A stretch of 64,000 nucleotides of DNA from an uncultured Desulfobacteraceae bacterium (GTDB lineage: Bacteria > Desulfobacterota > Desulfobacteria > Desulfobacterales > UBA5852): positions 434,001-498,000 of the forward strand of contig CAJXSL010000001.1 of NCBI GenBank assembly GCA_913060875.1, read 5' to 3'. The position numbers were made by a program, and so were the translations under genes. The notes below the pieces were generated by a model. The model did not search any database. It saw only the letters and a list, made by a program, of their open reading frames with translations, and was not told the DNA's origin. This document shows, one piece after another, positions 1 to 64,000 of the stretch. How positions within the stretch are numbered: position 1 is the first letter of the stretch; the number at the start of each line of letters is the position of its first letter.

Positions 1-383
1 ACAAACATCTGGCCCTTGATCTCGGCTGTTTTTGCGGCCAGTTGACGAACTGCCGTATTGTCGACGGTATCCGCGGAAAAGGCCTTGTCCATTTGCAGAC
101 GCAAGCCGTCCAACTGAAATTGCAGGGCCAACTGTTTTTCACGATAACTAAAATCCGCCTCGCGCACCTGTTTGACCTGCTCGTCCGTAAGGCCCAAATC
201 CTGGACCAGTTGCAGGTTCCTCCAGAACCCGAAGGCCGGGCGATGATGGCCTTGGCGGCCATCTGCCTTGTCCCTCATGGGGCCGTCCGGTGGGAATGCG
301 CCTGCCATGGCAGGCGCCAAACAGGACATGATCAACAGAATCGCCATGCCGGCAACGATCGTTATTTTGACATTGGTGTTCAT
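1..383 (-). CDS. Spy/CpxP-like periplasmic protein (C-terminus cut by window edge)
   Basis: The reverse strand reads from an ATG at 383 to the window edge, giving about 127 residues. An N-terminal hydrophobic signal (MNTNVKITIVAGMAILLIMS) is followed by either an AMA signal-peptidase site or a lipobox-like IMSC. The mature part is charged and helical and contains LGLTDEQVKQVREADF, an LTxxQ-type motif of the Spy/CpxP/heavy-metal-sensor family. These are periplasmic chaperones or stress sensors. It is transcribed divergently from a CpxR/CpxA-like pair, which fits an envelope-stress accessory protein. The C-terminal second LTxxQ repeat, if present, lies outside the window. Confidence 0.8.
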   Translation of the reverse strand, partial: MNTNVKITIVAGMAILLIMSCLAPAMAGAFPPDGPMRDKADGRQGHHRPAFGFWRNLQLVQDLGLTDEQVKQVREADFSYREKQLALQFQLDGLRLQMDKAFSADTVDNTAVRQLAAKTAEIKGQMF

Positions 384-456
384 GGTGTGCCTCCTTTTCA
401 GGTTGCTTTTCCCGGTGACGTCCTCGCCGGTGTTGAAGGCAAGATAGCGGCCCAAT

Positions 457-504
457 GTAAAGATTGTTTGATGTTCGGGGGCAAAGTTGTAAAGATTGTG
501 TAAA
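457..504. promoter_or_regulatory. CpxR-like GTAAA boxes in the divergent intergenic region
   Basis: The 11-mer GTAAAGATTGT occurs as a direct repeat at 457-467 and 489-499. The second copy runs into another GTAAA at 500-504, giving GTAAA-N6-GTAAA. This matches the known CpxR-type site, two GTAAA half-sites with a short spacer. The copies are 32 bp apart, about three helical turns. They lie between the Spy-like gene and the response-regulator gene, so autoregulation plus control of the Spy-like gene is the natural inference. Confidence 0.6.
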
Positions 505-575
505 GGTGTTTGCCCTCGGGCGTGGGAGGGGTTAAAAGACGGGACACCAGAATTGATTGCAGGATGGAGTTTCCA

Positions 576-1313
576 GTGGAACATCAGGCGGATGAGCGCT
601 CCGACATTAAAATTTTGATTGTTGACGACGACCGAAAACTGTGCCGCCTCGTGGCGGACTATCTGGATCCCATGGGCTACGACGTGGATGCGGCCCACAA
701 CGGCATTCAGGGGTTGGACATGATCCTGAGCGGCGACTACCAGGCGGTTATTCTCGATGTAATGATGCCGGGTATGGATGGATTGGAAGTGTTGAAGCGG
801 GTTCGACAGGCATCCGACGTACCGATTCTGATGCTTACGGCGCGGGGAGAGGAAACCGACCGAATCGTGGGGCTCGAAATGGGCGCCGACGACTATCTTC
901 CCAAGACCTTTTCCTCGCGCGAGCTTTTGGCGCGGCTGCGTGCCGTTACCAGACGGCATGCCCGCGCCGGCCATCGGGTGGCATCCCAAACCGCTGATCG
1001 GCGTCTGGCGTTCGGTGATCTGGGAATCAACCCGGATGCCCGATTGGCCACATTGGAGGGGGTGGATCTGGACCTGACTCCGATCGAATACGACCTGCTG
1101 GTCTGCCTGGCCGGAGCCCCCGGACGGGTTTTATCGCGGGACCAGCTCCTGGATGCCGTCGCCGGAAGAAATTACGAAGTCTTTGACCGCTCCGTGGATG
1201 TCCACATCTCCTCGTTACGGCGCAAACTCAACGACAATCCCCGCGCACCGCGTTTCATCAAAACCATCCGCACCGCCGGATACATGTTCATCGCGGGCGA
1301 GGATGAGCCATGA
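576..1313 (+). CDS. OmpR/CpxR-family response regulator
   Basis: A receiver domain (about residues 10-125) has the acidic pocket VDDD, the phospho-acceptor Asp near residue 61 in ILDVMMPGMDG, and the Lys in DDYLPKTF. The usual Pro after that Lys is Thr. A winged-helix OmpR-type output domain follows, with LTPIEYDLLVCL and DVHISSLRRKL. I chose the GTG at 576 because GGAG lies 6 nt upstream; an in-frame ATG at 564 has no spaced ribosome site. The stop overlaps the start of the kinase gene by 4 bp (ATGA), so the two are translationally coupled. With the Spy-like neighbour this looks like a Cpx-type envelope-stress regulator. Confidence 0.9.
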   Translation: MEHQADERSDIKILIVDDDRKLCRLVADYLDPMGYDVDAAHNGIQGLDMILSGDYQAVILDVMMPGMDGLEVLKRVRQASDVPILMLTARGEETDRIVGLEMGADDYLPKTFSSRELLARLRAVTRRHARAGHRVASQTADRRLAFGDLGINPDARLATLEGVDLDLTPIEYDLLVCLAGAPGRVLSRDQLLDAVAGRNYEVFDRSVDVHISSLRRKLNDNPRAPRFIKTIRTAGYMFIAGEDEP

Positions 1314-2833
1314 TGCGGCCGACCTCGTCTCTATTGGCAAAGATCCTCGGATGGTTCTTCCTGAACATGGTGTTGGTGGCCGTGGTTCTGGCGCTGTTCT
1401 TCACCGTCCAGCCGCAGATCAACCTGCATGCCCTCCTGGGTCGCCAGGGCGCCGATCGCCTGCGGACCGCCAGCCAGTTGATCGCCCACGATCTGGCCCG
1501 CGCCGACCGATCCAGTTGGTCCGATGTGCTCACCCGGCATGCCGCCATCCACAACGTCGATTTTACGCTCGTATTGGACAATGGCAGCCACTTTTCATCG
1601 TCCGACGGTCAGCTTCCCCTTGCCATCACCATGAAAGTCGATGATGTTTTGCGGCCTGCGCCGCAGGGAAACCGGTTCCGCCCGCCCGGCCATCCTGGTC
1701 GCCCCCCCGGATTAGGCGAGCGCCCCCCTGTAGGAGGACCGGAAAGCCGGTTGACGGATCAGCTTACCGGAAAACGGCCGCTTCCGGATGAAGCGTGGGA
1801 TCAGCTGCGGCATCTGATGCTACGCACCGAGAACCCGGTCCGCTATTGGGCCGGGATTCGAATTCCATTGCCGTCGAAAGCGTCGCTTCCCCCACGACCG
1901 GCCATACTGTTTGCCGTGTCCGCATCCATCACCGGAAAAGGCTTTTTTTTCGACCCGCTTCCCTGGATTGTCGTAGCGGTGGCCGTGGTTTTGATATCAC
2001 TGCTTTTTTGGATCCCGATGGTCAGGCATATAACGCGGCCGCTGGCCCGCATGACCCAGGCGACCGAAAAGATCGCCTTAGGTCGCTTCGATGTCGCCAT
2101 TCATGAATCCCGAACGGATGAAATCGGACGCCTGGCCAACACGATCAACCATATGGCGAACCGGCTATCCGGCTTCGTGAACGGCCAGAAACGCTTTCTG
2201 GGCGATGTATCCCATGAACTGGGATCACCCATCGCCCGCATTCAGTTCGGGCTTGGTGCCCTGGAGCAACGCAGTGAGGGGGAAAATCGGGACCGTATCC
2301 GGGATGTGCTGGAAGACGTTGCGCATATGTCCAACCTGGTGAATGAACTGCTCGCCTACTCACGGGCGGACCTGAAATCCGATACCGTCAAGCTGGAAGC
2401 AATTAACCTCCTTGCGGTCGTTCAGGCCGCCATCAAGCGTGAGACGACACGGGCCGATCATGTTCAAGTGCAAATCGATCCGTTGATCTCTGTGGTCGCC
2501 TCTGCGGAGTTGCTGACCCGCGCCATCGCCAATCTGGTGCGCAATGCCGTCAAATATGCCGGGGATGCCGGTACAATCACCATAACGGCGGCAAGGAAAA
2601 ACAGCCATGTGGAGATCGAGGTCCGGGATTCCGGGCCCGGTGTCCCGGGTCATCTGCTCGATCAGCTTTTCGAGCCCTTCTTCCGCCCCGAAGCCTCCCG
2701 GGATCGGGATTCCGGCGGTGTCGGCCTGGGCCTGGCCATTGTGAAGACCTGCGTAGAAACCTGCCAGGGCACGGTCTCTGCCGCCAACCTCGACCCCCAG
2801 GGCTTTGCCGTTAAAATTACGCTAAACAATTGA
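1310..2833 (+). CDS. CpxA-like sensor histidine kinase
   Basis: 507 residues. TM1 is at about 12-32, followed by a periplasmic sensor region of about 180 residues that includes a Pro/Gly-rich stretch near 115-145. TM2 is at about 215-236, then a HAMP linker (HITRPLARMTQATEKIALG). The dimerisation/phospho-acceptor motif FLGDVSHELGSPIARIQ carries His302 and is CpxA-like. The ATPase domain shows the N box (LVRNAVKYA), G1 (DSGPGVP) and G2 (GVGLGLAIV). It is coupled to the upstream response regulator. The low-complexity Pro-rich insert in the sensor region is unusual. Confidence 0.9.
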   Translation: MMRPTSSLLAKILGWFFLNMVLVAVVLALFFTVQPQINLHALLGRQGADRLRTASQLIAHDLARADRSSWSDVLTRHAAIHNVDFTLVLDNGSHFSSSDGQLPLAITMKVDDVLRPAPQGNRFRPPGHPGRPPGLGERPPVGGPESRLTDQLTGKRPLPDEAWDQLRHLMLRTENPVRYWAGIRIPLPSKASLPPRPAILFAVSASITGKGFFFDPLPWIVVAVAVVLISLLFWIPMVRHITRPLARMTQATEKIALGRFDVAIHESRTDEIGRLANTINHMANRLSGFVNGQKRFLGDVSHELGSPIARIQFGLGALEQRSEGENRDRIRDVLEDVAHMSNLVNELLAYSRADLKSDTVKLEAINLLAVVQAAIKRETTRADHVQVQIDPLISVVASAELLTRAIANLVRNAVKYAGDAGTITITAARKNSHVEIEVRDSGPGVPGHLLDQLFEPFFRPEASRDRDSGGVGLGLAIVKTCVETCQGTVSAANLDPQGFAVKITLNN

Positions 2834-2875
2834 GTGATGGTTCAGATCAGATGCGTTGAGGATTGTGTCGTTTTC

Positions 2876-3010
2876 AGCCCGGATATTTCACGTGTTCGAG
2901 CTGTTCATTGGTAAGGCATCAGGGGCGCTGCTGTACTTCTGCTACCGCAAGCCCCTGATAACGCAGCCAAGGGGCATCTCGGGCGCACCCGCAGGGTGAA
3001 ATTTTTTCCG
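2876..3010. repeat. Dispersed repeat of about 135 bp, copy 1 (full length)
   Basis: The element starts with an AGCCCGGATATTTCACG end, contains the perfect hairpin ATCAGGGGC (2918-2926) / GCCCCTGAT (2951-2959), and ends in CCCGCAGGGTGAAATTTTTT. A second full copy lies at 17476-17605 and an internally deleted copy on the other strand at 46459-46500. It sits directly downstream of the kinase gene and could also act as an RNA hairpin after transcription. Confidence 0.75.
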
Positions 3011-3011
3011 C

Positions 3012-4259
3012 TTAGATTATTGAAGGCAGAACAAACCTATTTTTATAGGTTTCCTTGATTTTTTTTGAAATTTTTAAAAGCTGTGTTTGAGGATGAACGT
3101 TTGGCAATTCTGAAGTTGAGACAACCAAAATGGCATTCTTGTCATTCAAGTCCACAACGACCTGGGCGTTGAAGTCGAATCCTCTGCCGCCATGCCAGAT
3201 TAATTTATGCCCATCTTTATCCGTCTTTGTAAACCATCCGATGGCATAATTTAAACCAAGATCAATATCGATGTCCCACCTCGCCTTATCCGGTGGATCA
3301 TGTAATCTTTCCAGGGTGCCAGGTTCGATCAATCGTTCCTTCTTAGTTGGGTATGAATCCATGTGTATCAAAATGAATTTTGCCCAGTCCTCCATATTAA
3401 CGTGCATATATCCTGCTGGAGAGAAAAAGTTCGGGAAATCAGCTTGGTATGGAACAAAGGTATTTGATTTTTCATCCAAGTAGTGACCCAGGGGTTGCCT
3501 GTGCGGTTCTGAAACTGCTGGCGGTCCATACCCGGCTGAAGTAATGCCCAAAGGATTAAAAATTCTATCTTCCCAGAGATTCTCAATAGATCTTCCCGTA
3601 GCTTTCTCCATCATCGCCCCGGCAAGAATATACCCGCTATTGGAATAATGGACCCTTTCACCTGGGGGACACATCAGTTTATCCTGAACAGTATTCTCTA
3701 AATATTGTAGACGAAGATCTTTGGGGGTAGATCCGCGCTCTTTATCAAACCCGTAATCTATCTCCCAGGTTGTTTTTCCATTTTTATAATTTTTTGGTAA
3801 CCCAGCTCTATGGGAAAGTAATTGAACTACCGTTATGTTCTCATAATCAGGTCGCATGTCCAGGGCTGGAAATACTTCACGAATGGACGTATTCCATTTT
3901 AAAACGCCTTCATCAATCAATACCGCTGCCAAACTTGCGGTTATTGCTTTTGTACATGAGCCGATAAGAAATTTATCCTCTACAGTAATCCAATTATCGG
4001 TTCCATATTCTCTTGTGCCTACAGCAGCAACAGAATTTATTTTTCCATTCACAATAAGCGCTGATGCCAAGCCTGCTATACCCTCTTTCACTCGAATAGT
4101 TTCTATTAAGTTGGCCAACTCAACATCTCCGGAATGCTTTGTAATCGGAGAAGGAGCGGTTTTTGGAATTAGTAAAGTTTTACACCCAAATAGACAAAGC
4201 ATACAAAAGGCGAGTGAGAGAAATCCGTATTTGTGTATTGAATTTTGATTGCATCGCAT
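3012..4259 (-). CDS. Serine hydrolase lipoprotein, beta-lactamase class C / PBP-like
   Basis: 415 residues with a lipoprotein signal ending in the lipobox LFGC (Cys26). The catalytic motifs of the penicillin-binding/class C beta-lactamase fold are present: S101-C-T-K104 (SxxK), Y205-S-N (YxN) and HGG near residue 355 in place of KTG. The family includes esterases, D-aminopeptidases and PBP4*-like peptidases, so the substrate is uncertain. Its C-terminal part resembles the remnant at 5784-6128. The gene is AT-richer than most of the window, as are its neighbours up to about 8.9 kb, which suggests acquisition by transfer. Confidence 0.85.
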   Translation of the reverse strand: MRCNQNSIHKYGFLSLAFCMLCLFGCKTLLIPKTAPSPITKHSGDVELANLIETIRVKEGIAGLASALIVNGKINSVAAVGTREYGTDNWITVEDKFLIGSCTKAITASLAAVLIDEGVLKWNTSIREVFPALDMRPDYENITVVQLLSHRAGLPKNYKNGKTTWEIDYGFDKERGSTPKDLRLQYLENTVQDKLMCPPGERVHYSNSGYILAGAMMEKATGRSIENLWEDRIFNPLGITSAGYGPPAVSEPHRQPLGHYLDEKSNTFVPYQADFPNFFSPAGYMHVNMEDWAKFILIHMDSYPTKKERLIEPGTLERLHDPPDKARWDIDIDLGLNYAIGWFTKTDKDGHKLIWHGGRGFDFNAQVVVDLNDKNAILVVSTSELPNVHPQTQLLKISKKIKETYKNRFVLPSII

Positions 4260-4407
4260 TTTATTTGCCTCAACATTAAATCAAATGGGGATCAGAGGGA
4301 CATTGATTTTAACTTTGAAATTGGTTGCCTCAATCGATACATTTAGTGCTGCTGAAATGTTAAATCGGAGGACCATTTAATAACACTGATAATGTAGCAT
4401 TCCGCAG

Positions 4408-5445
4408 TTAATGACCTGCCGATAACCGCGTTACCAGCCATTCGGTAATTGTATCCAGCACCGAATCCGGTACCTTGGCCCCTTTCCGAAGGAGTTTGAG
4501 GTATCCGCTCTTCCGGCCATCCTTGTCCGGCAGAAAGACATGGTTGATGTCCTTGAAAATCCGTACGGTCACATCCGGATTTCCGCTCGACCGCATGGCC
4601 TGCGCCAGGTGGTAGGCATGCTCCACGGGAACGTGTGCGTCCTTGTCGCCATGGAGAATCAGTGCCGGGCAGGTCACCTTTTGGGCGGTCGGCAGGGGCA
4701 TATACTCCACAAAAAAGGCAAACCACGGGTTGGTTTTTCCCTCCCGGACCGCCATCCGGAGGTTTTCCATTTTCGCCTCCAACGCTTTTTCCTTTTCTTC
4801 ATCAGTAAGGTTTTGGTCTCGTTCGATATCGTAGCGGTACTGGTGTTCCTGAATCTTCCAGCCGTTGGTAGCGCAGCCGGCCATGATTACCAGAGCACAG
4901 ATGTCCGGATCCGAGGCAGCGATCAACGGTCCGATAATTCCTCCCTCACTCAAGCCCAGGATTCCAATTCTGGCCGGATCGATGTCCGAGCGGTTTCGCA
5001 GGAAGTCCACCATGGCCCGATTGTCGTCGGCCCTCTCGACGGTGGTGGCATCAAGTAGCGGCCCGCCTTCCGAGCATCCATACCCTCTATCGTCCATTCG
5101 CAGCACAGCGATGCCGTTGCGCGACAACGCGTCGGCGATTTGGCGAAATGGCCGGTACTTGGACGCGGGCCAGGCCCAATGGCCCATCATGTCACGGTTT
5201 TGGGGGCTTGACCCTGTGATCAGTACCACCGCAGGATGGGGTGGCGGGCGGTCGGAAGGCAGCGTCAGAGTGCCGGCCAGCGTGTGGCCTGCCGGGGCCT
5301 TAAGGCGGATTTCCTCTGCTATGTAGTTGGCGTTGGCGGGCGGCTTAAAATGGGAGGCAGGGTAGCAGGGTATTTTCGAACACGCTTGGAGAATCGTAAA
5401 GCTCACGATCAAGACAAATACCGTTGCAAAAATCCCTTTTCGCAT
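4408..5445 (-). CDS. Alpha/beta hydrolase lipoprotein
   Basis: 345 residues from the ATG at 5445, chosen because AGGA lies 7 nt upstream; an upstream GTG-type start would place charged residues before the signal. The N-terminus has a lipoprotein signal with LQAC (Cys22). The core is a dienelactone-hydrolase/prolyl-oligopeptidase-type alpha/beta hydrolase: oxyanion region VVLITGSSPQNRD, nucleophile elbow GLSEGG, acid ILHGDKDAHVP and His in DINHVFLPD. It is probably a cell-envelope esterase or peptidase; the substrate is unknown. It lies between two other envelope hydrolases on the same strand. Confidence 0.85.
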   Translation of the reverse strand: MRKGIFATVFVLIVSFTILQACSKIPCYPASHFKPPANANYIAEEIRLKAPAGHTLAGTLTLPSDRPPPHPAVVLITGSSPQNRDMMGHWAWPASKYRPFRQIADALSRNGIAVLRMDDRGYGCSEGGPLLDATTVERADDNRAMVDFLRNRSDIDPARIGILGLSEGGIIGPLIAASDPDICALVIMAGCATNGWKIQEHQYRYDIERDQNLTDEEKEKALEAKMENLRMAVREGKTNPWFAFFVEYMPLPTAQKVTCPALILHGDKDAHVPVEHAYHLAQAMRSSGNPDVTVRIFKDINHVFLPDKDGRKSGYLKLLRKGAKVPDSVLDTITEWLVTRLSAGH

Positions 5446-5783
5446 GGGACATCCTTTCTGTCGGACGGCCATTTTTTTGTCTTAGAGAAGGCACTCTTGC
5501 ATACAGTGCTTATTTAGAGAATACCGATTTCAACTCAGGATTATTTTATCATTCCACATGAAAGTCTGTGATTGGTCAACCGAGAATAGACAGGTTGAAG
5601 CTATCTGAAAGATTATAAACCACCCCCAATACATGTTTTAGGTGTTTAACCTTGCAACAATCCAGTCTGAGATAACGTTGATCACATCTGGAGAAACTCT
5701 CAATATTTGACGATAGGGCTTTCCCTCTTTTTTTTAAATGCTTCTTCAAAATTGATAAAACCGTGAAGATAAACTTAAAAGAT
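5446..5783. other. Non-coding AT-rich spacer
   Basis: About 340 bp between the alpha/beta hydrolase and the beta-lactamase remnant. A 73-codon open frame on the minus strand (5576-5797) has no recognisable domain and no convincing ribosome site, so I do not call it a gene. No clear hairpin or repeat was seen. Confidence 0.4.
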
Positions 5784-6128
5784 TTAATCCCCAGCAAAAT
5801 TTACGATAGGCAAGTTCGCATGCGATGCGTAATACTTTTTTATTGCCTTTGCCGCTTTCAGTAAATGGCTGTGTTTAACTTTTGCATTTGTCACAAGCAA
5901 AATCGCATTTTTGGTTTTCGGGTCAGCATACACTTGTGCGGTAAAGGATGTTCCTTGTCCATGGTGCCATATTAGGTAATTACCATCACTTTCCTTTCTC
6001 GTATTCCAGCCCAAGGCATAGTTTAACGTATAGGCATCAAAATTATGTAGTGTTTTAAAAAACCATCGATTAAAAGGACCAAATTCAGCCACCCAATCCC
6101 AACTTGCTGGGTTAGGCTGAATCGATAG
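5784..6128 (-). pseudogene. C-terminal remnant of a beta-lactamase-family serine hydrolase
   Basis: The frame reads IQPNPASWDWVAEFGPF, then TLNYALGWNTRKESDGNYL, then IWHHGQGTSFTAQVYADP and KNAILLVTNA. This matches the last 110 or so residues of the complete hydrolase at 3012-4259 (NYAIGWFTKTDKDGHKLIW, HGGRGFDFNAQVVVD, KNAILVVST). The SxxK and YxN motifs are absent, so it cannot be catalytic on its own. It continues in the same frame directly after the TAA stop of the S41 peptidase gene, so it looks like a recombination scar or the broken second half of a fusion. Confidence 0.75.
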
Positions 6129-7364
6129 TTATCTGTTTTTAAGAAATCTAACAGCCGCCTCAAGCTGCGAATCTTTTCCCTGTAACAATTCGCTCCGATC
6201 TAAGAAGATCTCAATATCCGGTATGACGCCATGCCCTTCAAGGACAGTCCGGTCAGCTGTAATTGTCCAGGCGCTGGGATACAAAAAAGTTGCCCCATTG
6301 GGTAATTTTTCAACATTAGCTGTAACGACAACTCCTGGCGTCCGCTCCCCAACAATAGTCGCTCGTTTGATCGCTTTCAGACCTCCGGAAAACTCTTCAG
6401 CCGAGGAAACACTCAAATGATCAACCAAAACAATGACAGGCCCTTCATAAACACAATCATTGGGCTCAAGATAAACTTCCGTGAGTTTGTCTCGTCCCTG
6501 ATAACGCCAAAACAGAACTCGATCATTTACCAAGGTCTCGGCCATCGCTTTGCGGACATTTAAGAATCCCCCGTGATTTCCTCGTATGTCAATAATCAGC
6601 CCCGTTGTGTCCTGCATTGATTCAACCGCATCTTTAAACTTATTGTGTACCGGCGGCATAAATGCATTGAACCGAACGTATCCAATATTATTCTCTAAAA
6701 AGTTCGATTCAAATTCAACGAAAAAGGGTGGAAACTTATCATCAAATTCCATCTTGTTATTGCGCGCTTCTCTTATAATATTTTCCAGACGAGAGTCTCC
6801 ATTTTCGTTCACATATTCGACGGCAACCAAAGTGTCTGGGGGTCCGTAGATTTTTTCAAGAATTGCACCGGTAATACTCCCTTTACGATTGCGTTCATTA
6901 TATGGAGGTGTCATTATCTTTGAAAATTTGAAACCTTTTCCTTCAATATCTTGGACTTTTATCTCATCGATATGTTTTAGCTCCGTTATTTTCTCGATAT
7001 CGATTCCATCGATGCTTTTAATGATATAGCCAGATCGTAAACCTGCTTGATCAGCATTGGAACCGGATTTGAATGATGTTATTACGGCATCGTCCGCAAT
7101 CATTCTAACATTGATCCCAATACTGCCGGCGGCTGAAAGGATCGAACCAATTTGGCCCAAATCATCGGGTGGAACGACCCCGAGGTGCGATATGTTTAGC
7201 TCGAACAACATTTTATTAATGATTAGATAATATTCTTTTTCATTTTTGGCTGCTGAAATCTGGGGCCGATAGCGATCGTAAACATCCGGCCAATTTAATC
7301 CGTTAAAGGTTGGATCAATATGATTTTCATTTATCGTTTTCCAGACAGTTTCAAAACTTTTCAT
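6129..7364 (-). CDS. S41 family peptidase (tail-specific/tricorn-type) with PDZ domain
   Basis: 411 residues. An N-terminal helical region is followed by a PDZ domain (about 75-130, with SNADQAGLRSGYIIKSIDG) and the S41 protease core (about 220-405). The core has the RGNHGG oxyanion region and the nucleophile in SVSSAEEFSGG (Ser321). Unlike most exported S41 enzymes no signal peptide is visible, and an in-frame stop precedes the ATG, so the N-terminus may be truncated. The TAA stop is followed in frame by a beta-lactamase tail remnant. A 146-bp palindromic repeat lies about 80 bp upstream of the start. Confidence 0.85.
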   Translation of the reverse strand: MKSFETVWKTINENHIDPTFNGLNWPDVYDRYRPQISAAKNEKEYYLIINKMLFELNISHLGVVPPDDLGQIGSILSAAGSIGINVRMIADDAVITSFKSGSNADQAGLRSGYIIKSIDGIDIEKITELKHIDEIKVQDIEGKGFKFSKIMTPPYNERNRKGSITGAILEKIYGPPDTLVAVEYVNENGDSRLENIIREARNNKMEFDDKFPPFFVEFESNFLENNIGYVRFNAFMPPVHNKFKDAVESMQDTTGLIIDIRGNHGGFLNVRKAMAETLVNDRVLFWRYQGRDKLTEVYLEPNDCVYEGPVIVLVDHLSVSSAEEFSGGLKAIKRATIVGERTPGVVVTANVEKLPNGATFLYPSAWTITADRTVLEGHGVIPDIEIFLDRSELLQGKDSQLEAAVRFLKNR

Positions 7365-7442
7365 TTTATTTGCTTATGGGCATATTGTTGCCGTCTCGTT
7401 TAACTGCGAGTTGGGGTTGCGTTAAAATCTATGGAATATTTA

Positions 7443-7588
7443 TAGAAGCCATCTCAAAATTAGGGTTTTCGTTCGAGATCAAGGCGTGGCCGAGAATCAG
7501 CCCGCAGGCATACTCAAGTATGTCGAGGACTTGAGACGAGGACACAACGCCGATATCGGGCGAAAAAACATTTTTGAGATAGCTTCTA
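7443..7588. repeat. 146-bp palindromic element, copy A
   Basis: The ends are TAGAAGCCATCTCAAAA and its near-perfect inverse TTTTGAGATAGCTTCTA. The centre contains CATACTCAAGTATG next to TCGAGGAC. It is about 96% identical over its full length to copy B at 12210-12355, which lies in the opposite orientation (about six differences by eye). Its terminal TAG (minus strand, 7588-7586) is the stop codon of the Ntn hydrolase gene. Confidence 0.85.
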
Positions 7589-8866
7589 ATTGAATTGCAT
7601 ACTGTACAAACAGTCTCTAAGCGCTTCTGGGTGTGCCAATGATATGACAGAGGCGAAAATCAGCTTATCTTTGCGATAAGTTGATAAAATCAAAGTTTTT
7701 AATGCCCAGATATCATCCACCACAATGTCGAACAAAATTTCGACACTTGGCGTCCCATCCTTGAGAACAGTTTGCTTGCTTGAAACCAACTTTACATCCG
7801 TGCTGAATTCTTCGATTTTGCTGTAAAAATATTGCGGCCCAATATCATTCAACTGGATATCATCGGGTTTATCTTCCACGTAAACAGCAATTTGCGGCGT
7901 ATCGCCCAGAGGGTTTCTTACCCGCAATACTTCATTGGATGTTGGTTTTTTAATTTTATAATGTTTTGGGTAGGATATGCTGAAATCGGGTGACGAATGG
8001 GTATAAACCTGAATGTCATATTCCAATTCTTTACCAAACAACGAAGGCAGGTCATAATAATGACATCCTTTTTTTAATTCCGCATTCAGATTAAATGCAA
8101 TTTCATTGTCGAAATCGTGAAGAAAATATGCATAAATAAGCCCATTGGTTAAATCGTATATGTTACTATACTGTGTTGTTCCGATTATATTGTATGAGCT
8201 TCGATGTGTGGCCTTTAAAATTTTTCGGAAATTGGGCACTGTAGGTCCATCGCAATCTAAAAGCATCCTCTTTGCCCTTTTATATCGCGAACAACTCCAT
8301 GCCGGCGCTTCACAGGGCCATTGATCTTCTGGGATTCTTGATATTCGGAAATTGGTTACGACCTGGTAGCTGTCACGTTTTCGAACAATTGTCTCTCCTT
8401 CAATTATGGCAGCGTCACCGCTTTTATCAACGATGAACATTTGAGCTTTTGGATTCCAGTCGAGATTGTACATACTTAACATTTCAAGTACATCACCGAC
8501 GGTTGCACAATCTGCCATCATTGTATCGGTAAATGGCCCTGTAAACCGGGGTTTCTCTTCTGATTGCTTTATTCCCAACCATGGAACCGAGAAATAATCA
8601 AAGAACAGGCCCTGATCGTTCATGCCGCCCTGAGGGGACCAGTTATCGTAACCGAAATAGACCCTTCCAAACCGATTTTTTTCAGCAGGTATGAACCATA
8701 CTCTGGTGAAGGGTATTTTTGAGTCCTCGTTATTGCCGACAAGCACAACCTTCCCATCGGTCATCATGAATCCCGTGCAAGCTTGAACCGACGGGTTGGT
8801 AAGAACCATCGCAAGCCATATGGCTAAAACAATCGAATAATGCACAATATGATTTGTATTCATCAT
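7586..8866 (-). CDS. Exported linear-amide C-N hydrolase (Ntn, choloylglycine hydrolase/IAT type)
   Basis: 426 residues. The signal peptide ends at VQA and leaves Cys30 as the new N-terminus (CTGFMMTDGKVVLVGNNED). This is the N-terminal-nucleophile arrangement of penicillin V acylase, choloylglycine hydrolase and isopenicillin-N acyltransferase relatives. YFGYDNWSPQGGMNDQGLFF is the family's substrate-pocket block with the conserved Asn/Gly. The likely activity is hydrolysis of an amide bond in the envelope; the substrate (N-acyl amino acid, bile salt or similar) cannot be decided. The last codon and stop run into a 146-bp palindromic repeat. Confidence 0.8.
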   Translation of the reverse strand: MMNTNHIVHYSIVLAIWLAMVLTNPSVQACTGFMMTDGKVVLVGNNEDSKIPFTRVWFIPAEKNRFGRVYFGYDNWSPQGGMNDQGLFFDYFSVPWLGIKQSEEKPRFTGPFTDTMMADCATVGDVLEMLSMYNLDWNPKAQMFIVDKSGDAAIIEGETIVRKRDSYQVVTNFRISRIPEDQWPCEAPAWSCSRYKRAKRMLLDCDGPTVPNFRKILKATHRSSYNIIGTTQYSNIYDLTNGLIYAYFLHDFDNEIAFNLNAELKKGCHYYDLPSLFGKELEYDIQVYTHSSPDFSISYPKHYKIKKPTSNEVLRVRNPLGDTPQIAVYVEDKPDDIQLNDIGPQYFYSKIEEFSTDVKLVSSKQTVLKDGTPSVEILFDIVVDDIWALKTLILSTYRKDKLIFASVISLAHPEALRDCLYSMQFN

Positions 8867-9168
8867 TTTTTTAAAGCCTGTCCCTGTCGTTAACGTTAAT
8901 GAACGGGAAGTGATTTTGGGTAAATGGATAGCAAAAGAGGTTTAAAAGGAGGTGCGGTTGGTGTGTGGTAGAGGTCGGCTCAGGGAAAATTTCGGTCATC
9001 GCCAAGGGAAGTAAGCGCAGGAACCGAGAGCTATGAGAGGAACTTTAATCTTGGGTACTAAATAATATCCAAATTTGTCAAGATTTTCTATGCGTTAGGT
9101 GGGGATGATTCAAGATGCCTTAGCTGTGATTAATTGATTTAAATGAAAAAATCACTAAGATAAGGTTC
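8867..9168. other. Intergenic region, nothing recognised
   Basis: About 300 bp upstream of the Ntn hydrolase start and downstream of the AraC regulator. I see no gene, repeat or strong hairpin. The part nearest 8867-8940 must carry the hydrolase promoter, but no confident -35/-10 pair stands out. Confidence 0.3.
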
Positions 9169-10182
9169 TCAATGCAATGTCGCGACACTTAAATGTTCAC
9201 TTCGATATTCGCCCGGCGTTGATCCGGTCCAACTTTTAAAGGCACGCAGAAATGAATTGCTGTCCTGATAACCCAGCAGGAAGGAAATCTCGGGCGGTGA
9301 GATCGCAGAACGGGCAAGGTAATGCTGCGCCAACTCCTGTCGGGTCGAATTGAGGACTTCTTTATAGCTGGATGATTCCTGATTTAATTGCCTTTGTAAG
9401 GTGCGCTTGCTCATGGCCAAACGGCTAGCAGCTTCTTCAATGGTGCTTTGGCCGCTGGGCAACATTTCCAGCAAGGCACTCTTGACGCGTTGTTTGGTCG
9501 TGGTTTCAGTTTCCAGGTCAGATAAGCGTTGTTTCAGACCCGCTTCAAAAAAATCCCACATAGCGGCATCTTCGGTCAGGAAGGGGCGGGCTGCGTCCCG
9601 GGCCGAAAAACTAATGCGGATGGCTTTGCCAAGGCGAACTGGATTGCCGAAATAGGCTTCATAAGGTGCCTTATTCTTGGGGAGCTGAGGAAGCTCCAAA
9701 ACCACGGGCACGACAGTTTCCCTGGTTGCCAGACGGGCCAGTTGCGTGAAAAACACCAGCTCGGTGGCGCCCAGCGACCTCGGGATTTGATCCGTGTATC
9801 CATAGCAGTCCAGTGTAGCGCTTGTTTCGGTCCGGCCGATAGTCACTTCCATGGTCATAGGACCTATGAGCGGCTTATACCTGGCCAGACGCTGCAGGGC
9901 GGTATTCAGATCGGGGCTGCAGAGACTCGCAAATATCGGCGGATCGAAGGCTTCCACTGAAATGGCCTGGCCGACCATCAGGGGCAGTTCTTCAGCACCG
10001 GCAATCTGTTCCAATCCATTCCACAGGTTGAAATAGTCCGTAGGGCTCAACGTCGCATCCTTGCGGGCAAAAAGGTCGGCCGGCAGGCCTGCCAGTGCCA
10101 GAACATGGGCCGGATTGAGTTTCATATCGGTGAGCAAGATCTTCCAGCTCCGCTGAATGATGAAATGCGTGGCCTTCTTCAC
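9169..10182 (-). CDS. AraC-family transcriptional regulator (OruR/ArgR-type ligand domain)
   Basis: 337 residues. The N-terminal 190 or so residues match the Arabinose_bd-type domain of the OruR/MmoR-like AraC subgroup. The C-terminal AraC HTH pair starts near 240, with ASRLAMSKRTLQRQLNQ and ISFLLGYQDSNSFLRAFKSW. The stop-to-start distance to the upstream SDR gene is 13 bp on the same strand, so the two are co-transcribed with the reductases behind it. It probably controls this small oxidoreductase operon. The inducer is unknown. Confidence 0.85.
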   Translation of the reverse strand: MKKATHFIIQRSWKILLTDMKLNPAHVLALAGLPADLFARKDATLSPTDYFNLWNGLEQIAGAEELPLMVGQAISVEAFDPPIFASLCSPDLNTALQRLARYKPLIGPMTMEVTIGRTETSATLDCYGYTDQIPRSLGATELVFFTQLARLATRETVVPVVLELPQLPKNKAPYEAYFGNPVRLGKAIRISFSARDAARPFLTEDAAMWDFFEAGLKQRLSDLETETTTKQRVKSALLEMLPSGQSTIEEAASRLAMSKRTLQRQLNQESSSYKEVLNSTRQELAQHYLARSAISPPEISFLLGYQDSNSFLRAFKSWTGSTPGEYRSEHLSVATLH

Positions 10183-10195
10183 GTCATCCCCCCAT

Positions 10196-11074
10196 CTAAT
10201 TGCCCTCTTTCTTCACCATCAGGTCTGCGACGACCTTCCCGACATCGTAGCTCCTGTCAGTTGGTGCGGTCCTGTTCAAGACGGCAAAGGCTTCGGTTAT
10301 TTCATTAAACCGTTTTTGACCGTAGGCTTCAACATGTGAATGGGTAAAAATATAGAAATCGCCCCGTTCAACGCCATCCAGGCAGATCCTGGCAACCGTC
10401 TCGGCCGGCATGCCGGCTCCTAAAACGGCAGCCGCCATTGGGTCAGCCGCCGCTTTCACATCCTCTCGGTGGCGGTCGCTTTCCCAGAAACGCGATTGGG
10501 TAAGCCCGATGCAGAGGATACTGATATCCACCGGCAGCTCTTTCCATTCGGCCCGCATGGCTTCCGCCATGGCCAGGGTGGCATGCTTGGTCGCAGTATA
10601 TACGGCACTGCCGCCAAACGGAACACCGATGCTGTGTTCCGAACCGGTTATCACAATACGGGTAGCCTTGTCTTCCAGGATCGCTCTTTCGGCAAACCTG
10701 GCCGCCACGTCCCACATACCGAACACGTTCAGATTAAAGAGCCAGGTCAGGTCGTTCCGGGTCACCTCAATCGCCGCCTTGGGCAATCCAGCACCGGCGT
10801 TGCTGAAAACCAGATCTGGAATGCCGAAGGTCGCAATGGTTTTGTCGACGAGCGCCTTCACCTCGTTTTCATCGGTCACATCGCATCGAACCGCAATTGC
10901 GTCTCTCTCGCTGGTTTCGATCGCCTGTGCAACAGCCTCCGCCTCGCCCAGAGCAATATCGGCCACAACGACGCGATACCCCCTTTCCGATAGTTCCATG
11001 CACAATGCCTTGCCTACGCCATTGCCGCCGCCGGTAACAACCGCCGCAGACATTTTTTGGTCAGGATTACTCAT
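10196..11074 (-). CDS. Short-chain dehydrogenase/reductase
   Basis: 292 residues from the ATG at 11074, preceded by GAGGG at 8 nt; a TTG 15 bp upstream is less likely. The Rossmann motif TGGGNGVG, the NAG motif (SNAGAG) and the catalytic Ser plus YTATK (YxxxK) are all present. VVADIALG suggests NAD(H) or NADP(H) binding typical of classical SDRs. The C-terminal half mentions no membrane segment. It lies between an AraC regulator and a second reductase. The substrate is unknown. Confidence 0.85.
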   Translation of the reverse strand: MSNPDQKMSAAVVTGGGNGVGKALCMELSERGYRVVVADIALGEAEAVAQAIETSERDAIAVRCDVTDENEVKALVDKTIATFGIPDLVFSNAGAGLPKAAIEVTRNDLTWLFNLNVFGMWDVAARFAERAILEDKATRIVITGSEHSIGVPFGGSAVYTATKHATLAMAEAMRAEWKELPVDISILCIGLTQSRFWESDRHREDVKAAADPMAAAVLGAGMPAETVARICLDGVERGDFYIFTHSHVEAYGQKRFNEITEAFAVLNRTAPTDRSYDVGKVVADLMVKKEGN

Positions 11075-11114
11075 GTTGGTTTCCCTCAATTTTTATCTCG
11101 AATACGTTTCGGTT

Positions 11115-12182
11115 TCACTTTGCCGGGTTCAGGAGGCCGCTTTCAATCATCTGCCCAAAAAAGTCGTTCATGGATTCCTGGAGCGGGCGATAGGCCAATC
11201 CCAACTCGCGTTTCCCTCTGCTGTTATCCCCGACCCAGGGGATGTTGACGTTGCGGGAAATGATTTTGCGGGTCATGGTTTTATCCATCATGGGCGCCAC
11301 AAGCCACACCAGCCATTTGGGTAAAGCCTTTCGCGGGATGGGGTAATCATCGCCGTATTTGGGCAGGAGCGCGGCAGCCATATCCACGAAGTCCGTGCTG
11401 TGGGCATGCACGATATACCGCCCCTTGGCTTCAGGAGTGAAACCGGCCCTGTAGTGCGCCTCGGACAGATCACGAACATCCACTACACCAAAGCCCCATC
11501 TTGGCGCGCCGGATTTCATGGTGCCATCCCCAAACTGCTTGATCAGCTTGAAACTCTCGGAAGTCGCAAAAGGATTGATACCAGGGCCGATGACCAAGGT
11601 GGGGTTAACGGTAACAAGATCCCACTGCGACTGTGCATCGTGAATCTTCCAGGCCTCCTTTTCCGCAAGGGTCTTGGAGTAGGAATAGGCCATGTGATTT
11701 ATGGATGCGGTCGTATTCCAGACGTCTTCGGTAAAAACGCCGTTCGGAGTCAATTCGACGTCTGCATTGTCACTGTATATGGCGGCGCAACTGCTGGTCA
11801 CCACCACCCGTTTGACTGACGGCGTCTTGCTGGCCTGCTCAAGTACATTTCGGGTGCCGAGCTTCGCAGGATCAATGAGTTCTTTCTGTGGATCCTTTAC
11901 ATCGATCTTGAAAGGGGATGCCGTATGGAACACAAGCGCACATCCCCGCATAGCCTCTGCATAGGACCCTTCGTCAAGCAGATCGGCTTTGAAATACTTG
12001 ATCCTTCCTGGTGCATTTTCGGCAATCTCGTTCAGATATTTCAGTTTCTCCGGATTTTCGGGATCTCGCACGGGAGCATGGACGGTTAATCCTTCATCAA
12101 GAAGTTTTTTAACGATCCATCCCGCGACATATCCGGTTGCGCCAGTAATCATTACTGGCTCTCTTTTGTTGATCTCTCCCAT
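11115..12182 (-). CDS. NAD(P)-dependent epimerase/reductase, dihydroflavonol-4-reductase-like
   Basis: 355 residues. It is an extended SDR with MITGATGYVAGWIVKKLL at the N-terminus, PVRDPENPEKL as the NADPH-selecting region, and catalytic Ser/YSYSKTLAEKEAW (YxxxK). It resembles the dihydroflavonol reductase/cinnamoyl-CoA reductase/3-beta-HSD group that reduces ketones or aldehydes. It is the first gene of a probable three-gene operon (this reductase, SDR, AraC) and a 146-bp palindromic repeat lies just upstream at 12210. Confidence 0.85.
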   Translation of the reverse strand: MGEINKREPVMITGATGYVAGWIVKKLLDEGLTVHAPVRDPENPEKLKYLNEIAENAPGRIKYFKADLLDEGSYAEAMRGCALVFHTASPFKIDVKDPQKELIDPAKLGTRNVLEQASKTPSVKRVVVTSSCAAIYSDNADVELTPNGVFTEDVWNTTASINHMAYSYSKTLAEKEAWKIHDAQSQWDLVTVNPTLVIGPGINPFATSESFKLIKQFGDGTMKSGAPRWGFGVVDVRDLSEAHYRAGFTPEAKGRYIVHAHSTDFVDMAAALLPKYGDDYPIPRKALPKWLVWLVAPMMDKTMTRKIISRNVNIPWVGDNSRGKRELGLAYRPLQESMNDFFGQMIESGLLNPAK

Positions 12183-12209
12183 TTGATTTCCTCCTCACTG
12201 ATTTTTTAT

Positions 12210-12355
12210 TAGAAGCTATCTCAAAAAAGTTTTTTCGCCCTATATCGGCGTTGTGCCCTCGTCTCAAGTCCTCGACATACTACAGTATGCCTGCGGGCTG
12301 ATTCTCGGCCACGCCTTGATCTCGAACGAAAACCCTAATTTTGAGATGACTTCTA
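12210..12355. repeat. 146-bp palindromic element, copy B
   Basis: The inverse of copy A with TAGAAGCTATCTCAAAA and TTTTGAGATGACTTCTA ends. The central core is TCCTCGACATACTACAG followed by TATGCCTGCGG. It lies 27 bp upstream of the reductase start at 12182, so it may overlap that gene's promoter or leader. Confidence 0.85.
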
Positions 12356-12795
12356 GTGCCCGCAATAATGTGTTTCTTGAATCCTAAAGTAGTGAAGAGG
12401 GGTCACCAAAACAATAGCACACGGCGCCACTCTTAATTCAAAAAACGCCAAATTTGAATTTTTGGTGCCAGGGCGTGTGGAAATTCCAAAGAATCCGCCT
12501 CAGTCGCAATCAAAAATAGTGCCTCCATATTATCGGCTTGGAAAGGAATAAGGGATTAAGGCTATTAGGCAGGCTTATGGCTTTACGAAGGCGTGCAATT
12601 GGATAAGAAATCTCACTTGTTATTCAAGTATGGCATGATTATCTAAAATGTTCGGAGACGAGTAGGTTCAGGGTTCGGCTTGTTATAAATTTTCACGCCT
12701 CGTTCCACGGAGGGCCGGAACATGTGTTCGGGCCGGGTTAGGTGGAAAATGAGGAAACGCTAATTCCTTTTGGCTGCATTGGTTGGGAGCGATTC
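12356..12795. other. Intergenic region without a recognised gene
   Basis: 440 bp of AT-richer sequence between repeat copy B and the clostripain-like gene. An open frame on the minus strand (12738-12950) overlaps the protease start and has no family features. GGGAG at 12784-12788 is the ribosome site of the protease gene. Nothing else recognised. Confidence 0.35.
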
Positions 12796-14031
12796 ATGAA
12801 ACAACCCCTCATCATAATAGTGGGGTTCCTGTTATTATGTTGGCCAATTTCAGCAGAAGAAATCCCATTGTATAAAAAGCCATGGCATGTACTCGGTGTT
12901 TTTGATGGAGAAAATGCGGAGCTGGAAATCATCAGTGAATACAATATCAATCAACTCGAGCAGATCGATTCCCCATTTGCGAAGGTCGTCGTGCTGTTCG
13001 ACCGTACCTACAAACACACAAGGGATGCCTCGGTTAGAATCTATGATATCAGGCCTGATATCGACAGGACGAAAATCACCTCCAATTCGATCAGTATCGG
13101 TGAACGCGATTTGGGGGAGGCAGATGTGCTGGACGAGTTTCTATCCAAATATCTCGGTGATCGGAATATTTTGATTATAAAGTCGCATGGATACGGAATT
13201 GTCAGTCCGGGAGGTTTAAAACCGGGCTATAATAGCCCCCAGGACCCTCTAATTATCAGCGGGGTTTTGCACAAAAGACTGGATAAGCCTCTCGATGCAA
13301 TAATTTTTGGTAGCTGCAACATGGCTTCCGTCGAGGTCGCATATGAATTTAAGGATCTGGTATCCGTCCTCGTCGCTTCGCAGGATCTGATGTACTATTC
13401 GTTTGAAATCAACGATGGAAAGACTTATGCGTCCCGACCAGGAATCGATTACATTGACTTGATAATGGAATTGAAACCCCATTCGAATTCCATCGCGATA
13501 GGAAAAAATGTGGTGACCAGCTTCATGGACGTTGTCAGCAGAAAAGACGCATTGTACTACAAAGCCACGATATCAGCGTTGGATCTGGACACATTGGATA
13601 TTACGGCTTTTAAAAAATTAGCCGATGAACTCTTGAAGGGTATGACGGACCCGGAAACCAGAAATCACTATTTGGCGGCTATCGGCAATACGCTGGAAAA
13701 CGCCAGCCGCTTTCAACCGATAGGCAGAAACCGTATTTTGGCGCACTATGATATCGAAGATTTTTTACGTATTTTAGAGGATAACCTGAACAAAGCAGTT
13801 GATAGACCTACATCCATTGTGATCCAAAGTTTTAGCAATGTTTACATCGAACAGGCATCCGGGCTTTCGATTCTTTTTTTCAAAGATCTATCCAAGGTTT
13901 CGCCGGTCAGGAAAAAAGCGTTATTTGAAACATATTCCAAGTCAAAATTCGCCAAGGAAACCGGTTGGGATAAGTTAATGATGGCGTACCATGGCTATGT
14001 AACACCTAAAAACCCGGTGGATTCATTCTGA
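12796..14031 (+). CDS. Exported clostripain-like (C11/caspase-fold) cysteine peptidase
   Basis: 411 residues from the ATG at 12796 (GGGAG 7 nt upstream). A signal peptide (MKQPLIIIVGFLLLCWPISA) precedes EE. The catalytic dyad of the clan CD fold is visible: ILIIKSHGYG (His131) and AIIFGSCNMASVEVAYE (Cys174). In clostripain the residue block before Cys is usually DAC; here it is GSC, so P1 specificity or processing may differ. The C-terminal 200 residues are helical and unassigned. It stands alone, AT-rich, with the GlxA regulator convergent downstream. Confidence 0.75.
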   Translation: MKQPLIIIVGFLLLCWPISAEEIPLYKKPWHVLGVFDGENAELEIISEYNINQLEQIDSPFAKVVVLFDRTYKHTRDASVRIYDIRPDIDRTKITSNSISIGERDLGEADVLDEFLSKYLGDRNILIIKSHGYGIVSPGGLKPGYNSPQDPLIISGVLHKRLDKPLDAIIFGSCNMASVEVAYEFKDLVSVLVASQDLMYYSFEINDGKTYASRPGIDYIDLIMELKPHSNSIAIGKNVVTSFMDVVSRKDALYYKATISALDLDTLDITAFKKLADELLKGMTDPETRNHYLAAIGNTLENASRFQPIGRNRILAHYDIEDFLRILEDNLNKAVDRPTSIVIQSFSNVYIEQASGLSILFFKDLSKVSPVRKKALFETYSKSKFAKETGWDKLMMAYHGYVTPKNPVDSF

Positions 14032-14095
14032 GTGTGCGGGATAGCGCGTGTGGTTTTGATAGCGTAGATCGGATGCCATTCAACAACAGCTGCTG

Positions 14096-15127
14096 TCAGG
14101 AGGAAGCCGCTCTCGTCTCGGACTTCGCCGCATGCGGCAACGGCCTCAAGTGGCGGGAAAAGCGGTTTCGATATTCGCCCGGCGAGAGGCCGGTATTTTT
14201 TTTGAACAGTTTGCGGAATGAATTCGGGTCTTCATAGCCGATGTCCTGGGTGATTTCGTTGATGGACTGCCCGGTTTTTTCCAGTTTCTGTTTGGCGGCT
14301 TCGATCCGGATGCGCTGAAGATACTGCAGCGGCGAATCGCCCGTTGCATTTTTGAAACGCCGTACAAAATGGCGCGGGCTGATGCCGTGGTCGGAGGCCA
14401 GGGCTTCCACGGAGATGGCATCGGCAAACTTCTCTTCCATGTAGCATTGGGCTTCTTTTACCGAGCTGTCGCGGTGGTCGCGCTGAAAATCAAAAATAAA
14501 GTAAGGGGATTGACTCTTGCGGGGTTCCATGAGGAGGGCTTTGCTGCAAATGGCCGCCAGCTCCTCGTAGCCAAATTTTTCGATCAGATAAAGACAAAGA
14601 TCCAGAAAGGCTGTCGTGGCGCCGGAACAGATGACCCCCCGGTCTTCCGTCAGGACGCGTTCGGCCTTCAGGTTGATGGCGGGATACAGCCGTTGGAAAT
14701 AGCGCGAAAACTTCAAGTTGGTTGTCGCGGTTTTTCCATCGAGAAGGCCAGTTTCCGCCAATAAAAAGGTTCCCGTGCAGATGGTGCCCACCATGGCATT
14801 GTTGTCATGGTGGCGGCGAAGCCATCGGGTCAGGCTGCCGGAAACATTGCCGATGAACCTCAGCGGGGGAAGAAACCCGGGAATCAGGATAAAATCGGTG
14901 GCATCCACATCCCGGATCGAGCGGTGAGGCACGAGCGTTACCTTGCCATCGCCCTCAACAGGCCTCCCATCGACCGACACGATATCCCAGTCGAAAAGTG
15001 CGCGCTCTTTTCCGCTGCCCGGGCTTAACTGTTTATGCCATTCGTTGGCCAGGGAGAAAACGTCTATGGCCCCGTAAATACCAGAGGCGGCGCAATCGGG
15101 ATAGGCCAGCAGGGTGATGTGTTTCAT
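14096..15127 (-). CDS. GlxA-family transcriptional regulator (DJ-1/PfpI + AraC HTH)
   Basis: 343 residues. An N-terminal class I glutamine amidotransferase-like domain (about 1-190) has the nucleophile-elbow region GTICTGTFLLAETGLLDG. The C-terminal AraC-type HTH domain (about 235-330) shows DHGISPRHFVRRFKNATG and IGYEDPNSFRKLFKKNTG. It is divergent from the FadH-like gene with a 153-bp shared region, so it is the obvious candidate regulator of the operon at 15281-24697. Confidence 0.88.
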   Translation of the reverse strand: MKHITLLAYPDCAASGIYGAIDVFSLANEWHKQLSPGSGKERALFDWDIVSVDGRPVEGDGKVTLVPHRSIRDVDATDFILIPGFLPPLRFIGNVSGSLTRWLRRHHDNNAMVGTICTGTFLLAETGLLDGKTATTNLKFSRYFQRLYPAINLKAERVLTEDRGVICSGATTAFLDLCLYLIEKFGYEELAAICSKALLMEPRKSQSPYFIFDFQRDHRDSSVKEAQCYMEEKFADAISVEALASDHGISPRHFVRRFKNATGDSPLQYLQRIRIEAAKQKLEKTGQSINEITQDIGYEDPNSFRKLFKKNTGLSPGEYRNRFSRHLRPLPHAAKSETRAASS

Positions 15128-15280
15128 GGGGAAAATGCCTCGAAAATGTCTAAAATGACCCGTTTAAAGTCATATGTGCCTCTTTTCATCGCTATTGTCA
15201 ATCGGTAAACTAATCGGCAAAATGGTGCGGAACGGACCAAGCCCAACATTCAATATGGGAATGACATTAAAGGAGGCCAA

Positions 15281-17284
15281 ATGCGCGACCCATTATTCGA
15301 ATCCATCAAAATCAACCAGCTTGACGTTAAAAACAGGATTTATCTGCCGGCCATGCATCTGGGCATGGCCAAGGATTTCGAAGTCACGGACCAGATCGTC
15401 GAATTTTATGCCGAACGCGCCCGGGGCGGCGTGGGCATGATCACCGTCGGGTATGCCACGGTGGATGATTTGTCCGGCAACACCACCAACATCGGCGCCC
15501 ATGAAGACGCCTTCATTCCCGGGCTCAAACGGCTGGCGGCGGCCATCCAGGACAATGGCGCCCGCGCCTGCGTGCAGATCAACCATGCGGGGCGGTACAA
15601 TTTTTCCTTCTTCCTGGACGGCAAACAGCCGGTGGCCCCCTCCGCCATTGCGTCCCGCATGACCAAAGAAACCCCCAAAGCCCTTGAAACGGATGAAATC
15701 CATCAGATCATCGATAATTTTGCCCAGGCGGCCCTGAGGGTCAAAAAAGCCGGCTTCGATGCCGTTGAAGTATTGAGCGGCACCGGGTACCTGATCAGCG
15801 AATTCCTCTCGCCGCTGACCAATCAGAGAACCGACGCATACGGCGGCTCCCTCGAAAACCGCATGCGATTCGGCATCGAGGTCATGCAGGCCATTCGCAA
15901 ACAGGTGGGCGATGCCTTTCCGGTGCTGGTCCGCATGAACGGCAATGATTTCATGTCCGGCGGCCAGGGCCGGGACGAACTGCGGGAGTATGCCCGCGCC
16001 CTTGAAACCGAAGCCGGTGTGGATGCGCTGTGCATCAATGTGGGATGGCACGAGGCCCGGGTGCCCCAGATCACGGCGGCGGTGCCGCGGGGGACTTTTG
16101 CCTATCTGTCGCGCGGGATCAAGGAAGTGGTGTCCATCCCGGTCATCGCCAGCCACCGGATCAATGATCCGGCCACGGCCCGGGACCTGATTGCCAACAG
16201 CATGTGCGACATGGTGGCCATGGGGCGTAGCCTGATTGCCGACCCGTATCTGCCGGAAAAAGCCCAGGAGGGCCGGGAAAAAGAGATCCTGCACTGCATT
16301 GCCTGTGCCCAGGGCTGTTTTGACAACCTGTTCAAACTCAAACACGTGGAATGCCTGTGCAACCCCAAGGCCGGCTATGAGTGCGACAGTGCGTGCACGG
16401 TGGCCGAAACCCCCAAAAAGGTGATGGTCGTCGGCGGCGGAGCCGCGGGCATGAGTGCGGCCATTGCCGCTAAAGAACGGGGCCATGATGTCACCCTGTA
16501 TGAACGCTCCGACCACCTGGGCGGCCAGTTGTACCTGGCGGCCGCGCCTCCGGGACGGGGGGAATTTGCGGAACTGGCCGATGATTTAAAGGCCCAGGTG
16601 GACGTAAAAAATATCCGCGTGAAGTTGAACCAAAACGTGGATGAGGCCCTGATCGATCAGGAAAAACCGGACCATGTCATTGTTGCCACCGGTGCGGCGC
16701 CGCTGTCGCCGCCGATCCCGGGGGCGGACCAGTCCCATGTGGTCCAGGCCTGGGATGTCCTGGCGGACAAAGTGTATACCGGCCAGCGGGTCGCGATCGT
16801 GGGCGGCGGCGCCGTGGGGGTAGAAACCGCACTTCTCCTGGCGGAAAAGGGGACCCTGTCGGCCGAGGCCTTGCGATTCCTTTTTGTGAACCAGGCGGAG
16901 ACACCGGAAGTGCTCTTCGAAATGGCCACCCGGGGCACCAAGCATGTCACGGTGCTGGAAATGATCGATGCCATCGGAAAGGACTTCGGGAAATCCACCC
17001 GCTGGGGCATGATCCAGGATGTCAAACGCTATGGCGTGGACGTGAAGGTGGGGACCAAAGCCCTGGAAATTACAGCCGACGGCATCAAGGTGGAATCCGC
17101 GGACGGGATCGAAGAAATCTCCGCCGACACCGTCGTTATGGCGGCCGGGTCCCGTTCGGTCAATGACCTGGCCGCGATGATCGAAGCGAAAGACATCCCC
17201 TGTGATGTGATCGGGGATGCCGGCCAGATCGGGATGGCCTTCGATGCGGTGCACCAGGGGTATCGGGTGGGTATCCATATTTAG
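15281..17284 (+). CDS. NADH:flavin oxidoreductase, 2,4-dienoyl-CoA reductase (FadH) type
   Basis: 667 residues, the full length of bacterial FadH. It has an FMN-binding TIM barrel (1-330), a 4Fe-4S site C339-x2-C342-x3-C346-x11-C358, and FAD/NAD(P) Rossmann domains (VMVVGGGAAGMSAA near 381-395, RVAIVGGGAVGVE near 507). FadH catalytic residues are conserved: Tyr170 in GTGYLISEF and His257 in GWHEARVPQI. It should reduce a conjugated enoyl- or dienoyl-thioester or a related unsaturated carbonyl. AAAGGAGG lies 5 nt before the ATG. It is the first gene of a same-strand run of six catabolic genes. The acyl substrate is not evident. Confidence 0.9.
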   Translation: MRDPLFESIKINQLDVKNRIYLPAMHLGMAKDFEVTDQIVEFYAERARGGVGMITVGYATVDDLSGNTTNIGAHEDAFIPGLKRLAAAIQDNGARACVQINHAGRYNFSFFLDGKQPVAPSAIASRMTKETPKALETDEIHQIIDNFAQAALRVKKAGFDAVEVLSGTGYLISEFLSPLTNQRTDAYGGSLENRMRFGIEVMQAIRKQVGDAFPVLVRMNGNDFMSGGQGRDELREYARALETEAGVDALCINVGWHEARVPQITAAVPRGTFAYLSRGIKEVVSIPVIASHRINDPATARDLIANSMCDMVAMGRSLIADPYLPEKAQEGREKEILHCIACAQGCFDNLFKLKHVECLCNPKAGYECDSACTVAETPKKVMVVGGGAAGMSAAIAAKERGHDVTLYERSDHLGGQLYLAAAPPGRGEFAELADDLKAQVDVKNIRVKLNQNVDEALIDQEKPDHVIVATGAAPLSPPIPGADQSHVVQAWDVLADKVYTGQRVAIVGGGAVGVETALLLAEKGTLSAEALRFLFVNQAETPEVLFEMATRGTKHVTVLEMIDAIGKDFGKSTRWGMIQDVKRYGVDVKVGTKALEITADGIKVESADGIEEISADTVVMAAGSRSVNDLAAMIEAKDIPCDVIGDAGQIGMAFDAVHQGYRVGIHI

Positions 17285-17475
17285 GGCGCATCTCCCAAAG
17301 AATTGCGATTGTTTGAGGGGCCGTGGAGCCAAGGATCCAAGGGGTCGCGTGAAAGGCAAAAGAATCCGACAAAGCGTTGTTGAAAGATCGACATCATTGC
17401 GCTGATCCAGTCCCTGGAGAATAAACACTGGGATCCTTGACCCCGTGAATCCATGGCCCCTTTTCTCCGGCTATA

Positions 17476-17605
17476 CCGGATATATCACGCGTTCGCGATG
17501 TTCATTGACAAGGCATCAGGGGCGCCGCTGTACGCCTGTACCGCAAGCGCCTGATAACGCGGTCAATGGGCATCTCGGGCGCGCCCGCAGGGTGAAACTT
17601 TTTCT
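17476..17605. repeat. Dispersed repeat of about 135 bp, copy 2
   Basis: The same layout as copy 1 at 2876: CCGGATATATCACGCG end, GCATCAGGGGCGCCGCTG hairpin arm, ACCGCAAGCGCCTGATAACG second arm, then CCCGCAGGGTGAAACTTTTT. A separate terminal piece, ATTTCATGAAATATTCGGGC, lies at 17713-17732 and recurs inverted at 46331-46361. Confidence 0.75.
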
Positions 17606-17789
17606 ATAATTCTGGAAATCAGCGAAGGGGCAAACTGTCACCTGAAAACCATACCCAGAATAACTTTGATACCCGTGAAAATTTGCATAAAATTTATTGT
17701 GTAGAAAAAATTTCATGAAATATTCGGGCTAGGTTGGAGAAGAACCAACGTTAAAAACGTGCTTGAACCCGAACGGAGGGGCATTAGCC

Positions 17790-18917
17790 ATGAGCAGACT
17801 TTTTGAAGCCACGGAAATCAACGGTATGCGGCTGGCCAACCGGTTCGTGCGGTCCGCCACATGGGAAGGCCTGGCCGCCGATGATGGTGCGGTTACGCCG
17901 AAGTTGACCCAAACCATGACGGCGCTGGCCGAAGGCGGGGTCGGCTTGATCATTACCGGCCATGCCTATGTCAGTCCCGAAGGCCAGGCCGGTCCCTGGC
18001 AACTGGGCCTCCACAGGGACGGCCTGGTGGCCGGCCTGAAATCGATGTGTGATGCGGTTCACCAGGCCGGGGGGAAGATCGTGGCCCAGCTGGCCCATGC
18101 CGGCCATTTCGCCCCCAAGGCCCTGACCGGGCAGGCCCCGCACGTGGTTTCCAATTTTAAAGGCCTTTCCGATTCCCCCCGCCATGAACTGACCCGGGAC
18201 GATATCCATAAGCTGGTTCAGGCGTTTGCCGATGCGGCCGGACGCGCCCGGGCGGCAGGTTTTGACGGGGTCCAGATTCATTCCGCCCATGGCTATCTGC
18301 TCAGCCAGTTTCTGTCACCGGCCTACAACCGGCGGGAAGACGACTACGGCGGTACCATAGAAAACCGGGCGAGGGTTCATCTGGAAGTCTTGAATGCCAT
18401 CCGGGGCGTTGTCGGCAAGGCCTACCCGGTATTGATTAAAATCAACAGCGAAGACTGCATTGAAAACGGTCTGTCGGTGGAAGACTCCGTGGCCGCCGCC
18501 ACGCTGCTGGCTGAAGCCGGTCTCGATGCTGTCGAGCTTTCCGGAGGCACCCTGACGTCCGGCAAGCTTTCCCCCAGCCGGGTTGGTATCAACAGGGAAG
18601 ACAAAGAAGCCTATTTCAGGGAAGCGGCCGCGGCCTACAAAAAGGCGATGGATTTACCCCTGATCCTGGTGGGCGGCATGCGCTCGCTGAATGTCGCCCG
18701 GCAAACCATCGCCAGCGGCACGGCGGACTATATTTCCATGTGCCGGCCCTTTATCCGCGAGCCCGGTTTGATCAAACGGTGGCAATCCGGTGACACGACG
18801 CCGGCCCGGTGCAAGTCCGACAATCTCTGCTTCGGTCCGGCCATGAAGGGGCAGGGGATCTTGTGTGTTGTGGAGGAGAGTGAAAAGAAGCCTGACAAGA
18901 ACGTATCTCAAAAATAA
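17790..18917 (+). CDS. NADH:flavin oxidoreductase, Old Yellow Enzyme family (single-domain)
   Basis: 375 residues from the ATG at 17790, with GGAGGGG 8 nt upstream. Only the FMN TIM-barrel domain is present. Family blocks are LANRFVRSATWEG, QLAHAGHFA, DGVQIHSAHGYLLSQFLSP with the substrate-binding His and Tyr, and a C-terminal phosphate-binding LILVGGMRS. Two Cys in the C-terminal part (CKSDNLCFG) lie where FadH has an Fe-S site, but the full motif is missing. It likely reduces an alkene conjugated to a carbonyl; it may work with the FadH-like enzyme on an isomeric intermediate. Confidence 0.88.
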   Translation: MSRLFEATEINGMRLANRFVRSATWEGLAADDGAVTPKLTQTMTALAEGGVGLIITGHAYVSPEGQAGPWQLGLHRDGLVAGLKSMCDAVHQAGGKIVAQLAHAGHFAPKALTGQAPHVVSNFKGLSDSPRHELTRDDIHKLVQAFADAAGRARAAGFDGVQIHSAHGYLLSQFLSPAYNRREDDYGGTIENRARVHLEVLNAIRGVVGKAYPVLIKINSEDCIENGLSVEDSVAAATLLAEAGLDAVELSGGTLTSGKLSPSRVGINREDKEAYFREAAAAYKKAMDLPLILVGGMRSLNVARQTIASGTADYISMCRPFIREPGLIKRWQSGDTTPARCKSDNLCFGPAMKGQGILCVVEESEKKPDKNVSQK

Positions 18918-19004
18918 TCTAAGTGCCCCTGGCGGCGTCGCATCGTTTTTGAAGGGTGGTCCGGGTAAAATTACTTTCAGCGGGAAATAACAGGAGACAG
19001 CGAA

Positions 19005-21248
19005 ATGGGAGAATGGCACAAAACAGGGTGCGTTCTGTGCGCGCAGAATTGCGGTCTTGAAATTCTGGTGGAAGACAACCGGATGGTCAAAGTCCGACCG
19101 GACAAATCCAACGCCCGCAGCCAGGGCTACGCCTGCCGAAAGGGCCTGAATGTCATCCATCACCAGTATCCCCAAGACCGCATTACCGAACCCCTGAAAC
19201 GGGTGGGGGATCGCTTCGAACCCGTGTCATGGGAGCAGGCCATCGAAGAGATAACGGACAAAATGAAATCCATCCTGGGCGCCCACGGACCCCGTGCCCT
19301 GGCCTATATGGGGGCCAGCGCCCAGGGCGGCCACAGCGAAGGGGCCTTCGGGCTGTCGATTTTGAGGGCGCTGCAATCCCAGAATTTTTACAGCTCCAGC
19401 GGCCAGGAGTTCTCAAGCTCCTGGTGGCTGTTCGGCCGCATGCTGGGCAAACAGTACAATCTTGCCATTCCGGATGAGCATCATGCGGAAATGCTGGTGG
19501 GCTGGGGCTGGAACGGGATGGAAAGCCACCAGATGGCCCGTGCTCCGATCGTGTTGAAGGAATTTTCGAAAAATCCGCAAAAAATGCTGGTCATCATCGA
19601 TCCGCGCAAAACCGAAACCGCGGCCATCGCCAACAGCCATCTTCCCATCCGGCCCGGCACCGATGCGCTGCTGATCAAAGCCATGATTGCCATCATTGTC
19701 GACAATCAATGGGAGAATAAACAATACATCGATGACCATGTCGAAGGTTGGGATACGATTCGGCCCTGGTTTGAAGACTTTGACGCCAAGGCGGCCATTG
19801 CGGTCTGTGAACTCGATTATGACCAGGTGGTTGAATTATGCCGGTTAATGACCACCAAGAGATGGTGCATGCATCCGGATCTCGGGATTTACATGGGCCG
19901 CAACAGTGTCATGAACTCCTATATGATGAACATCCTCGGTGCGGTTTGCGGGGTTTTTTGTGTGAGCGGCGGCAATGTGATTCCGGGAATGGTGATGCCG
20001 TTGGGGTTTCATGCCGATGAGCGCAACGCCAAAACCTGGAAGACGGTGATCACCAGGATGCCGCCGGCCGCGGCCGGTGCTTTCCCGCCGGCTGTCATGC
20101 CGGAGGAAATCCTGAACGACCACCCGGAGCGCATTCGCGCCGTCCATGTCAGCGCCTGCAACCCGCTGCGCGCCTATCCGGACACCACCGCCTACGAAGA
20201 AGCCTTCGCCAAACTGGATCTGCTGGTGGTCAACGACATCGTGATGAGCGAAACCGCCCGCCTGGCCCATTACGTGCTGCCCTGCCGGACCTATTACGAA
20301 TCCTGGGACGGGACATTCTTCCCCTGGACATTCCCCAAAGTCTTTTTCCAGCTGCGGCGCCCCATTGTGACGCCACCGGGAAAATGCCTGGAAGCCTCCC
20401 AGATCTTCACCCTCATCGCCGACAAGCTGGGGCTGATTCCCGACATTCCGGAAGAAGTATATCAAGCCGCCCAACAGGACCGATTCACCTTTGGCGCCAA
20501 GCTCATGGAGTGGGCCGTCACTGAGCCTAAATCCATGCCGGCCATGCCGTTCGTGCTGGCGAAAACCCTGGGCCAGGAGTGGGACAGCGCGGCCAAGGCC
20601 GGGCTTTGGGGCGTCATGATGACGGCGCCCAAGACTTTTCGCAAAAACGCCGCGCGCATCGGCTTCGAGCCCGGCATGGATCAGGGCGACCGGATTTTTC
20701 AGGCCTTGCTGGATCACCCGGAAGGGATCTGGATCGGTGAAGCCGACCCGGCCGAAAACTTCAAGGCCCTTCGAACGCCGTCGGGCAAGGTGGAGGTTTT
20801 TGTCCCGGAGCTTGAAGAAGATGCTAAAAATCTGAATGCCGAGAATGAAGCCGAGGACCTGAAACTGCCGGATGAATTCCCCCTGATCCTGAATGCCGGC
20901 CGGCACACGCGGTACAACATCAATACCCTGATTCGCGGGCAGGAATGGAACAAAGGCAAACGGGCCTGCACCGTCGCCGTGAATCCTGCGGATGCCGAGG
21001 CAATGTGCCTTGCCGACGGCCGGAATGTCAGGGTCAGCACCGAAGCCGGGAGCGCGGAGGGCGAGCTCGAGGTGTCGGACCGGATTCGCAAAGGCACCGT
21101 GCTGATTCCCCACGGATTCGGTTTGATTTACGGCGACACGGTTTACGGGCTGAATGTCAACAAGCTTACCAAAAGCACGCACCGGGATCGCCTGGGAACG
21201 CCCATGCACCGGTTCGTGCCCTGCCGGATTGAAGCGGTTAACGGATAA
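19005..21248 (+). CDS. Molybdopterin-dependent oxidoreductase, DMSO reductase family
   Basis: 747 residues, no Tat signal, so cytoplasmic. The N-terminal 4Fe-4S site is C9-x2-C12-x3-C16-x27-C44 (CVLCAQNCG ... YACRKGL). The catalytic Mo/W-bisMGD core (about 50-560) and C-terminal molybdopterin-binding domain (about 620-740, LILNAGRHTRYNINTL) follow. The usual Mo-ligand position falls in SSSGQEFSSSWW, where Ser is more likely than Cys or Sec; this is inference. Lower-potential relatives include hydroxylases, hydratases and formate dehydrogenases, so the reaction is open. FmdE and MoeA-like genes follow at 5 and 31 bp. Confidence 0.85.
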   Translation: MGEWHKTGCVLCAQNCGLEILVEDNRMVKVRPDKSNARSQGYACRKGLNVIHHQYPQDRITEPLKRVGDRFEPVSWEQAIEEITDKMKSILGAHGPRALAYMGASAQGGHSEGAFGLSILRALQSQNFYSSSGQEFSSSWWLFGRMLGKQYNLAIPDEHHAEMLVGWGWNGMESHQMARAPIVLKEFSKNPQKMLVIIDPRKTETAAIANSHLPIRPGTDALLIKAMIAIIVDNQWENKQYIDDHVEGWDTIRPWFEDFDAKAAIAVCELDYDQVVELCRLMTTKRWCMHPDLGIYMGRNSVMNSYMMNILGAVCGVFCVSGGNVIPGMVMPLGFHADERNAKTWKTVITRMPPAAAGAFPPAVMPEEILNDHPERIRAVHVSACNPLRAYPDTTAYEEAFAKLDLLVVNDIVMSETARLAHYVLPCRTYYESWDGTFFPWTFPKVFFQLRRPIVTPPGKCLEASQIFTLIADKLGLIPDIPEEVYQAAQQDRFTFGAKLMEWAVTEPKSMPAMPFVLAKTLGQEWDSAAKAGLWGVMMTAPKTFRKNAARIGFEPGMDQGDRIFQALLDHPEGIWIGEADPAENFKALRTPSGKVEVFVPELEEDAKNLNAENEAEDLKLPDEFPLILNAGRHTRYNINTLIRGQEWNKGKRACTVAVNPADAEAMCLADGRNVRVSTEAGSAEGELEVSDRIRKGTVLIPHGFGLIYGDTVYGLNVNKLTKSTHRDRLGTPMHRFVPCRIEAVNG

Positions 21249-21253
21249 ATGCC

Positions 21254-21865
21254 ATGGAAGATTTCAACACCCTATTGAAAGGTTCGGCCGCAGCGCACGG
21301 CCACCTGTGCCCCGGTCAGGTGGTGGGGGTCCGCATGGCCATGCTGGGCTGCCGGCTCGTCGGCCTGGACAACCCCCGTGAACTGCCCCAGATCAAACAA
21401 CTGATCGTCTACGTGGAGATCGACCGCTGCGCCACGGATGCCATCGCCTATGTCACCGGTGTGAAGCTGGGCCGCCGTTCGCTCAAATTCATCGACAACG
21501 GCATCATGGCCGCCACTTTCGTGAATCTGGAAAGCGGCAAGGCTTTTCGCATCGTTTCCACCGAAACCTCCCGGGACCTGGCCCCGGATTACGCCCCCGG
21601 CATCGACGACCATCACCAGCAGCAGTTGGCCGCCTATATCAAGATGCCGGATGATGTCCTGTTTACGGTTGCCCCCGTCCAGGTGGACGTTCCCATCCAC
21701 GATATGCCGGGGCCCTCCCGGTTCAAGGTCCGCTGCGAGGCTTGCGGGGCCATGGTCCGGGACAAGAAGGAAGTCCTGATCAACGACCGGGTGCTCTGCC
21801 GCCCGTGTGCCTATGGCACCTTTCATCGGCCCCTGGACCCCGGGACACACCTGACGATCGCCTGA
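21254..21865 (+). CDS. FmdE family protein with zinc ribbon
   Basis: 203 residues. The N-terminal FmdE domain carries H15-G-H17-L-C19-PG, the metal site of formylmethanofuran dehydrogenase subunit E-like proteins, and DRCATDAI. The C-terminus is a zinc ribbon with two pairs, CEACG and CRPC. Such proteins accompany molybdo/tungsto-enzymes in anaerobes that have no methanofuran, where a role in cofactor handling or enzyme maturation is suspected. The ATG lies 5 bp after the molybdoenzyme stop. Confidence 0.88.
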   Translation: MEDFNTLLKGSAAAHGHLCPGQVVGVRMAMLGCRLVGLDNPRELPQIKQLIVYVEIDRCATDAIAYVTGVKLGRRSLKFIDNGIMAATFVNLESGKAFRIVSTETSRDLAPDYAPGIDDHHQQQLAAYIKMPDDVLFTVAPVQVDVPIHDMPGPSRFKVRCEACGAMVRDKKEVLINDRVLCRPCAYGTFHRPLDPGTHLTIA

Positions 21866-21896
21866 TCTTTACATCTTCGCATGGAGGAATGCAGCC

Positions 21897-22964
21897 ATGT
21901 CCACGTCTAACAATGTCCGCCGGTTGAATGGCGGCCTGACCAAAATCAAGGTTGAAGATGCCGTCGGCACCCGCCTGGCCCACGACATCACCGAAATCCG
22001 ACCCGGCGAATTCAAGGGGCCCTCCTTCCGACGGGGCCACAAAGTTGAAAATCAGGATGTCTGCCGGCTGATGCGCCTGGGCAAACGCCACCTCTATATC
22101 CTCGACCTGAAACCCGACCAGGTGCACGAGGATGATGCCGTCGAAGAGATGGCGGCGGTTCTGGCCGGCCCCGGCGTGACGTTTTCGGGCCGGCCCCGGG
22201 AGGGCAAACTGCAGCTTAAGGCCGCCTATACCGGGCTGCTCAAGATCAATACCCGTGCCCTGGTGGCGTTCAATCTCCTACCGGATGTCATGTGTGCCGC
22301 CCTGCACGACAATATGCCCGTATCCCAGGGCCAGATCGTGGCCGGCACCCGGGCCATTCCCCTGGTAATCCAGCGGCAGGCGCTGGACGAAGCGTTGCAC
22401 CTGGCCCGCCAGGAGGCCCCCATCTTCAGCGTCAAGGCCTACCACAAAAAGAAGATACGCCTGGTCATCACGGGCAACGAGGTCTACGAAGGGCTCATCG
22501 AGGACCGTTTCGAGAATATCGTCAGGGCCAAGCTGGACGCCTTTGGCGCCTCGTTGCGGGAAACGGTCATCCTGCCCGACGATCCCGAACGCATTGCCGA
22601 TGCCATCCGGCGGATGGCGGCCGACGATACGGATATCATCATCACCACCGGCGGCATGTCGGTGGACCCGGACGATGTCACCCGCCACGGCATCCGCCGG
22701 GCCGGGGCCGACGCCATCTACTACGGCGCGGCAGTCCTGCCGGGGGCCATGTTCCAATTGTCCTACAAAGGCGACATGCCCATCGTGGGGATTCCGGCCT
22801 GCGGGCTCTACCACAAAACCACCGTCTTCGACCTGGTGCTGCCGCGGCTGCTGGCCGGGGAACGGATGACCGAGCACGACCTGGCCCGGTTCGCTGTCGG
22901 TGGGCTGTGCATGGATTGTGATGTCTGCCGGTATCCCGCCTGCCCCATGGGCAAAAGCGGATAG
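21897..22964 (+). CDS. MoeA/MogA-like molybdopterin-binding protein with cysteine-rich tail
   Basis: 355 residues. The N-terminal part (KIKVEDAVGTRLAHDITEI) matches the start of MoeA-type linker domains. The C-terminal half is a MoCF_biosynth domain (LVITGNEVYEGLIEDRFE, then IIITTGGMSVDPDD, the binding loop). The last 18 residues hold C338-x2-C341-x2-C344-x4-C349, which is not part of normal MoeA and could bind an Fe-S cluster or zinc. GGAGG lies 10 nt before the ATG. It probably inserts Mo or W into the upstream enzyme, or acts as its dedicated chaperone. Confidence 0.82.
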   Translation: MSTSNNVRRLNGGLTKIKVEDAVGTRLAHDITEIRPGEFKGPSFRRGHKVENQDVCRLMRLGKRHLYILDLKPDQVHEDDAVEEMAAVLAGPGVTFSGRPREGKLQLKAAYTGLLKINTRALVAFNLLPDVMCAALHDNMPVSQGQIVAGTRAIPLVIQRQALDEALHLARQEAPIFSVKAYHKKKIRLVITGNEVYEGLIEDRFENIVRAKLDAFGASLRETVILPDDPERIADAIRRMAADDTDIIITTGGMSVDPDDVTRHGIRRAGADAIYYGAAVLPGAMFQLSYKGDMPIVGIPACGLYHKTTVFDLVLPRLLAGERMTEHDLARFAVGGLCMDCDVCRYPACPMGKSG

Positions 22965-23110
22965 CGCGTGAAATATCCGGGCTAGGTCCAATATGAAAAT
23001 CTGGTCGTGGAGACGTGTTGGCCAACGCGGTGGAAGACGACAAACGCAAGGCCTTTTTGAAAAACCAAACCATGTAAATTGATCACTCAAAAAAGGAGGG
23101 CGGCTGAACA

Positions 23111-24697
23111 ATGGAATTCGATTTCAACCGAAAGCAGGGCAGGAAAAATTTTGCTGACGACGCCATGAGCACCATCCGGATGAATGTGGCCAAAAATCCG
23201 GACAAAACGGCCGTCCTCTTTGGTGATCAGCGTTTGACGTGGGGGGAACTTTGGGAACGCAGCAATCGCCTGGCCAACGGTCTCAAGGGCTTGGGGCTGA
23301 AAAAAAGCGAAAGGGCCATCATCTTTTTACCCAATTGCATGGAATACCCCGAAGCCATTCTGGGCCTCAACAAGGCCGGGTTGGTCGCCTGTGGCGGAAA
23401 TGTCCGCCTGACCGGACCGGAAGTCGCCTACCAGCTCAACGATTCGGGCGCCAAGGCGATTATTCTTCAAGGAACCGAACAGCTCGAAGTCATCGCCGGG
23501 ATTCGCGACCAGGTTCCCGGCCTGGCGCATGTCATCATGATCGACGGCCGTGCCGATGGCGTGGTCGCCTACGATGAACTTCTTGCCCAAAGCAGCGCTG
23601 AAGAACCGGAACCCCTGCTGGCTCCCGATGATATTCATCTCTTAATGTACACGTCGGGAACCACGGGCAAACCCAAAGCCGCGGCCCGCTCCTGCAAAAG
23701 CGATTACCACATGGCCAATGCCGTATGCCACGAATTGGGCCTGACCAGCGACGACGTCTACCTGGCCGTGGCCCCCATGTATGCGGCGGCCAGCATGGGG
23801 TATACCTATGCCACCATGATGAGCGGCGGCGCCCTTGCCATCGTTCCGGGGTTTGTGCCGGATCAGGTTTTCGGGCAGATCGAGAAATACCGGGCCACAT
23901 GGGTTTTCATGGTCCCGATCATGTACGAATGGATGCTGAGCGTGCCCGCTGACGTCCTGGATGCCCACGACGTATCCCGTGTGCGCCACGTGGCGGCTTG
24001 CGGCGCGCCCCTGCACGGCGCCACCGCTCAGAAAATGATCGACCGGTTCCCCAACGCCGAGGTCTCAAACTGGCTGGGGGCATCGGAGTTCGGTTTTATA
24101 TCCCGTTTCAGTTACAAAGATGGCCTGGGGCAGGAAGGCTGTGTCGGCAAACCGGTCTTCGACCTGGAACTTGCCGTATTCGACGAGGGCGGAAGCATCG
24201 CTCCCCAGGGCGAGCCCGGCGTACTTTACGGCCGGGGCTTCAGCATGTGGGAGGGCTACCTTAACAAACCCGAGGCGACGGCCGAGGCCTATCGCGACCA
24301 CGAGTGGGGCACGGTGGGCGATATCGCCAAATTGGGTGAGGACGGTAATTTTTACATCGTCGACCGCAAAAACGACATGATTATCACCGGGGGCATCAAT
24401 GTCTATCCGGTGGAGATTGAAAACGTTCTGATGCACCATGAGGCGGTCGCCGACGTGGCCGTCATCGGCGTGCCCGATGAGAAATGGGGCGAGGCGGTCA
24501 AGGCCCTGGTGGTCCCGGCTCCGGGCACCCAGGTTGGGGCGGCGGATCTCATGGATTACTGCCGTGGCAAGCTGGCGGGTTTCAAGGTGCCCAAGAGCGT
24601 CGACTTTATCGAGGCGGTACCCCGGTCCCTGATCGGCAAGGCTTTGAAAACGAAACTGCGCGAGAGATACTGGCAAAACAGCGATGTCAAAATATAG
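23111..24697 (+). CDS. Acyl-CoA synthetase (AMP-forming), class I
   Basis: 528 residues. Adenylate-forming signatures: P-loop LLMYTSGTTGKPKAAARS (A3), GASEFG (A5 region), GDIAKLGEDGNFYIVDRKND (A7-A8), and the catalytic Lys in PRSLIGKALKTKLRE (A10). GGAGG lies 11 nt before the ATG. As last gene of the run starting at 15281 it probably activates the acid that the two flavoenzymes then reduce. The gap of 146 bp before it contains a GTGAAATATCCGGGCTAG repeat end, so it may have its own promoter. Confidence 0.88.
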   Translation: MEFDFNRKQGRKNFADDAMSTIRMNVAKNPDKTAVLFGDQRLTWGELWERSNRLANGLKGLGLKKSERAIIFLPNCMEYPEAILGLNKAGLVACGGNVRLTGPEVAYQLNDSGAKAIILQGTEQLEVIAGIRDQVPGLAHVIMIDGRADGVVAYDELLAQSSAEEPEPLLAPDDIHLLMYTSGTTGKPKAAARSCKSDYHMANAVCHELGLTSDDVYLAVAPMYAAASMGYTYATMMSGGALAIVPGFVPDQVFGQIEKYRATWVFMVPIMYEWMLSVPADVLDAHDVSRVRHVAACGAPLHGATAQKMIDRFPNAEVSNWLGASEFGFISRFSYKDGLGQEGCVGKPVFDLELAVFDEGGSIAPQGEPGVLYGRGFSMWEGYLNKPEATAEAYRDHEWGTVGDIAKLGEDGNFYIVDRKNDMIITGGINVYPVEIENVLMHHEAVADVAVIGVPDEKWGEAVKALVVPAPGTQVGAADLMDYCRGKLAGFKVPKSVDFIEAVPRSLIGKALKTKLRERYWQNSDVKI

Positions 24698-24757
24698 GTT
24701 TTGGAAATAGAGACGATATGACGGGCGGAATGCTGGTCCTATCCCGCCTGCGTCAAG

Positions 24758-24789
24758 TGGCACGGCCGCAATTTGAAGCGGCCGTGCCA
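24758..24789. terminator. Strong hairpin between convergent genes
   Basis: A perfect 12-bp stem TGGCACGGCCGC (24758-24769) / GCGGCCGTGCCA (24778-24789) with an 8-nt loop, between the ligase stop (24697) and the convergent small gene ending at 24803. No T-run follows on either strand, so it may slow or protect transcripts rather than terminate alone. Confidence 0.6.
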
Positions 24790-24802
24790 GCGGGCGGTGG
24801 GA

Positions 24803-25231
24803 TCATTTCTTCAGATTCTTTTTCCATAACGGCATTTCGGCTTCCGGGACCGTTTCCGAATCGTAGCTGAAAAGCTCGCAGGACAGGCACTCCGCCGGCT
24901 CCAGGTGGGTGGTGATGATGCCGCAGATTTCGTCGGCCAAGCCGTCGGCGCCGGCCATGGAAGTAAACGGCAGAAGAATGCCAAGCTGGTTTTCCTCGTA
25001 CCATCCGATTTCGTCGATGGCCCGAATGCGCTTGCGGATCAGGGCGATGGCCTCGCCAATGCGCTCGTCTTCCTCGCTTGGGATCGCCAGCGATATGATC
25101 AGGAGCGAATATTGGTTGCTGCCGCGGTCCGACCGGTAGCGTTCCTTGGCAATGGCCTGCTGGAAGGCTTCCTTCCCGATGACAAGATCACGCGACGAAT
25201 CCCTGGTCGATTTGAAAAATCCCACGTTCAA
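24803..25231 (-). CDS. Small protein with degenerate GGDEF-like fold, function unknown
   Basis: 142 residues. The pattern (VIGKEAFQQAIAKERYRSDR, then SLLIISLAIP, then IRAIDEIGWYEENQLGILLP) follows the strand-helix order of nucleotide-cyclase-like domains. The GGDEF signature is replaced by WYEENQ, so no cyclase activity is expected. Similar stand-alone domains occur near polysaccharide genes in other anaerobes (from memory). Convergent with the ligase gene; a 278-bp repeat lies upstream at 25353-25630. Confidence 0.65.
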   Translation of the reverse strand: MNVGFFKSTRDSSRDLVIGKEAFQQAIAKERYRSDRGSNQYSLLIISLAIPSEEDERIGEAIALIRKRIRAIDEIGWYEENQLGILLPFTSMAGADGLADEICGIITTHLEPAECLSCELFSYDSETVPEAEMPLWKKNLKK

Positions 25232-25352
25232 TCTCCGTTCATTGGTTGTTTCCGTTCTCTATAGCTATACAGCGAATTATCTTCGGTATCAACCATGGGA
25301 TGCCATCGCCGTGCCCTGGCGTTGCCGCGCTTTTCCCACCCGCAGCATCATT

Positions 25353-25630
25353 TTTTATTCGGCCCAGAAAACCTGGTCCTGTGGGCCAGGTCAGAGATAA
25401 TTGGTTCCGCCGTAATCGTCGTATAGGAATTCAGGCGTCAGAATCCAGAAGTCAGAATAAAAGTTTCGCCTTCGGCGCAATCGATTTTTTTCAAAAGACG
25501 GAGCGAAGCGACATCAAAATCCTTCTGGCTCCTGAATTCTGTTTTCTGACGCCTATTGTTTCTCGCGATTGGAGCATCCCGCCTTCCAGGGGGAACCCAA
25601 AGCCGGGTCCTCCGGGCCCGGATATATACT
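25353..25630. repeat. 278-bp dispersed direct repeat, copy 1
   Basis: Nearly identical in the same orientation to 40312-40588. It contains CCAGAAAACCTGGTCCTGTG, a run of CAGAATCCAGAAGTCAGAAT-type units, GAATTCTG inverses and a GC-rich end CGGGTCCTCCGGGCCCGGAT. A shorter relative lies at 27221-27430. It ends 25 bp before the PLP gene's stop codon. Confidence 0.8.
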
Positions 25631-25654
25631 CCTGCTATCCAAAAAATGTCATTC

Positions 25655-27163
25655 TCAGGTTTTGTAGAGGACGTCCATGTACGCCTTGAGGATGTTGCTC
25701 ACCACCCCCCGCAGGGGCAGGGTGGCGGCCATGCCGTAGACCGGCGCCATGCCGCCTTCGGCTTCCGGGGCCCGGCGCACCTCCTCGACGGCGGCCTGCA
25801 GGTCTTCCACGAACCGTTCGCGGACGCCCGGCTGGGTGTGGCGCAGGGTGACGCACAGGTGGACGCAGCTGGGGCGGTGCAGGCCGTTCAGACTCCAGCC
25901 GCGCCGGGTCATGGCATCCATGATGCGGTAGATATCCATCTGCCGGGAACCAAAGGCGATGACCCAGAGGGGATCGCCCAGGATAAAGAGTTCCGGGATG
26001 GCGCGGATGCCGGCTTTGATGGTGTCGGCTGTTTCCAGGATGTGCCGGGTGGCCTCCCGGTAGCCGGCCTGGCCGGTGGTGACCATGGCGGCCCAGCAGG
26101 CCGCGCTGAGGGCCCCCGGGCGGCTCCCGGCAAAGGAGGGCGAGAAGTAGAGGCCTCCCGGCCAGTCGGTCACGGTGAAGTACTGGTAGCGCCTGAGTTC
26201 CGGGCCGCGATAGAGAATGACCGACGTGCCCTTGGCGGCGTAGCCGTATTTATGGGTGTCGGCGGAAATGGAGGTGACACCCGGCAGACGGAAATCGAAG
26301 GCCGGCACGGGATAGCCCAGGTCTTCGGCCCAGGGAAGGACGAATCCGCCCAGACAGGCGTCGGTATGGAAACCGATCCCCCGGCGCAGGGCCAGTTCGG
26401 ACATCTCGGCAATGGGATCCACCATGCCGTGGGGAAAAGACGGCGCCGAACCCACCAGGACGATGGTGCGGCGGGTGATGGCCTTGGCGGCGGCCCGGAC
26501 ATCGGCCCGGCAGTTCTGATCCACGGGGATGCGCACCAGCTTGATGCCGAAATACTGGGCGGCCTTGTCAAAGGCGGCGTGGGCCGTCACCGGCACCACC
26601 ATTTCGGGACGGCGGATGCCCCGTTCGGCACGGGCCTGGTCCCGATAGGTCTTCATGGCCAGCATGATGCTTTCGGTGCCGCCGGAGGACAGGGTGCCGC
26701 AGATGTCGTCGCCGGACGCCTCGCCACCCAGCATCGCCGCCGTCATGGCAACGATCTCCGCTTCGTACTTGCTGATGCTGGGCCATACGTCGGCATGCAG
26801 GGGGTTGGTCTGGGAATGCAGGGCGTAGACCTGGTTGAGAAAGTCGATATGCGTGGTGTCCCCGTGATAGACCGCCCCGGAGACGAACCCGTCCCGCCAG
26901 CTGTCGGTCTCCCGGTTTTGCAGGGCGGTCATGCTTTCCAGGACGTTTTCCGGCTGCTGGCCCTCGGCCGGAAGATGCTGCAGGCGCGGCAGTTCGTCGC
27001 GATAGGGCTTCAATTCTTTTTCCAGGGTTTGCATCAGATCCCCGGTGTCCTGTTCGATCTTGGCCCGTACGGCCGGGATTTTGCGCAGGTGCTTTTCCAG
27101 TCGGGCCACCAAACGCGGGTTCAGGCGGGTCAAGAGGTCGGTCACTTGGTCCATGGATGGCAT
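25655..27163 (-). CDS. PLP-dependent decarboxylase/lyase, sphingosine-1-phosphate lyase type
   Basis: 502 residues, fold-type I, group II decarboxylase family. Motifs: [19 protein letters not shown] (phosphate-binding), [29 protein letters not shown] (the Asp that contacts the PLP nitrogen) and [15 protein letters not shown] with Lys305 as Schiff-base residue. These blocks are those of sphingosine-1-phosphate lyase and its bacterial relatives, which cleave phosphorylated amino alcohols to an aldehyde and phosphoethanolamine. There is no obvious N-terminal membrane anchor. A carbohydrate-type kinase lies upstream on the same strand, so a kinase-lyase pair is possible but unproven. Confidence 0.85.
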
Positions 27164-27220
27164 AAGCGTTTCACTCCAAAGTCAAATTGTTGGTTTTGTC
27201 GCTGACGATATTGACAAAAA

Positions 27221-27430
27221 GCCAGAAGCCAGAAGCCAGGAGCCAGGAGACAGAATTCAGAATGGCGTTGAAGTCGCTTCGCTCCAGCGATTCCAAAAAT
27301 AGGTGCTGCCGAAGGCGATGCATTCGGTTGACTTCTGACGCCAGACGCCTGACTTCTCAGTTCAACTTTCAACTGCCGGGGATAGCCCCTTCCATGGGCA
27401 ATCCAAAGCCAGGCCTTCCGGGCCCGGATC
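27221..27430. repeat. Short-unit CCAGAAG repeat and relative of the 278-bp repeat
   Basis: It begins with a tandem-like run GCCAGAAGCCAGAAGCCAGG then GAGCCAGGAGACAGAATTC, and ends with CCAAAGCCAGGCCTTCCGGG CCCGGAT, matching the 3' end of the 278-bp repeats. The middle differs. It fills the gap between the PLP enzyme and the FGGY kinase. Confidence 0.65.
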
Positions 27431-27432
27431 TT

Positions 27433-29034
27433 TTACTGCCGATTCAGCCGGGCATAGATCCTGCGGTTCTGGCGATAGATCTGTAAAAATTCACCGAACA
27501 TCTTCCGGTACAGATGTTCGTGTTCGGGGTCCGGGGTGTAGGTGTTGGCGATGGCAACGCCGCCGGCGATGTCTTCGAAGCGGCCGTAACCCAGGGCCAC
27601 GGCGGCCAGGATGCCGGCCCCCCGGGCGTTGGCCTCCACCGGGTCCCGGACCTGGTGGATGGGGCGGTTCAATATGTCCGCACAGATCTGGCACCAGAGG
27701 TCGGAATTGGCGCCGCCGCCCACCATGTGGATATGGGCCAGCTTGCGTTTGATGAATTTTTCCACATAGGTCATCAGCCAGCGGGCGTTGAAGGCCACCC
27801 CCTCCAGCACGGCCCGCACCAGGGTGCCCCGGTCGGCTTCCAGGGACATGTTGTGAAAGCCCCCCCGCACGGCGTGGTCTTCCACCGGTGTACGCTCCCC
27901 GTACAGCCAGGGCGTGAAGATCAGGCCCTGGGCGCCGGCCGGAATCTCCCGGGCCAGGGCTTCCAGGGCCGCAAAACTGCGGTCTTCTTCATCGGCACCG
28001 GGTGAACCGTTGGGGGGAAAGAGGATTTTATCCCGCAGAAAGGCCAGGCAGCCCCCGGCCGTCTCCTGCTCGTTGGCGATGAAATAGCGCCCGGGAATGG
28101 CGGAGGGGATGGACGCCATATTGTGCAGGAGATCGGTCTTTTTAAAGGGGACGTGGCAGGTCAGCCAGGAGGAGGTGCCGATATACAGGTGGGCTTCGTA
28201 GTCCCGGACCGCCCCCGACCCGATGGCGGCCGAGTGCAGGTCGGGGGTGCCCATGACCACCGGCAGGCCGGCGGGCAAGCCGAGATCCGCGGCTGCTTCC
28301 GGCAGCAGGGGGCCTAGAATGTCCACGGCCGGTTTGAGATCGGGCAGGGTATCGCGGTCCAGGCCGGTCATTTTTAGCAGGCCGTCGTGGTAGTCGATCC
28401 GGTCGATGCGCCGGTTGTCAGTCACCCAGTGGAGAATGATGGAGTCGTAGGAGGCCGCATAGCGACCGGTCAACCGAAGATTGAGATAGTCCTTGGGTTC
28501 CAGGAATTTGTACGTCGCCCGGTAGACATCCGGTTTCTCATGCTTGAGATACAGGATATGGGCGATGGGGTCTTTACCCGACGCCCCGGGAATGCCGCCG
28601 GTCAGCCGGATCCACTTCCAGAGTTTGTCGACCCCGAAGCCTTCCAGCCGCACTGGCCCGGACGTGATGCGCCTGATATAGGGCGCCCCGCGGGCATCCA
28701 TCCAGATGATGGCGTTGCCCAGGGGATCACCGTTTCGATCGACGGCCACCGTGCCGGACCACTGGGTGGTGCAGCACACCCCGGCAATGCGCCGGTCGGC
28801 AATCTCGGGGCGGGCCAGCAGGCGGCGGGCGGCCCCGCAGATGGCTTGCCACCAGTCCTCCGGGGCCTGTTCGGCGCCGCCGCCGGGCAGTAGTTCCACC
28901 GGGGTTTTTTCGATTTCACAGGCAAGCACTTCGCCTTTAACGGAGACCAGGGCAACCTTGGGACCGGAGGTGCCAAGATCGATGGCCAGGGTGCAATCGG
29001 AAGCCTTTCGGTGGTCCCTGCGGGCTGTTTGCAT
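27433..29034 (-). CDS. FGGY-family carbohydrate kinase (xylulokinase-like)
   Basis: 533 residues. The N-terminal ATPase block AIDLGTSGPKVALVSVKG, the Asp-containing NAIIWMDARG region and the C-terminal FGGY signature block (HIHMVGGGANSDLWCQICAD) are present. The family phosphorylates sugars or polyols such as xylulose, ribulose or glycerol. The substrate is not decided. It lies upstream of the PLP lyase on the same strand, separated by a 270-bp repeat-filled gap. Confidence 0.85.
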   Translation of the reverse strand: MQTARRDHRKASDCTLAIDLGTSGPKVALVSVKGEVLACEIEKTPVELLPGGGAEQAPEDWWQAICGAARRLLARPEIADRRIAGVCCTTQWSGTVAVDRNGDPLGNAIIWMDARGAPYIRRITSGPVRLEGFGVDKLWKWIRLTGGIPGASGKDPIAHILYLKHEKPDVYRATYKFLEPKDYLNLRLTGRYAASYDSIILHWVTDNRRIDRIDYHDGLLKMTGLDRDTLPDLKPAVDILGPLLPEAAADLGLPAGLPVVMGTPDLHSAAIGSGAVRDYEAHLYIGTSSWLTCHVPFKKTDLLHNMASIPSAIPGRYFIANEQETAGGCLAFLRDKILFPPNGSPGADEEDRSFAALEALAREIPAGAQGLIFTPWLYGERTPVEDHAVRGGFHNMSLEADRGTLVRAVLEGVAFNARWLMTYVEKFIKRKLAHIHMVGGGANSDLWCQICADILNRPIHQVRDPVEANARGAGILAAVALGYGRFEDIAGGVAIANTYTPDPEHEHLYRKMFGEFLQIYRQNRRIYARLNRQ

Positions 29035-29098
29035 TCAGACTCCTTCCTGTCGCTGTCGGGCTGAGACCCGCCTGAGGCGGGTAATCAGACCGCGGCTT

Positions 29099-30973
29099 CT
29101 ATTTTTCGCCTCCCAGGCGTTTCAATCGATCTCCCATGCTTTTGAAGAATCCTTTTTCCTGGTTGGCCCCATCGGAACCGGAAGCGGATTCGTCGTGCTT
29201 GTCGACGGTCACGCCTTTTTCGGCCGCTTGAATGGCGGACAGGCACGGGTTTTCATCGTCGGCACTGATCCCTGCCAGGGCGGCCGCGATGCCCACCGGC
29301 CCGAAGAGGGCGACGCCCCCGACCAGCTTACCCACCGTGATGGCACTCTCCGTGGGATCCACTTCCATGGCCGGTTCGGCCAGGGTCCCCCCGAGCCGGA
29401 AAGGTCGGGTCAGGCCGCCCAGGCTGATCACGCCCCTTTTGGGGGCCGGTTTGAGACCGATATCAAGGTGTTCGGTTTTAAGATCGATGCGGCCATCCCC
29501 CAGGATGCTGGTTTGGGGGGTGTCGATCACAAGATGCGTAATAGCCACCTGCCCCGCGTTGCTGTCCGTGCGCATCACCAGGCAGTTGATCGGCGTGCCT
29601 TGTTGGCGGGCGGCTTCCTGACCGAACATGCCCAGCAGCTGACGCGTAATGCCTTTGCTGAAAATCCCGAAAAAGCGGCCTTTGATATGCCCTTTGCCGG
29701 AGACCAATTGGGTATAGCCTCCCAGGCTGGCAGCCCAATCGGCGGTTGACCGGCCCTGCGCATTAAGGTCGATCCGGACATCGAGAATGCCTTCCAGACC
29801 TTCGCGCAGCCGGAGTTCCTTCATCATGAGCGCGGCATTCATCTGGGTAATGGTGAATTTGGCGCTGGCCCGGGGGGTTTTAGAACGGGCATCGATGGAG
29901 ACGCTACCGGATACGTCGCCGCCTCCGGCCACGGCGCTGATGGGATCAACCGTTAGCAACCCTTTGTCGAGTTGCAGGGTCATTTTGACATCTTTCAATG
30001 AGAATCGCGGTGTGAGCAGATGGGTTAGGTCCAGGTCCAGCCGACCGTCCAAAGCGCCCAGCGCGTCGAAGGGAAGGGGGGCTTTCGAAAAGATGCGTGC
30101 CGGGGATTTGGACCCCGTTCCCGTGTGGGTATTGGATCCCGAAGACGCCAGCCAGGGGCGCAGGTCCAGGCGTTCGCCCTGTACGGTAAGGCTCAATTCA
30201 GGCCGGTGGGCCATGTCCTGCGGCCTGGCGCTAATCGCTCCTTTCAGGGACAGGGTGTCGCCCTCGGTCTCAAGGCGAAAATCGAACGGCCACGGCCAGC
30301 GTTTACGGATAATGTGTCCGAACAGTTGCGAGGCGCCCTCCAGGGCGAACCGGCGGTCGTTATAGCGGCCTTCAAAGGTGCTTTTTACCGGCAGGGGGCC
30401 GGATTGGCGTTCGAGCCGTAATTGGGTGATATCAAAATTTTCAGTACGGCCATCCGCATGGTCCACCCAGCGAATATGGCCCTTTTCCACGGTAAGCCCT
30501 TCGAGGGACCATTTAAACTCGGCATTGTCGGTGGGGGGGGCGTCGGAAGGCGTCGGGGTCGGTGCGGATTCCGCAGGAGGCGGCGGCTCCCAGTTGAAAT
30601 TGCCGGTTCGGGCGGCCTGCTCGATCAGGATGTCCGGTTCCACCAGGCGCAATTCCAGGATTTCCAGCGCGTGGTTCCAGAGGGCCCAAAGACCGATTTG
30701 GATTTCCAGCCGTTTGACCGTCAGCATGTCGGGCCTGGATCCCCACGAGGCATTTTGCAGGCGGATGTTTTCCGCCGTCAGCGTGGGAGGCAGGCGCAGC
30801 CGGATGGCAAGATCGCCTTCGATATCAAGCTTTTTCCCCAGCAGGCTTTGGGTCTGATCGGCGATCAGGGGCTTCAGGCGGTTGTAGTCGTAGGTTGCCG
30901 CCCACCACAGCAAACCGATCAGCACCAAACCGAAAAGGGCGCTGATGACAATGGCAATGGTCTTCCATTTCAT
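29099..30973 (-). CDS. AsmA family protein
   Basis: 624 residues. One N-terminal membrane segment (about 7-29, IAIVISALFGLVLIGLLWWA) is followed by a long extracytoplasmic part. The AsmA N-terminal block (LIADQTQSLLGKKLDIEGDL) and C-terminal AsmA-like repeats (VDTPQTSILGDGRIDLKT-type, AINLGGL-like) are present. AsmA proteins are inner-membrane-anchored bridge-like proteins linked to phospholipid traffic and outer-membrane assembly. A Pro/Thr-rich linker is at about 132-150. It stands 64 bp downstream-strand from the kinase gene start. Confidence 0.85.
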   Translation of the reverse strand: MKWKTIAIVISALFGLVLIGLLWWAATYDYNRLKPLIADQTQSLLGKKLDIEGDLAIRLRLPPTLTAENIRLQNASWGSRPDMLTVKRLEIQIGLWALWNHALEILELRLVEPDILIEQAARTGNFNWEPPPPAESAPTPTPSDAPPTDNAEFKWSLEGLTVEKGHIRWVDHADGRTENFDITQLRLERQSGPLPVKSTFEGRYNDRRFALEGASQLFGHIIRKRWPWPFDFRLETEGDTLSLKGAISARPQDMAHRPELSLTVQGERLDLRPWLASSGSNTHTGTGSKSPARIFSKAPLPFDALGALDGRLDLDLTHLLTPRFSLKDVKMTLQLDKGLLTVDPISAVAGGGDVSGSVSIDARSKTPRASAKFTITQMNAALMMKELRLREGLEGILDVRIDLNAQGRSTADWAASLGGYTQLVSGKGHIKGRFFGIFSKGITRQLLGMFGQEAARQQGTPINCLVMRTDSNAGQVAITHLVIDTPQTSILGDGRIDLKTEHLDIGLKPAPKRGVISLGGLTRPFRLGGTLAEPAMEVDPTESAITVGKLVGGVALFGPVGIAAALAGISADDENPCLSAIQAAEKGVTVDKHDESASGSDGANQEKGFFKSMGDRLKRLGGEK

Positions 30974-31184
30974 GGGTACGCCCTCCCTTGCGGCTTATCG
31001 AAGCCGCCCCAATTATAAATCGTTGTACTTCGAGATGATCCAAGCCTTTCATCCCGGACGGAGGCATCGGAGAGACTCCGCTGATCCGGGGTGTTTTTTC
31101 CTAAAGGGAAAAACAAAACCTCGAGAACGAAAAACGATCTTACCCCCGTCTTGATTTTATTGAAGGGCTGCCCGAAGCCTCCTG

Positions 31185-31826
31185 TTAGGCGGTAGGAGCG
31201 CCGTTTTCACGTTCGGCGAGGTAGACATCGAACATATCCCGGATCAGGCGGCCCACCCGCTGCATGTGCTCCAGGCTTTCCGTTTCGGAACGCCCGGGGT
31301 ATTTGCGGAAAGCGATCAGGATGCCGCTCAGGGCGGCAAAAAGTGAATGGGAGAGAAGGCGTTTGTCGGCTTCTTCCGGGACGTCGACAAAGACCAGTTC
31401 GAGCAGATCCATGAACCGACGGGCCACCACATCCAGTTTGCGTGCCGATTCGCCGCCGATTTTGCCATGCAGGGAAAAACGGGTGATCATCTGCCAGTAG
31501 ACTTCGTTGCGGGTGTTGTATTCCAGAAAATGGGCGATCAGGGCGTCCAGTTTTTCGGAATCCCCTTTGCCTTCGAGATGCGTTTCAAGCTCGCTAATGA
31601 ATCTTTTGGTGTCGCGATAAGCCGCCTCGACAAAAAGGGCTTCCTGGTTTTTGAAATAGGTATAGATGGACGACTTGGCGATGCCGGCCGCGTTGGCGAT
31701 TTCCTGCATGCTGACATTGTCATACGTTTTGGTGCCGAATACTGTTTTGGCGGCATCGATGATCAGGTCTTTGCGGGTTTCCCGCTCCTGCTGTTTGAGT
31801 CTGCTGAGGGTGCCTTTGGGGGCCAT
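31185..31826 (-). CDS. TetR/AcrR-family transcriptional regulator
   Basis: 213 residues from the ATG at 31826, preceded by AAGGA at 7 nt; an ATG at 31964 would add 46 residues with no domain and no ribosome site. The TetR HTH is at about 25-70 (VSMQEIANAAGIAKSSIYTYF). The C-terminal ligand domain is variable. It is divergent from the acyl-CoA ligase gene at 32077, and a perfect inverted repeat lies within the likely ligase promoter, so it is probably an acyl-CoA-responsive repressor of the cluster to its right. Confidence 0.88.
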   Translation of the reverse strand: MAPKGTLSRLKQQERETRKDLIIDAAKTVFGTKTYDNVSMQEIANAAGIAKSSIYTYFKNQEALFVEAAYRDTKRFISELETHLEGKGDSEKLDALIAHFLEYNTRNEVYWQMITRFSLHGKIGGESARKLDVVARRFMDLLELVFVDVPEEADKRLLSHSLFAALSGILIAFRKYPGRSETESLEHMQRVGRLIRDMFDVYLAERENGAPTA

Positions 31827-31995
31827 GGTGGTTTCCTTGCAACCGTCGATATGGATTTCGATCTCGGGCGGATAATCCGGAGAGGTTTTACCGATATGGG
31901 GTGATTGATTGCCCTGTGCCCTTTCATTTCCGGCAAAAAATAATCGCTTCCGATACAATTCCATAGCATCGGTGCGTTAAAAAATCAAATATAGG

Positions 31996-32024
31996 TTGAC
32001 TGATCGACCGGTGGTCGATATGTA
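31996..32024 (+). promoter_or_regulatory. Sigma-70-like promoter with palindromic operator in its spacer
   Basis: TTGACT (31996-32001) and TATGTA (32019-32024) are separated by exactly 17 bp. The spacer is almost filled by the perfect inverted repeat ATCGACC-GGT-GGTCGAT (32003-32019). This is the usual arrangement for a TetR-type repressor that blocks RNA polymerase. It lies 50 bp before the ligase start and 170 bp before the TetR start. Confidence 0.65.
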
Positions 32025-32076
32025 AACCCACGAACGGTTTCATGGCCATCATTTCTTCCTGAGGAGATCGTGACCC

Positions 32077-33795
32077 ATGGATGCGAACAGACCCTGGCTT
32101 ACCTATTACGGCGATGTCCCCCACCAAATCGATTACCCGAACGTTACCATGTACGAAGCGCTGGCGCAGACGACAGCGCGCTGCCCGGAAGCGGTGGCCT
32201 ATGATTTCTTCGGCACCACGGCCACCTACCGGCAATTTCTGGCGGAGATCGATCGCTGTGCCGCTGCCCTGTCCGCGCTGGGGCTCGAACAGGGGGAGCG
32301 CATGACCATTGCCATGCCCACCTGCCCCCAGGCGGTGATTTGCTTTTACGCCGTGAACAAACTGGGGGCGGTGGCCAGCATGATTCACCCCCTGTCCACC
32401 GCCACCGAGATCGCCTTTTACCTCAACCTGAGCAAGAGCCGTTTTGCCCTGACCCTGGACGCGTTCTACAGCAAGTTCAAAGCCGTACAGAACAGCACGA
32501 CACTGGAAAAGCTAGTTCTGGCGCGGATTCCCGATTACCTGCCTTGGCTTAAACGCCTCGGGTTCAACCTGACCAAAGGGCGCCAGATTCCCAAAGTCCC
32601 GGAGGATGCCCTGGTGGTCTGGTGGCAGGCCATGATGTCCCAAACCCACCCGCAATCCGCGCAGGGCAGTGCCGGATTCGAGGACCTGGCCGTGATTCTC
32701 TACAGCGGCGGCACCACCGGCAAGCCCAAGGGGATCATGCTGTCCAACCGCAATTTTATCTGCGAGGGCAAGCAGGTCTCGGCCTGGGGGGATTTGACCG
32801 GTGATGATGCCATTCTGGCGATTCTTCCCGTGTTTCACGGTTTCGGTCTGGGCGTCTGCATCAATGCCGCTTTCATGGGCGGCGCCAAAAGTATTATGGT
32901 GCCCCAGTTCACGCCTGAAGATGTGGCCAAATTGATCCGCACCAAGAGACCCAACTTCATCATCGGGGTGCCGACGCTCTACGAAGCCCTTAATCGCAGC
33001 AAGGTTTTCCAGCAAACCGATCTGAGCTGCATCAAGGCGGCTTTTTGCGGTGCCGACACCCTGCCGCGGCGGGTCAAAGAACGCTTCGAGGCCGTTGTAA
33101 GCCAGCGGGGCGGCGATACCCAGTTGCGCGAAGGCTATGGCCTTACGGAGGCCGTGACGGCGATCATGGCCATGCCCATGACCGAATACCGCGAAGGGAG
33201 CGTGGGGGTGCCGTTTCCGGACATGGATGCCAAGATCGTCCGGTCCGGCACCACCGAGACCCTTCCCCCCGGAGAGGAAGGCGAGATCTGCATCAGCGGT
33301 CCGGCCGTCATGATGGGCTATCTGGAGCAGCCCGAGGAAACCGCCAAAACCCTCCAGCAGCATCCGGACGGAAAGACCTGGCTGCACACCGGGGATATCG
33401 GCACCATGGACGACGACGGATTTTTCTATTTCCGCCTGCGGGAAAAACGGATGATCAAATCGTCGGGCATGAACGTCTACCCGGCCCAGGTGGAAGAGCA
33501 GTTGTATAAACATCCGGCGATTCAGGAGGTGTGCATCATCGGCGTGCCGGATGCCAAGCAGGTGGAACGGGTCAAGGGCTTCGTGGTACTGAAAGATTCC
33601 AGCCAGGCCGGACCGGCCATGGAAAAGGAATTGATCGATTTTTGCCGTCGGGATCTGATCAAGTGGAGCTGCCCGCGGGAGATCGAGTTCCGCACGGAGC
33701 TGCCCCTGACCCTCGTGGGGAAAGTGGCCTTTGCGGAACTGGCGGCCGAGGAAGCCGCCAAACAGAAGATGGAAACCGACACAAACCCGGCCTGA
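32077..33795 (+). CDS. AMP-dependent acyl-CoA synthetase
   Basis: 572 residues. Signatures: LYSGGTTGKPKGIMLSNRN (A3), REGYGLTEAVTAI (A5), HTGDIGTMDDDGFFYF (A7), REKRMIKSSGMNVYPAQVEE (A8) and a C-terminal Lys in PLTLVGKVAF (A10). It forms an acyl-CoA from a free acid via the acyl-adenylate. GAGGAG-like bases lie 14-19 nt before the ATG. First gene of the run with the two dehydratase subunits, the BASS transporter and the activase; it probably loads the acid imported by that transporter. Confidence 0.88.
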   Translation: MDANRPWLTYYGDVPHQIDYPNVTMYEALAQTTARCPEAVAYDFFGTTATYRQFLAEIDRCAAALSALGLEQGERMTIAMPTCPQAVICFYAVNKLGAVASMIHPLSTATEIAFYLNLSKSRFALTLDAFYSKFKAVQNSTTLEKLVLARIPDYLPWLKRLGFNLTKGRQIPKVPEDALVVWWQAMMSQTHPQSAQGSAGFEDLAVILYSGGTTGKPKGIMLSNRNFICEGKQVSAWGDLTGDDAILAILPVFHGFGLGVCINAAFMGGAKSIMVPQFTPEDVAKLIRTKRPNFIIGVPTLYEALNRSKVFQQTDLSCIKAAFCGADTLPRRVKERFEAVVSQRGGDTQLREGYGLTEAVTAIMAMPMTEYREGSVGVPFPDMDAKIVRSGTTETLPPGEEGEICISGPAVMMGYLEQPEETAKTLQQHPDGKTWLHTGDIGTMDDDGFFYFRLREKRMIKSSGMNVYPAQVEEQLYKHPAIQEVCIIGVPDAKQVERVKGFVVLKDSSQAGPAMEKELIDFCRRDLIKWSCPREIEFRTELPLTLVGKVAFAELAAEEAAKQKMETDTNPA

Positions 33796-33860
33796 TGCCC
33801 ATCATCCAGCCGGACAGGCGACCGTACAACGGGCGTGATTTCGGAAAAAGGAGTACCACC

Positions 33861-34982
33861 ATGGAAGCGATGCAGCCGTTTCATGATATTGCCGCCGATC
33901 CCAAAGCCTATGCGCGTGCTTGGAAGGAAAGAACCGGCGGGAAGGTGATCGGGACCCTGTGTTCCTATGCGCCGGAGGAATTGATCCTGGCCGCTGGTGC
34001 CCTGGGGTTCCGCATCGTGGGGGGCAGCGGGGCCATCTCCAAGGCCGACGTCCACCTGCAGGCCTACAGTTGCAGCCTGGTGCGCGGCGCCCTGGAGGAT
34101 GCCCTCGACAACCAGTTGGATTTTCTGGACGGGGCCGTCTTTCCCCATACCTGTGATTCCATCCAGCGATTGTCCGATATCTGGCGTATGAACGCCAAGA
34201 CCGGATTCCATCTGGACGTGGTGCTGCCCGTCAAGCTGAACACCGCCAGCGCGCGGGACTACATGACGGCGGTCATGGCCAAAGCCCGCTCCGAACTGGG
34301 AGGGATGCTGGGGCAGACGATTGCGGACGACGATATCCGCCAGGCCATCGATACCTACAACCGCATCCGCGCCAAGATGGAAACCCTCTACACCCTGCGG
34401 CGGGACTGCCCCGGCGTGATCGCCGGAGGCGATGTTCACGCGATTACCCGGGCGGCCATGGTGATGGATCGTCACGATTTTCTCAAGGGGCTTTCCAAAG
34501 TCGTCGATGGGGTGTCGGCGGCCGCCAAGGCCTTTTCAGGTCCTGATCCCAAGCGCATTTTTCTTTCCGGCGGGGTTTGCAACCTGCCCGACATTTATGG
34601 CCCCATCGAGGCGTCCGGCGGCGCGGTGGTGGGCGATGACCTGTGCACCGGATCGCGCCAGATGCTGGGGGCCATCGATGACCAGGACGATTTGATCGAA
34701 GCCATCGGCCGACGCTACATGGAACGGGCGGTCTGCCCGGCCAAGCATGCCGGTATACGAACCCGGGGGGAAGAACTTGTCCGTCGGGCGCGGGCGGCCA
34801 AAGCCCAGGGCGTGATCTTCCTGTATTTGAAGTTTTGCGACCCGCACGCTTTTGACTATCCTTATTTGAAAGACATGCTGACGGCCGAGGGCATTCCCAC
34901 GCTCCTGGTGGAACTGGAAGAGCAGACCGCCTCGGACGGCCAGTTTCAGACGCGGTGTGAGGCGTTTATGGAAATGCTCTAA
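33861..34982 (+). CDS. 2-hydroxyacyl-CoA dehydratase / benzoyl-CoA-reductase-type subunit (BcrC/HgdB-like, first)
   Basis: 373 residues from the ATG at 33861; AAAGGAG lies 7 nt upstream. The HGD-D family blocks are visible: VIGTLCSYAPEELILAAG (Cys34), LQAYSCSLVRGALEDAL (Cys71) and VFPHTCDSIQRLSDIW (Cys98), the three expected 4Fe-4S ligands, and C-terminal IFLSGGVCNLPDIYG. The partner subunit is at 35201. The enzyme family uses one electron, activated by an ATPase, to remove a hydroxyl from 2-hydroxyacyl-CoA or to reduce an aromatic ring. The stop codon lies inside a 146-bp repeat. Confidence 0.9.
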   Translation: MEAMQPFHDIAADPKAYARAWKERTGGKVIGTLCSYAPEELILAAGALGFRIVGGSGAISKADVHLQAYSCSLVRGALEDALDNQLDFLDGAVFPHTCDSIQRLSDIWRMNAKTGFHLDVVLPVKLNTASARDYMTAVMAKARSELGGMLGQTIADDDIRQAIDTYNRIRAKMETLYTLRRDCPGVIAGGDVHAITRAAMVMDRHDFLKGLSKVVDGVSAAAKAFSGPDPKRIFLSGGVCNLPDIYGPIEASGGAVVGDDLCTGSRQMLGAIDDQDDLIEAIGRRYMERAVCPAKHAGIRTRGEELVRRARAAKAQGVIFLYLKFCDPHAFDYPYLKDMLTAEGIPTLLVELEEQTASDGQFQTRCEAFMEML

Positions 34983-35125
34983 AAGCACTCTCAAAAAAGT
35001 CTTTTGGTTCCATATCGGCGTTGGACGCGCGCTTCAAATCCTCGAAATACGAGCGTATTCCTCCGGTTTGAATCGTGCTTCCGCCTTGATCTGAAACCAA
35101 AATCCAAATTTTGAGAGTGCTTTTA
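34980..35125. repeat. 146-bp palindromic element, copy C
   Basis: The ends are TAAAAGCACTCTCAAAA and TTTTGAGAGTGCTTTTA, a perfect inverted repeat. The core is ATCCTCGAAATACGAGCG followed by TATTCCTCCGGTTTGAA. Same length as copies A, B and D although the arms differ in sequence. Its first three bases are the stop codon of the dehydratase first subunit. It separates the two dehydratase subunit genes. Confidence 0.85.
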
Positions 35126-35200
35126 ACCATTGTTTTTAACCGATTGCATGGCCTTATAGCGTTGCCGACAGCCATCGGATGATACCGCAAGGAGAAGAAG

Positions 35201-36439
35201 ATGAGCGATCAGGAAAAGACGATCGATCCTGAAAAAGAACGACGGAAGATCAAGTCGGTCAAGACGATGAAAGACATCATGACCCACTATTACATCGAGG
35301 CCAAGACCGCCGAAGAAACCGGCAAGAAGGTGGCCTGGATCACCAGTGGCGGCCCGGTGGAACCCCTCATCGCCATGGATGTGATTCCGGTCTATCCTGA
35401 AAACCACGGGGCCATGATCGGGGCCTCCAAAATGGGCACCGACCTTTGTGAAAAGGCTGAGGGCATGGGCTATTCCGGCGATCTGTGCACCTACGCCCTG
35501 GCCGACATCGCCTGCTCGACGGTCAACGGCGGTCCCATCGGCGGATTGCCCAAACCGGATATGCTGGTCTGCGGCAACAATATCTGCGGCACCGTGCTCA
35601 AATGGTATGAAGTCCAGGCCCGCTACTACGATGTGCCCCTGTTCATCCTGGATACCCCGTTTTGCCACACCGAATTTTCGGACGAGGCTCGGCAGTACGT
35701 GCGCCGACAGATCGATGAATACCTTGTTTTTCTGGAGACCGTCTGCGGGAAAAAGTGTGACCATGATCATCTCCGGGACGTGGGGCGGCTGTCCATGGAA
35801 GGCCAGCGGCTCTGGCAGGCCGTGCTCGATACCACCATGAACAAACCGGCGCCCATGAGCGCCTTCGACGCTTTTTTTCACCTGGCCCTGATTGTTACCC
35901 TGCGGGGCACCCAGACGGTGGTCGACTACTACACCGGACTGCTCGAGGAGATGAAAAACCGGGTGGCCGAGGGCATCAGTGCCGTCCCCGAGGAACGCTA
36001 CCGGCTTCTCTGGGACAACCTGCCCATCTGGTTCAAGACCCGCTGGCTGTCCGACAAATTTGCGGCCCACAAAGCCTGTCTGGTGGCCGACACCTACACC
36101 TCGGCCTGGTGCGGATCGCTGCCCTACCTCGATGAAAATAATTTTCTCGAATCCATGGCCGAAGGCTATTCACGCATCTATCTCAACATCGGCACCGATC
36201 GGATGGCGGAGATGGTGGTGGAGATGATCGACAAGTACGAGGTCGACGGCCTGGTGATGCACTCCAACCGCAGCTGCAAACCCTATTCATTAGGGCAGTA
36301 TGACATTGCACGCATCGTCCAGGAAAAGCGCGGTCTGCCCACCTTGATCATCGAAGCCAATATGACCGATGCCCGCAGCTTTTCGGAAAGCCAGATCGAT
36401 ACCCGTATCGACGCTTTCATGGAAGTCCTGAAGGGCTGA
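35201..36439 (+). CDS. 2-hydroxyacyl-CoA dehydratase / benzoyl-CoA-reductase-type subunit (BcrB/HgdA-like, second)
   Basis: 412 residues; AAGGAG lies 7 nt before the ATG. The second HGD-D paralogue has cysteines at 83, 96 (SGDLCTYAL), 105, 124 and 129 (VCGNNICGTVLKWYE), and the C-terminal NRSCKPYSLGQYDI. NNxCG-xxx-KW is typical of BcrB-like subunits. With the first subunit it should form the substrate-binding heterodimer. Only one activase gene is present nearby, which fits the HgdC-type dehydratases better than the four-subunit class I benzoyl-CoA reductases. Confidence 0.88.
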   Translation: MSDQEKTIDPEKERRKIKSVKTMKDIMTHYYIEAKTAEETGKKVAWITSGGPVEPLIAMDVIPVYPENHGAMIGASKMGTDLCEKAEGMGYSGDLCTYALADIACSTVNGGPIGGLPKPDMLVCGNNICGTVLKWYEVQARYYDVPLFILDTPFCHTEFSDEARQYVRRQIDEYLVFLETVCGKKCDHDHLRDVGRLSMEGQRLWQAVLDTTMNKPAPMSAFDAFFHLALIVTLRGTQTVVDYYTGLLEEMKNRVAEGISAVPEERYRLLWDNLPIWFKTRWLSDKFAAHKACLVADTYTSAWCGSLPYLDENNFLESMAEGYSRIYLNIGTDRMAEMVVEMIDKYEVDGLVMHSNRSCKPYSLGQYDIARIVQEKRGLPTLIIEANMTDARSFSESQIDTRIDAFMEVLKG

Positions 36440-36536
36440 AGCTAATGCCGCCGATGGGCCGGGAAGTTTTCACCAATACGAATGCGGTCGGATACCAGAC
36501 AATTACCAGGAATTGACAACGGGAAGGGGGCTGGGC

Positions 36537-37949
36537 ATGCGAAGCGGTAATTCGGTTGTAAACGGGTGGCCTTCGGTTTTCACTTTTTTCTTCCTGGTGG
36601 CGGTAATACCGATCATGCTGCCGATGCCGGCGCGGGCCGATGGCGACAGCAATGCCGCGCTATACCGCAAATTGTCCCAGGAAGCGGCCGGCCAAGCGGA
36701 CAGCGCCCTGTTTGAAAAACTGAACACCGCCGCCCGGACAATAGACTGGTCCGGAGCGGGAGAAAAAGCCTTTGCCGGCCACCTTCGCATTATTCGCTCC
36801 AACGGCGACGGCCGTCGGAGCGACCGGCAGGTGGTCTATCTCCTGCGCGAATTGACGGGCAAAGTCTACATTCTCGAGATACCCGCCGATCCTGCCGCCC
36901 GACAGGGCGACGCGGGGTCTCCCTATGCCGGGCTGGATGCCAAATTCGGCAACAAACTGCAGCTCCGGGTCAAACTTGCCTCCGGAAGTGTCGACGGCGC
37001 CCCGTACCAATTTGCGCGCTTGATCGATCCGCCGGTCCAACCGGCACTCGACCGGCTGTTTAAAATCTGTATCGTTCTCATGCTGTTTTTTGTGATGGTC
37101 GGGATGGGGTTGACCTTGACCTTCAAGGATTTTGCCCTGGTGTTCACCAAGCCCCGCGGCATTATCCTGGGCGAGATTCTCCAATTCGGGTTCATGCCGC
37201 TGCTGGCCATGGCCATGGGGTACCTGCTCGGTTTTTATGAGCAGTATCCGTTTATCTTCGTCGGTATGATTCTGATTACCGCCATTCCGGGCGGGGTCAC
37301 CTCCAACCTCATGACCTACTACGCCAAGGGGGATCTGGCGCTCTCCATTTCCCTGACATCGTTTTCCACGGTGCTTTCCATTATTTTCACGCCCCTGTTG
37401 CTGGCCCTTTATTGCGCCAATATGCCGGATGTCGACATTCCGGTGAAAACCGTGATTCAGACCATCATGGTTCTGGTCATCATTCCATTGACCGTGGGCA
37501 TGTCGGTGCGGGGGAAGTGGCCCCTTTTCGCCATGAAGTCCACACCGTTTTTTTCGGCCCTGGGCATTATCGCCCTGCTCGCGCTGATCATTGCCGGTGT
37601 CCTGAGCAATATCCATGTCTTCAAGGATACGGCCCGCTACGGCGTCAAATTCTACACCTCGGTATTCGCCCTGACCTCGATGGGTATGATTTTCGGCATC
37701 GTGTTCTCCAAAATGGTTGGGATCAACAACTACCAGACCCGGGCCATATCTCTGGAAACCGGTCTGCGCAACAGCGCCCTGGCCATGACGATCGCCCTGC
37801 TGATCCAAGATACCATGGGGGACTTCTACAGTTCCATGTTCGTTACCTCGGGATTGTTCGGACTGATTATGTATCTGGCCGGGGTGCTGGCGATTTTTCT
37901 ATACAAACCGCTGCTGCCGGTGGAAAAGGAATCCGTGCCCCAGGGGTGA
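36537..37949 (+). CDS. Bile acid:sodium symporter (BASS) family transporter with N-terminal extracytoplasmic domain
   Basis: 470 residues from the ATG at 36537 (AAGGGGG upstream). A signal peptide ends at PARA-DGD. The next 140 or so residues are a soluble domain (charged, beta-rich, LRELTGKVYILEIPAD) not found in ordinary BASS transporters. From about residue 175 a normal BASS membrane domain of nine to ten segments follows, with PGGVTSNLMTYYAKGD and GLRNSALAMTIAL (sodium/substrate sites). It should import an organic anion with sodium. Between the dehydratase and its activase, it is the likely uptake system for their substrate. Confidence 0.82.
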   Translation: MRSGNSVVNGWPSVFTFFFLVAVIPIMLPMPARADGDSNAALYRKLSQEAAGQADSALFEKLNTAARTIDWSGAGEKAFAGHLRIIRSNGDGRRSDRQVVYLLRELTGKVYILEIPADPAARQGDAGSPYAGLDAKFGNKLQLRVKLASGSVDGAPYQFARLIDPPVQPALDRLFKICIVLMLFFVMVGMGLTLTFKDFALVFTKPRGIILGEILQFGFMPLLAMAMGYLLGFYEQYPFIFVGMILITAIPGGVTSNLMTYYAKGDLALSISLTSFSTVLSIIFTPLLLALYCANMPDVDIPVKTVIQTIMVLVIIPLTVGMSVRGKWPLFAMKSTPFFSALGIIALLALIIAGVLSNIHVFKDTARYGVKFYTSVFALTSMGMIFGIVFSKMVGINNYQTRAISLETGLRNSALAMTIALLIQDTMGDFYSSMFVTSGLFGLIMYLAGVLAIFLYKPLLPVEKESVPQG

Positions 37950-38006
37950 CGGCAGCGGGCAGCGATAGGGTTCGGCAAAATCTTTCGGGAAAAGGATAAT
38001 TGAATA

Positions 38007-38774
38007 ATGGTGACCATCGGTATCGACATCGGCTCCATCAGCGCCAAGGCGGCGGCCATCGCCAAGGATAAGCTTCTTGGTTCCAAAGTGATCTTGACGG
38101 GCTACAATGCCCGGCAGGCGGGTATGGCCGTATTCGAAGGGCTTTTGAAAGAATTGGCCATCGATCGCGATGCCGTTGGGCGGATCGTGGCGACCGGCTA
38201 CGGGCGCAACAGTGTTGATTTTGCCGACCAGGCCGTGACGGAGATTACCTGTCATGCGGCCGGGGCCCATTTCCAGGATCCGGAGGTGCGCGCGGTGATC
38301 GATATCGGCGGTCAGGACAGCAAGGCCATCGCCCTGGGCCCCAACGGCCGGGTGACGGATTTTGCCATGAACGACAAGTGCGCTGCCGGCACCGGACGGT
38401 TTCTGGAGGTTATGGCCCGGGCCCTGGAAGTGGATCTCGATGCCTTCGGGGAGATGTCCCTCCAGGCGGACGAGCCGGCCAAGATCAGCAGCCTTTGCAC
38501 GGTTTTTGCCGAATCGGAAGTGATTTCCCTGATCGCCAAGGGGGCGCGCCGGACCAATATCATCGCCGGCATTCACGCGTCCATCGGGGCGCGGGTGGTG
38601 GCCATGGCCAACCGCTTGAAGCTCCAGGCGCCGGTGATGATGACCGGCGGGGTGGCCCACAACATCGGGGTGGTCAAGGCCCTGGAGGATAAACTGGGGC
38701 TCCCGGTGCAGGTGTCGGCCCATGCCCAGGTGAACGGTGCCATCGGAGCGGCGCGCCTGGCGGCCGGTGGATGA
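38007..38774 (+). CDS. Acyl-CoA dehydratase activase (HgdC/BcrA/BcrD family ATPase)
   Basis: 255 residues, the usual length of HgdC. ASKHA-fold ATPase motifs are GIDIGSISAKAAAI (phosphate 1), VIDIGGQDSKAIAL (phosphate 2) and MMTGGVAHNIGVVKALE (adenosine). Cys125 (NDKCAAGTGRFLE) and Cys164 (SSLCTVFAESE) are the ligands for the 4Fe-4S cluster bridging a homodimer. It injects an ATP-activated electron into the dehydratase at 33861-36439. GGA-rich sequence lies before the ATG. Serine-Ile-Ser replaces the usual Ser-Thr-Thr after DIGS, a mild deviation. Confidence 0.92.
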   Translation: MVTIGIDIGSISAKAAAIAKDKLLGSKVILTGYNARQAGMAVFEGLLKELAIDRDAVGRIVATGYGRNSVDFADQAVTEITCHAAGAHFQDPEVRAVIDIGGQDSKAIALGPNGRVTDFAMNDKCAAGTGRFLEVMARALEVDLDAFGEMSLQADEPAKISSLCTVFAESEVISLIAKGARRTNIIAGIHASIGARVVAMANRLKLQAPVMMTGGVAHNIGVVKALEDKLGLPVQVSAHAQVNGAIGAARLAAGG

Positions 38775-38867
38775 ACCGGAGAGGTTTGACCGATCCGGGA
38801 AGATTGATTTCTTTATTCCTTTTTGTCCGGAAAAGAAAAGATGGTCTCGTAGAAAGTCTTTTATCTG

Positions 38868-38937
38868 TCATTCCGGACTTGATCCGGAATCTCTAACTTT
38901 CTGATATCAAAAGATTCCGGCTTTCGCCGGAATGACG
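38868..38937. repeat. GTCATTCCGG-type palindromic repeat
   Basis: A 70-bp inverted repeat with GTCATTCCGG and CCGGAATGAC outer ends and AATCT/AGATT inner parts. It is similar to the very common dispersed GTCATTCC palindromes of many proteobacteria. It lies after the activase gene. Confidence 0.75.
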
Positions 38938-39012
38938 TCTAAACGGGGAATTCGACTTTTTACGGTTTCATCAGAAAAGGAATCAATCACGCCTTACATG
39001 AAAACGGCGTGT

Positions 39013-39090
39013 CAGGCTTCAACCGCCCGTGCCCCGCGGCCCCCACGGGCCTTCCCTGCGCGTCGTCGGTGCAGCTGGAGCACGCCTCGC
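39013..39090. repeat. GC-rich dispersed repeat (CGCGTCGTCGGTGC type)
   Basis: ACCGCCCGTGCCCCGCGG and CCCTGCGCGTCGTCGGTGC recur at 45066-45130 with small changes; the second half of that unit (CCGCCGATGCTCGGCGCGGG) recurs at 45190-45235 and 41783-41803. No coding content recognised. Confidence 0.55.
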
Positions 39091-39117
39091 TGGTCCGCCG
39101 AAGGTTGACCGCAGGAA

Positions 39118-39195
39118 TAGTGGCCTATTGCGAGAATTTCAAAAAAGCGAAAACGCCGCTCGGGGCCAAAAGATGCCGTTTATGGATGGACACTA
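39118..39195. repeat. Short palindromic element of the TAGTG/CACTA family, copy F (78 bp)
   Basis: TAGTGGCC at the left and GCCGTTTATGGATGGACACTA-like right end, the latter matching the ends of copies D (63672-63817) and E (53575-53801). It looks like an internally shortened member. It ends 1 bp before the ThiF gene's stop codon. Confidence 0.6.
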
Positions 39196-39196
39196 C

Positions 39197-40063
39197 TTAG
39201 GATGCCGCCAGCTGAATCATATCAAAGGACAGATCGGTCAGATCGAAGATCAGTAAGCGTCCGCGCAGGGTCTCCCGGCGGCCCAGAAGTACTTTCACCG
39301 CCTCGCTGCACTCCAGGCTGGCCAGCAGATTGACGGTAAAGGGCAGGTTGCCCAGAGTCTTTTCGGCGCCCCGGTCAGGGGCGGAGGCCAGGTCGCCGTA
39401 CAGGGCCGCGAGCCCTTCGTCTTCCGGGTAAATAACGGTAAGCTGGCCGCTCACGCCGGCCACGGCGGCGGACACCATGGGAATGGCCCGACGGCGGCAG
39501 ACCGTTTGCAGGGCCTGCCGGGCCGACAAGGTATCCAGGCAGTCGATGGCGATATCCGCCCCGGCGACAATGCTTTCGCCGTTGGCCGTTGAAAGATTTT
39601 CAGCCCATGTCGTGATTTCGACGGCCGGATTGATGGCGGCGATGCTTTCCCGGGCAGCATCCACCTTGGGCTTGCCGATTGTTGCCGCCCGGGCGAATCG
39701 CTGGCGATTGAGGTTGCTGTCTTCGAAATGATCCCCATCCACCAGGCGCAGATGCCCCACACCGATGCGGGCCAGTGTTTCGGCCACGCTGCCGCCGAGT
39801 CCCCCCACCCCCACGATGCAGGCCGTGCTGCCGAGCAGGCGTTGCTGATCCTGCAGGTTCAGGCTGGTCATGTTGCGGGCGTAGCGTTCCGGAAGGATCC
39901 CGATCGCGAGGCCGGCTTGCTCGATTTGGTTATGGCTCAGGTCAAAGCGGAGGGCGAGGCGGTCCACGGACGCTGAAGACAGGCTGCGATAGCCCGTGCC
40001 GTCCGGTCGCCGGGCATCCCTGGCCGCTTGAGCCAATTGCGCGCTGAGGTCCGGATTTTCCAT
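39197..40063 (-). CDS. ThiF/MoeB/HesA-family adenylyltransferase
   Basis: 288 residues. The nucleotide-binding loop CIVGVGGLGGSVAETLARIG and the RLVDGDHFEDSNLNRQ block, with the Arg/Asp residues used for adenylation, are clear. The CxxC zinc pairs of MoeB/ThiF are missing. About 70 residues precede the core. The start ATG overlaps by 1 base the stop of a MoaD/ThiS-type gene, so this enzyme very probably adenylates that small carrier. The pathway (molybdopterin, tungstopterin, thiamine or another sulfur transfer) cannot be decided. Confidence 0.85.
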   Translation of the reverse strand: MENPDLSAQLAQAARDARRPDGTGYRSLSSASVDRLALRFDLSHNQIEQAGLAIGILPERYARNMTSLNLQDQQRLLGSTACIVGVGGLGGSVAETLARIGVGHLRLVDGDHFEDSNLNRQRFARAATIGKPKVDAARESIAAINPAVEITTWAENLSTANGESIVAGADIAIDCLDTLSARQALQTVCRRRAIPMVSAAVAGVSGQLTVIYPEDEGLAALYGDLASAPDRGAEKTLGNLPFTVNLLASLECSEAVKVLLGRRETLRGRLLIFDLTDLSFDMIQLAAS

Positions 40064-40296
40064 CAGCCGCCACCCACCGGGGGAAAGATGCCCAGCCGGT
40101 CGCCGTCCTGCAAAGGCGTCTCGAGTTCTCTGCGGATGTTGTTGATAAAGATCAACTTGGCATCTTTGACGGGAATGTCCAGATCCCGGACGATATCGGC
40201 CACGGTGGTTCCGGGCGCGATGGCATATTGCTCGGCGTCCGCCGGTATATAGGCGCGCAGGGTTGCAAAGAGCTTAAGGGTGATGTGCCATTCCAT
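40063..40296 (-). CDS. MoaD/ThiS-family sulfur-carrier protein
   Basis: 77 residues, beta-grasp fold, ending in FPPVGGG with the C-terminal Gly-Gly that is thiocarboxylated. TLKLFATLRAYIP at the N-terminus is MoaD-like. Translationally coupled (TGATG) to the ThiF-type gene. Given the molybdoenzyme at 19005 a dedicated cofactor role is possible; it is not linked to other moa genes here. Confidence 0.85.
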   Translation of the reverse strand: MEWHITLKLFATLRAYIPADAEQYAIAPGTTVADIVRDLDIPVKDAKLIFINNIRRELETPLQDGDRLGIFPPVGGG

Positions 40297-40311
40297 GATC
40301 GTGGTTTATCC

Positions 40312-40588
40312 TTTATTCGGTCCAGAAAACCTGGTCCTGTGGGCCAGGTCAGAGATAATTGGCTCCGCCGTAATCGTCGTATAGGAATTCAGGAGCCAGA
40401 ATCCAGAATTCAGAATAAGGTTTTCGCCTTCGGCGCATTCGATTTTTTTCAAAAGACGGAGCGAAGCGACATCAAAATCCTTCTGGCTCCTGAATTCTGT
40501 CTTCTGACGCCTATTGTTTCTTGCGATTGGAGCATCCCCCCTTCCAGGGGGAACCCAAAGCCAGGTCCTCCGGGCCCGGATATATACT
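40312..40588. repeat. 278-bp dispersed direct repeat, copy 2
   Basis: Nearly identical to 25353-25630 and in the same orientation, from TTTATTCGGTCCAGAAAACC to CGGGCCCGGATATATACT. It includes CAGGAGCCAGAATCCAGAAT units. It lies upstream of the MoaD gene start. The remaining 40589-40837 shows no gene and leads to the epimerase at 40838. Confidence 0.8.
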
Positions 40589-40837
40589 TAAGGCGGGCCG
40601 ATGAGGCCACCGGCCCGCGACCGTTTCAGAAAAGAGTAGAAATCCTTCACCGGAAAGTCAAGACTTCCCCGTACCGGGAATCCGGGGGAGGGATTCATGC
40701 GGTCCTAACACGGCCGCACTATTTCGCATGTCTACTCCGTTGTCGCTATGGTGGTTAAATACCGTTTTGTTGCGTATCGGGCGGAATCATGCTACCCGAT
40801 AGCCTTCATTTGATAAGAACACCACACGGGAGCACGC

Positions 40838-41776
40838 ATGACGAAAGCCATCGCGCATGCCCTGGTTACGGGAGGCGCTGGATTTATCGGGTCCCACCTG
40901 GTGGACGCCCTGCAGCGGCGGGGCGCCCGGGTGACGGTGATCGACAACCTGAGCACCGGGAAAAAAGAGAATCTGCCGGAAACCGGCGTCGTCTTTCACC
41001 ACGGTGACATCCGGGATGGGGCGCTTCTGGGGAACATCATGAAGGATGTGGATGTGGTGTTTCACCAGGCGGCGGTGGTATCGGTGCCCCTCTCGGTGGA
41101 ACAGCCCCTGGTCTCTGCAACCGTCAACGAAACCGGCACCCTGGAAGTGCTGGAAGCCGCCCGGCAGGCGGGTTGCCGACGGGTGGTGCTGGCCAGTTCC
41201 AGTGCGGTTTACGGCGACGATCCGGAACTGCCCAAACGGGAAAAGATGCCTTTTTGTCCCCTGAGCCCCTACGCCGTTCAGAAGATGACCGGGGAATATT
41301 ATGCCGGGCTTTACACCCGGCTTTACGGGCTGGAAACCACCTGCCTGCGCTATTTCAATGTCTTCGGCCCCCGGCAGGATCCGTCATCGGCTTATTCCGG
41401 TGTGATTTCCATTTTCATGGACCGCGCGGCGGCCGGCCTTGCGCCGGTGATCTACGGGGATGGCGAACAGACCCGGGATTTTGTCTACGTGCAGGATGTG
41501 GTGGCCGCCAACCTGGGGGCCGCCACCGCAGGCGGCGTCGCGGGGAAAGCTTTCAACATCGGCACCGGCGCGACCATTACCGTCAACCGCCTGTGGCAGC
41601 GCGTGGCCGAACTGGCCGGGGTCACCCTCACCCCTGAATACCAGGCGGCCCGGGAGGGCGACATCCGGCATTCCGTGGCCGATATCGAAGCGGCCCGCCG
41701 GGACCTGGGGTTTACCCCGGAAGTCTGCTTTGAAGACGGTCTGGCCGAGACCTATGCCTGGTACCGGCGCCAGTGA
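40838..41776 (+). CDS. NAD-dependent nucleotide-sugar epimerase (GalE/WbpP-like)
   Basis: 312 residues. Extended SDR: VTGGAGFIGSHLVDAL (NAD binding), ASSSAVYGDD (catalytic Ser), SPYAVQKMTGEYY (YxxxK), and LRYFNVFGPRQDPSSAY. The last block is closest to UDP-GlcNAc/UDP-Glc 4-epimerases of the WbpP/GalE group. It probably makes an activated sugar for surface polysaccharide. CGGGAG lies 6 nt before the ATG. A second epimerase follows after 275 bp, so both may serve one polysaccharide. Confidence 0.85.
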   Translation: MTKAIAHALVTGGAGFIGSHLVDALQRRGARVTVIDNLSTGKKENLPETGVVFHHGDIRDGALLGNIMKDVDVVFHQAAVVSVPLSVEQPLVSATVNETGTLEVLEAARQAGCRRVVLASSSAVYGDDPELPKREKMPFCPLSPYAVQKMTGEYYAGLYTRLYGLETTCLRYFNVFGPRQDPSSAYSGVISIFMDRAAAGLAPVIYGDGEQTRDFVYVQDVVAANLGAATAGGVAGKAFNIGTGATITVNRLWQRVAELAGVTLTPEYQAAREGDIRHSVADIEAARRDLGFTPEVCFEDGLAETYAWYRRQ

Positions 41777-41945
41777 TCTGCTCACCCCGCCGATACTCGG
41801 CGCGGGCCAAAGGGAACACCCAAGCTTGCATGCAAAAAGCGCCAAGCTCAAAGCGTCAAGCTGAAAGGGCGACGTTTCGCATCGTCATTGAAATGCCGAA
41901 CGCGACCAGGGCGGCAGGCATTTTCATGAATGATTAAACCGGCAC

Positions 41946-42000
41946 TAGCCGGCTTCGCTGAAAGCTACCAATCTTTTCATAGCCGCCTTCGGGAGGGCTA
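41946..42000 (+). promoter_or_regulatory. Tandem hairpins in the leader of the second epimerase (possible cis-regulatory RNA)
   Basis: Two similar units, TAGCCGGCTTCGCTGAAAGC then TA (41946-41967) and TAGCCGCCTTCGGGAGGGC then TA (41980-42000), each close with TAGC/GCTA and carry a TTCG loop. Both are followed by CC. They lie 52-106 nt before the epimerase ATG. I do not recognise a known riboswitch class; the conserved GACGCAAAGC of c-di-GMP-I riboswitches is absent. Confidence 0.4.
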
Positions 42001-42051
42001 CCGGAGGCTTCTTGGTCTGCGGGTAGAATCTGACGATAGGAGAATAAACGA

Positions 42052-43074
42052 ATGACTTATCCTTTTAAAAATGCCCTCGTCACGGGAGCGGCCGGTTTTA
42101 TCGGGTTTCACCTATCCCGCCGTCTGCTGGCCAATGGTGTCAAGGTGGTGGGGCTGGACAGCCTGAATGACTATTACGACGTCAATCTCAAGCGCGACCG
42201 GCTCAAACAGCTGGAAGCCGAAGACGGATTTACCTTTGCCCACCTGAACCTGGCCGATCGCGAACCTCTGGAGGCCCTTTTCCGCGCGCAGCGATTCGAC
42301 GTGGTCGTCAACCTGGCGGCCCAGGCCGGGGTGCGCTACTCGCTGGAAAACCCCCATGCCTACGTGGATTCCAACATCGTGGGGTTCGTCAACCTCCTGG
42401 AGTGCTGCCGGCATTTTGACTGCGGGCACCTGGTGTTCGCTTCCTCCAGTTCGGTCTACGGGGCCAATACCAATATGCCCTTTTCCGTGCATGACAACGT
42501 GGACCATCCGGTATCCCTTTACGCGGCGTCCAAAAAGGCCAACGAGCTCATGGCCCACACCTACAGTCATCTCTATGGCCTGCCCTGCACGGGACTGCGG
42601 TTTTTTACGGTTTACGGACCCTGGGGGCGGCCGGACATGGCGCTTTTTCTTTTCACCAAAGCCATACTGGAGGATCGCCCGATCCAGGTTTTCAATCATG
42701 GCAAGATGCAGCGGGATTTCACTTACATCGACGACATCGTGGAAGGTGTGGTGCGGGTCATGGCCCAGCCGGCTGCGCCCAACACCGACTGGCGGGGGGA
42801 CCGCCCGGACCCCGGGACGTCCTACGCGCCCTACCGGATTTACAATATCGGAAACAACAATCCGGTCCAGTTGATGGATTTTATCGGGGCGATCGAAAAG
42901 GCGCTCGGACAGGAAGCCCGCAAGGAGATGCTGCCGCTGCAGCAGGGCGACGTGCCGGCCACTTATGCCGACATCGACGACCTGATCCGCGATGCCGGTT
43001 TTCAGCCGAGCACACCCATCGAAGAGGGCATCGGTCGTTTCATCGCCTGGTATCGGGAGTATTACGGCGCGTGA
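42052..43074 (+). CDS. UDP-glucuronate 4-epimerase-like NAD-dependent epimerase
   Basis: 340 residues. [17 protein letters not shown] for NAD, then [18 protein letters not shown], a block characteristic of UDP-glucuronate 4-epimerases (LspL/Cap1J type); catalytic SSSSVYG and [13 protein letters not shown] (YxxxK). It should convert UDP-glucuronate to UDP-galacturonate for polysaccharide or LPS. AGGAG lies 8 nt before the ATG. The leader has tandem hairpins. Confidence 0.88.
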
Positions 43075-43105
43075 TCGTAGCCGTTGGCTGCAGGATCGAC
43101 GTTTC

Positions 43106-43711
43106 TCAGTCCATCGTATCCATGACCTCGAAACCGGCGCCTTCGAGGGCCTGGCGGATACCACTGGTGTCACAGGCCGACAGGCGGAAATAGTAGATCC
43201 GCTGGCCCGGTTTCTGGGCTGTCATGGCAATGTTGATAATGTCGCCGCCGGCATCGTTGACGACCTGGATGGCCTGTTTGAGCACGCCGGGCTTGTCTTC
43301 CATGGCCACATCCACCCGGGAGCTGGCGGACAGCATCCCCATCATATTGATGAAAGCCCCCAAAAGATCCGTCACCGTAATGATGCCGACCAGTCTACCG
43401 TCTTCCACCACCGGCAGACCGCCGATCTTGTGTTTGTAGATCAGCTGGGCCGCGATTTCGATATCCCGGTCCGCAGGGACGGTGATGGGTTTTTTGATCA
43501 TGAGATCCTTGAGGGTCAGGTCGCTGACCATGGAAGGGATGAGACCCTGTTTGAGATCCGCCAGGGTGACGAAGCCCAGCAGCTGCTGATCGTCGGCCAC
43601 CACCGGCAGGTGTCGGATGGAATTGGTTTTCATGCAGGCGATGGCCTCGCTGACCGTGGTGCCTTCCGAAATGGTGATCGGGTCCTTGATCATCAGATCT
43701 ACGATTTTCAT
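43106..43711 (-). CDS. CBS-domain pair plus ACT domain protein (AcuB-like)
   Basis: 201 residues from the ATG at 43711 (GAGG 8 nt upstream); a start farther up would add 70 residues of low-quality sequence. Two CBS domains (about 5-60 and 68-122) are followed by an ACT domain (about 132-200, VAMEDKPGVLKQAIQVVNDA). CBS pairs bind adenine nucleotides and ACT domains bind amino acids, so it is a small-molecule-sensing regulator of unknown partner. It lies 97 bp downstream of ahbD on the same strand. Confidence 0.85.
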   Translation of the reverse strand: MKIVDLMIKDPITISEGTTVSEAIACMKTNSIRHLPVVADDQQLLGFVTLADLKQGLIPSMVSDLTLKDLMIKKPITVPADRDIEIAAQLIYKHKIGGLPVVEDGRLVGIITVTDLLGAFINMMGMLSASSRVDVAMEDKPGVLKQAIQVVNDAGGDIINIAMTAQKPGQRIYYFRLSACDTSGIRQALEGAGFEVMDTMD

Positions 43712-43808
43712 GGTGTCAGCCTCGGTTTGGTGGGTGGGATGGGTTGGGCGGCGGCTGGGGGTGCAACCGTCTGCCAACCCTTTGTGTCGTGAAGGGCGCC
43801 TCGCCCAC

Positions 43809-44927
43809 TTATTTCTGATAAGAGGGGGGCAGGTAGCTGCACAGCGGCTCTTCCGCCATATAATCGCCGGTGGCCTCGTAAGCCCGGGCCCGGCAGCCGC
43901 CGCATACGCGTTTGTATTCACATGCGCCGCATTTCCCTTTTAGATCATCATAATTCCGAAGTGCAAGAAAAACCTTGGACCCCCGCCAAATGTCGGCGAA
44001 GGAGGTCTCGGTCACGTTGCCGCTGTCCACCTGCAAAAAGCCGCAGGGCTGCACCACGCCCCGATGGGAAATGAAGCAGAAACCCGTACCGCCCAGGCAG
44101 CCGCGGGTGACGGCATCCAGACCGTGGGATTCGAAGGTCACGGTCTGGCCTTCTTCCCGCGCCCGCTGGCGCAGGATGCGGTAGTAGTGGGGGGCACAGG
44201 TGGCTTTAAGCTGCAAGGGGGTTTTGTCCCGCTGGTCGTAGAACCAGTTCAGGGTTTCCTCGTATTCCTGGGCAGTGATTTCCTGGTCGATAATGTATTT
44301 GCCCCGTCCGGTGGGCACCAGCAGGAAAATATGGTGGGCCACAGCCCCCAGCTCCACGGCCAGTTCCTGGATTTTGGGGATCTGGTCTAGGTTGAGTTTG
44401 GAAATGGTGGTGTTGATCTGAAAATCGAGCCCGACGGACTTGGCATATTCGATGCCGCGCAGGGCCCCGTCATAGGCCCCCGCAACGCCCCGGAAGCTGT
44501 CGTGTTCTTCCCGCGTGGCCCCGTCCAGGCTGATGCTGATGCGTTGAATGCCGGCATCCACCATGCGCTGGGCGTTCTCGGGGGTCATCAGGGTGCCGTT
44601 GGGGGCCATGACCATGCGCAGGCCCTTGTCGGTACCATAGCGGGCGATATCGAAAATGTCCTCCCGCAGCAGGGGTTCGCCCCCGGTCAGAATGACGATG
44701 GGCTTGCCCACTTCGGCAATCTGGTCCATCAGGCGGAAAGCCGCCTGGGTGTCCAGTTCGCCCTCGTAAGGTTTGTTGACGGCCGCAGCCCGGCAGTGTT
44801 TGCAGGCCAGGTTGCAGGCCCGGGTGGTCTCCCAGGCCACCAGCCTGAGGGTGGCCTCTTTTTTATCTTGGGACGGCGCTCCATGGGGATGGCCCCCGGG
44901 ATGGCCGGTGGGGTGTTGTGTCGTCAT
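43809..44927 (-). CDS. ahbD: Radical SAM/SPASM heme synthase AhbD
   Basis: 372 residues. The radical SAM motif C38-x3-C42-x2-C45 is in TTRACNLACKHCRAA, then GGEPLL. The C-terminal SPASM/twitch part has the Cys set including GKCGACEYKRVCGGC. The His-rich N-terminus (HPTGHPGGHPHG) and length match AhbD of sulfate reducers, which converts iron-coproporphyrin III to heme by decarboxylating two propionates. hemB and ahbC upstream on the same strand support the siroheme-dependent route. AAAGGG lies 9 nt before the ATG. Confidence 0.88.
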   Translation of the reverse strand: MTTQHPTGHPGGHPHGAPSQDKKEATLRLVAWETTRACNLACKHCRAAAVNKPYEGELDTQAAFRLMDQIAEVGKPIVILTGGEPLLREDIFDIARYGTDKGLRMVMAPNGTLMTPENAQRMVDAGIQRISISLDGATREEHDSFRGVAGAYDGALRGIEYAKSVGLDFQINTTISKLNLDQIPKIQELAVELGAVAHHIFLLVPTGRGKYIIDQEITAQEYEETLNWFYDQRDKTPLQLKATCAPHYYRILRQRAREEGQTVTFESHGLDAVTRGCLGGTGFCFISHRGVVQPCGFLQVDSGNVTETSFADIWRGSKVFLALRNYDDLKGKCGACEYKRVCGGCRARAYEATGDYMAEEPLCSYLPPSYQK

Positions 44928-45027
44928 GTTAATTTACCCTTTTTTTAACTTCGGTTTTGAACTTAAACCGCCACCTCTGCTTGAGGACCCTTATAGGTCC
45001 TACCGATTCAGTGTATTTTAATTAATT

Positions 45028-45059
45028 ATTCCTTTTCTTTTCCGGAAAAGAAAAGGAAT
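45028..45059. repeat. Perfect 32-bp palindrome
   Basis: ATTCCTTTTCTTTTCC followed at once by its exact complement GGAAAAGAAAAGGAAT. It lies between ahbD and hemB. A weaker version (TTCCTTTTTGTCCGGAAAAG) is at 38814-38833. On RNA it forms a long hairpin, and on either strand it has U-rich arms, so it may work as a terminator after hemB. Confidence 0.65.
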
Positions 45060-45065
45060 CAAAAG

Positions 45066-45235
45066 AAACCGCCCGTGTCCCGCGGTGCTTCGCACTCCCC
45101 TGCGCGTCGTCGGTGCGGCCGGAGCGCGCGGAAACTCGCCCGCCTTCGCCTTGGCTACGGCGGGCTCAAACAGTCCGCGCGCTTTAATCCGTCCGCCCCG
45201 CCGATGCTCGGCGCGGGACAAAGGGAAACAAACAA
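45066..45235. repeat. GC-rich dispersed repeat, fuller copy
   Basis: It combines CCGCCCGTGTCCCGCGG with CTGCGCGTCGTCGGTGCGGC (shared with 39013-39090) and CCGCCGATGCTCGGCGCGGG with ACAAAGGGAA (shared with 41783-41815). No gene recognised. Confidence 0.55.
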
Positions 45236-45330
45236 CTAAAGGATCAAAAACCGTTTTTTTTGAAAGCGATCAGAAGCCAACCGCTATGCAAGGTGAAGTT
45301 GGCTTCCATAACCTTTCTTCGGAAAAGCCG

Positions 45331-46305
45331 TCAGCGATTCAGGAGACGGGCCGCTTCCACGGCAAAATAGGTCAGGATCATGTCGGCCCCCGCCCGTTTG
45401 ATGGCGGTCAGGCTTTCCATCATGACCCGTTCTTCATCGACCCATCCCATCTGGGCCGCGGCTTTGATCATTGAAAATTCCCCGCTCACGTTATACGCGG
45501 CAAGCGGCAGATCGATTTCCTCCCGCAGCCGGGAGATGATATCCAGATAGGGCAGGGCCGGTTTGACCATGATGATGTCGGCGCCTTCCTCCACATCCAT
45601 GGTGGCCTCCCGGATGGCCTCCTGGGCATTGGCCGGATCCATCTGGTAGGTGCGCCGGTCGCCAAACTGGGGGGCCGAATCCGCCGCTTCACGGAAGGGA
45701 CCGTAGAAGGCCGAGCAGTACTTGGCCGAATAGGCCATGATGGGAATCTGGCTGAAGCTGTTGTCATCCAGCAGGGCGCGAATTTCAGCCACCCGGCCGT
45801 CCATCATATCCGAGGGCGCCACCATGTCGGCGCCGGCCTGGGCATGGGACAGGGCCGTTCGGGCCAGCAGGTCCAGGGAACCGTCGTTGTCGATCTCCCG
45901 GCCGTCCAGCACACCACAGTGACCGTGGTCGGTATACTGGCACAGGCACACGTCGGTGATGACGACCATTTCGGGGAACCGCTCCTTGACAGCCCGCACG
46001 GCTTTCTGGACGATACCGTCCTTGGCGTAGGCGCGGGTGCCCAGGGGGTCTTTTTTATCCGGCAGGCCGAAGAGAATGACGGCCGGGATACTCTGGTCCG
46101 CGGCGTCCTGGACACAGGTGAGGAGGTGATCGATGGATTGCTGAAAATGCCCCGGCATCGAGGGGATCGGGTTGCGCACATCCTTGCCCTCCACGGCGAA
46201 CAGGGGCAGGATGAAATCGTCGGGGGACAAAGCGGTTTCGCGGATCATGCGGCGCAGGGCTTCGGTGCGGCGCATGCGACGCGGACGATACTCGGGGAAT
46301 AACAT
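45331..46305 (-). CDS. hemB: Delta-aminolevulinic acid dehydratase (porphobilinogen synthase)
   Basis: 324 residues. The zinc-type Cys set is in [16 protein letters not shown]. The active-site lysines are in APSDMMDGR-preceded [18 protein letters not shown] and in [11 protein letters not shown]. It condenses two aminolevulinate molecules to porphobilinogen, the tetrapyrrole precursor. GGGAG lies 6-7 nt before the ATG. It is flanked by ahbD and ahbC, an arrangement seen in anaerobes making heme from siroheme. Confidence 0.95.
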
Positions 46306-46330
46306 GGCAGGCTCCCTTGTGGTGGTGGTT

Positions 46331-46361
46331 TAACCCGAATATTTCATGACATTTTTTCTAC
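46331..46361. repeat. Terminal piece of the 135-bp repeat family
   Basis: TAACCCGAATATTTCATGAC and the following ATTTTTTCTA match, inverted, the piece at 17703-17735. Confidence 0.6.
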
Positions 46362-46458
46362 CCGATAACTTTATACAACTAAATCGAAATCATAAACCCT
46401 ATTCGAGGTATGATTTTCCGGTGACCGTTGGCAACCTGCGCCGATTAGCGGGAACGCA

Positions 46459-46500
46459 GAAAAATTTTCACCCTGCGGGCACGTGAAATATCCGGTTTAA
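46459..46500. repeat. Internally deleted copy of the 135-bp repeat
   Basis: On the minus strand it reads CCGGATATTTCACGTG joined directly to CCCGCAGGGTGAAAATTTTT. These are the two ends of copies 1 and 2 with the central 90 bp or so, including the hairpin, missing. Confidence 0.65.
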
Positions 46501-46593
46501 CGGGGCGGTGCGATTCAACGCGCGCCGGTGCCGCTGTCAAAAGCCTGCCGGGGCTTTTCCCCGCAGGCTTTGAGCGGTTCCGCAGGATGTCGA

Positions 46594-47781
46594 TCAGATG
46601 GTTTCGCTGATTTCCTCGTCCGTCAGGTAGCAGGCCGGATCCGGCTCCCATACGTCACCCGTGGTGGCTTCGGCCCGCACGCGGAAATTGCCGCCGCAGA
46701 CATTCAGCCAATGGCATGTGGCACAGCGTCCCTTGACGTATTGCTTCTTGTCTTTCAACTTCTTCATCAAGGGGTTGGAAAGATCGGTCCAGATTTCGGA
46801 GAAGGGTCGATCCTTGATATTGCCGAAACTGGTGTGCCGCCAGAACTGGTCGGCGTAGACTTCCCCGTCCCAGCTGACGCAGCCGATGCCCCGTCCGGAA
46901 TTGTTGCCCTCGTTCATTTTGAGCAGTTCGAGGACCTCTTTGGCGCGCTCCGGATTTTCCTTCAGCATCCGCAGGTAGAGATAGGGGCCGTCGGCGTGGT
47001 TGTCCACCGTCAGGACCTCTTTGGGTTTGCCGCGATCGTGCAGATCTTTGGTGCGGTCGATGATCAGGTCCACCACCCGGCGGGTTTCCTCATGGGTGAG
47101 ATCGTCTTCCACCAGTTTGGACCCCCGCCCGGCGTATACCAGGTGGTAGAAGCACACCCGGGGGATGTCCATCTCCTCCAGCAGATCGAAGACCGCCGGG
47201 ATTTCATCCACATTGAACTTGTTGATGGTAAAGCGCAGCCCGACTTTGATGCCGGCGGCCTGGGTGTTGCGGATGCCCTCGAGCGCGTCCTGGAAACATC
47301 CCTTGACCGCCCGGAAGCGGTCGTGGATTGCTTCCATGCCGTCCAGGCTGATGCCCACATAGGACAGCCCGATATCCTTGAGGGTGCGCGCCATCTCCGG
47401 GGTGATCAGGGTGCCGTTGGTGGAAATCACGGCGCGCATGCCTTTGCGGACGGCGTATTCGGCCAGTTCGGGGAGATCGGGCCGCATCAAGGGCTCGCCC
47501 CCCGAAAAGAGCATGACCGGCGACCCGAAAGCCGCCAGGTCATCGATCAGGGTTTTACCCTGGGCGGTGGTCAATTCGTTGTCAAAGGCCTGGTTTTTGG
47601 CCTGGGCATAGCAGTGTACGCATTTGAGGTTGCATCTGCGGGTCACGTTCCAGACGATAACGGGTTTTTTATCTTCCGAGAATTGCAGCAGGTGGGATGG
47701 CAGTTGGCCCGAATGCCGGCCGTAGCGCAACGCGTCGGACGGCTCCACGGTGCCGCAGTACAGTTTGGATATACCGATCAT
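46594..47781 (-). CDS. ahbC: Radical SAM 12,18-didecarboxysiroheme deacetylase AhbC
   Basis: 395 residues. Radical SAM motif C50-x3-C54-x2-C57 in NVTRRCNLKCVHCYAQ, then FSGGEPL. The SPASM part has CVSWDGEVYADQFW and GRCATCHWLNVCGGN. MIGISKLYCGTVEPSDALRY at the N-terminus is characteristic of AhbC. It removes two acetate groups from didecarboxysiroheme to give iron-coproporphyrin III. Its ATG overlaps the stop of the ClpX-like gene by 4 bp. Confidence 0.9.
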   Translation of the reverse strand: MIGISKLYCGTVEPSDALRYGRHSGQLPSHLLQFSEDKKPVIVWNVTRRCNLKCVHCYAQAKNQAFDNELTTAQGKTLIDDLAAFGSPVMLFSGGEPLMRPDLPELAEYAVRKGMRAVISTNGTLITPEMARTLKDIGLSYVGISLDGMEAIHDRFRAVKGCFQDALEGIRNTQAAGIKVGLRFTINKFNVDEIPAVFDLLEEMDIPRVCFYHLVYAGRGSKLVEDDLTHEETRRVVDLIIDRTKDLHDRGKPKEVLTVDNHADGPYLYLRMLKENPERAKEVLELLKMNEGNNSGRGIGCVSWDGEVYADQFWRHTSFGNIKDRPFSEIWTDLSNPLMKKLKDKKQYVKGRCATCHWLNVCGGNFRVRAEATTGDVWEPDPACYLTDEEISETI

Positions 47782-49559
47782 TCAGATTCAGACCTTTCGT
47801 GTGGGGGCAACTCCGCGGTTTTAAGACCGTTTCGGATCAGGCCGCCGATAAAGGATTCAGGGTTTGCCAGGGCTTCCCGATGGATGAAAAAGCGGTTTTT
47901 GCCGGTTTTTTCCATCACCAGCTTCAGTCCCAGCCCAAAATTGTCCTGCATTTTTTTCGAAATGGCATCCAGCGCAACCGCTCCATCTACAACCTGCTCC
48001 ATGATGAAGTCAATAGCATCTTCCTCGAGCACGATGTTGATGTCGTTGTTTTTGTAAAACTCGAGCTCCATTTTCTTGATGTCGTCATAACGGGATTTAA
48101 TCTGCTGGAACACCTGACCGATGTCGAGAATGTGGTTGACGTGAAAGTTGGCCAGCACCTCGAGTCGGGACGGGGTGAGGGTCAGGCTGTAGCGGTCCGA
48201 CAGGATCCGCTTGTTGTCCAGGATATAGGTCTTGATGGCCTGCTTTTCCTGGTCCGCCAGGCGTTGGAAAACCGCCGCAAGACGCGGTTCCTCGTCCGGT
48301 GCCAGCATGGCATCCAGGGCGGCCTGGGGGGATCGGATCACATCCGGGGTGACGGGAAATTGCCGCAGACCGATGGACGGCAGACGGGTTTCGAAAAGCA
48401 GGAGCGCCCTTTCCACCGCGCTCACCAGACCCCGGGCCCCCGTATTTTCGGCACTGGCGTCCCTGGCCAGCAGGCGCAGGGCCTTATCATCGAATTTTAC
48501 ATCGATGTCGTAGGCGTCAAAATCCAGCTTTTTCCCCAGGATGATGGGATTGCTGGGGTTTTTCAGAATGGTATAGAGGTCGTTTTCGTCGAGGGGCTCC
48601 AGTACGCTGCGCACCGGCAGGCGGCCCACGAACTCGGATTCAAACCCGAAGGCGATGAGGTCCTCGGATTTGACCTGCTGCACCATGGCCGGATCAGGGC
48701 CGCTTTTCTTGAGCGGGGCACCGAAGCCGATCCCCTGGCGGGCGACGCGGCGGCGGATAATTTCCTCCAGCTCGCTGAAGGCGCCGCTCATGATGAACAG
48801 AATATTGGCGGTATTGACGGTGCGCCTTTCCTTTTGTCCGGTTTTGCGGAAATTTTCGATCTCCTGGATCATGGACACCGGGTCATGGGGAACCTTGAGA
48901 TCCACCTCGGTTTCCTCCATGGGTTTCAGCAGGGCGCGCTGGACCCCGGCCCTCGAAACGTCGGCCCCGATGGTGTTGCGGGAACCGGCAATCTTGTCGA
49001 TTTCATCGATATAGATAATACCGTGCTGGGCCAGTTCGATATCGTCGCCCGCCTCGCGCACCAGATCGCGCACCAGATCCTCCACGTCGCCGCCGACATA
49101 GCCGGTCTCGCTGAATTTGGTGGCATCGCCTTTGACGAAAGGCACCCCGATGTGTTTGGCGATCAGCTTGACGATGTAAGTCTTGCCGACACCGGTAGGA
49201 CCGATCAGGAGCACGTTGTTCTTGATCCGGCCCACCATGTCCCGGGGCGCGCCGCCATCCTGGCGCTGGCGCTTGATACGGTTGAAATGGGTGCAGATCT
49301 TGGTGGCCAGGACGGCCTTGGCCTTGTCCTGGCGAACGATATAGCGATCCAGGTAGGCGATCAGATCCTCGGGTTTGAGGTCGAAGTTGATGCCGGCCGT
49401 GCTGTGGGTGCGTTTCCCGGACCGATCCTGATCGTTCGGATCGGTGACCATCATGGGGGTGACGATTTTGACATGATCGCCGAAACGCTTGGAGAGAAAT
49501 TCGCTGATCTCTTTTTCCACTTCCGCGGGATTGGGTATTTTTTCATTGGTCGGTTTCAT
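47778..49559 (-). CDS. ClpX-like AAA+ ATPase without zinc-binding domain
   Basis: 593 residues, longer than ClpX (about 420). The N-terminal zinc domain is missing and replaced by about 55 other residues. Walker A GPTGVGKT (120-127), Walker B IIYIDEID (181-188), pore-1 GYVG (153-156) and the IGF-type loop GIGFG (276-280) are all present, so ClpP docking is possible. A C-terminal extension of about 150 residues (from about 420) is unusual. It could also be an unfoldase with another partner. Translationally coupled to ahbC. Confidence 0.82.
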   Translation of the reverse strand: MKPTNEKIPNPAEVEKEISEFLSKRFGDHVKIVTPMMVTDPNDQDRSGKRTHSTAGINFDLKPEDLIAYLDRYIVRQDKAKAVLATKICTHFNRIKRQRQDGGAPRDMVGRIKNNVLLIGPTGVGKTYIVKLIAKHIGVPFVKGDATKFSETGYVGGDVEDLVRDLVREAGDDIELAQHGIIYIDEIDKIAGSRNTIGADVSRAGVQRALLKPMEETEVDLKVPHDPVSMIQEIENFRKTGQKERRTVNTANILFIMSGAFSELEEIIRRRVARQGIGFGAPLKKSGPDPAMVQQVKSEDLIAFGFESEFVGRLPVRSVLEPLDENDLYTILKNPSNPIILGKKLDFDAYDIDVKFDDKALRLLARDASAENTGARGLVSAVERALLLFETRLPSIGLRQFPVTPDVIRSPQAALDAMLAPDEEPRLAAVFQRLADQEKQAIKTYILDNKRILSDRYSLTLTPSRLEVLANFHVNHILDIGQVFQQIKSRYDDIKKMELEFYKNNDINIVLEEDAIDFIMEQVVDGAVALDAISKKMQDNFGLGLKLVMEKTGKNRFFIHREALANPESFIGGLIRNGLKTAELPPHERSESE

Positions 49560-49634
49560 AGTGTTGACATATTAATCACCGCCGGGTCAGGATGCAAGGG
49601 ATCCTTTTGTCTCCACCCAAAAGGGGCGCCAGCG

Positions 49635-50453
49635 ATGGATGATGCGCATTTCAGAGAGCTTCTGGATGACCTGGGGTATGCTTTCGAAGGTTATCGCCGG
49701 GTCCGCAAAGGGGTCAAAAAGCGCCTGCGGCGCCACATGCGGGATCTCGGCTGCCGGGACATGACCGCCTACCGGGAACGCATCGCCGTTTCCCATGACG
49801 TCCGGGAAACGTGCCTTCGTCGAATGGCCGTGCCCATCAGTCGGTTTATGCGGGATCACCGTTTCTGGGACGCCTTGGGGGACACCTGGCTGCCGGACCT
49901 GCAGCGACGTTTCGGTCCCCGCTTAAGGGCCTGGGCGGCCGGGTGCGCCTGCGGCGAGGAAGCTTACAGCCTAGCCATCATCGGGCGGGAACGGCGGTTG
50001 CGGCAAGCGCCTGTGACGGACCTTGGGGTGGCGATTACCGCCACGGACATCAATCCGGCCTGCCTATCCAAAGCCCGTGCCGGCATTTATCCGGCCAGCA
50101 GTTTGCGCGAAATGCCGGGTCACCTGATCGACCGGTATTTTCGCCCTCTGCGGAGGGGGCGCCGCTACCAGATCAAATCCGATCTGTCCCGGGAAATCCT
50201 CTGGTGCTGCCGACGGGTCGAATGCCCCCTGCCGGAACATGCCTACCACCTGGTCATGCTGCGCAACAACATTTTGACCTACTACAAACCCGCCCGGCAA
50301 ACCACTGTCCTGGCAAAGGTTCTCGATAGCCTTCATCCCGACGGTCTGTTCGTTGTCGGCTACCGGGAAAGATTGCCCGCTGATTTCCATTTTATGGAGC
50401 CCGTGACCGCTGAATTCCCGTATGTTTACCGCAAGGTGTCGGATCAACACTAA
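49635..50453 (+). CDS. CheR-type protein-glutamate methyltransferase
   Basis: 272 residues from the ATG at 49635 (AAGGGG upstream). The N-terminal helical CheR domain and the SAM-binding domain with AWAAGCACGEEAYSLAI (motif I) and ITATDINPACLSKARAG are clear; RNNILTYYKP corresponds to the conserved CheR RNxxxYF block with L-T-Y-Y. CheR methylates chemoreceptor glutamates. No other chemotaxis gene is in the window, so it is an orphan. It diverges from the ClpX-like gene with only about 75 bp between them. Confidence 0.85.
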   Translation: MDDAHFRELLDDLGYAFEGYRRVRKGVKKRLRRHMRDLGCRDMTAYRERIAVSHDVRETCLRRMAVPISRFMRDHRFWDALGDTWLPDLQRRFGPRLRAWAAGCACGEEAYSLAIIGRERRLRQAPVTDLGVAITATDINPACLSKARAGIYPASSLREMPGHLIDRYFRPLRRGRRYQIKSDLSREILWCCRRVECPLPEHAYHLVMLRNNILTYYKPARQTTVLAKVLDSLHPDGLFVVGYRERLPADFHFMEPVTAEFPYVYRKVSDQH

Positions 50454-50570
50454 CCGATACCGGAGCGCCAACGTTCCCGAAACTTGCACTCAGGGGCTAT
50501 CGTTGCCAGGTTTGGCGAAACGTATGGGACGCGCTGCGTTCATACCAAATCAATGACAGGAGGCGTCGTT

Positions 50571-50972
50571 ATGGCACAAGAAGTTCATGCCCAGGTAAAA
50601 CAGATTGGAGACAGCACCTCGTCGTGCACGGCCCGCCAGCACAAAACCCTGAGCGACCGGCCCGAAGCCAAAGGGGGGGCGGACCGTGGGCCCATGGGAG
50701 GCGAGATGCTCCTCATGGGACTGGGGGGCTGCTTCATGAGCAACCTGCTGGCGGCGATCAAGGCACGCCGGGCCGCGATCGACGATGTGGCGATTTCCCT
50801 GACGGCGACGCTGGCCGATGCGCCGCCGCGATTTACGACGGTAAACCTCTCCATTTCGGGATCTTATGGTGAAAAAGCCGAAATGGAAAAACTGGTGACC
50901 ATTGCCGAACGGAGCTGTATCGTCGCCAATACCCTCAAGGGGGCGGTCCGGCTGACATTCGAAGTGGTGTAA
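50571..50972 (+). CDS. OsmC-family peroxiredoxin-like protein
   Basis: 133 residues from the ATG at 50571 (AGGAGG 7 nt upstream). The two OsmC cysteines are in LGGCFMSNLLAA and AERSCIVANTLKG. OsmC/Ohr proteins reduce hydroperoxides with these thiols. A hairpin follows the stop codon at 50974. No neighbouring gene suggests a special role. Confidence 0.85.
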   Translation: MAQEVHAQVKQIGDSTSSCTARQHKTLSDRPEAKGGADRGPMGGEMLLMGLGGCFMSNLLAAIKARRAAIDDVAISLTATLADAPPRFTTVNLSISGSYGEKAEMEKLVTIAERSCIVANTLKGAVRLTFEVV

Positions 50973-50973
50973 A

Positions 50974-51008
50974 GGTTATCTTTTCTGGCCCGCGCAAGAA
51001 AAGTAACC
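50974..51008 (+). terminator. Hairpin after osmC-like gene
   Basis: GGTTATCTTTTCT pairs with AGAAAAGTAACC (one bulge), 10-nt GC-rich loop, starting 2 nt after the stop codon. No long T-run follows. Confidence 0.5.
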
Positions 51009-51268
51009 GAATGCAGATTATGCTTGCAAAATGCATCGAGTGATGTGCATAGATACCAACGAGGCATTGATCCGAATATCCGAATCGTTTTGGATTCAAG
51101 GCGTGCCCGGCGGAAATTGCGCCTTTGCGGCTTCTCCGACTTCTCCGACTTCCTGAAACACCGCCTCCATTACAAGTTATTGAAATGACGCGTATCGCTG
51201 CGGCTGTCAATTTTTTCGAAATGATGGCCGGGGTTCTGGCTACCATTGTTTGTTGGGGGGGATGAGCG

Positions 51269-51442
51269 ATGGATAGACAGGTGTTTCGACTGGAAATCAA
51301 AAGGGCGCCGGTCCGCAGCAGCAAGGATCGCAGATCCTACGTAGATCGGCGCAAAACCTTTACGCGGGCCTATTTTCTAAAGGGCGGCAAAGAGCGGCGC
51401 AGTTGGCGCGAACGGCGTTACATCTGGGATATGACCCGCTGA
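51269..51442 (+). CDS. Small arginine-rich protein, function unknown
   Basis: 57 residues, ATG at 51269 preceded by a G-run (GGGGGG) with 7 nt spacing, TGA at 51440-51442. It is rich in Arg and aromatic residues (DRRSYVDRRKTFTRAYF, then ERRSWRERRYIWDMTR). No family recognised; the DRR/ERR repeats resemble short basic proteins common in related anaerobes (from memory). A hairpin follows at 51469-51493. Confidence 0.5.
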   Translation: MDRQVFRLEIKRAPVRSSKDRRSYVDRRKTFTRAYFLKGGKERRSWRERRYIWDMTR

Positions 51443-51468
51443 ATCCCCCTCGGGGGGCAGCGAGCTAA

Positions 51469-51493
51469 AATCCTGTCCTTCCGGACCAGGATT
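51469..51493. terminator. Hairpin after the small arginine-rich gene
   Basis: AATCCTGTCC / GGACCAGGATT with a TTCC loop and one bulged base. Symmetric, so it could serve the small gene; a T-rich tail is weak (GTTGCAT). Region 51494-51740 up to leuD holds nothing else recognised. Confidence 0.5.
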
Positions 51494-51740
51494 GTTGCAT
51501 CGAAACCCAACGCGCCGGATTTTCCGTTTCGACGTCATGCCTTCCTTAAAACGCCCACCTCCGGCGATTCATGTCGGCAACATTCCCCTTTTCATCCGGA
51601 ACGGCTTTCGACACCGGGCTATTTCGGGCGACCTTTGCCCAAGGCACCGGAAGAACGTGGAGGGCTATCCCGAATATTGCATGAATTTTTTCGGCACAAT
51701 AGATTCTGTGCCGCGATGCGGGAAAGCCTGCCCTGATCGG

Positions 51741-52265
51741 TCAATAATTCGCGTCTGCGTATTCCACCCACCCGCCGGCCTCCACCAGGGCCCGATCGAA
51801 ATCGGACAATTCGAAGGGCACGGTCAGGACCTCGTCATCGGCCGTGAAGGTGAAAATGCTCCGGGCAAAATCCGTTTCGAGGCGGGTCCTCCGGCCGGCA
51901 AAGCGGTTGAAAAGATCGGCAATCGTATCCGGCAGCAGTTCCACGGCCAGCATGCCGCCGTTGAACATGTTCTGGCGGAAGATGCGGGCAAAGCTTTCGG
52001 CAATGACCACGTGGATACCGTTGACCTCGAAGGCCCAGGGGGCATGTTCACGGGAGGATCCGCAGCCGAAATTGCTGCGGGAGACCACCACCTGCTTGTC
52101 CCGGGTGCTTTTGCCCGGGGTGAAGCCCTCCAGGCACAGATCCTCCAGCAGGTGCGGACCCAAGGCCTTCTTGGTGATTTCGGTCAGGTATTTGGCCGGA
52201 ATGATTTCGTCGGTATTGATATCGGAACGGTCCAGAAACAGGACATTGCCGCTGAAGGTTTTCAT
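51741..52265 (-). CDS. leuD: 3-isopropylmalate dehydratase small subunit
   Basis: 174 residues. DRSDINTDEIIPAKYL at the N-terminus and NFGCGSSREHAPWAFE are signature blocks of the swivelling aconitase domain 4. It completes the active site of LeuC in isomerising 2- to 3-isopropylmalate in leucine synthesis. Length fits the short LeuD found with archaeal-type LeuC; homoaconitase-like or citramalate use cannot be excluded. Separated from leuC by 3 bp. Confidence 0.92.
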   Translation of the reverse strand: MKTFSGNVLFLDRSDINTDEIIPAKYLTEITKKALGPHLLEDLCLEGFTPGKSTRDKQVVVSRSNFGCGSSREHAPWAFEVNGIHVVIAESFARIFRQNMFNGGMLAVELLPDTIADLFNRFAGRRTRLETDFARSIFTFTADDEVLTVPFELSDFDRALVEAGGWVEYADANY

Positions 52266-52268
52266 CGT

Positions 52269-53564
52269 TTAAGCTCCCTGTTCCGGTTGGCGGTTGGAAG
52301 GGGCCAGATGCCCGGCAATGGCACTGGCCGCGGCCGTGGCCGGGCTGACGAGATGGACCATGCCGCCGATGCCCATGCGTCCGTTGAAATTGCGATTGGT
52401 GGTGGCGGCACAGACTTCGCCCTCGGCCAGCACGCCGTTGCTCATGCCGAGACAGGCGCCGCAGGTGGGGTTGGTCACACAGAAACCGGCCCGCATGAAG
52501 ATTTCGATGAGCCCCTCCTGGAGTGCCTGGCGGTAGATTTTCGGGGTGGCCGGCGATACGATGCCGCGTACGGCGGGGGCGATCGTGCGCTCTTTGAGCA
52601 CGGCCGCGGCCACCCGCAGGTCTTCGATCCGTCCGTTGGTGCAGGAACCGATGTAGACCTGGTCGACTTTCTGGTGCGTCATTTCCCGCACCGGTTTGAC
52701 CTGGTCGGGTTTGTGGCCGAAGGTTGTCAGGGGTTCCAGCCCGCTGACATCGTGATGGATGACGTCGGCATAGTGCGCGTCATTGTCCGGCCCATATTCG
52801 GCAAAGGCCGCCCGGGCGGCGGCTTTGTCCGGGTAGTCGTTCTGGATGAATTCCCACAGATAATCCACCGTGATGGCATCCGGAGCACAGATGCCGCAGG
52901 TGCCGCCCGCTTCGATGGCCATGTTGCAGAGGGTCATGCGCTCTTCCATGGACATGGCCGCTACCACCGGCCCGCCGAATTCGATGACTTTGTTGGTGGC
53001 CCCGTTGACCCCGATCCGCGCGATGACCGACAGGATGACGTCCTTGGCATAGACCCCGGGGGCCAGGTCGCCCGCGATGTCGATGCGCAGGGTTTCGGGG
53101 GTGCGGAAAGCGCAAACGCCTTTAAGAATGCCCACTTCCAGGTCGGTGGTGCCCACACCGGCGGCAAAGGCCCCGAAGGCGCCGTAAGTGCAGGTGTGGG
53201 AGTCGCCCATGATGGCGGTATAGCCTGGCCGGATAAACCCTTTTTCCGGAAACAGGGCATGGCAGACCCCGTTGTGCCCGATGTCGAAAAAATCGCGGAT
53301 GTTGTGACGGCGGGCCCAATCCCGCAGGATTTTGCCCTGGGTGGCGGTCTTGGAATCCTTGGCCGGGGTGACGTGGTCGATGACCGCCTTGATGCGGTCG
53401 GGATCGAACACGCGGTCTTTGCCCCGGGCCACAAGATCGTTGATGGCGATGGGGGTGGTGATCTCATGACAGGCCACGACATCCAGACGGATGACATGCA
53501 TATCCCCGCCGGGTGTGTCGATGCGGTGGCGGTCAAAAATTTTTTCGACAATGGTACGGCCCAT
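52269..53564 (-). CDS. leuC: 3-isopropylmalate dehydratase large subunit
   Basis: 431 residues. The 4Fe-4S cysteines are in YIGSCTNGRIEDL and NPTCGACLGMSNGVL. GDSHTCTYGAFGAFAAGVGT is the family signature. With LeuD it makes 3-isopropylmalate. The size and sequence resemble the archaeal/LeuC2 type rather than the 466-residue enterobacterial enzyme. The operon continues to leuD; no leuA or leuB is next to it. A palindromic element lies 11 bp upstream of the start. Confidence 0.92.
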   Translation of the reverse strand: MGRTIVEKIFDRHRIDTPGGDMHVIRLDVVACHEITTPIAINDLVARGKDRVFDPDRIKAVIDHVTPAKDSKTATQGKILRDWARRHNIRDFFDIGHNGVCHALFPEKGFIRPGYTAIMGDSHTCTYGAFGAFAAGVGTTDLEVGILKGVCAFRTPETLRIDIAGDLAPGVYAKDVILSVIARIGVNGATNKVIEFGGPVVAAMSMEERMTLCNMAIEAGGTCGICAPDAITVDYLWEFIQNDYPDKAAARAAFAEYGPDNDAHYADVIHHDVSGLEPLTTFGHKPDQVKPVREMTHQKVDQVYIGSCTNGRIEDLRVAAAVLKERTIAPAVRGIVSPATPKIYRQALQEGLIEIFMRAGFCVTNPTCGACLGMSNGVLAEGEVCAATTNRNFNGRMGIGGMVHLVSPATAAASAIAGHLAPSNRQPEQGA

Positions 53565-53574
53565 ATCGTCTCCC

Positions 53575-53801
53575 TAGTGTCCGTCCAGAAATAGCATCTT
53601 TTGGCCCCTGGAGGCGTTCTCGCCTCCTGTCGGTCCTCGGCTTAGCCGGGCTGCGCATCGCTGTCGCTCCCACGGCCTAGCCGTCCGGCGCCAGTCGGCT
53701 GCGCTCTGTTGAACACCATTTGATCTTAAAGATCAGGCGTGAAATCCCGCGCTTTGCGGCGGGGCCAGGAACCAAAATCTACCATTTCTGGGCGGACACT
53801 T
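53575..53801. repeat. Palindromic element of the TAGTG/CACTA family, copy E (about 227 bp)
   Basis: TAGTGTCCGTCCAGAAATAG and the matching CTACCATTTCTGGGCGGACACT ends fit copy D. The interior is longer and different, with GTCGGTCCTCGGCTTAGCC and CGTGAAATCCCGCGC. It lies between leuC and lepA. Confidence 0.7.
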
Positions 53802-53858
53802 CTTAAGTATTGCCCATTCATTCTGCGATCATATCAGGCGGACATGCGTCATAAGGCT

Positions 53859-55700
<1,842 letters not shown>

Positions 55701-55774
55701 CCAGCGGTGCGGTTACCTTTATGCGATTGTACGGCCGTTTTGTCGGCGCTTGTAAAACCTGTGAACGCTGGTGA

Positions 55775-55899
55775 AATTCGGGCCGGGAAGTGAAGTGGTC
55801 ATCCGGAAAGCCGGAAGCAGCCAATCGTGCAAGACGATTTGGTTCTCGAGGGACTCAACAGGTAAACAAGGTTACCTGTGGCATGTGGCCTTCTTTTTT
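55775..55899 (+). ncRNA. Structured intergenic region, candidate small RNA or leader
   Basis: Three hairpins in a row: CCGG-AAAG-CCGG (55803-55814), AATCGT/ACGATT (55823-55839) and ACAGGTAA/TTACCTGT (55858-55879). A T-rich run TTCTTTTTT follows at 55891-55899. The last hairpin plus T-run resembles a terminator on the plus strand. It is read toward a diguanylate cyclase gene at 56084. I do not recognise a known RNA class; GGAAGCAGCCA resembles part of SRP RNA but the rest does not fit. Confidence 0.35.
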
Positions 55900-56083
55900 C
55901 CTGGAGCCTTGGCAAAGGCGGCCTAAATGTCGGTTGACACGCGGTTCCTTTCCATATTATAGGTCTAACACCTTATAAACAATAGAGAATGCCCCTAATA
56001 CCAGATCGTATTTTATCCTGTCAACCCGCATAACGGGCTGCACATTAACCCCAAAACCGCCGATAGCAGGGAATTCTTGTTGA

Positions 56084-56992
56084 ATGGAAGCTACGTGCAT
56101 TCTGATTGTGGATGATGACGCCGGTATTCGGGATACGATGCATGAATTTATCGGCATGTCGGGTTATGAAGCCTTGGCGGCCGGAAGTGCCGAAGAAGCG
56201 CTCGAAATCCTTAAAACCAACGAGGCCGACGTGGTCATCTCGGATATTTCCCTGCCCGGGATGGATGGCCTGGAACTGACGGATCGGATCAAAAAGAATT
56301 TTGACGCCGATGTAATCGTCATTACCGGTTACAGCGCGGATTATTCTTATGAAGAGGCCATCAGCAAAGGCGCCAGTGATTTCCTGTTCAAACCGGTGCG
56401 TTTTGCGGAGTTGCTGCTGCGGCTCAAACGGGTCCTGAAAGAACGGCATCTGACCCAGGAACGCGTCAAAATGCTGGAACAGCTGCAGACCCTGGCGACC
56501 ACCGATGGCCTGACAAAGTTGTTCAATTCCCGCCATTTCTACAATCAGCTGACGCTGGAAGTCGACCGCTCGATCCGCTACAACCCCCCGCTGTCCCTTC
56601 TTCTGTTGGATATCGATCATTTCAAGGAGTACAACGATACCTTCGGGCATCTGGAAGGGGACAAGGTGCTGGTGCGCCTGGCCCAGATAATCGAAAGCTG
56701 CCTGCGGAAGCTGGATACCGCCTATCGCTATGGCGGTGAAGAATTTACCGTTATCCTGCCGGAGACCACCGGTGAGGAAGCGGAAACGGTTGCTTACCGT
56801 ATCAAGAATACCGTTGAGCAGGAGAAATTCCATCCCCAGGCGGAAAACGACAGGACGGTGACGGTCAGCATCGGTGTGACCCAATACCGGCCCACGGAAG
56901 ATATTTCGGTCTTCGTAAAACGTGCCGACACGGCCATGTACCAATCCAAGCAGGATGGCCGCAACCGGGTAACAGCCCTGTTCTCTGAATAA
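56084..56992 (+). CDS. Response regulator with GGDEF diguanylate cyclase domain
   Basis: 302 residues. Receiver domain (1-120) has VDDDAG and phospho-acceptor Asp in VVISDISLPGMDG. After a linker helix the GGDEF domain (about 135-300) has the active GGEEF in YRYGGEEFTVILPE and an I-site RKLD five residues before it. So c-di-GMP synthesis with product inhibition is expected. No kinase partner lies beside it. Confidence 0.9.
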   Translation: MEATCILIVDDDAGIRDTMHEFIGMSGYEALAAGSAEEALEILKTNEADVVISDISLPGMDGLELTDRIKKNFDADVIVITGYSADYSYEEAISKGASDFLFKPVRFAELLLRLKRVLKERHLTQERVKMLEQLQTLATTDGLTKLFNSRHFYNQLTLEVDRSIRYNPPLSLLLLDIDHFKEYNDTFGHLEGDKVLVRLAQIIESCLRKLDTAYRYGGEEFTVILPETTGEEAETVAYRIKNTVEQEKFHPQAENDRTVTVSIGVTQYRPTEDISVFVKRADTAMYQSKQDGRNRVTALFSE

Positions 56993-57100
56993 TTCCTGAA
57001 TATCCAATGTACGACGGCTGGCCGCTGATGATCCTCAACTTGCGGCCTGGTGTCGTGTTTTATGCCGGACCGGAGACGGCGGCTGACAAAGGCCCTAATG

Positions 57101-58582
57101 TCATTGGGTCTGCAGGGCGGCAATCGTTCGGCATAGCAGCCGGACACCGAATCCCGTGGCCCCGGGCTGGCCGTAGGGCGAGGCTTTTTTGTGGTAGGCC
57201 GGACCGGCGATATCGATGTGCGCCCAGCGTGTTTTGCCGGTGAATTCGGACAGAAACAAGGCCGCCACGATGGCCCCACCCCAGCGTCCGGGACCGATAT
57301 TGCGCATGTCGGCCAGCTCGCTTTTCAACAATTCGCGGTAATCCTCCGGCAGGGGCATGGGCCAGCAGCGCTCGTAAACGTCCCGTCCCGCCTGATCGAT
57401 CAAATCCCGCAGCGCGTCGTCCGGGGAAAACAAACCGGCGATTTTTTCTCCCAATGCCACCACGCAGGCGCCCGTAAGGGTGGCCATGTCGATCATCACA
57501 CGGGGCCGATAGGTCTTGGCCGCGTAGGCCAGGGCGTCGGCCAGAATCAGGCGGCCCTCGGCGTCCGTGTTGCCGATCTCGATGGTGCGGCCGTTGGTCG
57601 CGCGCACGATATCGCCGGGGCGAAAAGCATCACCGGAGACCATATTCTCCACCAGGGGGATGACGCCCACCACGCGCTGGCGGGCGCCTGTTTGCGCCGT
57701 GGCGATAACGCTGGCCGCCACGGCCGCTCCGCCGGCCATGTCGATCTTCATGAGTTCGATGGATCCGGTGGGCTTGAGGTTTAGACCGCCCGCGTCGAAG
57801 GTCACCCCCTTGCCCACCAGGGCAATCGTGCCCCGGGCCTTGGGGGGATGGTATTCCAGCAGGAGGAGGCGCGGCGGATGGGCGCTGCCCGCACCCACCG
57901 CGAGCAGGGCCCCCATTTTCAGGGCGCCGATTTTTTTCTCGTCCAGAATGGTGGTCTTGATGCCATGGCGGCGGGCTGCCTGGGCCATCAGGCGCGCCAG
58001 CTGGTCCGGTGATTTTTCATTGGCCGGCAGATTGACCCAGTCGCGCGCCATCAGGGTGCTTGTACAGACGGCCGTGGTGCGCTTGAGGGCTATTTGCGAT
58101 TTGCGAACCAGGGCGGCGTCGGTTTGCAGGCGGATGGATTTAAGCGGCCGGGTCTGGTGCTCCGATTTGTAATGGTTCGGGGCGTGGTTGCCCAGCAGGG
58201 CGCCTTCCGCCATGGCGACCAGGATATCGTCGCGGGTGAGACCCGCCCCGGTGTCGCCGTCCGGGACGACAAGAACGGCATCACCCGCGGCGGCATGCTG
58301 GGAAAGGCGGATGCCGGTGCCGGCGGCCTGCCGGTAACTATCAAGGGTCACGTCGGCCTGGTTGCCCAACCCCACAAAGAGGACGCGGGAGGCCTTGACG
58401 TCCGGCAGGTGGTGCCGGGCCAGATCTTCTCCCTTTTTGGCCTGAAAGGTTGGGACGGCAAGGGCTTGGCGAATCCAGGCGCGGATCGCTTTAGCGCGGT
58501 GGATCGCCTGATCCGGGCAGACCGGTATGACGAGGGTTTCCGTTTGGATGCGGGTCGGTTCCATTGAGGTCAATTTGATCAT
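57101..58582 (-). CDS. pepA: Leucyl aminopeptidase, M17 family (PepA)
   Basis: 493 residues. The metal and catalytic blocks VGKGVTFDAGGLNLKP (Lys, Asp) and IGNTDAEGRLILADAL (NTDAEGRL signature) are complete, plus DMATLTGACVVALG. It removes N-terminal residues from peptides in the cytoplasm. It lies alone, convergent with the diguanylate cyclase. Confidence 0.93.
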   Translation of the reverse strand: MIKLTSMEPTRIQTETLVIPVCPDQAIHRAKAIRAWIRQALAVPTFQAKKGEDLARHHLPDVKASRVLFVGLGNQADVTLDSYRQAAGTGIRLSQHAAAGDAVLVVPDGDTGAGLTRDDILVAMAEGALLGNHAPNHYKSEHQTRPLKSIRLQTDAALVRKSQIALKRTTAVCTSTLMARDWVNLPANEKSPDQLARLMAQAARRHGIKTTILDEKKIGALKMGALLAVGAGSAHPPRLLLLEYHPPKARGTIALVGKGVTFDAGGLNLKPTGSIELMKIDMAGGAAVAASVIATAQTGARQRVVGVIPLVENMVSGDAFRPGDIVRATNGRTIEIGNTDAEGRLILADALAYAAKTYRPRVMIDMATLTGACVVALGEKIAGLFSPDDALRDLIDQAGRDVYERCWPMPLPEDYRELLKSELADMRNIGPGRWGGAIVAALFLSEFTGKTRWAHIDIAGPAYHKKASPYGQPGATGFGVRLLCRTIAALQTQ

Positions 58583-58726
58583 GCCCGTCGTCTCCTTCCG
58601 AGGGTGTTGGATCCATATGCCGATTTGGACCGAAAAGACTTTTTTTCAAGATAGCGTCTAATAGTTAATCAGTTCGCCTGTGGGGTCAATACGCTTTTCG
58701 ATTTGGCGCCCCGGGCCTTCTTCGCA

Positions 58727-60073
58727 TCAGGCCGCCATACGGGTCATTTCCTTGAGCCGTGACAGCCACTCCCATGAAAACGATTCCGGCTGGCAGGGGA
58801 AAATGGCGTTGTTGCTGAAGACCGGGTCGGCTTCCAGATCGTAGCGCGAATGCGCCACGGCTTCCCCCCAGAGCCGTGAATGGGGAATGGGGGTGTAATA
58901 GGCCAGAATGGGGCGGATGCCCTGGGCTTTTACCGCTTCGATGGAGGCCACCACGGGTTCCAGCGGTTGCCCGGGAAGACCGATTAACAGGTAGGCGCCG
59001 GTGTTTTGCGGGGTGAAACCGGCTTTTCGCAGGCAGCCGGCGGCAGCGACGAATTCGTCCAGATTGACTTTACGGTCGTACCCATCCTGTTTGCGGCGCA
59101 CCGCCGTTTCAAGTCCCAGTCGGATGGTATGAAAACCGGCCCGGGCCAGAAGACGGGCCGTGGTGGGGTCGATGGTGCGGATATGCAGGGCGTTGGGCGT
59201 GTGGAAACGAAGGCGGGCTCCCGAACGGATAATGCCTTCCAGAATCGGCAGAGCATGGGTTTCGGCGCCGATGAGAAAGGCGTCGTCGTAGAGGACAAAA
59301 TCGCGCACGCCTGCGGACCGGTGCCAGAAGAGAATTTCTTCCACGACGATTTCGGGGCGGCGTTGCCGGTAACGGGGCTGTAGAAAACGGGATGCGCAAT
59401 AGGCGCAGTTGAAGGGACAGCCCAGGGACGTGAGAATGGGCACGTAGGTCAAACGACGCCGTAGGTCCCAGGCCGGATAGGGGGCGGCGTCCAGGTCTTT
59501 CAGGTCGAAATCGGGTCGGTAGCCTACGCCAAGGTATTGGCTGATACGATCCGCCAGGTGGGCGTCGATCGGTCCGGGTACCACCTGGTCGGCCCCGGCG
59601 GTGCGCTCGGCATGGTCCTGGCACAGGGTGGCATAGATGCCGCCCAGCAGGATCGGCGTATGGGGGAAGATCCTGCGCAGGGCGGCAATGGTGGCTTTAA
59701 CGCCCGGATACCAGTAGGTCATCATGGAGGTGACCAGGATCAGGTCCGGGGGTGCCAGTGCGGTCAGGTCTTCATACAGCCAGGCCTCGCGAATGCCGTA
59801 GCGGGAATAGCGGCGCGGAATGTCTTCCAACCCCGGCGGGGCGTTCAGGGCGGTTTTGAGGTAGGGACCGCGGCCATGGCGGGCATACGGATCGCTTCGG
59901 GGCGCCCGGGGATGAAACCGATCCAGACAGTCGATGTAGGACAGCCGGAACCCCTGGTCCCTGAGCATGCCGGCCAGCATGAATAGCCCCAGCGGCTGGG
60001 CCCATACGTCATAGGCGGCAAAATCGTCGATCCAGGGATTGACCAGGAGGATATGGGGCCTGTCGGTGGTCAC
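58727..60073 (-). CDS. B12-binding-domain radical SAM protein
   Basis: 448 residues. The N-terminal part has the layout of a cobalamin-binding Rossmann domain (HILLVNPWIDDFAAYDVWA, then LILVTSMMTYWYPGVK, then PILLGGIYATLC). The radical SAM motif C219-x3-C223-x2-C226 lies in SLGCPFNCAYCASRF. The gene's start overlaps by 4 bp the stop of the AhbB-like gene, which suggests a tetrapyrrole or cofactor role. The actual methyl transfer or rearrangement substrate is unknown. Confidence 0.82.
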   Translation of the reverse strand: MTTDRPHILLVNPWIDDFAAYDVWAQPLGLFMLAGMLRDQGFRLSYIDCLDRFHPRAPRSDPYARHGRGPYLKTALNAPPGLEDIPRRYSRYGIREAWLYEDLTALAPPDLILVTSMMTYWYPGVKATIAALRRIFPHTPILLGGIYATLCQDHAERTAGADQVVPGPIDAHLADRISQYLGVGYRPDFDLKDLDAAPYPAWDLRRRLTYVPILTSLGCPFNCAYCASRFLQPRYRQRRPEIVVEEILFWHRSAGVRDFVLYDDAFLIGAETHALPILEGIIRSGARLRFHTPNALHIRTIDPTTARLLARAGFHTIRLGLETAVRRKQDGYDRKVNLDEFVAAAGCLRKAGFTPQNTGAYLLIGLPGQPLEPVVASIEAVKAQGIRPILAYYTPIPHSRLWGEAVAHSRYDLEADPVFSNNAIFPCQPESFSWEWLSRLKEMTRMAA

Positions 60074-60561
60074 GACCTGTTGTCAGCACCGTCCGTGGGG
60101 AAATAGGTCATGGACGTTTTTTTAAGTTCCCGTCGGCTGAAGAGCAGGGTGAACTGATCGACGCCTGCCTCCCGGGCCAGTCCGCGGGCGATATCCCAAC
60201 AGGCCTCCTCGGATTCGGCGTGGATCATCGTATAGAGATTGTAGGGCCAAGCGCCGGTGGGGTTGCGGCGGTAGCAGTGGGATATCTGCCGGCAGGCCGA
60301 CATGATGCGGCCCACTTCTTCGACGCGCGCCTCGTCCACCTGCCAGGCGCCCATGGCGTTGGCGGCGTAGCCGGATTTTTGGTGCCGCAGGGTGGCCCCG
60401 AAGCGCCGGATCAGATCCCGGCGGCGAAGGTCGGCCAATGTGGCCAGAAGGGTTTTTTCCGAGAGACCGATACGCTCGGCCAATGCCTGGTAGGGGCGCT
60501 CACAGATGGGAATGTCGCCCTGAATGGCTGCGATGACTTTTTTTTCCAGTTCGGTTAGCAT
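60070..60561 (-). CDS. ahbB: Siroheme decarboxylase subunit AhbB-like (Lrp/AsnC fold)
   Basis: 163 residues. N-terminal HTH-like half (EKKVIAAIQGDIPICERPY) and an AsnC-type ligand half. LRHQKSGYAANAMGAWQVDE and SHCYRRNPTGAWPYNLYTM are the AhbB family blocks; AhbA proteins have a different C-terminal motif. AhbA/AhbB together decarboxylate siroheme, the step before ahbC (46594) and ahbD (43809). No ahbA is visible here. Coupled to the radical SAM gene downstream. Confidence 0.85.
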   Translation of the reverse strand: MLTELEKKVIAAIQGDIPICERPYQALAERIGLSEKTLLATLADLRRRDLIRRFGATLRHQKSGYAANAMGAWQVDEARVEEVGRIMSACRQISHCYRRNPTGAWPYNLYTMIHAESEEACWDIARGLAREAGVDQFTLLFSRRELKKTSMTYFPTDGADNRS

Positions 60562-60592
60562 AGGTCGATATAGGGGGCTGTCCTTTCACTTG

Positions 60593-61048
60593 TCAAGAGG
60601 GGGAGGCGGCGGCCGATCGGTCGAGCTTGAACCGAATGCGCAGGATGTCGTCGTTGACATCCCAGGTGGTGATGCGAAAGGCGCCCAGCTGGCCCGTTCG
60701 GGCCACATGGATTCCGACACAGGGGCAGGCGTCATAATCCCCCACGCGAACGATACGGATGGTGTCGCCCGCCTCTTCCGGCAACCGCTGCAGGTCGAAC
60801 TGCTGCAGGGCATCGGCCCGCGTCAGGGTGTCCGCCCGGACTTCCAGATCCGCCTGGATAATCTTGTTGACCTGGGTCTCAATGGCTTTGATTTGTTCGG
60901 GTGCCGGCGGCTGGGCCACACGATAGTCGCATTTGGATTTTTTTTTCTCGATATGGGCGCTGAAGCAGCGTCCGCATCCCAGGGTTCGGACCATGGTCTG
61001 GTTAAGAATGTGTTCGGCCGTGTGCATGTGGGGATCGATGGATTTCAT
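60593..61048 (-). CDS. AlaX-like alanyl-tRNA editing-domain protein
   Basis: 151 residues. The HxxxH metal site is in HMHTAEHILNQ and the second pair in YDACPCVGIHV (CxxxH), as in AlaRS editing domains and stand-alone AlaX. It should hydrolyse mischarged tRNA-Ala or a related aminoacyl ester. No linked alaS is present. RBS not strong; it sits 31 bp upstream-strand of ahbB. Confidence 0.8.
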   Translation of the reverse strand: MKSIDPHMHTAEHILNQTMVRTLGCGRCFSAHIEKKKSKCDYRVAQPPAPEQIKAIETQVNKIIQADLEVRADTLTRADALQQFDLQRLPEEAGDTIRIVRVGDYDACPCVGIHVARTGQLGAFRITTWDVNDDILRIRFKLDRSAAASPS

Positions 61049-61208
61049 GTTTTTTTATTGTGGGCCTTGTCCCTGTTGTTGAGGATGTTAATGGTATCAG
61101 GCAACGGTTTATAGAGTGATTTCTCGGCCAATGCAAGCTGGAGCGCCCGGATGCCGGACCATTGATCGGAGATTGACGGCGGACAGGCTATGGAAAGGTG
61201 AGTGATTG

Positions 61209-63056
61209 ATGACGTGCTTTGCGTTCAGCGTTACCCGTTCAACGCCTTCGGTCGGCAGAGGGACATCAAGATGGCCCCGGCTGGCGGGGCGTTGGCTGGC
61301 GGGCGTTCTGACCCTCCTGATCTGTGTGAGCGGCGGTAAGACGTTTGCCGAAGAAGAGAGCGTACGCCTGTCGCCGGTGGCCCGGGATATCCGCTCACGG
61401 ATCGAGGCCCGCCAGGAAGACCGCCGCTTTACCTGCCAGGGGGAATTGATCTGCGGCATCGCCCTCATTCCTGATTTTTATGCCGCCCGGAGGTTCGAGC
61501 CGGCCTGGTCCCTGCCCGGGGGGGCGACGCGCCAGGCCCGCGAAATCCTGGAGACCATCCGCAATACCGACTTTGAGGGGCTGACGCCGGACGACTATCA
61601 CGACCAACGGCTCAATGCGATGGCCACCCGGCTGGCTACCCCCCCAGGGGACGCCGGTCCGGAACGAACCGCACTGCGGGCCGATTTTGACCTTCTCATG
61701 ACGGATGCGGTTTTTCTGCTGAGTGCCCATATCCTGGGGGGGCGCGTCAACCCGGAGACCATTCACGGGTCATGGAGCGCCTTCAGCCATGAAGTGGATC
61801 TGATCGAACTGGTAAACAAAGGTTTGCAGGAAGAGCGCCTGGCCCAGCTGATCAAGGGGCTGCACCCGCCCTACGCGGGGTACACGGGCGTGCGCCGGGC
61901 ACTGGCCGCGTATCGCCGCATGGCGGCTTCCGGCGGCTGGCCCCGGCTTTCGGAGGGCCCCAGCCTGCATCCGGGGGACGAAGATCCCGCCGTTGCGCTT
62001 TTGCGTGAGCGGCTGGCAGCATCGGGAGACATAGACGAAGCGCCCCGGCCGGTATCCCCCCTTTTCGATGCATCCCTGGAGATCGCCGTCAAGGCCTTTC
62101 AGCGCCGTCACGGCCTGGAGGCCGACGGCGTGGTGGGCAAAAAGACCCGACAGGCCCTCAACGTTCCGCTGGATCAGCGTATCGAACAGCTGCTGATCAA
62201 CATGGAGCGCTGGCGCTGGATCCCCAACGACCTGGGCCCGCGCTACCTGGCGGTCAACATCGCCGATTTCAACCTGACCATGGTGGACGAGGGCCAGTTC
62301 CGCGGCGCCATGCGTGTCGTGGTGGGGCGCGCCTACCGCAAGACACCGGTTTTCAGCGGCACCATGACCTATCTGGATTTCAATCCCTACTGGAACATTC
62401 CCCGGCGCCTGGCCATCGAGGACATCCTGCCGCGCATCCGGGAAGATCCTGAATATATCCAACGCCAGGGCATCCGGATTTTTTCCGGATGGTCCGAGGA
62501 CGCGGTGGAGCTTTCGCCGGATGCGGTGGACTGGTCGGCGATGCATAAAGACCATTTTCCGATCCGGCTGCAGCAGGCCCCGGGCCCCCGTAATGCTCTC
62601 GGCCGGGTCAAATTCATGTTTCCCAACAAATACGCTGTATATTTGCACGATACGCCCGCCAGAGGCCTGTTTAATTCGGTGTCACGCGGTTTCAGTTCCG
62701 GGTGTATTCGTGTGGAAGATCCGGCTACACTCGCTGAATTTGTTCTGGAAGGCACGCAGGGGTGGGACCGGGAAAGGATCGAACAGGCGTTGGGGGATGG
62801 TCAACGCCAGGTCATCCGTTTGCAGCATTCCATTCCGGTTCATCTGCTTTACTGGACGGCCTGGTCGGACGAGAAGGGGGCGGTCCATTTCCGTGAGGAT
62901 ATTTATGAGCGGGATGCCCCTCTGATGCGGGCTCTGCATGAAAAACCGGCGCCCCAGGTGTGGCGTCCGGCGAATGAATTACCAGGTGCGCACCCGGCCG
63001 ATGTCCACATGGACGAAATCGGATTTCGCATAATAGCCAACCCCGCCCCGGCCTAA
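61209..63056 (+). CDS. L,D-transpeptidase, YcbB/LdtD-like
   Basis: 615 residues from the ATG at 61209 (AAAGG upstream). A signal segment (WLAGVLTLLICVSGGKTFA) is followed by an N-terminal scaffold domain, a peptidoglycan-binding domain (about 255-320, FQRRHGLEADGVVGKKTRQA) and the YkuD catalytic domain. The catalytic HxxxxxxxxxxxxxxxSxGCIR block is in YLHDTPARGLFNSVSR and FSSGCIRVED. It forms 3-3 crosslinks in peptidoglycan. Its last 78 bp overlap the convergent MepK-like gene. Confidence 0.88.
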   Translation: MTCFAFSVTRSTPSVGRGTSRWPRLAGRWLAGVLTLLICVSGGKTFAEEESVRLSPVARDIRSRIEARQEDRRFTCQGELICGIALIPDFYAARRFEPAWSLPGGATRQAREILETIRNTDFEGLTPDDYHDQRLNAMATRLATPPGDAGPERTALRADFDLLMTDAVFLLSAHILGGRVNPETIHGSWSAFSHEVDLIELVNKGLQEERLAQLIKGLHPPYAGYTGVRRALAAYRRMAASGGWPRLSEGPSLHPGDEDPAVALLRERLAASGDIDEAPRPVSPLFDASLEIAVKAFQRRHGLEADGVVGKKTRQALNVPLDQRIEQLLINMERWRWIPNDLGPRYLAVNIADFNLTMVDEGQFRGAMRVVVGRAYRKTPVFSGTMTYLDFNPYWNIPRRLAIEDILPRIREDPEYIQRQGIRIFSGWSEDAVELSPDAVDWSAMHKDHFPIRLQQAPGPRNALGRVKFMFPNKYAVYLHDTPARGLFNSVSRGFSSGCIRVEDPATLAEFVLEGTQGWDRERIEQALGDGQRQVIRLQHSIPVHLLYWTAWSDEKGAVHFREDIYERDAPLMRALHEKPAPQVWRPANELPGAHPADVHMDEIGFRIIANPAPA

Positions 63057-63584
63057 ATTCCGGGCGATATCGCGGACGGTCGCCGTATGAATTCCCGGTA
63101 TGCGGATATCCGCGGCATGGCCTACCATGTGCAGGCTTTTGCGGGCCACGCCTCTGTTTTTACGCCGCAGGGCCGCGTTGGTGGCGGGAGAGCGATAGCC
63201 CGAGATGATATGCAGGCAACAGTCCTGCCCGGTGCGGATGCGGATGGCATGCAGCAAATCCAGAAGGCGCAGGTCGATGGGGTGAATCTCGTTGGTCCGA
63301 TGGTCCCTTAAAATATTGTGAACCGCCTTGACGGCGTCTCGATCGTACCGGCCGTTGCGGCGGTAGCAGACCTCCAGGCGTTCCTGGGTGTGGGTGTTGT
63401 AAAATTTCAGGTACCCTTCCCGCTTTTCATTCGGTCGGGGAACGGCCAACACGCTTTGGGGCAGGACAAGTCCGGCGGCCATAAGCGCGCCCATCTGAAG
63501 AAATGTTCTGCGGGAGAGATGCGTGTTGCCGGCCAGCTGTAATTGAGGTTCTGGAATTCGCGCCGTTTCCTTCATATCCGTCAT
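62979..63584 (-). CDS. MepK-like (DUF882) murein endopeptidase
   Basis: 201 residues with a Tat-like signal (LSRRTFLQMGALMAAG). Zn ligands of the M15/YcbK fold appear in SLHMVGHAADIRI (His and Asp) and FVHVDIG (His). In other bacteria MepK cuts the meso-DAP-linked 3-3 crosslinks that L,D-transpeptidases make. It is convergent with, and overlaps, the transpeptidase gene, so the pair may belong to one pathway. Confidence 0.87.
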   Translation of the reverse strand: MTDMKETARIPEPQLQLAGNTHLSRRTFLQMGALMAAGLVLPQSVLAVPRPNEKREGYLKFYNTHTQERLEVCYRRNGRYDRDAVKAVHNILRDHRTNEIHPIDLRLLDLLHAIRIRTGQDCCLHIISGYRSPATNAALRRKNRGVARKSLHMVGHAADIRIPGIHTATVRDIARNLGRGGVGYYAKSDFVHVDIGRVRTW

Positions 63585-63671
63585 CTTATCGCAAGATCCT
63601 TTGGAGTCAATGGGGCTTTACTGAGTTCCGCTACGGTTCGTTTCATACCTTTGTACAAGGGCTGCGCTAAC

Positions 63672-63817
63672 TAGTGCCCATCCGTAAATGGCATCTTTCG
63701 GCCCCTGGCGGCGTTCTCGCGCGTTTTCAATCCTCGAAATAGCGGGCTATTCCTCCGGTTTCAAACGCGCTCGGGCCTTGCCAGGAACCAATATCTACCA
63801 TTTAGGGACGGACACTA
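63672..63817. repeat. 146-bp palindromic element, copy D
   Basis: TAGTGCCCATCCGTAAATGG left end; the right end, inverted, is TAGTGTCCGTCCCTAAATGG. The centre is ATCCTCGAAATAGCGGGCTA followed by TTCCTCCGGTTTCAA. Exactly 146 bp like A, B and C, although the ends belong to a different sequence subfamily. Confidence 0.8.
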
Positions 63818-64000
63818 ACCGATGCAAAACCTGTACCTGTTCTTGGATAAGTCGGGCAGATGGCCAGTAATGGTAAGTATATATAATTATTACAGTGTCT
63901 TATTTTTTAAATATTCAGGGACGCATCAGGCGCCACCGGTATGGAGTGACATTTTTTGACACATGCCTGCCAAAAACCGTGCGTGCCGGACGGATTTGTT
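63818..64000. other. Window end, no gene recognised
   Basis: AT-rich sequence with TATATATAATTATTACAG near 63878; no ribosome site or family motif. The MepK-like gene's promoter is probably in 63585-63671. Confidence 0.3.

Follow-up and report, generated by a model that had tools for sequence, protein, structure and literature searches.

Palindromic mobile elements of Desulfobacterota with a hairpin core matching that of ERIC repeats

The window analysed here, a stretch of 64,000 nucleotides, contains four palindromes of equal length with dissimilar ends around a common inside, which raises the question of what kind of element they represent and what keeps their inner part similar. Elements A (7443..7588, better-folding strand +), B (12210..12355, −), C (34980..35125, −) and D (63672..63817, −) are indeed, as a sequence-only reading of this DNA had stated, each 146 bp long with TA at both ends, and each of these imperfect palindromes folds as one long hairpin. 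A and B carry TAGAAGC-type ends and are 96% identical, inverted relative to each other; C has TAAAAGC-type ends and is 73–74% identical to A and B, and D, with TAGTGTCC-type ends, resembles the other three in the core only. A covariance model of the core built from Desulfobacterota copies without ERIC (R1) matches A at 7470-7561 (+, 77.4 bits), B at 12237-12328 (−, 74.6 bits), C at 35007-35098 (−, 87.7 bits) and D at 63700-63790 (−, 71.4 bits). The proposed unrelated end types were confirmed, since D contains the inner part of A, B and C within different ends and at least four end-types exist across the family. The sharing of the centre is also real, but it extends over a core of ~106 bp (element positions 21–126) rather than the centre alone, and the terminal TA, although present, is target-site sequence, namely, TA in A/B/C-type elements and part of TANNTA in D-type ones. 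The terminal TAA of C (34980-34982) is the stop codon of an open reading frame at 33531-34982 (+) and the terminal TAG of A (7586-7588) that of another at 7586-8866 (−); because the TA end supplies the stop codon, TA-targeted insertion at such a site keeps the gene intact. A weaker palindrome at 40375-40525 of the window, with CAGGAGCCAGAATCCAGAATTCAG / CTGAATTCTG..GGCTCCTGAATTC arms, is unrelated to the 146-bp family.

Two further members of altered length had been proposed, and matches to D identify both as D-type. The first is a 227-bp copy with a central insert of ~80 bp (53575..53801, −), in which D 1-49 aligns at 53575-53623 and D 109-145 at 53764-53800, and whose 5'-half resembles locus L089 from another genome. 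The second, placed by that reading at 39118-39195, is only part of a truncated copy at ~39106..39195 (+) that has kept one arm and the tip and lost the other arm; D 1-88 aligns at 39195-39108 with 78% identity, and R1 gives a weak match at 39083-39166 (13.2 bits, E 0.31).

On the better-folding strand, a terminal repeat of ~20 bp is followed by ..TTTTGGTTC.., motif 2 (CAAGGC), a variable arm and the tip, after which come the complement of the arm, motif 2' (AACGC(C)G), ..GGGCCAAAA.. and the other terminal repeat. The tip, CCGSAGGMATA-loop-TATKTCGAGGA, and the internal loop CAAGGC/AACGC are kept throughout the family, AAGG and AACGC being near-invariant, and near-invariant non-Watson-Crick positions occur in both tip and motif 2. 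In C, invariant alignment columns place the tip, CCGGAGGAATA-cgctcg-TATTTCGAGGA, at 35039..35066 (−), and A, B and D have its equivalent at their centres; in A, the alignments place the 5' side of motif 2, CAAGGC, at 7480..7485 (+), facing AACGCC at ~7546-7551. One and the same core is found inside several different end-types: GAAGC..TCTCAAAA with TA as target sequence, GTGTCCRTCCAKAAATGG with the target duplication TANNTA, GAGACCTTTGCAAAA with a 5-bp target duplication and, in this genome, a further type, GAATTGCTCCAGAAA. The length, which had been described as fixed, is strongly modal at 146 bp (30 D-type copies of this genome, with two of 148 bp, and 17 of 21 B-type copies), but elements of 144-152 bp occur in other genomes, most other families measure 142-150 bp, and inserts next to the tip lengthen some elements to ~174, 213, 222 or 227 bp. 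TCCCGC..GCGGGA hairpin inserts lie just outside the tip, at the same place in the 222-bp B-type and the 213-bp D-type forms (L250:13655-13870, L247:15600-15840, L031 and L035). Two other readings of the structure were rejected: minus-strand coding (GFWFKIKAEA../EYFEDLKRAPN..), because the frame is broken at the loop and stops occur in D- and E-type copies, and a Xer/dif-like reading of the 11+6+11 tip, because the spacer length is variable and the arms co-vary.

A search of genome and phylum with a covariance model of the copies, suggested by the sequence-only reading, revealed a family far larger than expected by chance. R1 detects at least 123 copies in this genome of a sulfate reducer (G000, 5.88 Mb; 150 candidates scored), and the terminal inverted repeat pattern has 160 matches there versus two for a reversed control. 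Near-identical copies are present at unrelated sites, some of them 99% identical; that of element B at G000:C7:267808-267953 has 99.3% identity. Homologous copies are present in other genomes of the order, and R1 matches were obtained in 99 of the 395 genomes sampled from the phylum (E≤1e-6). Most named records that contain the tip pattern belong to the Desulfobacterales, among them the Olavius algarvensis Delta symbionts, with a minority of Rokubacteria, Planctomycetota and Selenomonas records, which, being based on metagenome-assembled genomes, could include mis-binned contigs. The Selenomonas records (L109, L200 and L218) contain a 166-168-bp palindrome with the same tip and GGGCGTGTTGATTAA ends, and L218 is also matched, at 19.3 bits, by a covariance model built from ERIC copies only (R2). 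The plasmid collection searched contained no near relatives, and the viral contigs searched gave one match. Copies show no orientation bias along contig C1 (15 versus 17), and their neighbour genes are ordinary, with no enriched family and no partner gene.

These elements are mobile DNA without genes of their own. The 6-bp TANNTA duplication of D-type copies is perfect in 14 of 32 copies in this genome (at most seven in 2000 shuffles) and in 10 of 43 from other genomes (shuffled maximum four). TAGAAGC/B-type copies duplicate nothing beyond TA, and GAGACC-type copies in other genomes are flanked by the 5-bp duplications AGAAC, TGGAC, AAAGC and ATAGC. At two syntenic loci, the copy of this genome is missing in a sister species (G003); element A is absent from G003 too, but there the left flank is also different, so that the site is not a clean empty one. 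Terminal inverted repeats, target duplication, short length, multiple copies, recent mobility and the lack of an internal transposase gene are all features of MITEs.

Which enzyme moves them? The sequence-only reading had suggested looking for a transposase with matching ends, and none was found in searches of this genome and the collected loci. G000 encodes no PF13358 protein (the IS630 partner) and a single PF01609 protein (L101), which lies at a contig edge without matching ends, and 0.93 Mb of loci contained no IS with paired ends. Two end pairs considered as autonomous copies, one of 1.7 kb in L150 and one of 3.2 kb at C1:213655-216889, proved to be separate short elements flanking host genes. 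Despite its at least 123 copies, the genome is nearly devoid of DDE_Tnp_1/DDE_3 proteins, and its mover may have been lost, be very rare or be unassembled. The terminal repeat of ISNme1, a member of the IS5 family, is identical to the GAGACCTTTGCAAAA end-type found elsewhere (PMC4596501), which supports involvement of IS5-family enzymes for this end-type, as judged from sequence identity. The elements are MITE-like in that their lengths vary through inserts and GAGACCTTTGCAAAA equals the ISNme1 repeat. Identity with MITEs of a known IS, raised earlier as the contrary possibility, applies to one end-type. No one IS accounts for the whole family, as a single core lies within several end-types whose target duplications differ.

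Known since 1990-91, ERIC repeats are in wide use for the typing of bacteria. In the elements studied here, tip and motif 2 resemble the ERIC1R and ERIC2 primers; the comparison with ERIC was prompted by this likeness and was thus not blind, though the reciprocal models are independent of it. R1 recognises ERIC copies of Salmonella (24.1 bits, E 3.6e-6), Providencia (19.7 bits), Kosakonia and Citrobacter (16.6), Klebsiella (up to 15.8 bits) and Rahnella (13.3), all in one strand and register, and in an unfiltered search of 49.5 kb of Kosakonia plasmid the sole ERIC ranks first (16.6 bits, the next match having 11.8). On the other hand, ERIC copies like those of E. coli K-12 score weakly with the cross-model, at 4-8 bits, or are absent among the matches listed. 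In the opposite direction, R2 yielded two matches over 464 kb of G000 (E up to 10), both of them family members in the same register: L249:12324-12415 (29.5 bits, E 1.2e-4) and element A (20.6 bits). Over 459 kb of loci from relatives (E up to 1), all four R2 matches are family elements. Unfiltered in the window, R2 ranks A, C (16.8 bits, second) and B (15.1 bits) in the first three places, although D (14.4 bits) ranks only seventh. A joint alignment of the elements with ERIC shows the common AAGG, tip GAG/TA and AACGC, and G000 holds a copy with an ERIC-type tip, GGAGCATAC..GTATGTGA. The family, for which the sequence-only reading knew no name, thus shares its core with ERIC/IRU repeats.

ERIC elements are 127 bp long, with TA ends, a TA duplication and an unknown mover (PMC2759123, PMC2229807), and have been reported from Enterobacteriaceae and Vibrionaceae (PMC10969869); in the literature searched, mostly papers free of subscription, we found no report of relatives beyond Gammaproteobacteria. 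The likeness to ERIC/IRU/RU-1 concerns the imperfect palindrome of similar size, the intergenic location, tens to hundreds of copies, the lack of a known mover, and, in TAGAAGC-type elements, the TA ends and TA duplication, TAGTGTCC-type elements having TANNTA instead. Furthermore, the internal loop AAGGCGG/CCAACGC is found on the same strand in the same order and spacing, the tip is of the same kind (AGGAGCATA..TATGTGA in ERIC), and the same strand folds better. By contrast, the elements measure 146 rather than 127 bp, their terminal repeats (GAAGC.. or GTGTCC..) are unrelated to that of ERIC (TATACYCTAAATAATTCRAG), their end-types number at least four and their target duplications include TANNTA and 5-bp forms, and their hosts are Desulfobacterota (named relatives being Desulfobacterales and others), not Enterobacterales or Vibrionaceae. 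Although no transposase with matching ends was found, we consider it likely, with a probability of roughly three in four, that the elements are non-autonomous palindromic transposons and that they and the ERIC/IRU repeats known from Enterobacterales and Vibrio belong to a single superfamily.

The ends and arms of the family have diverged to unrelated sequence and are still palindromic. In a set of 38 diverse cores, the proportion of paired cells is 92.5%, versus 73.8% after shuffling and 23-48% in slid registers. Double-sided changes affect 23 of the 32 core pairs, with a covariation score of 0.496 (0.154 shuffled, at most 0.126 slid); none of 500 shuffles and no slid register reaches any of these measures. 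The compensatory changes anticipated by the sequence-only reading are accordingly present, and the absence of covariation that would have spoken against it was not observed. As related sequences can inflate covariation scores, an arm-swap test was added, using 32 families with arms less than ~62% identical. Pairing with the own partner was about twice as good as with a foreign one in every arm third (−13.1/−11.9/−18.1 versus −5.8/−6.7/−7.2 kcal/mol). Together, covariation and arm-swapping in these diverged families support selection for the palindrome, as that reading had suggested. Recent D copies, however, contain 33 one-sided singletons versus three compensated changes, which fits decay after insertion, with selection acting on spreading lineages only.

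An alternative is that these are ordinary IS-derived MITEs, the palindromy of the ends arising because one transposase must fit both, that of the inside through template-switch correction of quasi-palindromes, and the ERIC likeness through convergence of GC-rich hairpins. The IS5-family repeat of one end-type (PMC4596501), the target duplications that differ by end-type and the lack of a G.U over A.C excess at Watson-Crick pairs are all compatible with this possibility. Yet correction would erase the tip and loop mismatches, which persist, and would make double-sided changes common, contrary to the ratio in recent D copies; moreover, the ends change while tip and loop remain, and the reciprocal ERIC model matches in register. 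We therefore regard this explanation as improbable.

The same strand folds better in 73 of 74 copies and, outside motif 2, in 27 of 32 diverged families (p=1e-4), which suggests selection on single-stranded RNA, and the elements may have an RNA function. At strand-neutral Watson-Crick pairs, there is barely any excess of G.U over A.C (cells 71:57 and 74:48; singletons about equal, 14:11 and 13:12), so the strand difference is due to positions of fixed asymmetry and to purine-purine mismatches. The strand preference, together with the purine-rich internal loops, could also indicate a structured cis-acting RNA, akin to a 3' UTR or terminator, kept by the host at each site. In Yersinia, ERIC transcripts are reported to act on mRNA stability in one orientation (PMC2229807), and the Rfam families V_AS5 and Ysr49 match ERIC on the better-folding strand. 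Nevertheless, sister species differ in which copies they possess, private changes among the G000 copies are of a neutral kind (GU 10, AC 11), so that changes after insertion look neutral, and the better-folding strand is not co-directional with tandem neighbour genes (11 with, 23 against). The avoidance of open reading frames (94 of 100 copies lie outside them) and the absence of a sense-orientation tendency speak against a general cis-regulatory role, and we consider host-maintained RNAs of this kind quite improbable. The Rfam matches of V_AS5 (Vibrio RNA AS5) and Ysr49 (Yersinia sRNA) cover ERIC whole-length, below the gathering score, at L309:79-202, L312:81-202 and L313:59-182, and both families, judging by sequence, seem to be ERIC copies that are transcribed and were catalogued as RNA genes; the elements themselves match no Rfam family at gathering score, all other matches being at chance level.

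REP/REPIN-type elements moved by RAYT (Y1) enzymes on single-stranded DNA would likewise be dispersed intergenic palindromes with a strand-specific hairpin, and Y1 proteins are common in the order, but REPs are GTAG/CGTC-tagged units of 20-40 bp tied to RAYT rather than 146-bp elements with target duplications, which IS200/IS605 enzymes are not known to make, and no Y1 protein is encoded in G013 (96% complete, ~200 candidate copies), G002 or G004, so that presence and absence across genomes rule out a Y1 link and leave this option a negligible probability.

Other known systems are similar in part. IS5-derived MITEs of Neisseria (ATR, BrickBuilt) share the GAGACCTTTGCAAAA end-type, which is the ISNme1 repeat (PMC4596501), but this likeness concerns some end-types only, and the core crosses end-types and is not known IS sequence here. 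Correia/NEMIS, RUP and RPE are likewise short palindromes with TA ends that cannot move autonomously (PMC2229807); no tip or loop in common with them was noticed.

Under the preferred reading, a superfamily of non-autonomous transposons that includes ERIC, the outer ~20 bp on each side would serve as terminal inverted repeats for a transposase acting in trans, and the several end-types with TA, TANNTA or 5-bp duplications imply that several transposases are probably involved. The inner ~100 bp would fold into a hairpin whose tip and internal loop stay constant while the arms drift by paired changes. During propagation, a factor of the host or of the transposition machinery may recognise this core as a folded strand, either RNA or extruded or single-stranded DNA; copies would later decay without further selection. 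The ends would thus choose the transposase, and a second requirement common to all end-types, possibly that the transcript or one DNA strand must fold, would preserve the core. A tentative extension, which we regard as possible but doubtful, would make ERIC a branch of a superfamily distributed over several phyla (Desulfobacterota, Gammaproteobacteria and, by tip pattern, Selenomonadales). Spread would then be driven or licensed by a folded hairpin module, recognised in single-stranded form, and the ends would be exchanged to suit the transposase present in the host.

Two repeat groups not previously known to be related are now linked, and ERIC is joined by a second branch, which is highly mobile and has several end-types and recent copies. 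In this branch, the ends, as the part that a transposase would read, can be told apart from the tip and loop, which are kept for another reason, and this turns the mover of ERIC and the conservation of its core into testable questions. A further palindromic family with GGCGGCTTTGTAAATCG ends, represented by G000:C1:216942-217090 (L250:16942-17090), contains motif 2 but has a tip of its own, GAGGCGTAC..GTACGCCGCAGC; one old copy occurs in both G000 and G003 at the syntenic site, and many copies are found in G003. The long palindromes L241 (G000:C1 ~30172-30322) and L245 (G000:C1 ~111450-111600) also combine motif 2, in the form GCGTTATC..GATGCCTTGC, with another tip, and motif 2 may therefore exceed the tip in spread.

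Follow-up and report, generated by a model that had tools for sequence, protein, structure and literature searches.

Which reaction is catalysed by the two HGD-D subunits encoded in the window, the whole stretch of 64,000 nucleotides that was analysed: is an acyl-CoA ester dehydrated or reduced? The two subunit genes are the only HGD-D genes of the host genome (5.88 Mb, 30 contigs), and the host is related to sulfate reducers. They lie in a cluster of six genes and one repeat element:

31185 to 31964, minus strand: TetR regulator (PF00440 TetR_N, 56 bits), divergent from the other five genes
32077 to 33795, plus strand: AMP-forming acyl-CoA ligase (PF00501 AMP-binding, 281 bits)
33861 to 34982, plus strand: HGD-D beta subunit with the six double-cubane cysteines Cys34, 71, 98, 262, 292 and 326
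34980 to 35126, no strand: palindromic repeat element in the gap between beta and alpha, with 48 matches in the genome
35201 to 36439, plus strand: HGD-D alpha subunit, HadB-like and catalytic, with Cys96, 129 and 359 and Glu67
36513 to 37949, plus strand: BASS-family carrier with an N-terminal extension of about 170 residues (PF01758 SBF, 132.5 bits)
38007 to 38774, plus strand: ASKHA-type activase (BcrAD_BadFG, 217 bits; TIGR00241, 280 bits)

All six genes named by the first-pass annotation are present at their places, and their Pfam scores are far above the cut-offs (24.3 bits for SBF; 268 and 257 bits for the HGD-D domains of the two subunits). The annotation had put them in order on one strand. 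This holds for ligase, beta, alpha, BASS carrier and activase, but not for the TetR gene on the minus strand. The TetR protein likely starts at codon 47, about position 31826, judged from the region where alignments with its orthologues begin. Beta starts with the ATG at 33861 behind a GGAG, as opposed to the mechanical open reading frame start at 33531. Intergenic gaps are 65 bp between ligase and beta, 218 bp between beta and alpha, 73 bp between alpha and the BASS gene and 57 bp between the BASS and activase genes. The 218 bp gap contains the palindromic repeat of about 147 bases, which folds with −71.1 kcal/mol (z −6.6). It could affect read-through; the corresponding gap of a close relative (L040) has no such repeat. 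The activase exceeds the cut-off of TIGR00241 (125 bits). Its best references were MbdQ with 242 bits and HgdC and HadI with 216 bits each. It is the one activase gene of the presumed operon, and all other matches in the genome lie within a single frame of 1,424 residues.

The beta subunit carries the main finding. BzdN, a subunit of the class I benzoyl-CoA reductase BzdNO, binds an [8Fe-9S] double-cubane cluster via Cys36, 73, 100, 263, 293 and 327 (PMC11971306). In the alignment, the beta subunit of the window has cysteines in all six ligand columns, and the second-shell residues R53, R267, R290 and H330 of BzdN are kept as well. Among the references, the double-cubane cluster protein DCCP has the complete set, HadC lacks two, with Pro and Ala in their place, and MbdN lacks three. 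Thus, beta shows the six N-subunit ligands of the BZD type. It does not fit the HadBC type, in which beta has a single [4Fe-5S] cluster and no extra double-cubane cysteines. The earlier statement that all expected Fe-S cysteines are present is true, yet it understates beta: its apparent double-cubane type is the main point that was overlooked. We infer from these residues that beta holds an [8Fe-9S] double-cubane cluster. Overall similarity is less distinctive. The NCBIfam scores are intermediate between the HadC and BzdN models, with HadC narrowly best at 199 of 700 bits, below its curated cut-off. The HadC model was also narrowly first for four of five other six-cysteine betas scanned. An AlphaFold model of beta (pLDDT 74, pTM 0.78) does not discriminate between them: it matches BzdN with Z 32.8 and HadC with Z 32.2.

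The alpha subunit has a different character. BzdO binds the catalytic [4Fe-4S]-OH2 cluster via Cys95, 128 and 380, beside Glu65 and His131 (PMC11971306). Alpha has cysteines in the three columns and a glutamate in the column of Glu65, the same as HadB, and so shows the arrangement of dehydratases: three cluster cysteines and a fourth iron without an iron ligand. The columns of His131 and Trp46 are occupied by Val and Gly. Alpha is closest to HadB, with 250 bits compared with 151 for MbdO and 140 for BzdO, and reaches 302 of 750 bits with the NCBIfam HadB model, below the curated cut-off. Its structure model was too poor for use (pLDDT 48). Together, the six BzdN cysteines of beta and the proximity of alpha to HadB define a hybrid pair. 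That a dehydratase-type catalytic subunit is joined to a partner of double-cubane type is well supported by the sequences. Searches of PMC yielded no paper whose title or abstract describes a dehydratase-like enzyme with a partner of this kind.

Is this combination particular to one genome? Among 291 sampled genomes of the class, 98 contained an orthologue of alpha, one of them as a fragment. Alphas of the clade are also found beyond the order, in other families of the phylum. A total of 108 alphas was considered, and 93 of them could be paired with an adjacent full-length beta. For another 14, some located at contig ends, no beta was found within 2.5 kb, and one beta was truncated (L081). The six cysteines were complete in 77 of the 93 betas, each beside an alpha at least 50% identical to that of the window. 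The other 16 lack at least two cysteines, and 15 of them stand beside alphas below 50% identity. The exception to the identity cut is L160 (genome G365), with an alpha of 51% and a HadC-like beta; it groups with a sister clade in the alpha tree. This tree unites the six-cysteine loci in a single group (SH-aLRT 93). The tree was calculated with a quick method only, on 58 of 111 rows (108 loci and three references), and included a random draw of 22 of 63 close six-cysteine alphas; BzdO and MbdO are on very long branches and their placement is unsure. The sister clade comprises L063 to L066, L160 and L167, all with HadC-like betas. Its members L063, L065 and L066 adjoin thiolase-like and FadJ-like genes, as judged by eye from the sequences. 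In the sulfate reducer Desulfococcus biacutus, an acetone-inducible HGD-D-type pair named "benzoyl-CoA reductase" is located beside thiolase and hydroxyacyl-CoA dehydrogenase genes (PMC4103992). The resemblance to L063, L065 and L066 is one of neighbour gene types alone; from these, the D. biacutus pair would belong to the sister clade, whose betas, unlike that of the window, lack the six-cysteine set.

The beta tree was calculated without the cysteine and second-shell columns and without two columns on each side of them. Six-cysteine betas still grouped with BzdN and DCCP (SH-aLRT 90), and support rose to 98 once DCCP, MbdN, L069, L172, L175 and L176 were omitted. Chance likeness of the cysteines is ruled out by this grouping and by the conservation in 77 of 93 loci. 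By sequence, then, alpha and beta point to different relatives. A swap of partners would account for this, as would retention combined with losses in other lineages. The first-pass annotation had named a clade with a known substrate as evidence against its proposal; no known substrate was found for the clade, among characterised references that are incomplete. BcrBC, LcdAB, FldBC and HgdAB are not in the trees, which do not place the clade among all characterised members.

The conservation bears on the simplest reading, an ordinary 2-hydroxyacyl-CoA dehydratase whose extra cysteines hold no second cubane. The HadB-like alpha agrees with it, as does the narrow lead of the HadC model for the beta of the window. 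It is nevertheless improbable: the six cysteines and their second shell are kept in 77 loci, although beta is otherwise quite variable.

Substrate activation is best explained by the ligase, in agreement with the first-pass annotation, which had also noted that the cluster has no CoA transferase; none was found there. Ligase orthologues (E 1e-180 or better) were detected in 14 of the 291 genomes, and 12 of them adjoin an alpha-beta pair. In the remaining two, a contig end cuts the operon within the ligase (G222) or the ligase abuts an activase, with beta and alpha missing (G153). The ligase is dedicated to the operon, since all 14 orthologues of the class are located in the operon or its remnant. 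Among the NCBIfam models, those of long-chain fatty acid ligases score best with it, and none of them reaches its cut-off. A dedicated acyl-CoA ligase also speaks against a protein of the DCCP kind, one that acts as a reductase of small molecules and needs no CoA ester. Such a protein would share the six cysteines and the single activase. The operon has two different subunits and an alpha with three cluster cysteines only, and we regard this reading as very improbable.

The genes near the pair are less constant than the pair itself. Among 53 core loci longer than 7 kb, an activase is near the pair in 37 and TetR in 12. A ligase orthologue (at least 63% identity) directly adjoins the pair in 12 loci, and three loci have a BASS carrier. 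The TetR orthologues are divergently upstream in all 12 cases. Neighbour families are variable, with none in more than six of 110 proteins scanned (110 of 185 listed neighbours). An SDR gene adjoins the pair or the activase in eight loci. A LarA-type racemase gene is located divergently upstream in four, and in L037, L038 and L180 a CoA-transferase-like gene lies beside the racemase gene. L053 and L054 have a GlcD-like oxidase with Fe-S partners. The racemase and the oxidase are hints of 2-hydroxy acids. Separately, a branched-chain-type ABC transporter was observed near L157 and an aldehyde ferredoxin oxidoreductase near L164.

The BASS carrier had been taken as a sign of an unusual substrate. 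It is indeed located within the operon and enriched with the enzyme. The subfamily with the extension of about 170 residues, whose homologous part begins near residue 180, is present in 21 of 291 genomes, and 16 of these have the enzyme, compared with 98 of 291 overall (Fisher p 4e-5, uncorrected for kinship). However, the carrier is absent at most relatives and cannot define the substrate: it is an operon gene in the window and in G072, and in G149 it adjoins the operon in divergent orientation. With three of 53 loci, it was rejected as a defining feature. Nothing found supports the bile-acid-like substrate that had been suggested. In the TM9 motif, Glu and Asn are kept and an Arg (ETGLRN) stands where solved homologues have a Gln, which we take to be a sodium ligand. 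The Arg is present in all 20 loci having the motif, and sodium coupling is therefore not to be assumed. In ASBT_NM, a BASS protein of known structure, pantoate binds between the crossover helices; pantoate is itself a 2-hydroxy acid (PMC10645422). By analogy, this fits a hydroxy-acid cargo and proves nothing.

A true ATP-dependent two-electron reductase is the main competitor. As in BzdNO, the double-cubane cluster would store two electrons and alpha would reduce a CoA ester, either of an aryl or enoyl acid or of a 2-hydroxy acid that loses its hydroxyl reductively. The BzdN-type ligands and second shell of beta agree with this, and so do the precedents: both double-cubane enzymes known so far are reductases, and a storage capacity of two electrons or more has been proposed for the BzdN cluster (PMC11971306). 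Oah, the hydrolase of the benzoyl-CoA ring pathway, is present in the genome of the window and is also commoner with the enzyme (46 of 98 genomes) than without it (42 of 193), a co-occurrence above expectation. Yet Oah is missing from 52 of the 98 genomes, of which no fewer than 28 are 96% complete or more, and a benzoyl-CoA ring pathway was rejected as the general role. Alpha is nearer to HadB and has Val and Gly for His131 and Trp46, though the reductase MbdO is also without both, and the operon has one activase, whereas class I benzoyl-CoA reductases have two different subunits. The reductase is possible but rather unlikely. In its boldest form, it would be a widespread, uncharacterised enzyme of the phylum of sulfate reducers, with a dehydratase-type site and a double-cubane store, that performs ATP-driven two-electron reduction of acyl-CoA in strict anaerobes, a group supposed to do without class I chemistry. 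We consider this form, too, rather unlikely.

We prefer an ATP-dependent radical dehydratase of a, probably 2-hydroxy, acyl-CoA with the double-cubane cluster as an added electron store, and give it roughly an even chance. It builds on the six BzdN cysteines and R53, R267, R290 and H330 in beta, on the presence of all six cysteines in 77 of 93 betas, on the single alpha clade and on the grouping of beta with BzdN that persists without the cysteine columns and their neighbours. Further support comes from the HadB proximity of alpha, the single activase gene, the dedicated ligase, the LarA-type racemase (4 of 53 loci), the GlcD-like oxidase (L053 and L054) and pantoate binding by ASBT_NM (PMC10645422). 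On the other side, both solved double-cubane enzymes, BzdNO and DCCP, are reductases (PMC11971306), beta is intermediate between HadC and BzdN by NCBIfam score, and 2-hydroxy-acid neighbours are limited to a few related loci while most neighbours vary.

For this dehydratase, the following pathway is proposed. In this lineage, the BASS carrier would import an acid, probably a 2-hydroxy acid. The dedicated ligase, recognised by its family, would form the CoA ester. The activase would use ATP to push low-potential electrons into the putative [8Fe-9S] double-cubane cluster of beta, which would pass an electron to a predicted [4Fe-4S]-OH2 cluster of alpha with its three cysteines and glutamate. The HadB-like alpha suggests dehydration of a 2-hydroxyacyl-CoA: a ketyl radical would lose water and yield a 2-enoyl-CoA. 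The double-cubane cluster would act as an electron reservoir, which is absent from HadC-type dehydratases. The initial proposal of radical CoA chemistry, as known from the BCR/HAD family, is supported. The operon encodes a hybrid subtype of this family, with a well supported architecture and an uncertain reaction.

The comparison with characterised systems places the enzyme between types. The (R)-2-hydroxyisocaproyl-CoA dehydratase HadBC with its activator HadI (PDB 3o3m, 4eht) is similar in the alpha subunit, the three cysteines with Glu and the one activase, and differs by the Pro and Ala of HadC at two of six double-cubane positions. MbdONPQ, a 3-methylbenzoyl-CoA reductase (PDB 9gai), has the nearest activase (MbdQ, 242 bits), but MbdN lacks three of six cysteines and there are two activase subunits. 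DCCP and its reductase (PDB 6eno, 7yyl) share the six ligand cysteines and the single activase. DCCP has one kind of subunit, each with a double-cubane cluster, whereas the alpha partner here has three cluster cysteines only. The class I BZD-type BzdNO (PDB 8s02) has the same six ligands and second shell; alpha lacks its His131 and Trp46, one activase replaces BzdPQ, and many host genomes of the enzyme are without Oah. The 2025 BzdNO paper presents BzdNO as the first enzyme of the double-cubane kind for which a role in catabolism is defined, and states that dehydratases have lost both double-cubane clusters (PMC11971306). A clade of such hybrid pairs, spread over about a third of the sampled class genomes (98 of 291), would give the rare double-cubane cluster a second metabolic setting, and the question of reductase versus dehydratase would become testable on one scaffold. 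If it is a two-electron reductase, the enzyme would represent an extant link from dehydratases to reductases of the Birch type. The pairing of a HadB-like alpha with a BzdN-like beta could show how the two enzyme types relate.

A palindromic repeat roughly 147 bases long, with 48 matches across the window's own genome, has a copy in the gap between the beta and alpha HGD-D genes. Each copy can form a long hairpin in the predicted fold (-71 kcal/mol for the gap copy), and the element looks like a MITE-type family. A ThiF/MoeB-like E1 gene is also located in the window.

34980-35126, palindromic repeat copy in the beta-alpha gap
7443-7588, (-) strand, palindromic repeat copy
12210-12346, palindromic repeat copy
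63709-63795, palindromic repeat copy
39197-40063, strand opposite to the operon, ThiF/MoeB-like E1 gene

The E1 gene adjoins the operon repeatedly and in several families (loci L012, L019, L024, L025, L027 and L040); at L048 it is present, but away from the operon.

In genome G153, the ligase directly abuts the activase and both alpha and beta are absent (L192, 5672-8208), as if the two had been lost from the operon by clean deletion. The window's own genome encodes two further activase-family matches inside one 1,424-residue frame (G000:C7:129520-131055); a search of this genome found no HGD-D match next to that frame.

At L067, L068 and L070-L074 there are alpha-like genes whose third cysteine falls in an unusual CPNN motif, and no beta was found within 2.5 kb of them. 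Some have neighbours resembling, by eye, an NDP-forming acyl-CoA synthetase and a ketopantoate reductase.

The sister clade in the alpha tree (L063-L066, L160, L167) has HadC-like betas. Thiolase-like and FadJ-like genes, judged by eye, adjoin L063, L065 and L066. The acetone-inducible cluster of the sulfate reducer Desulfococcus biacutus (PMC4103992) resembles these three loci in its neighbour gene types.
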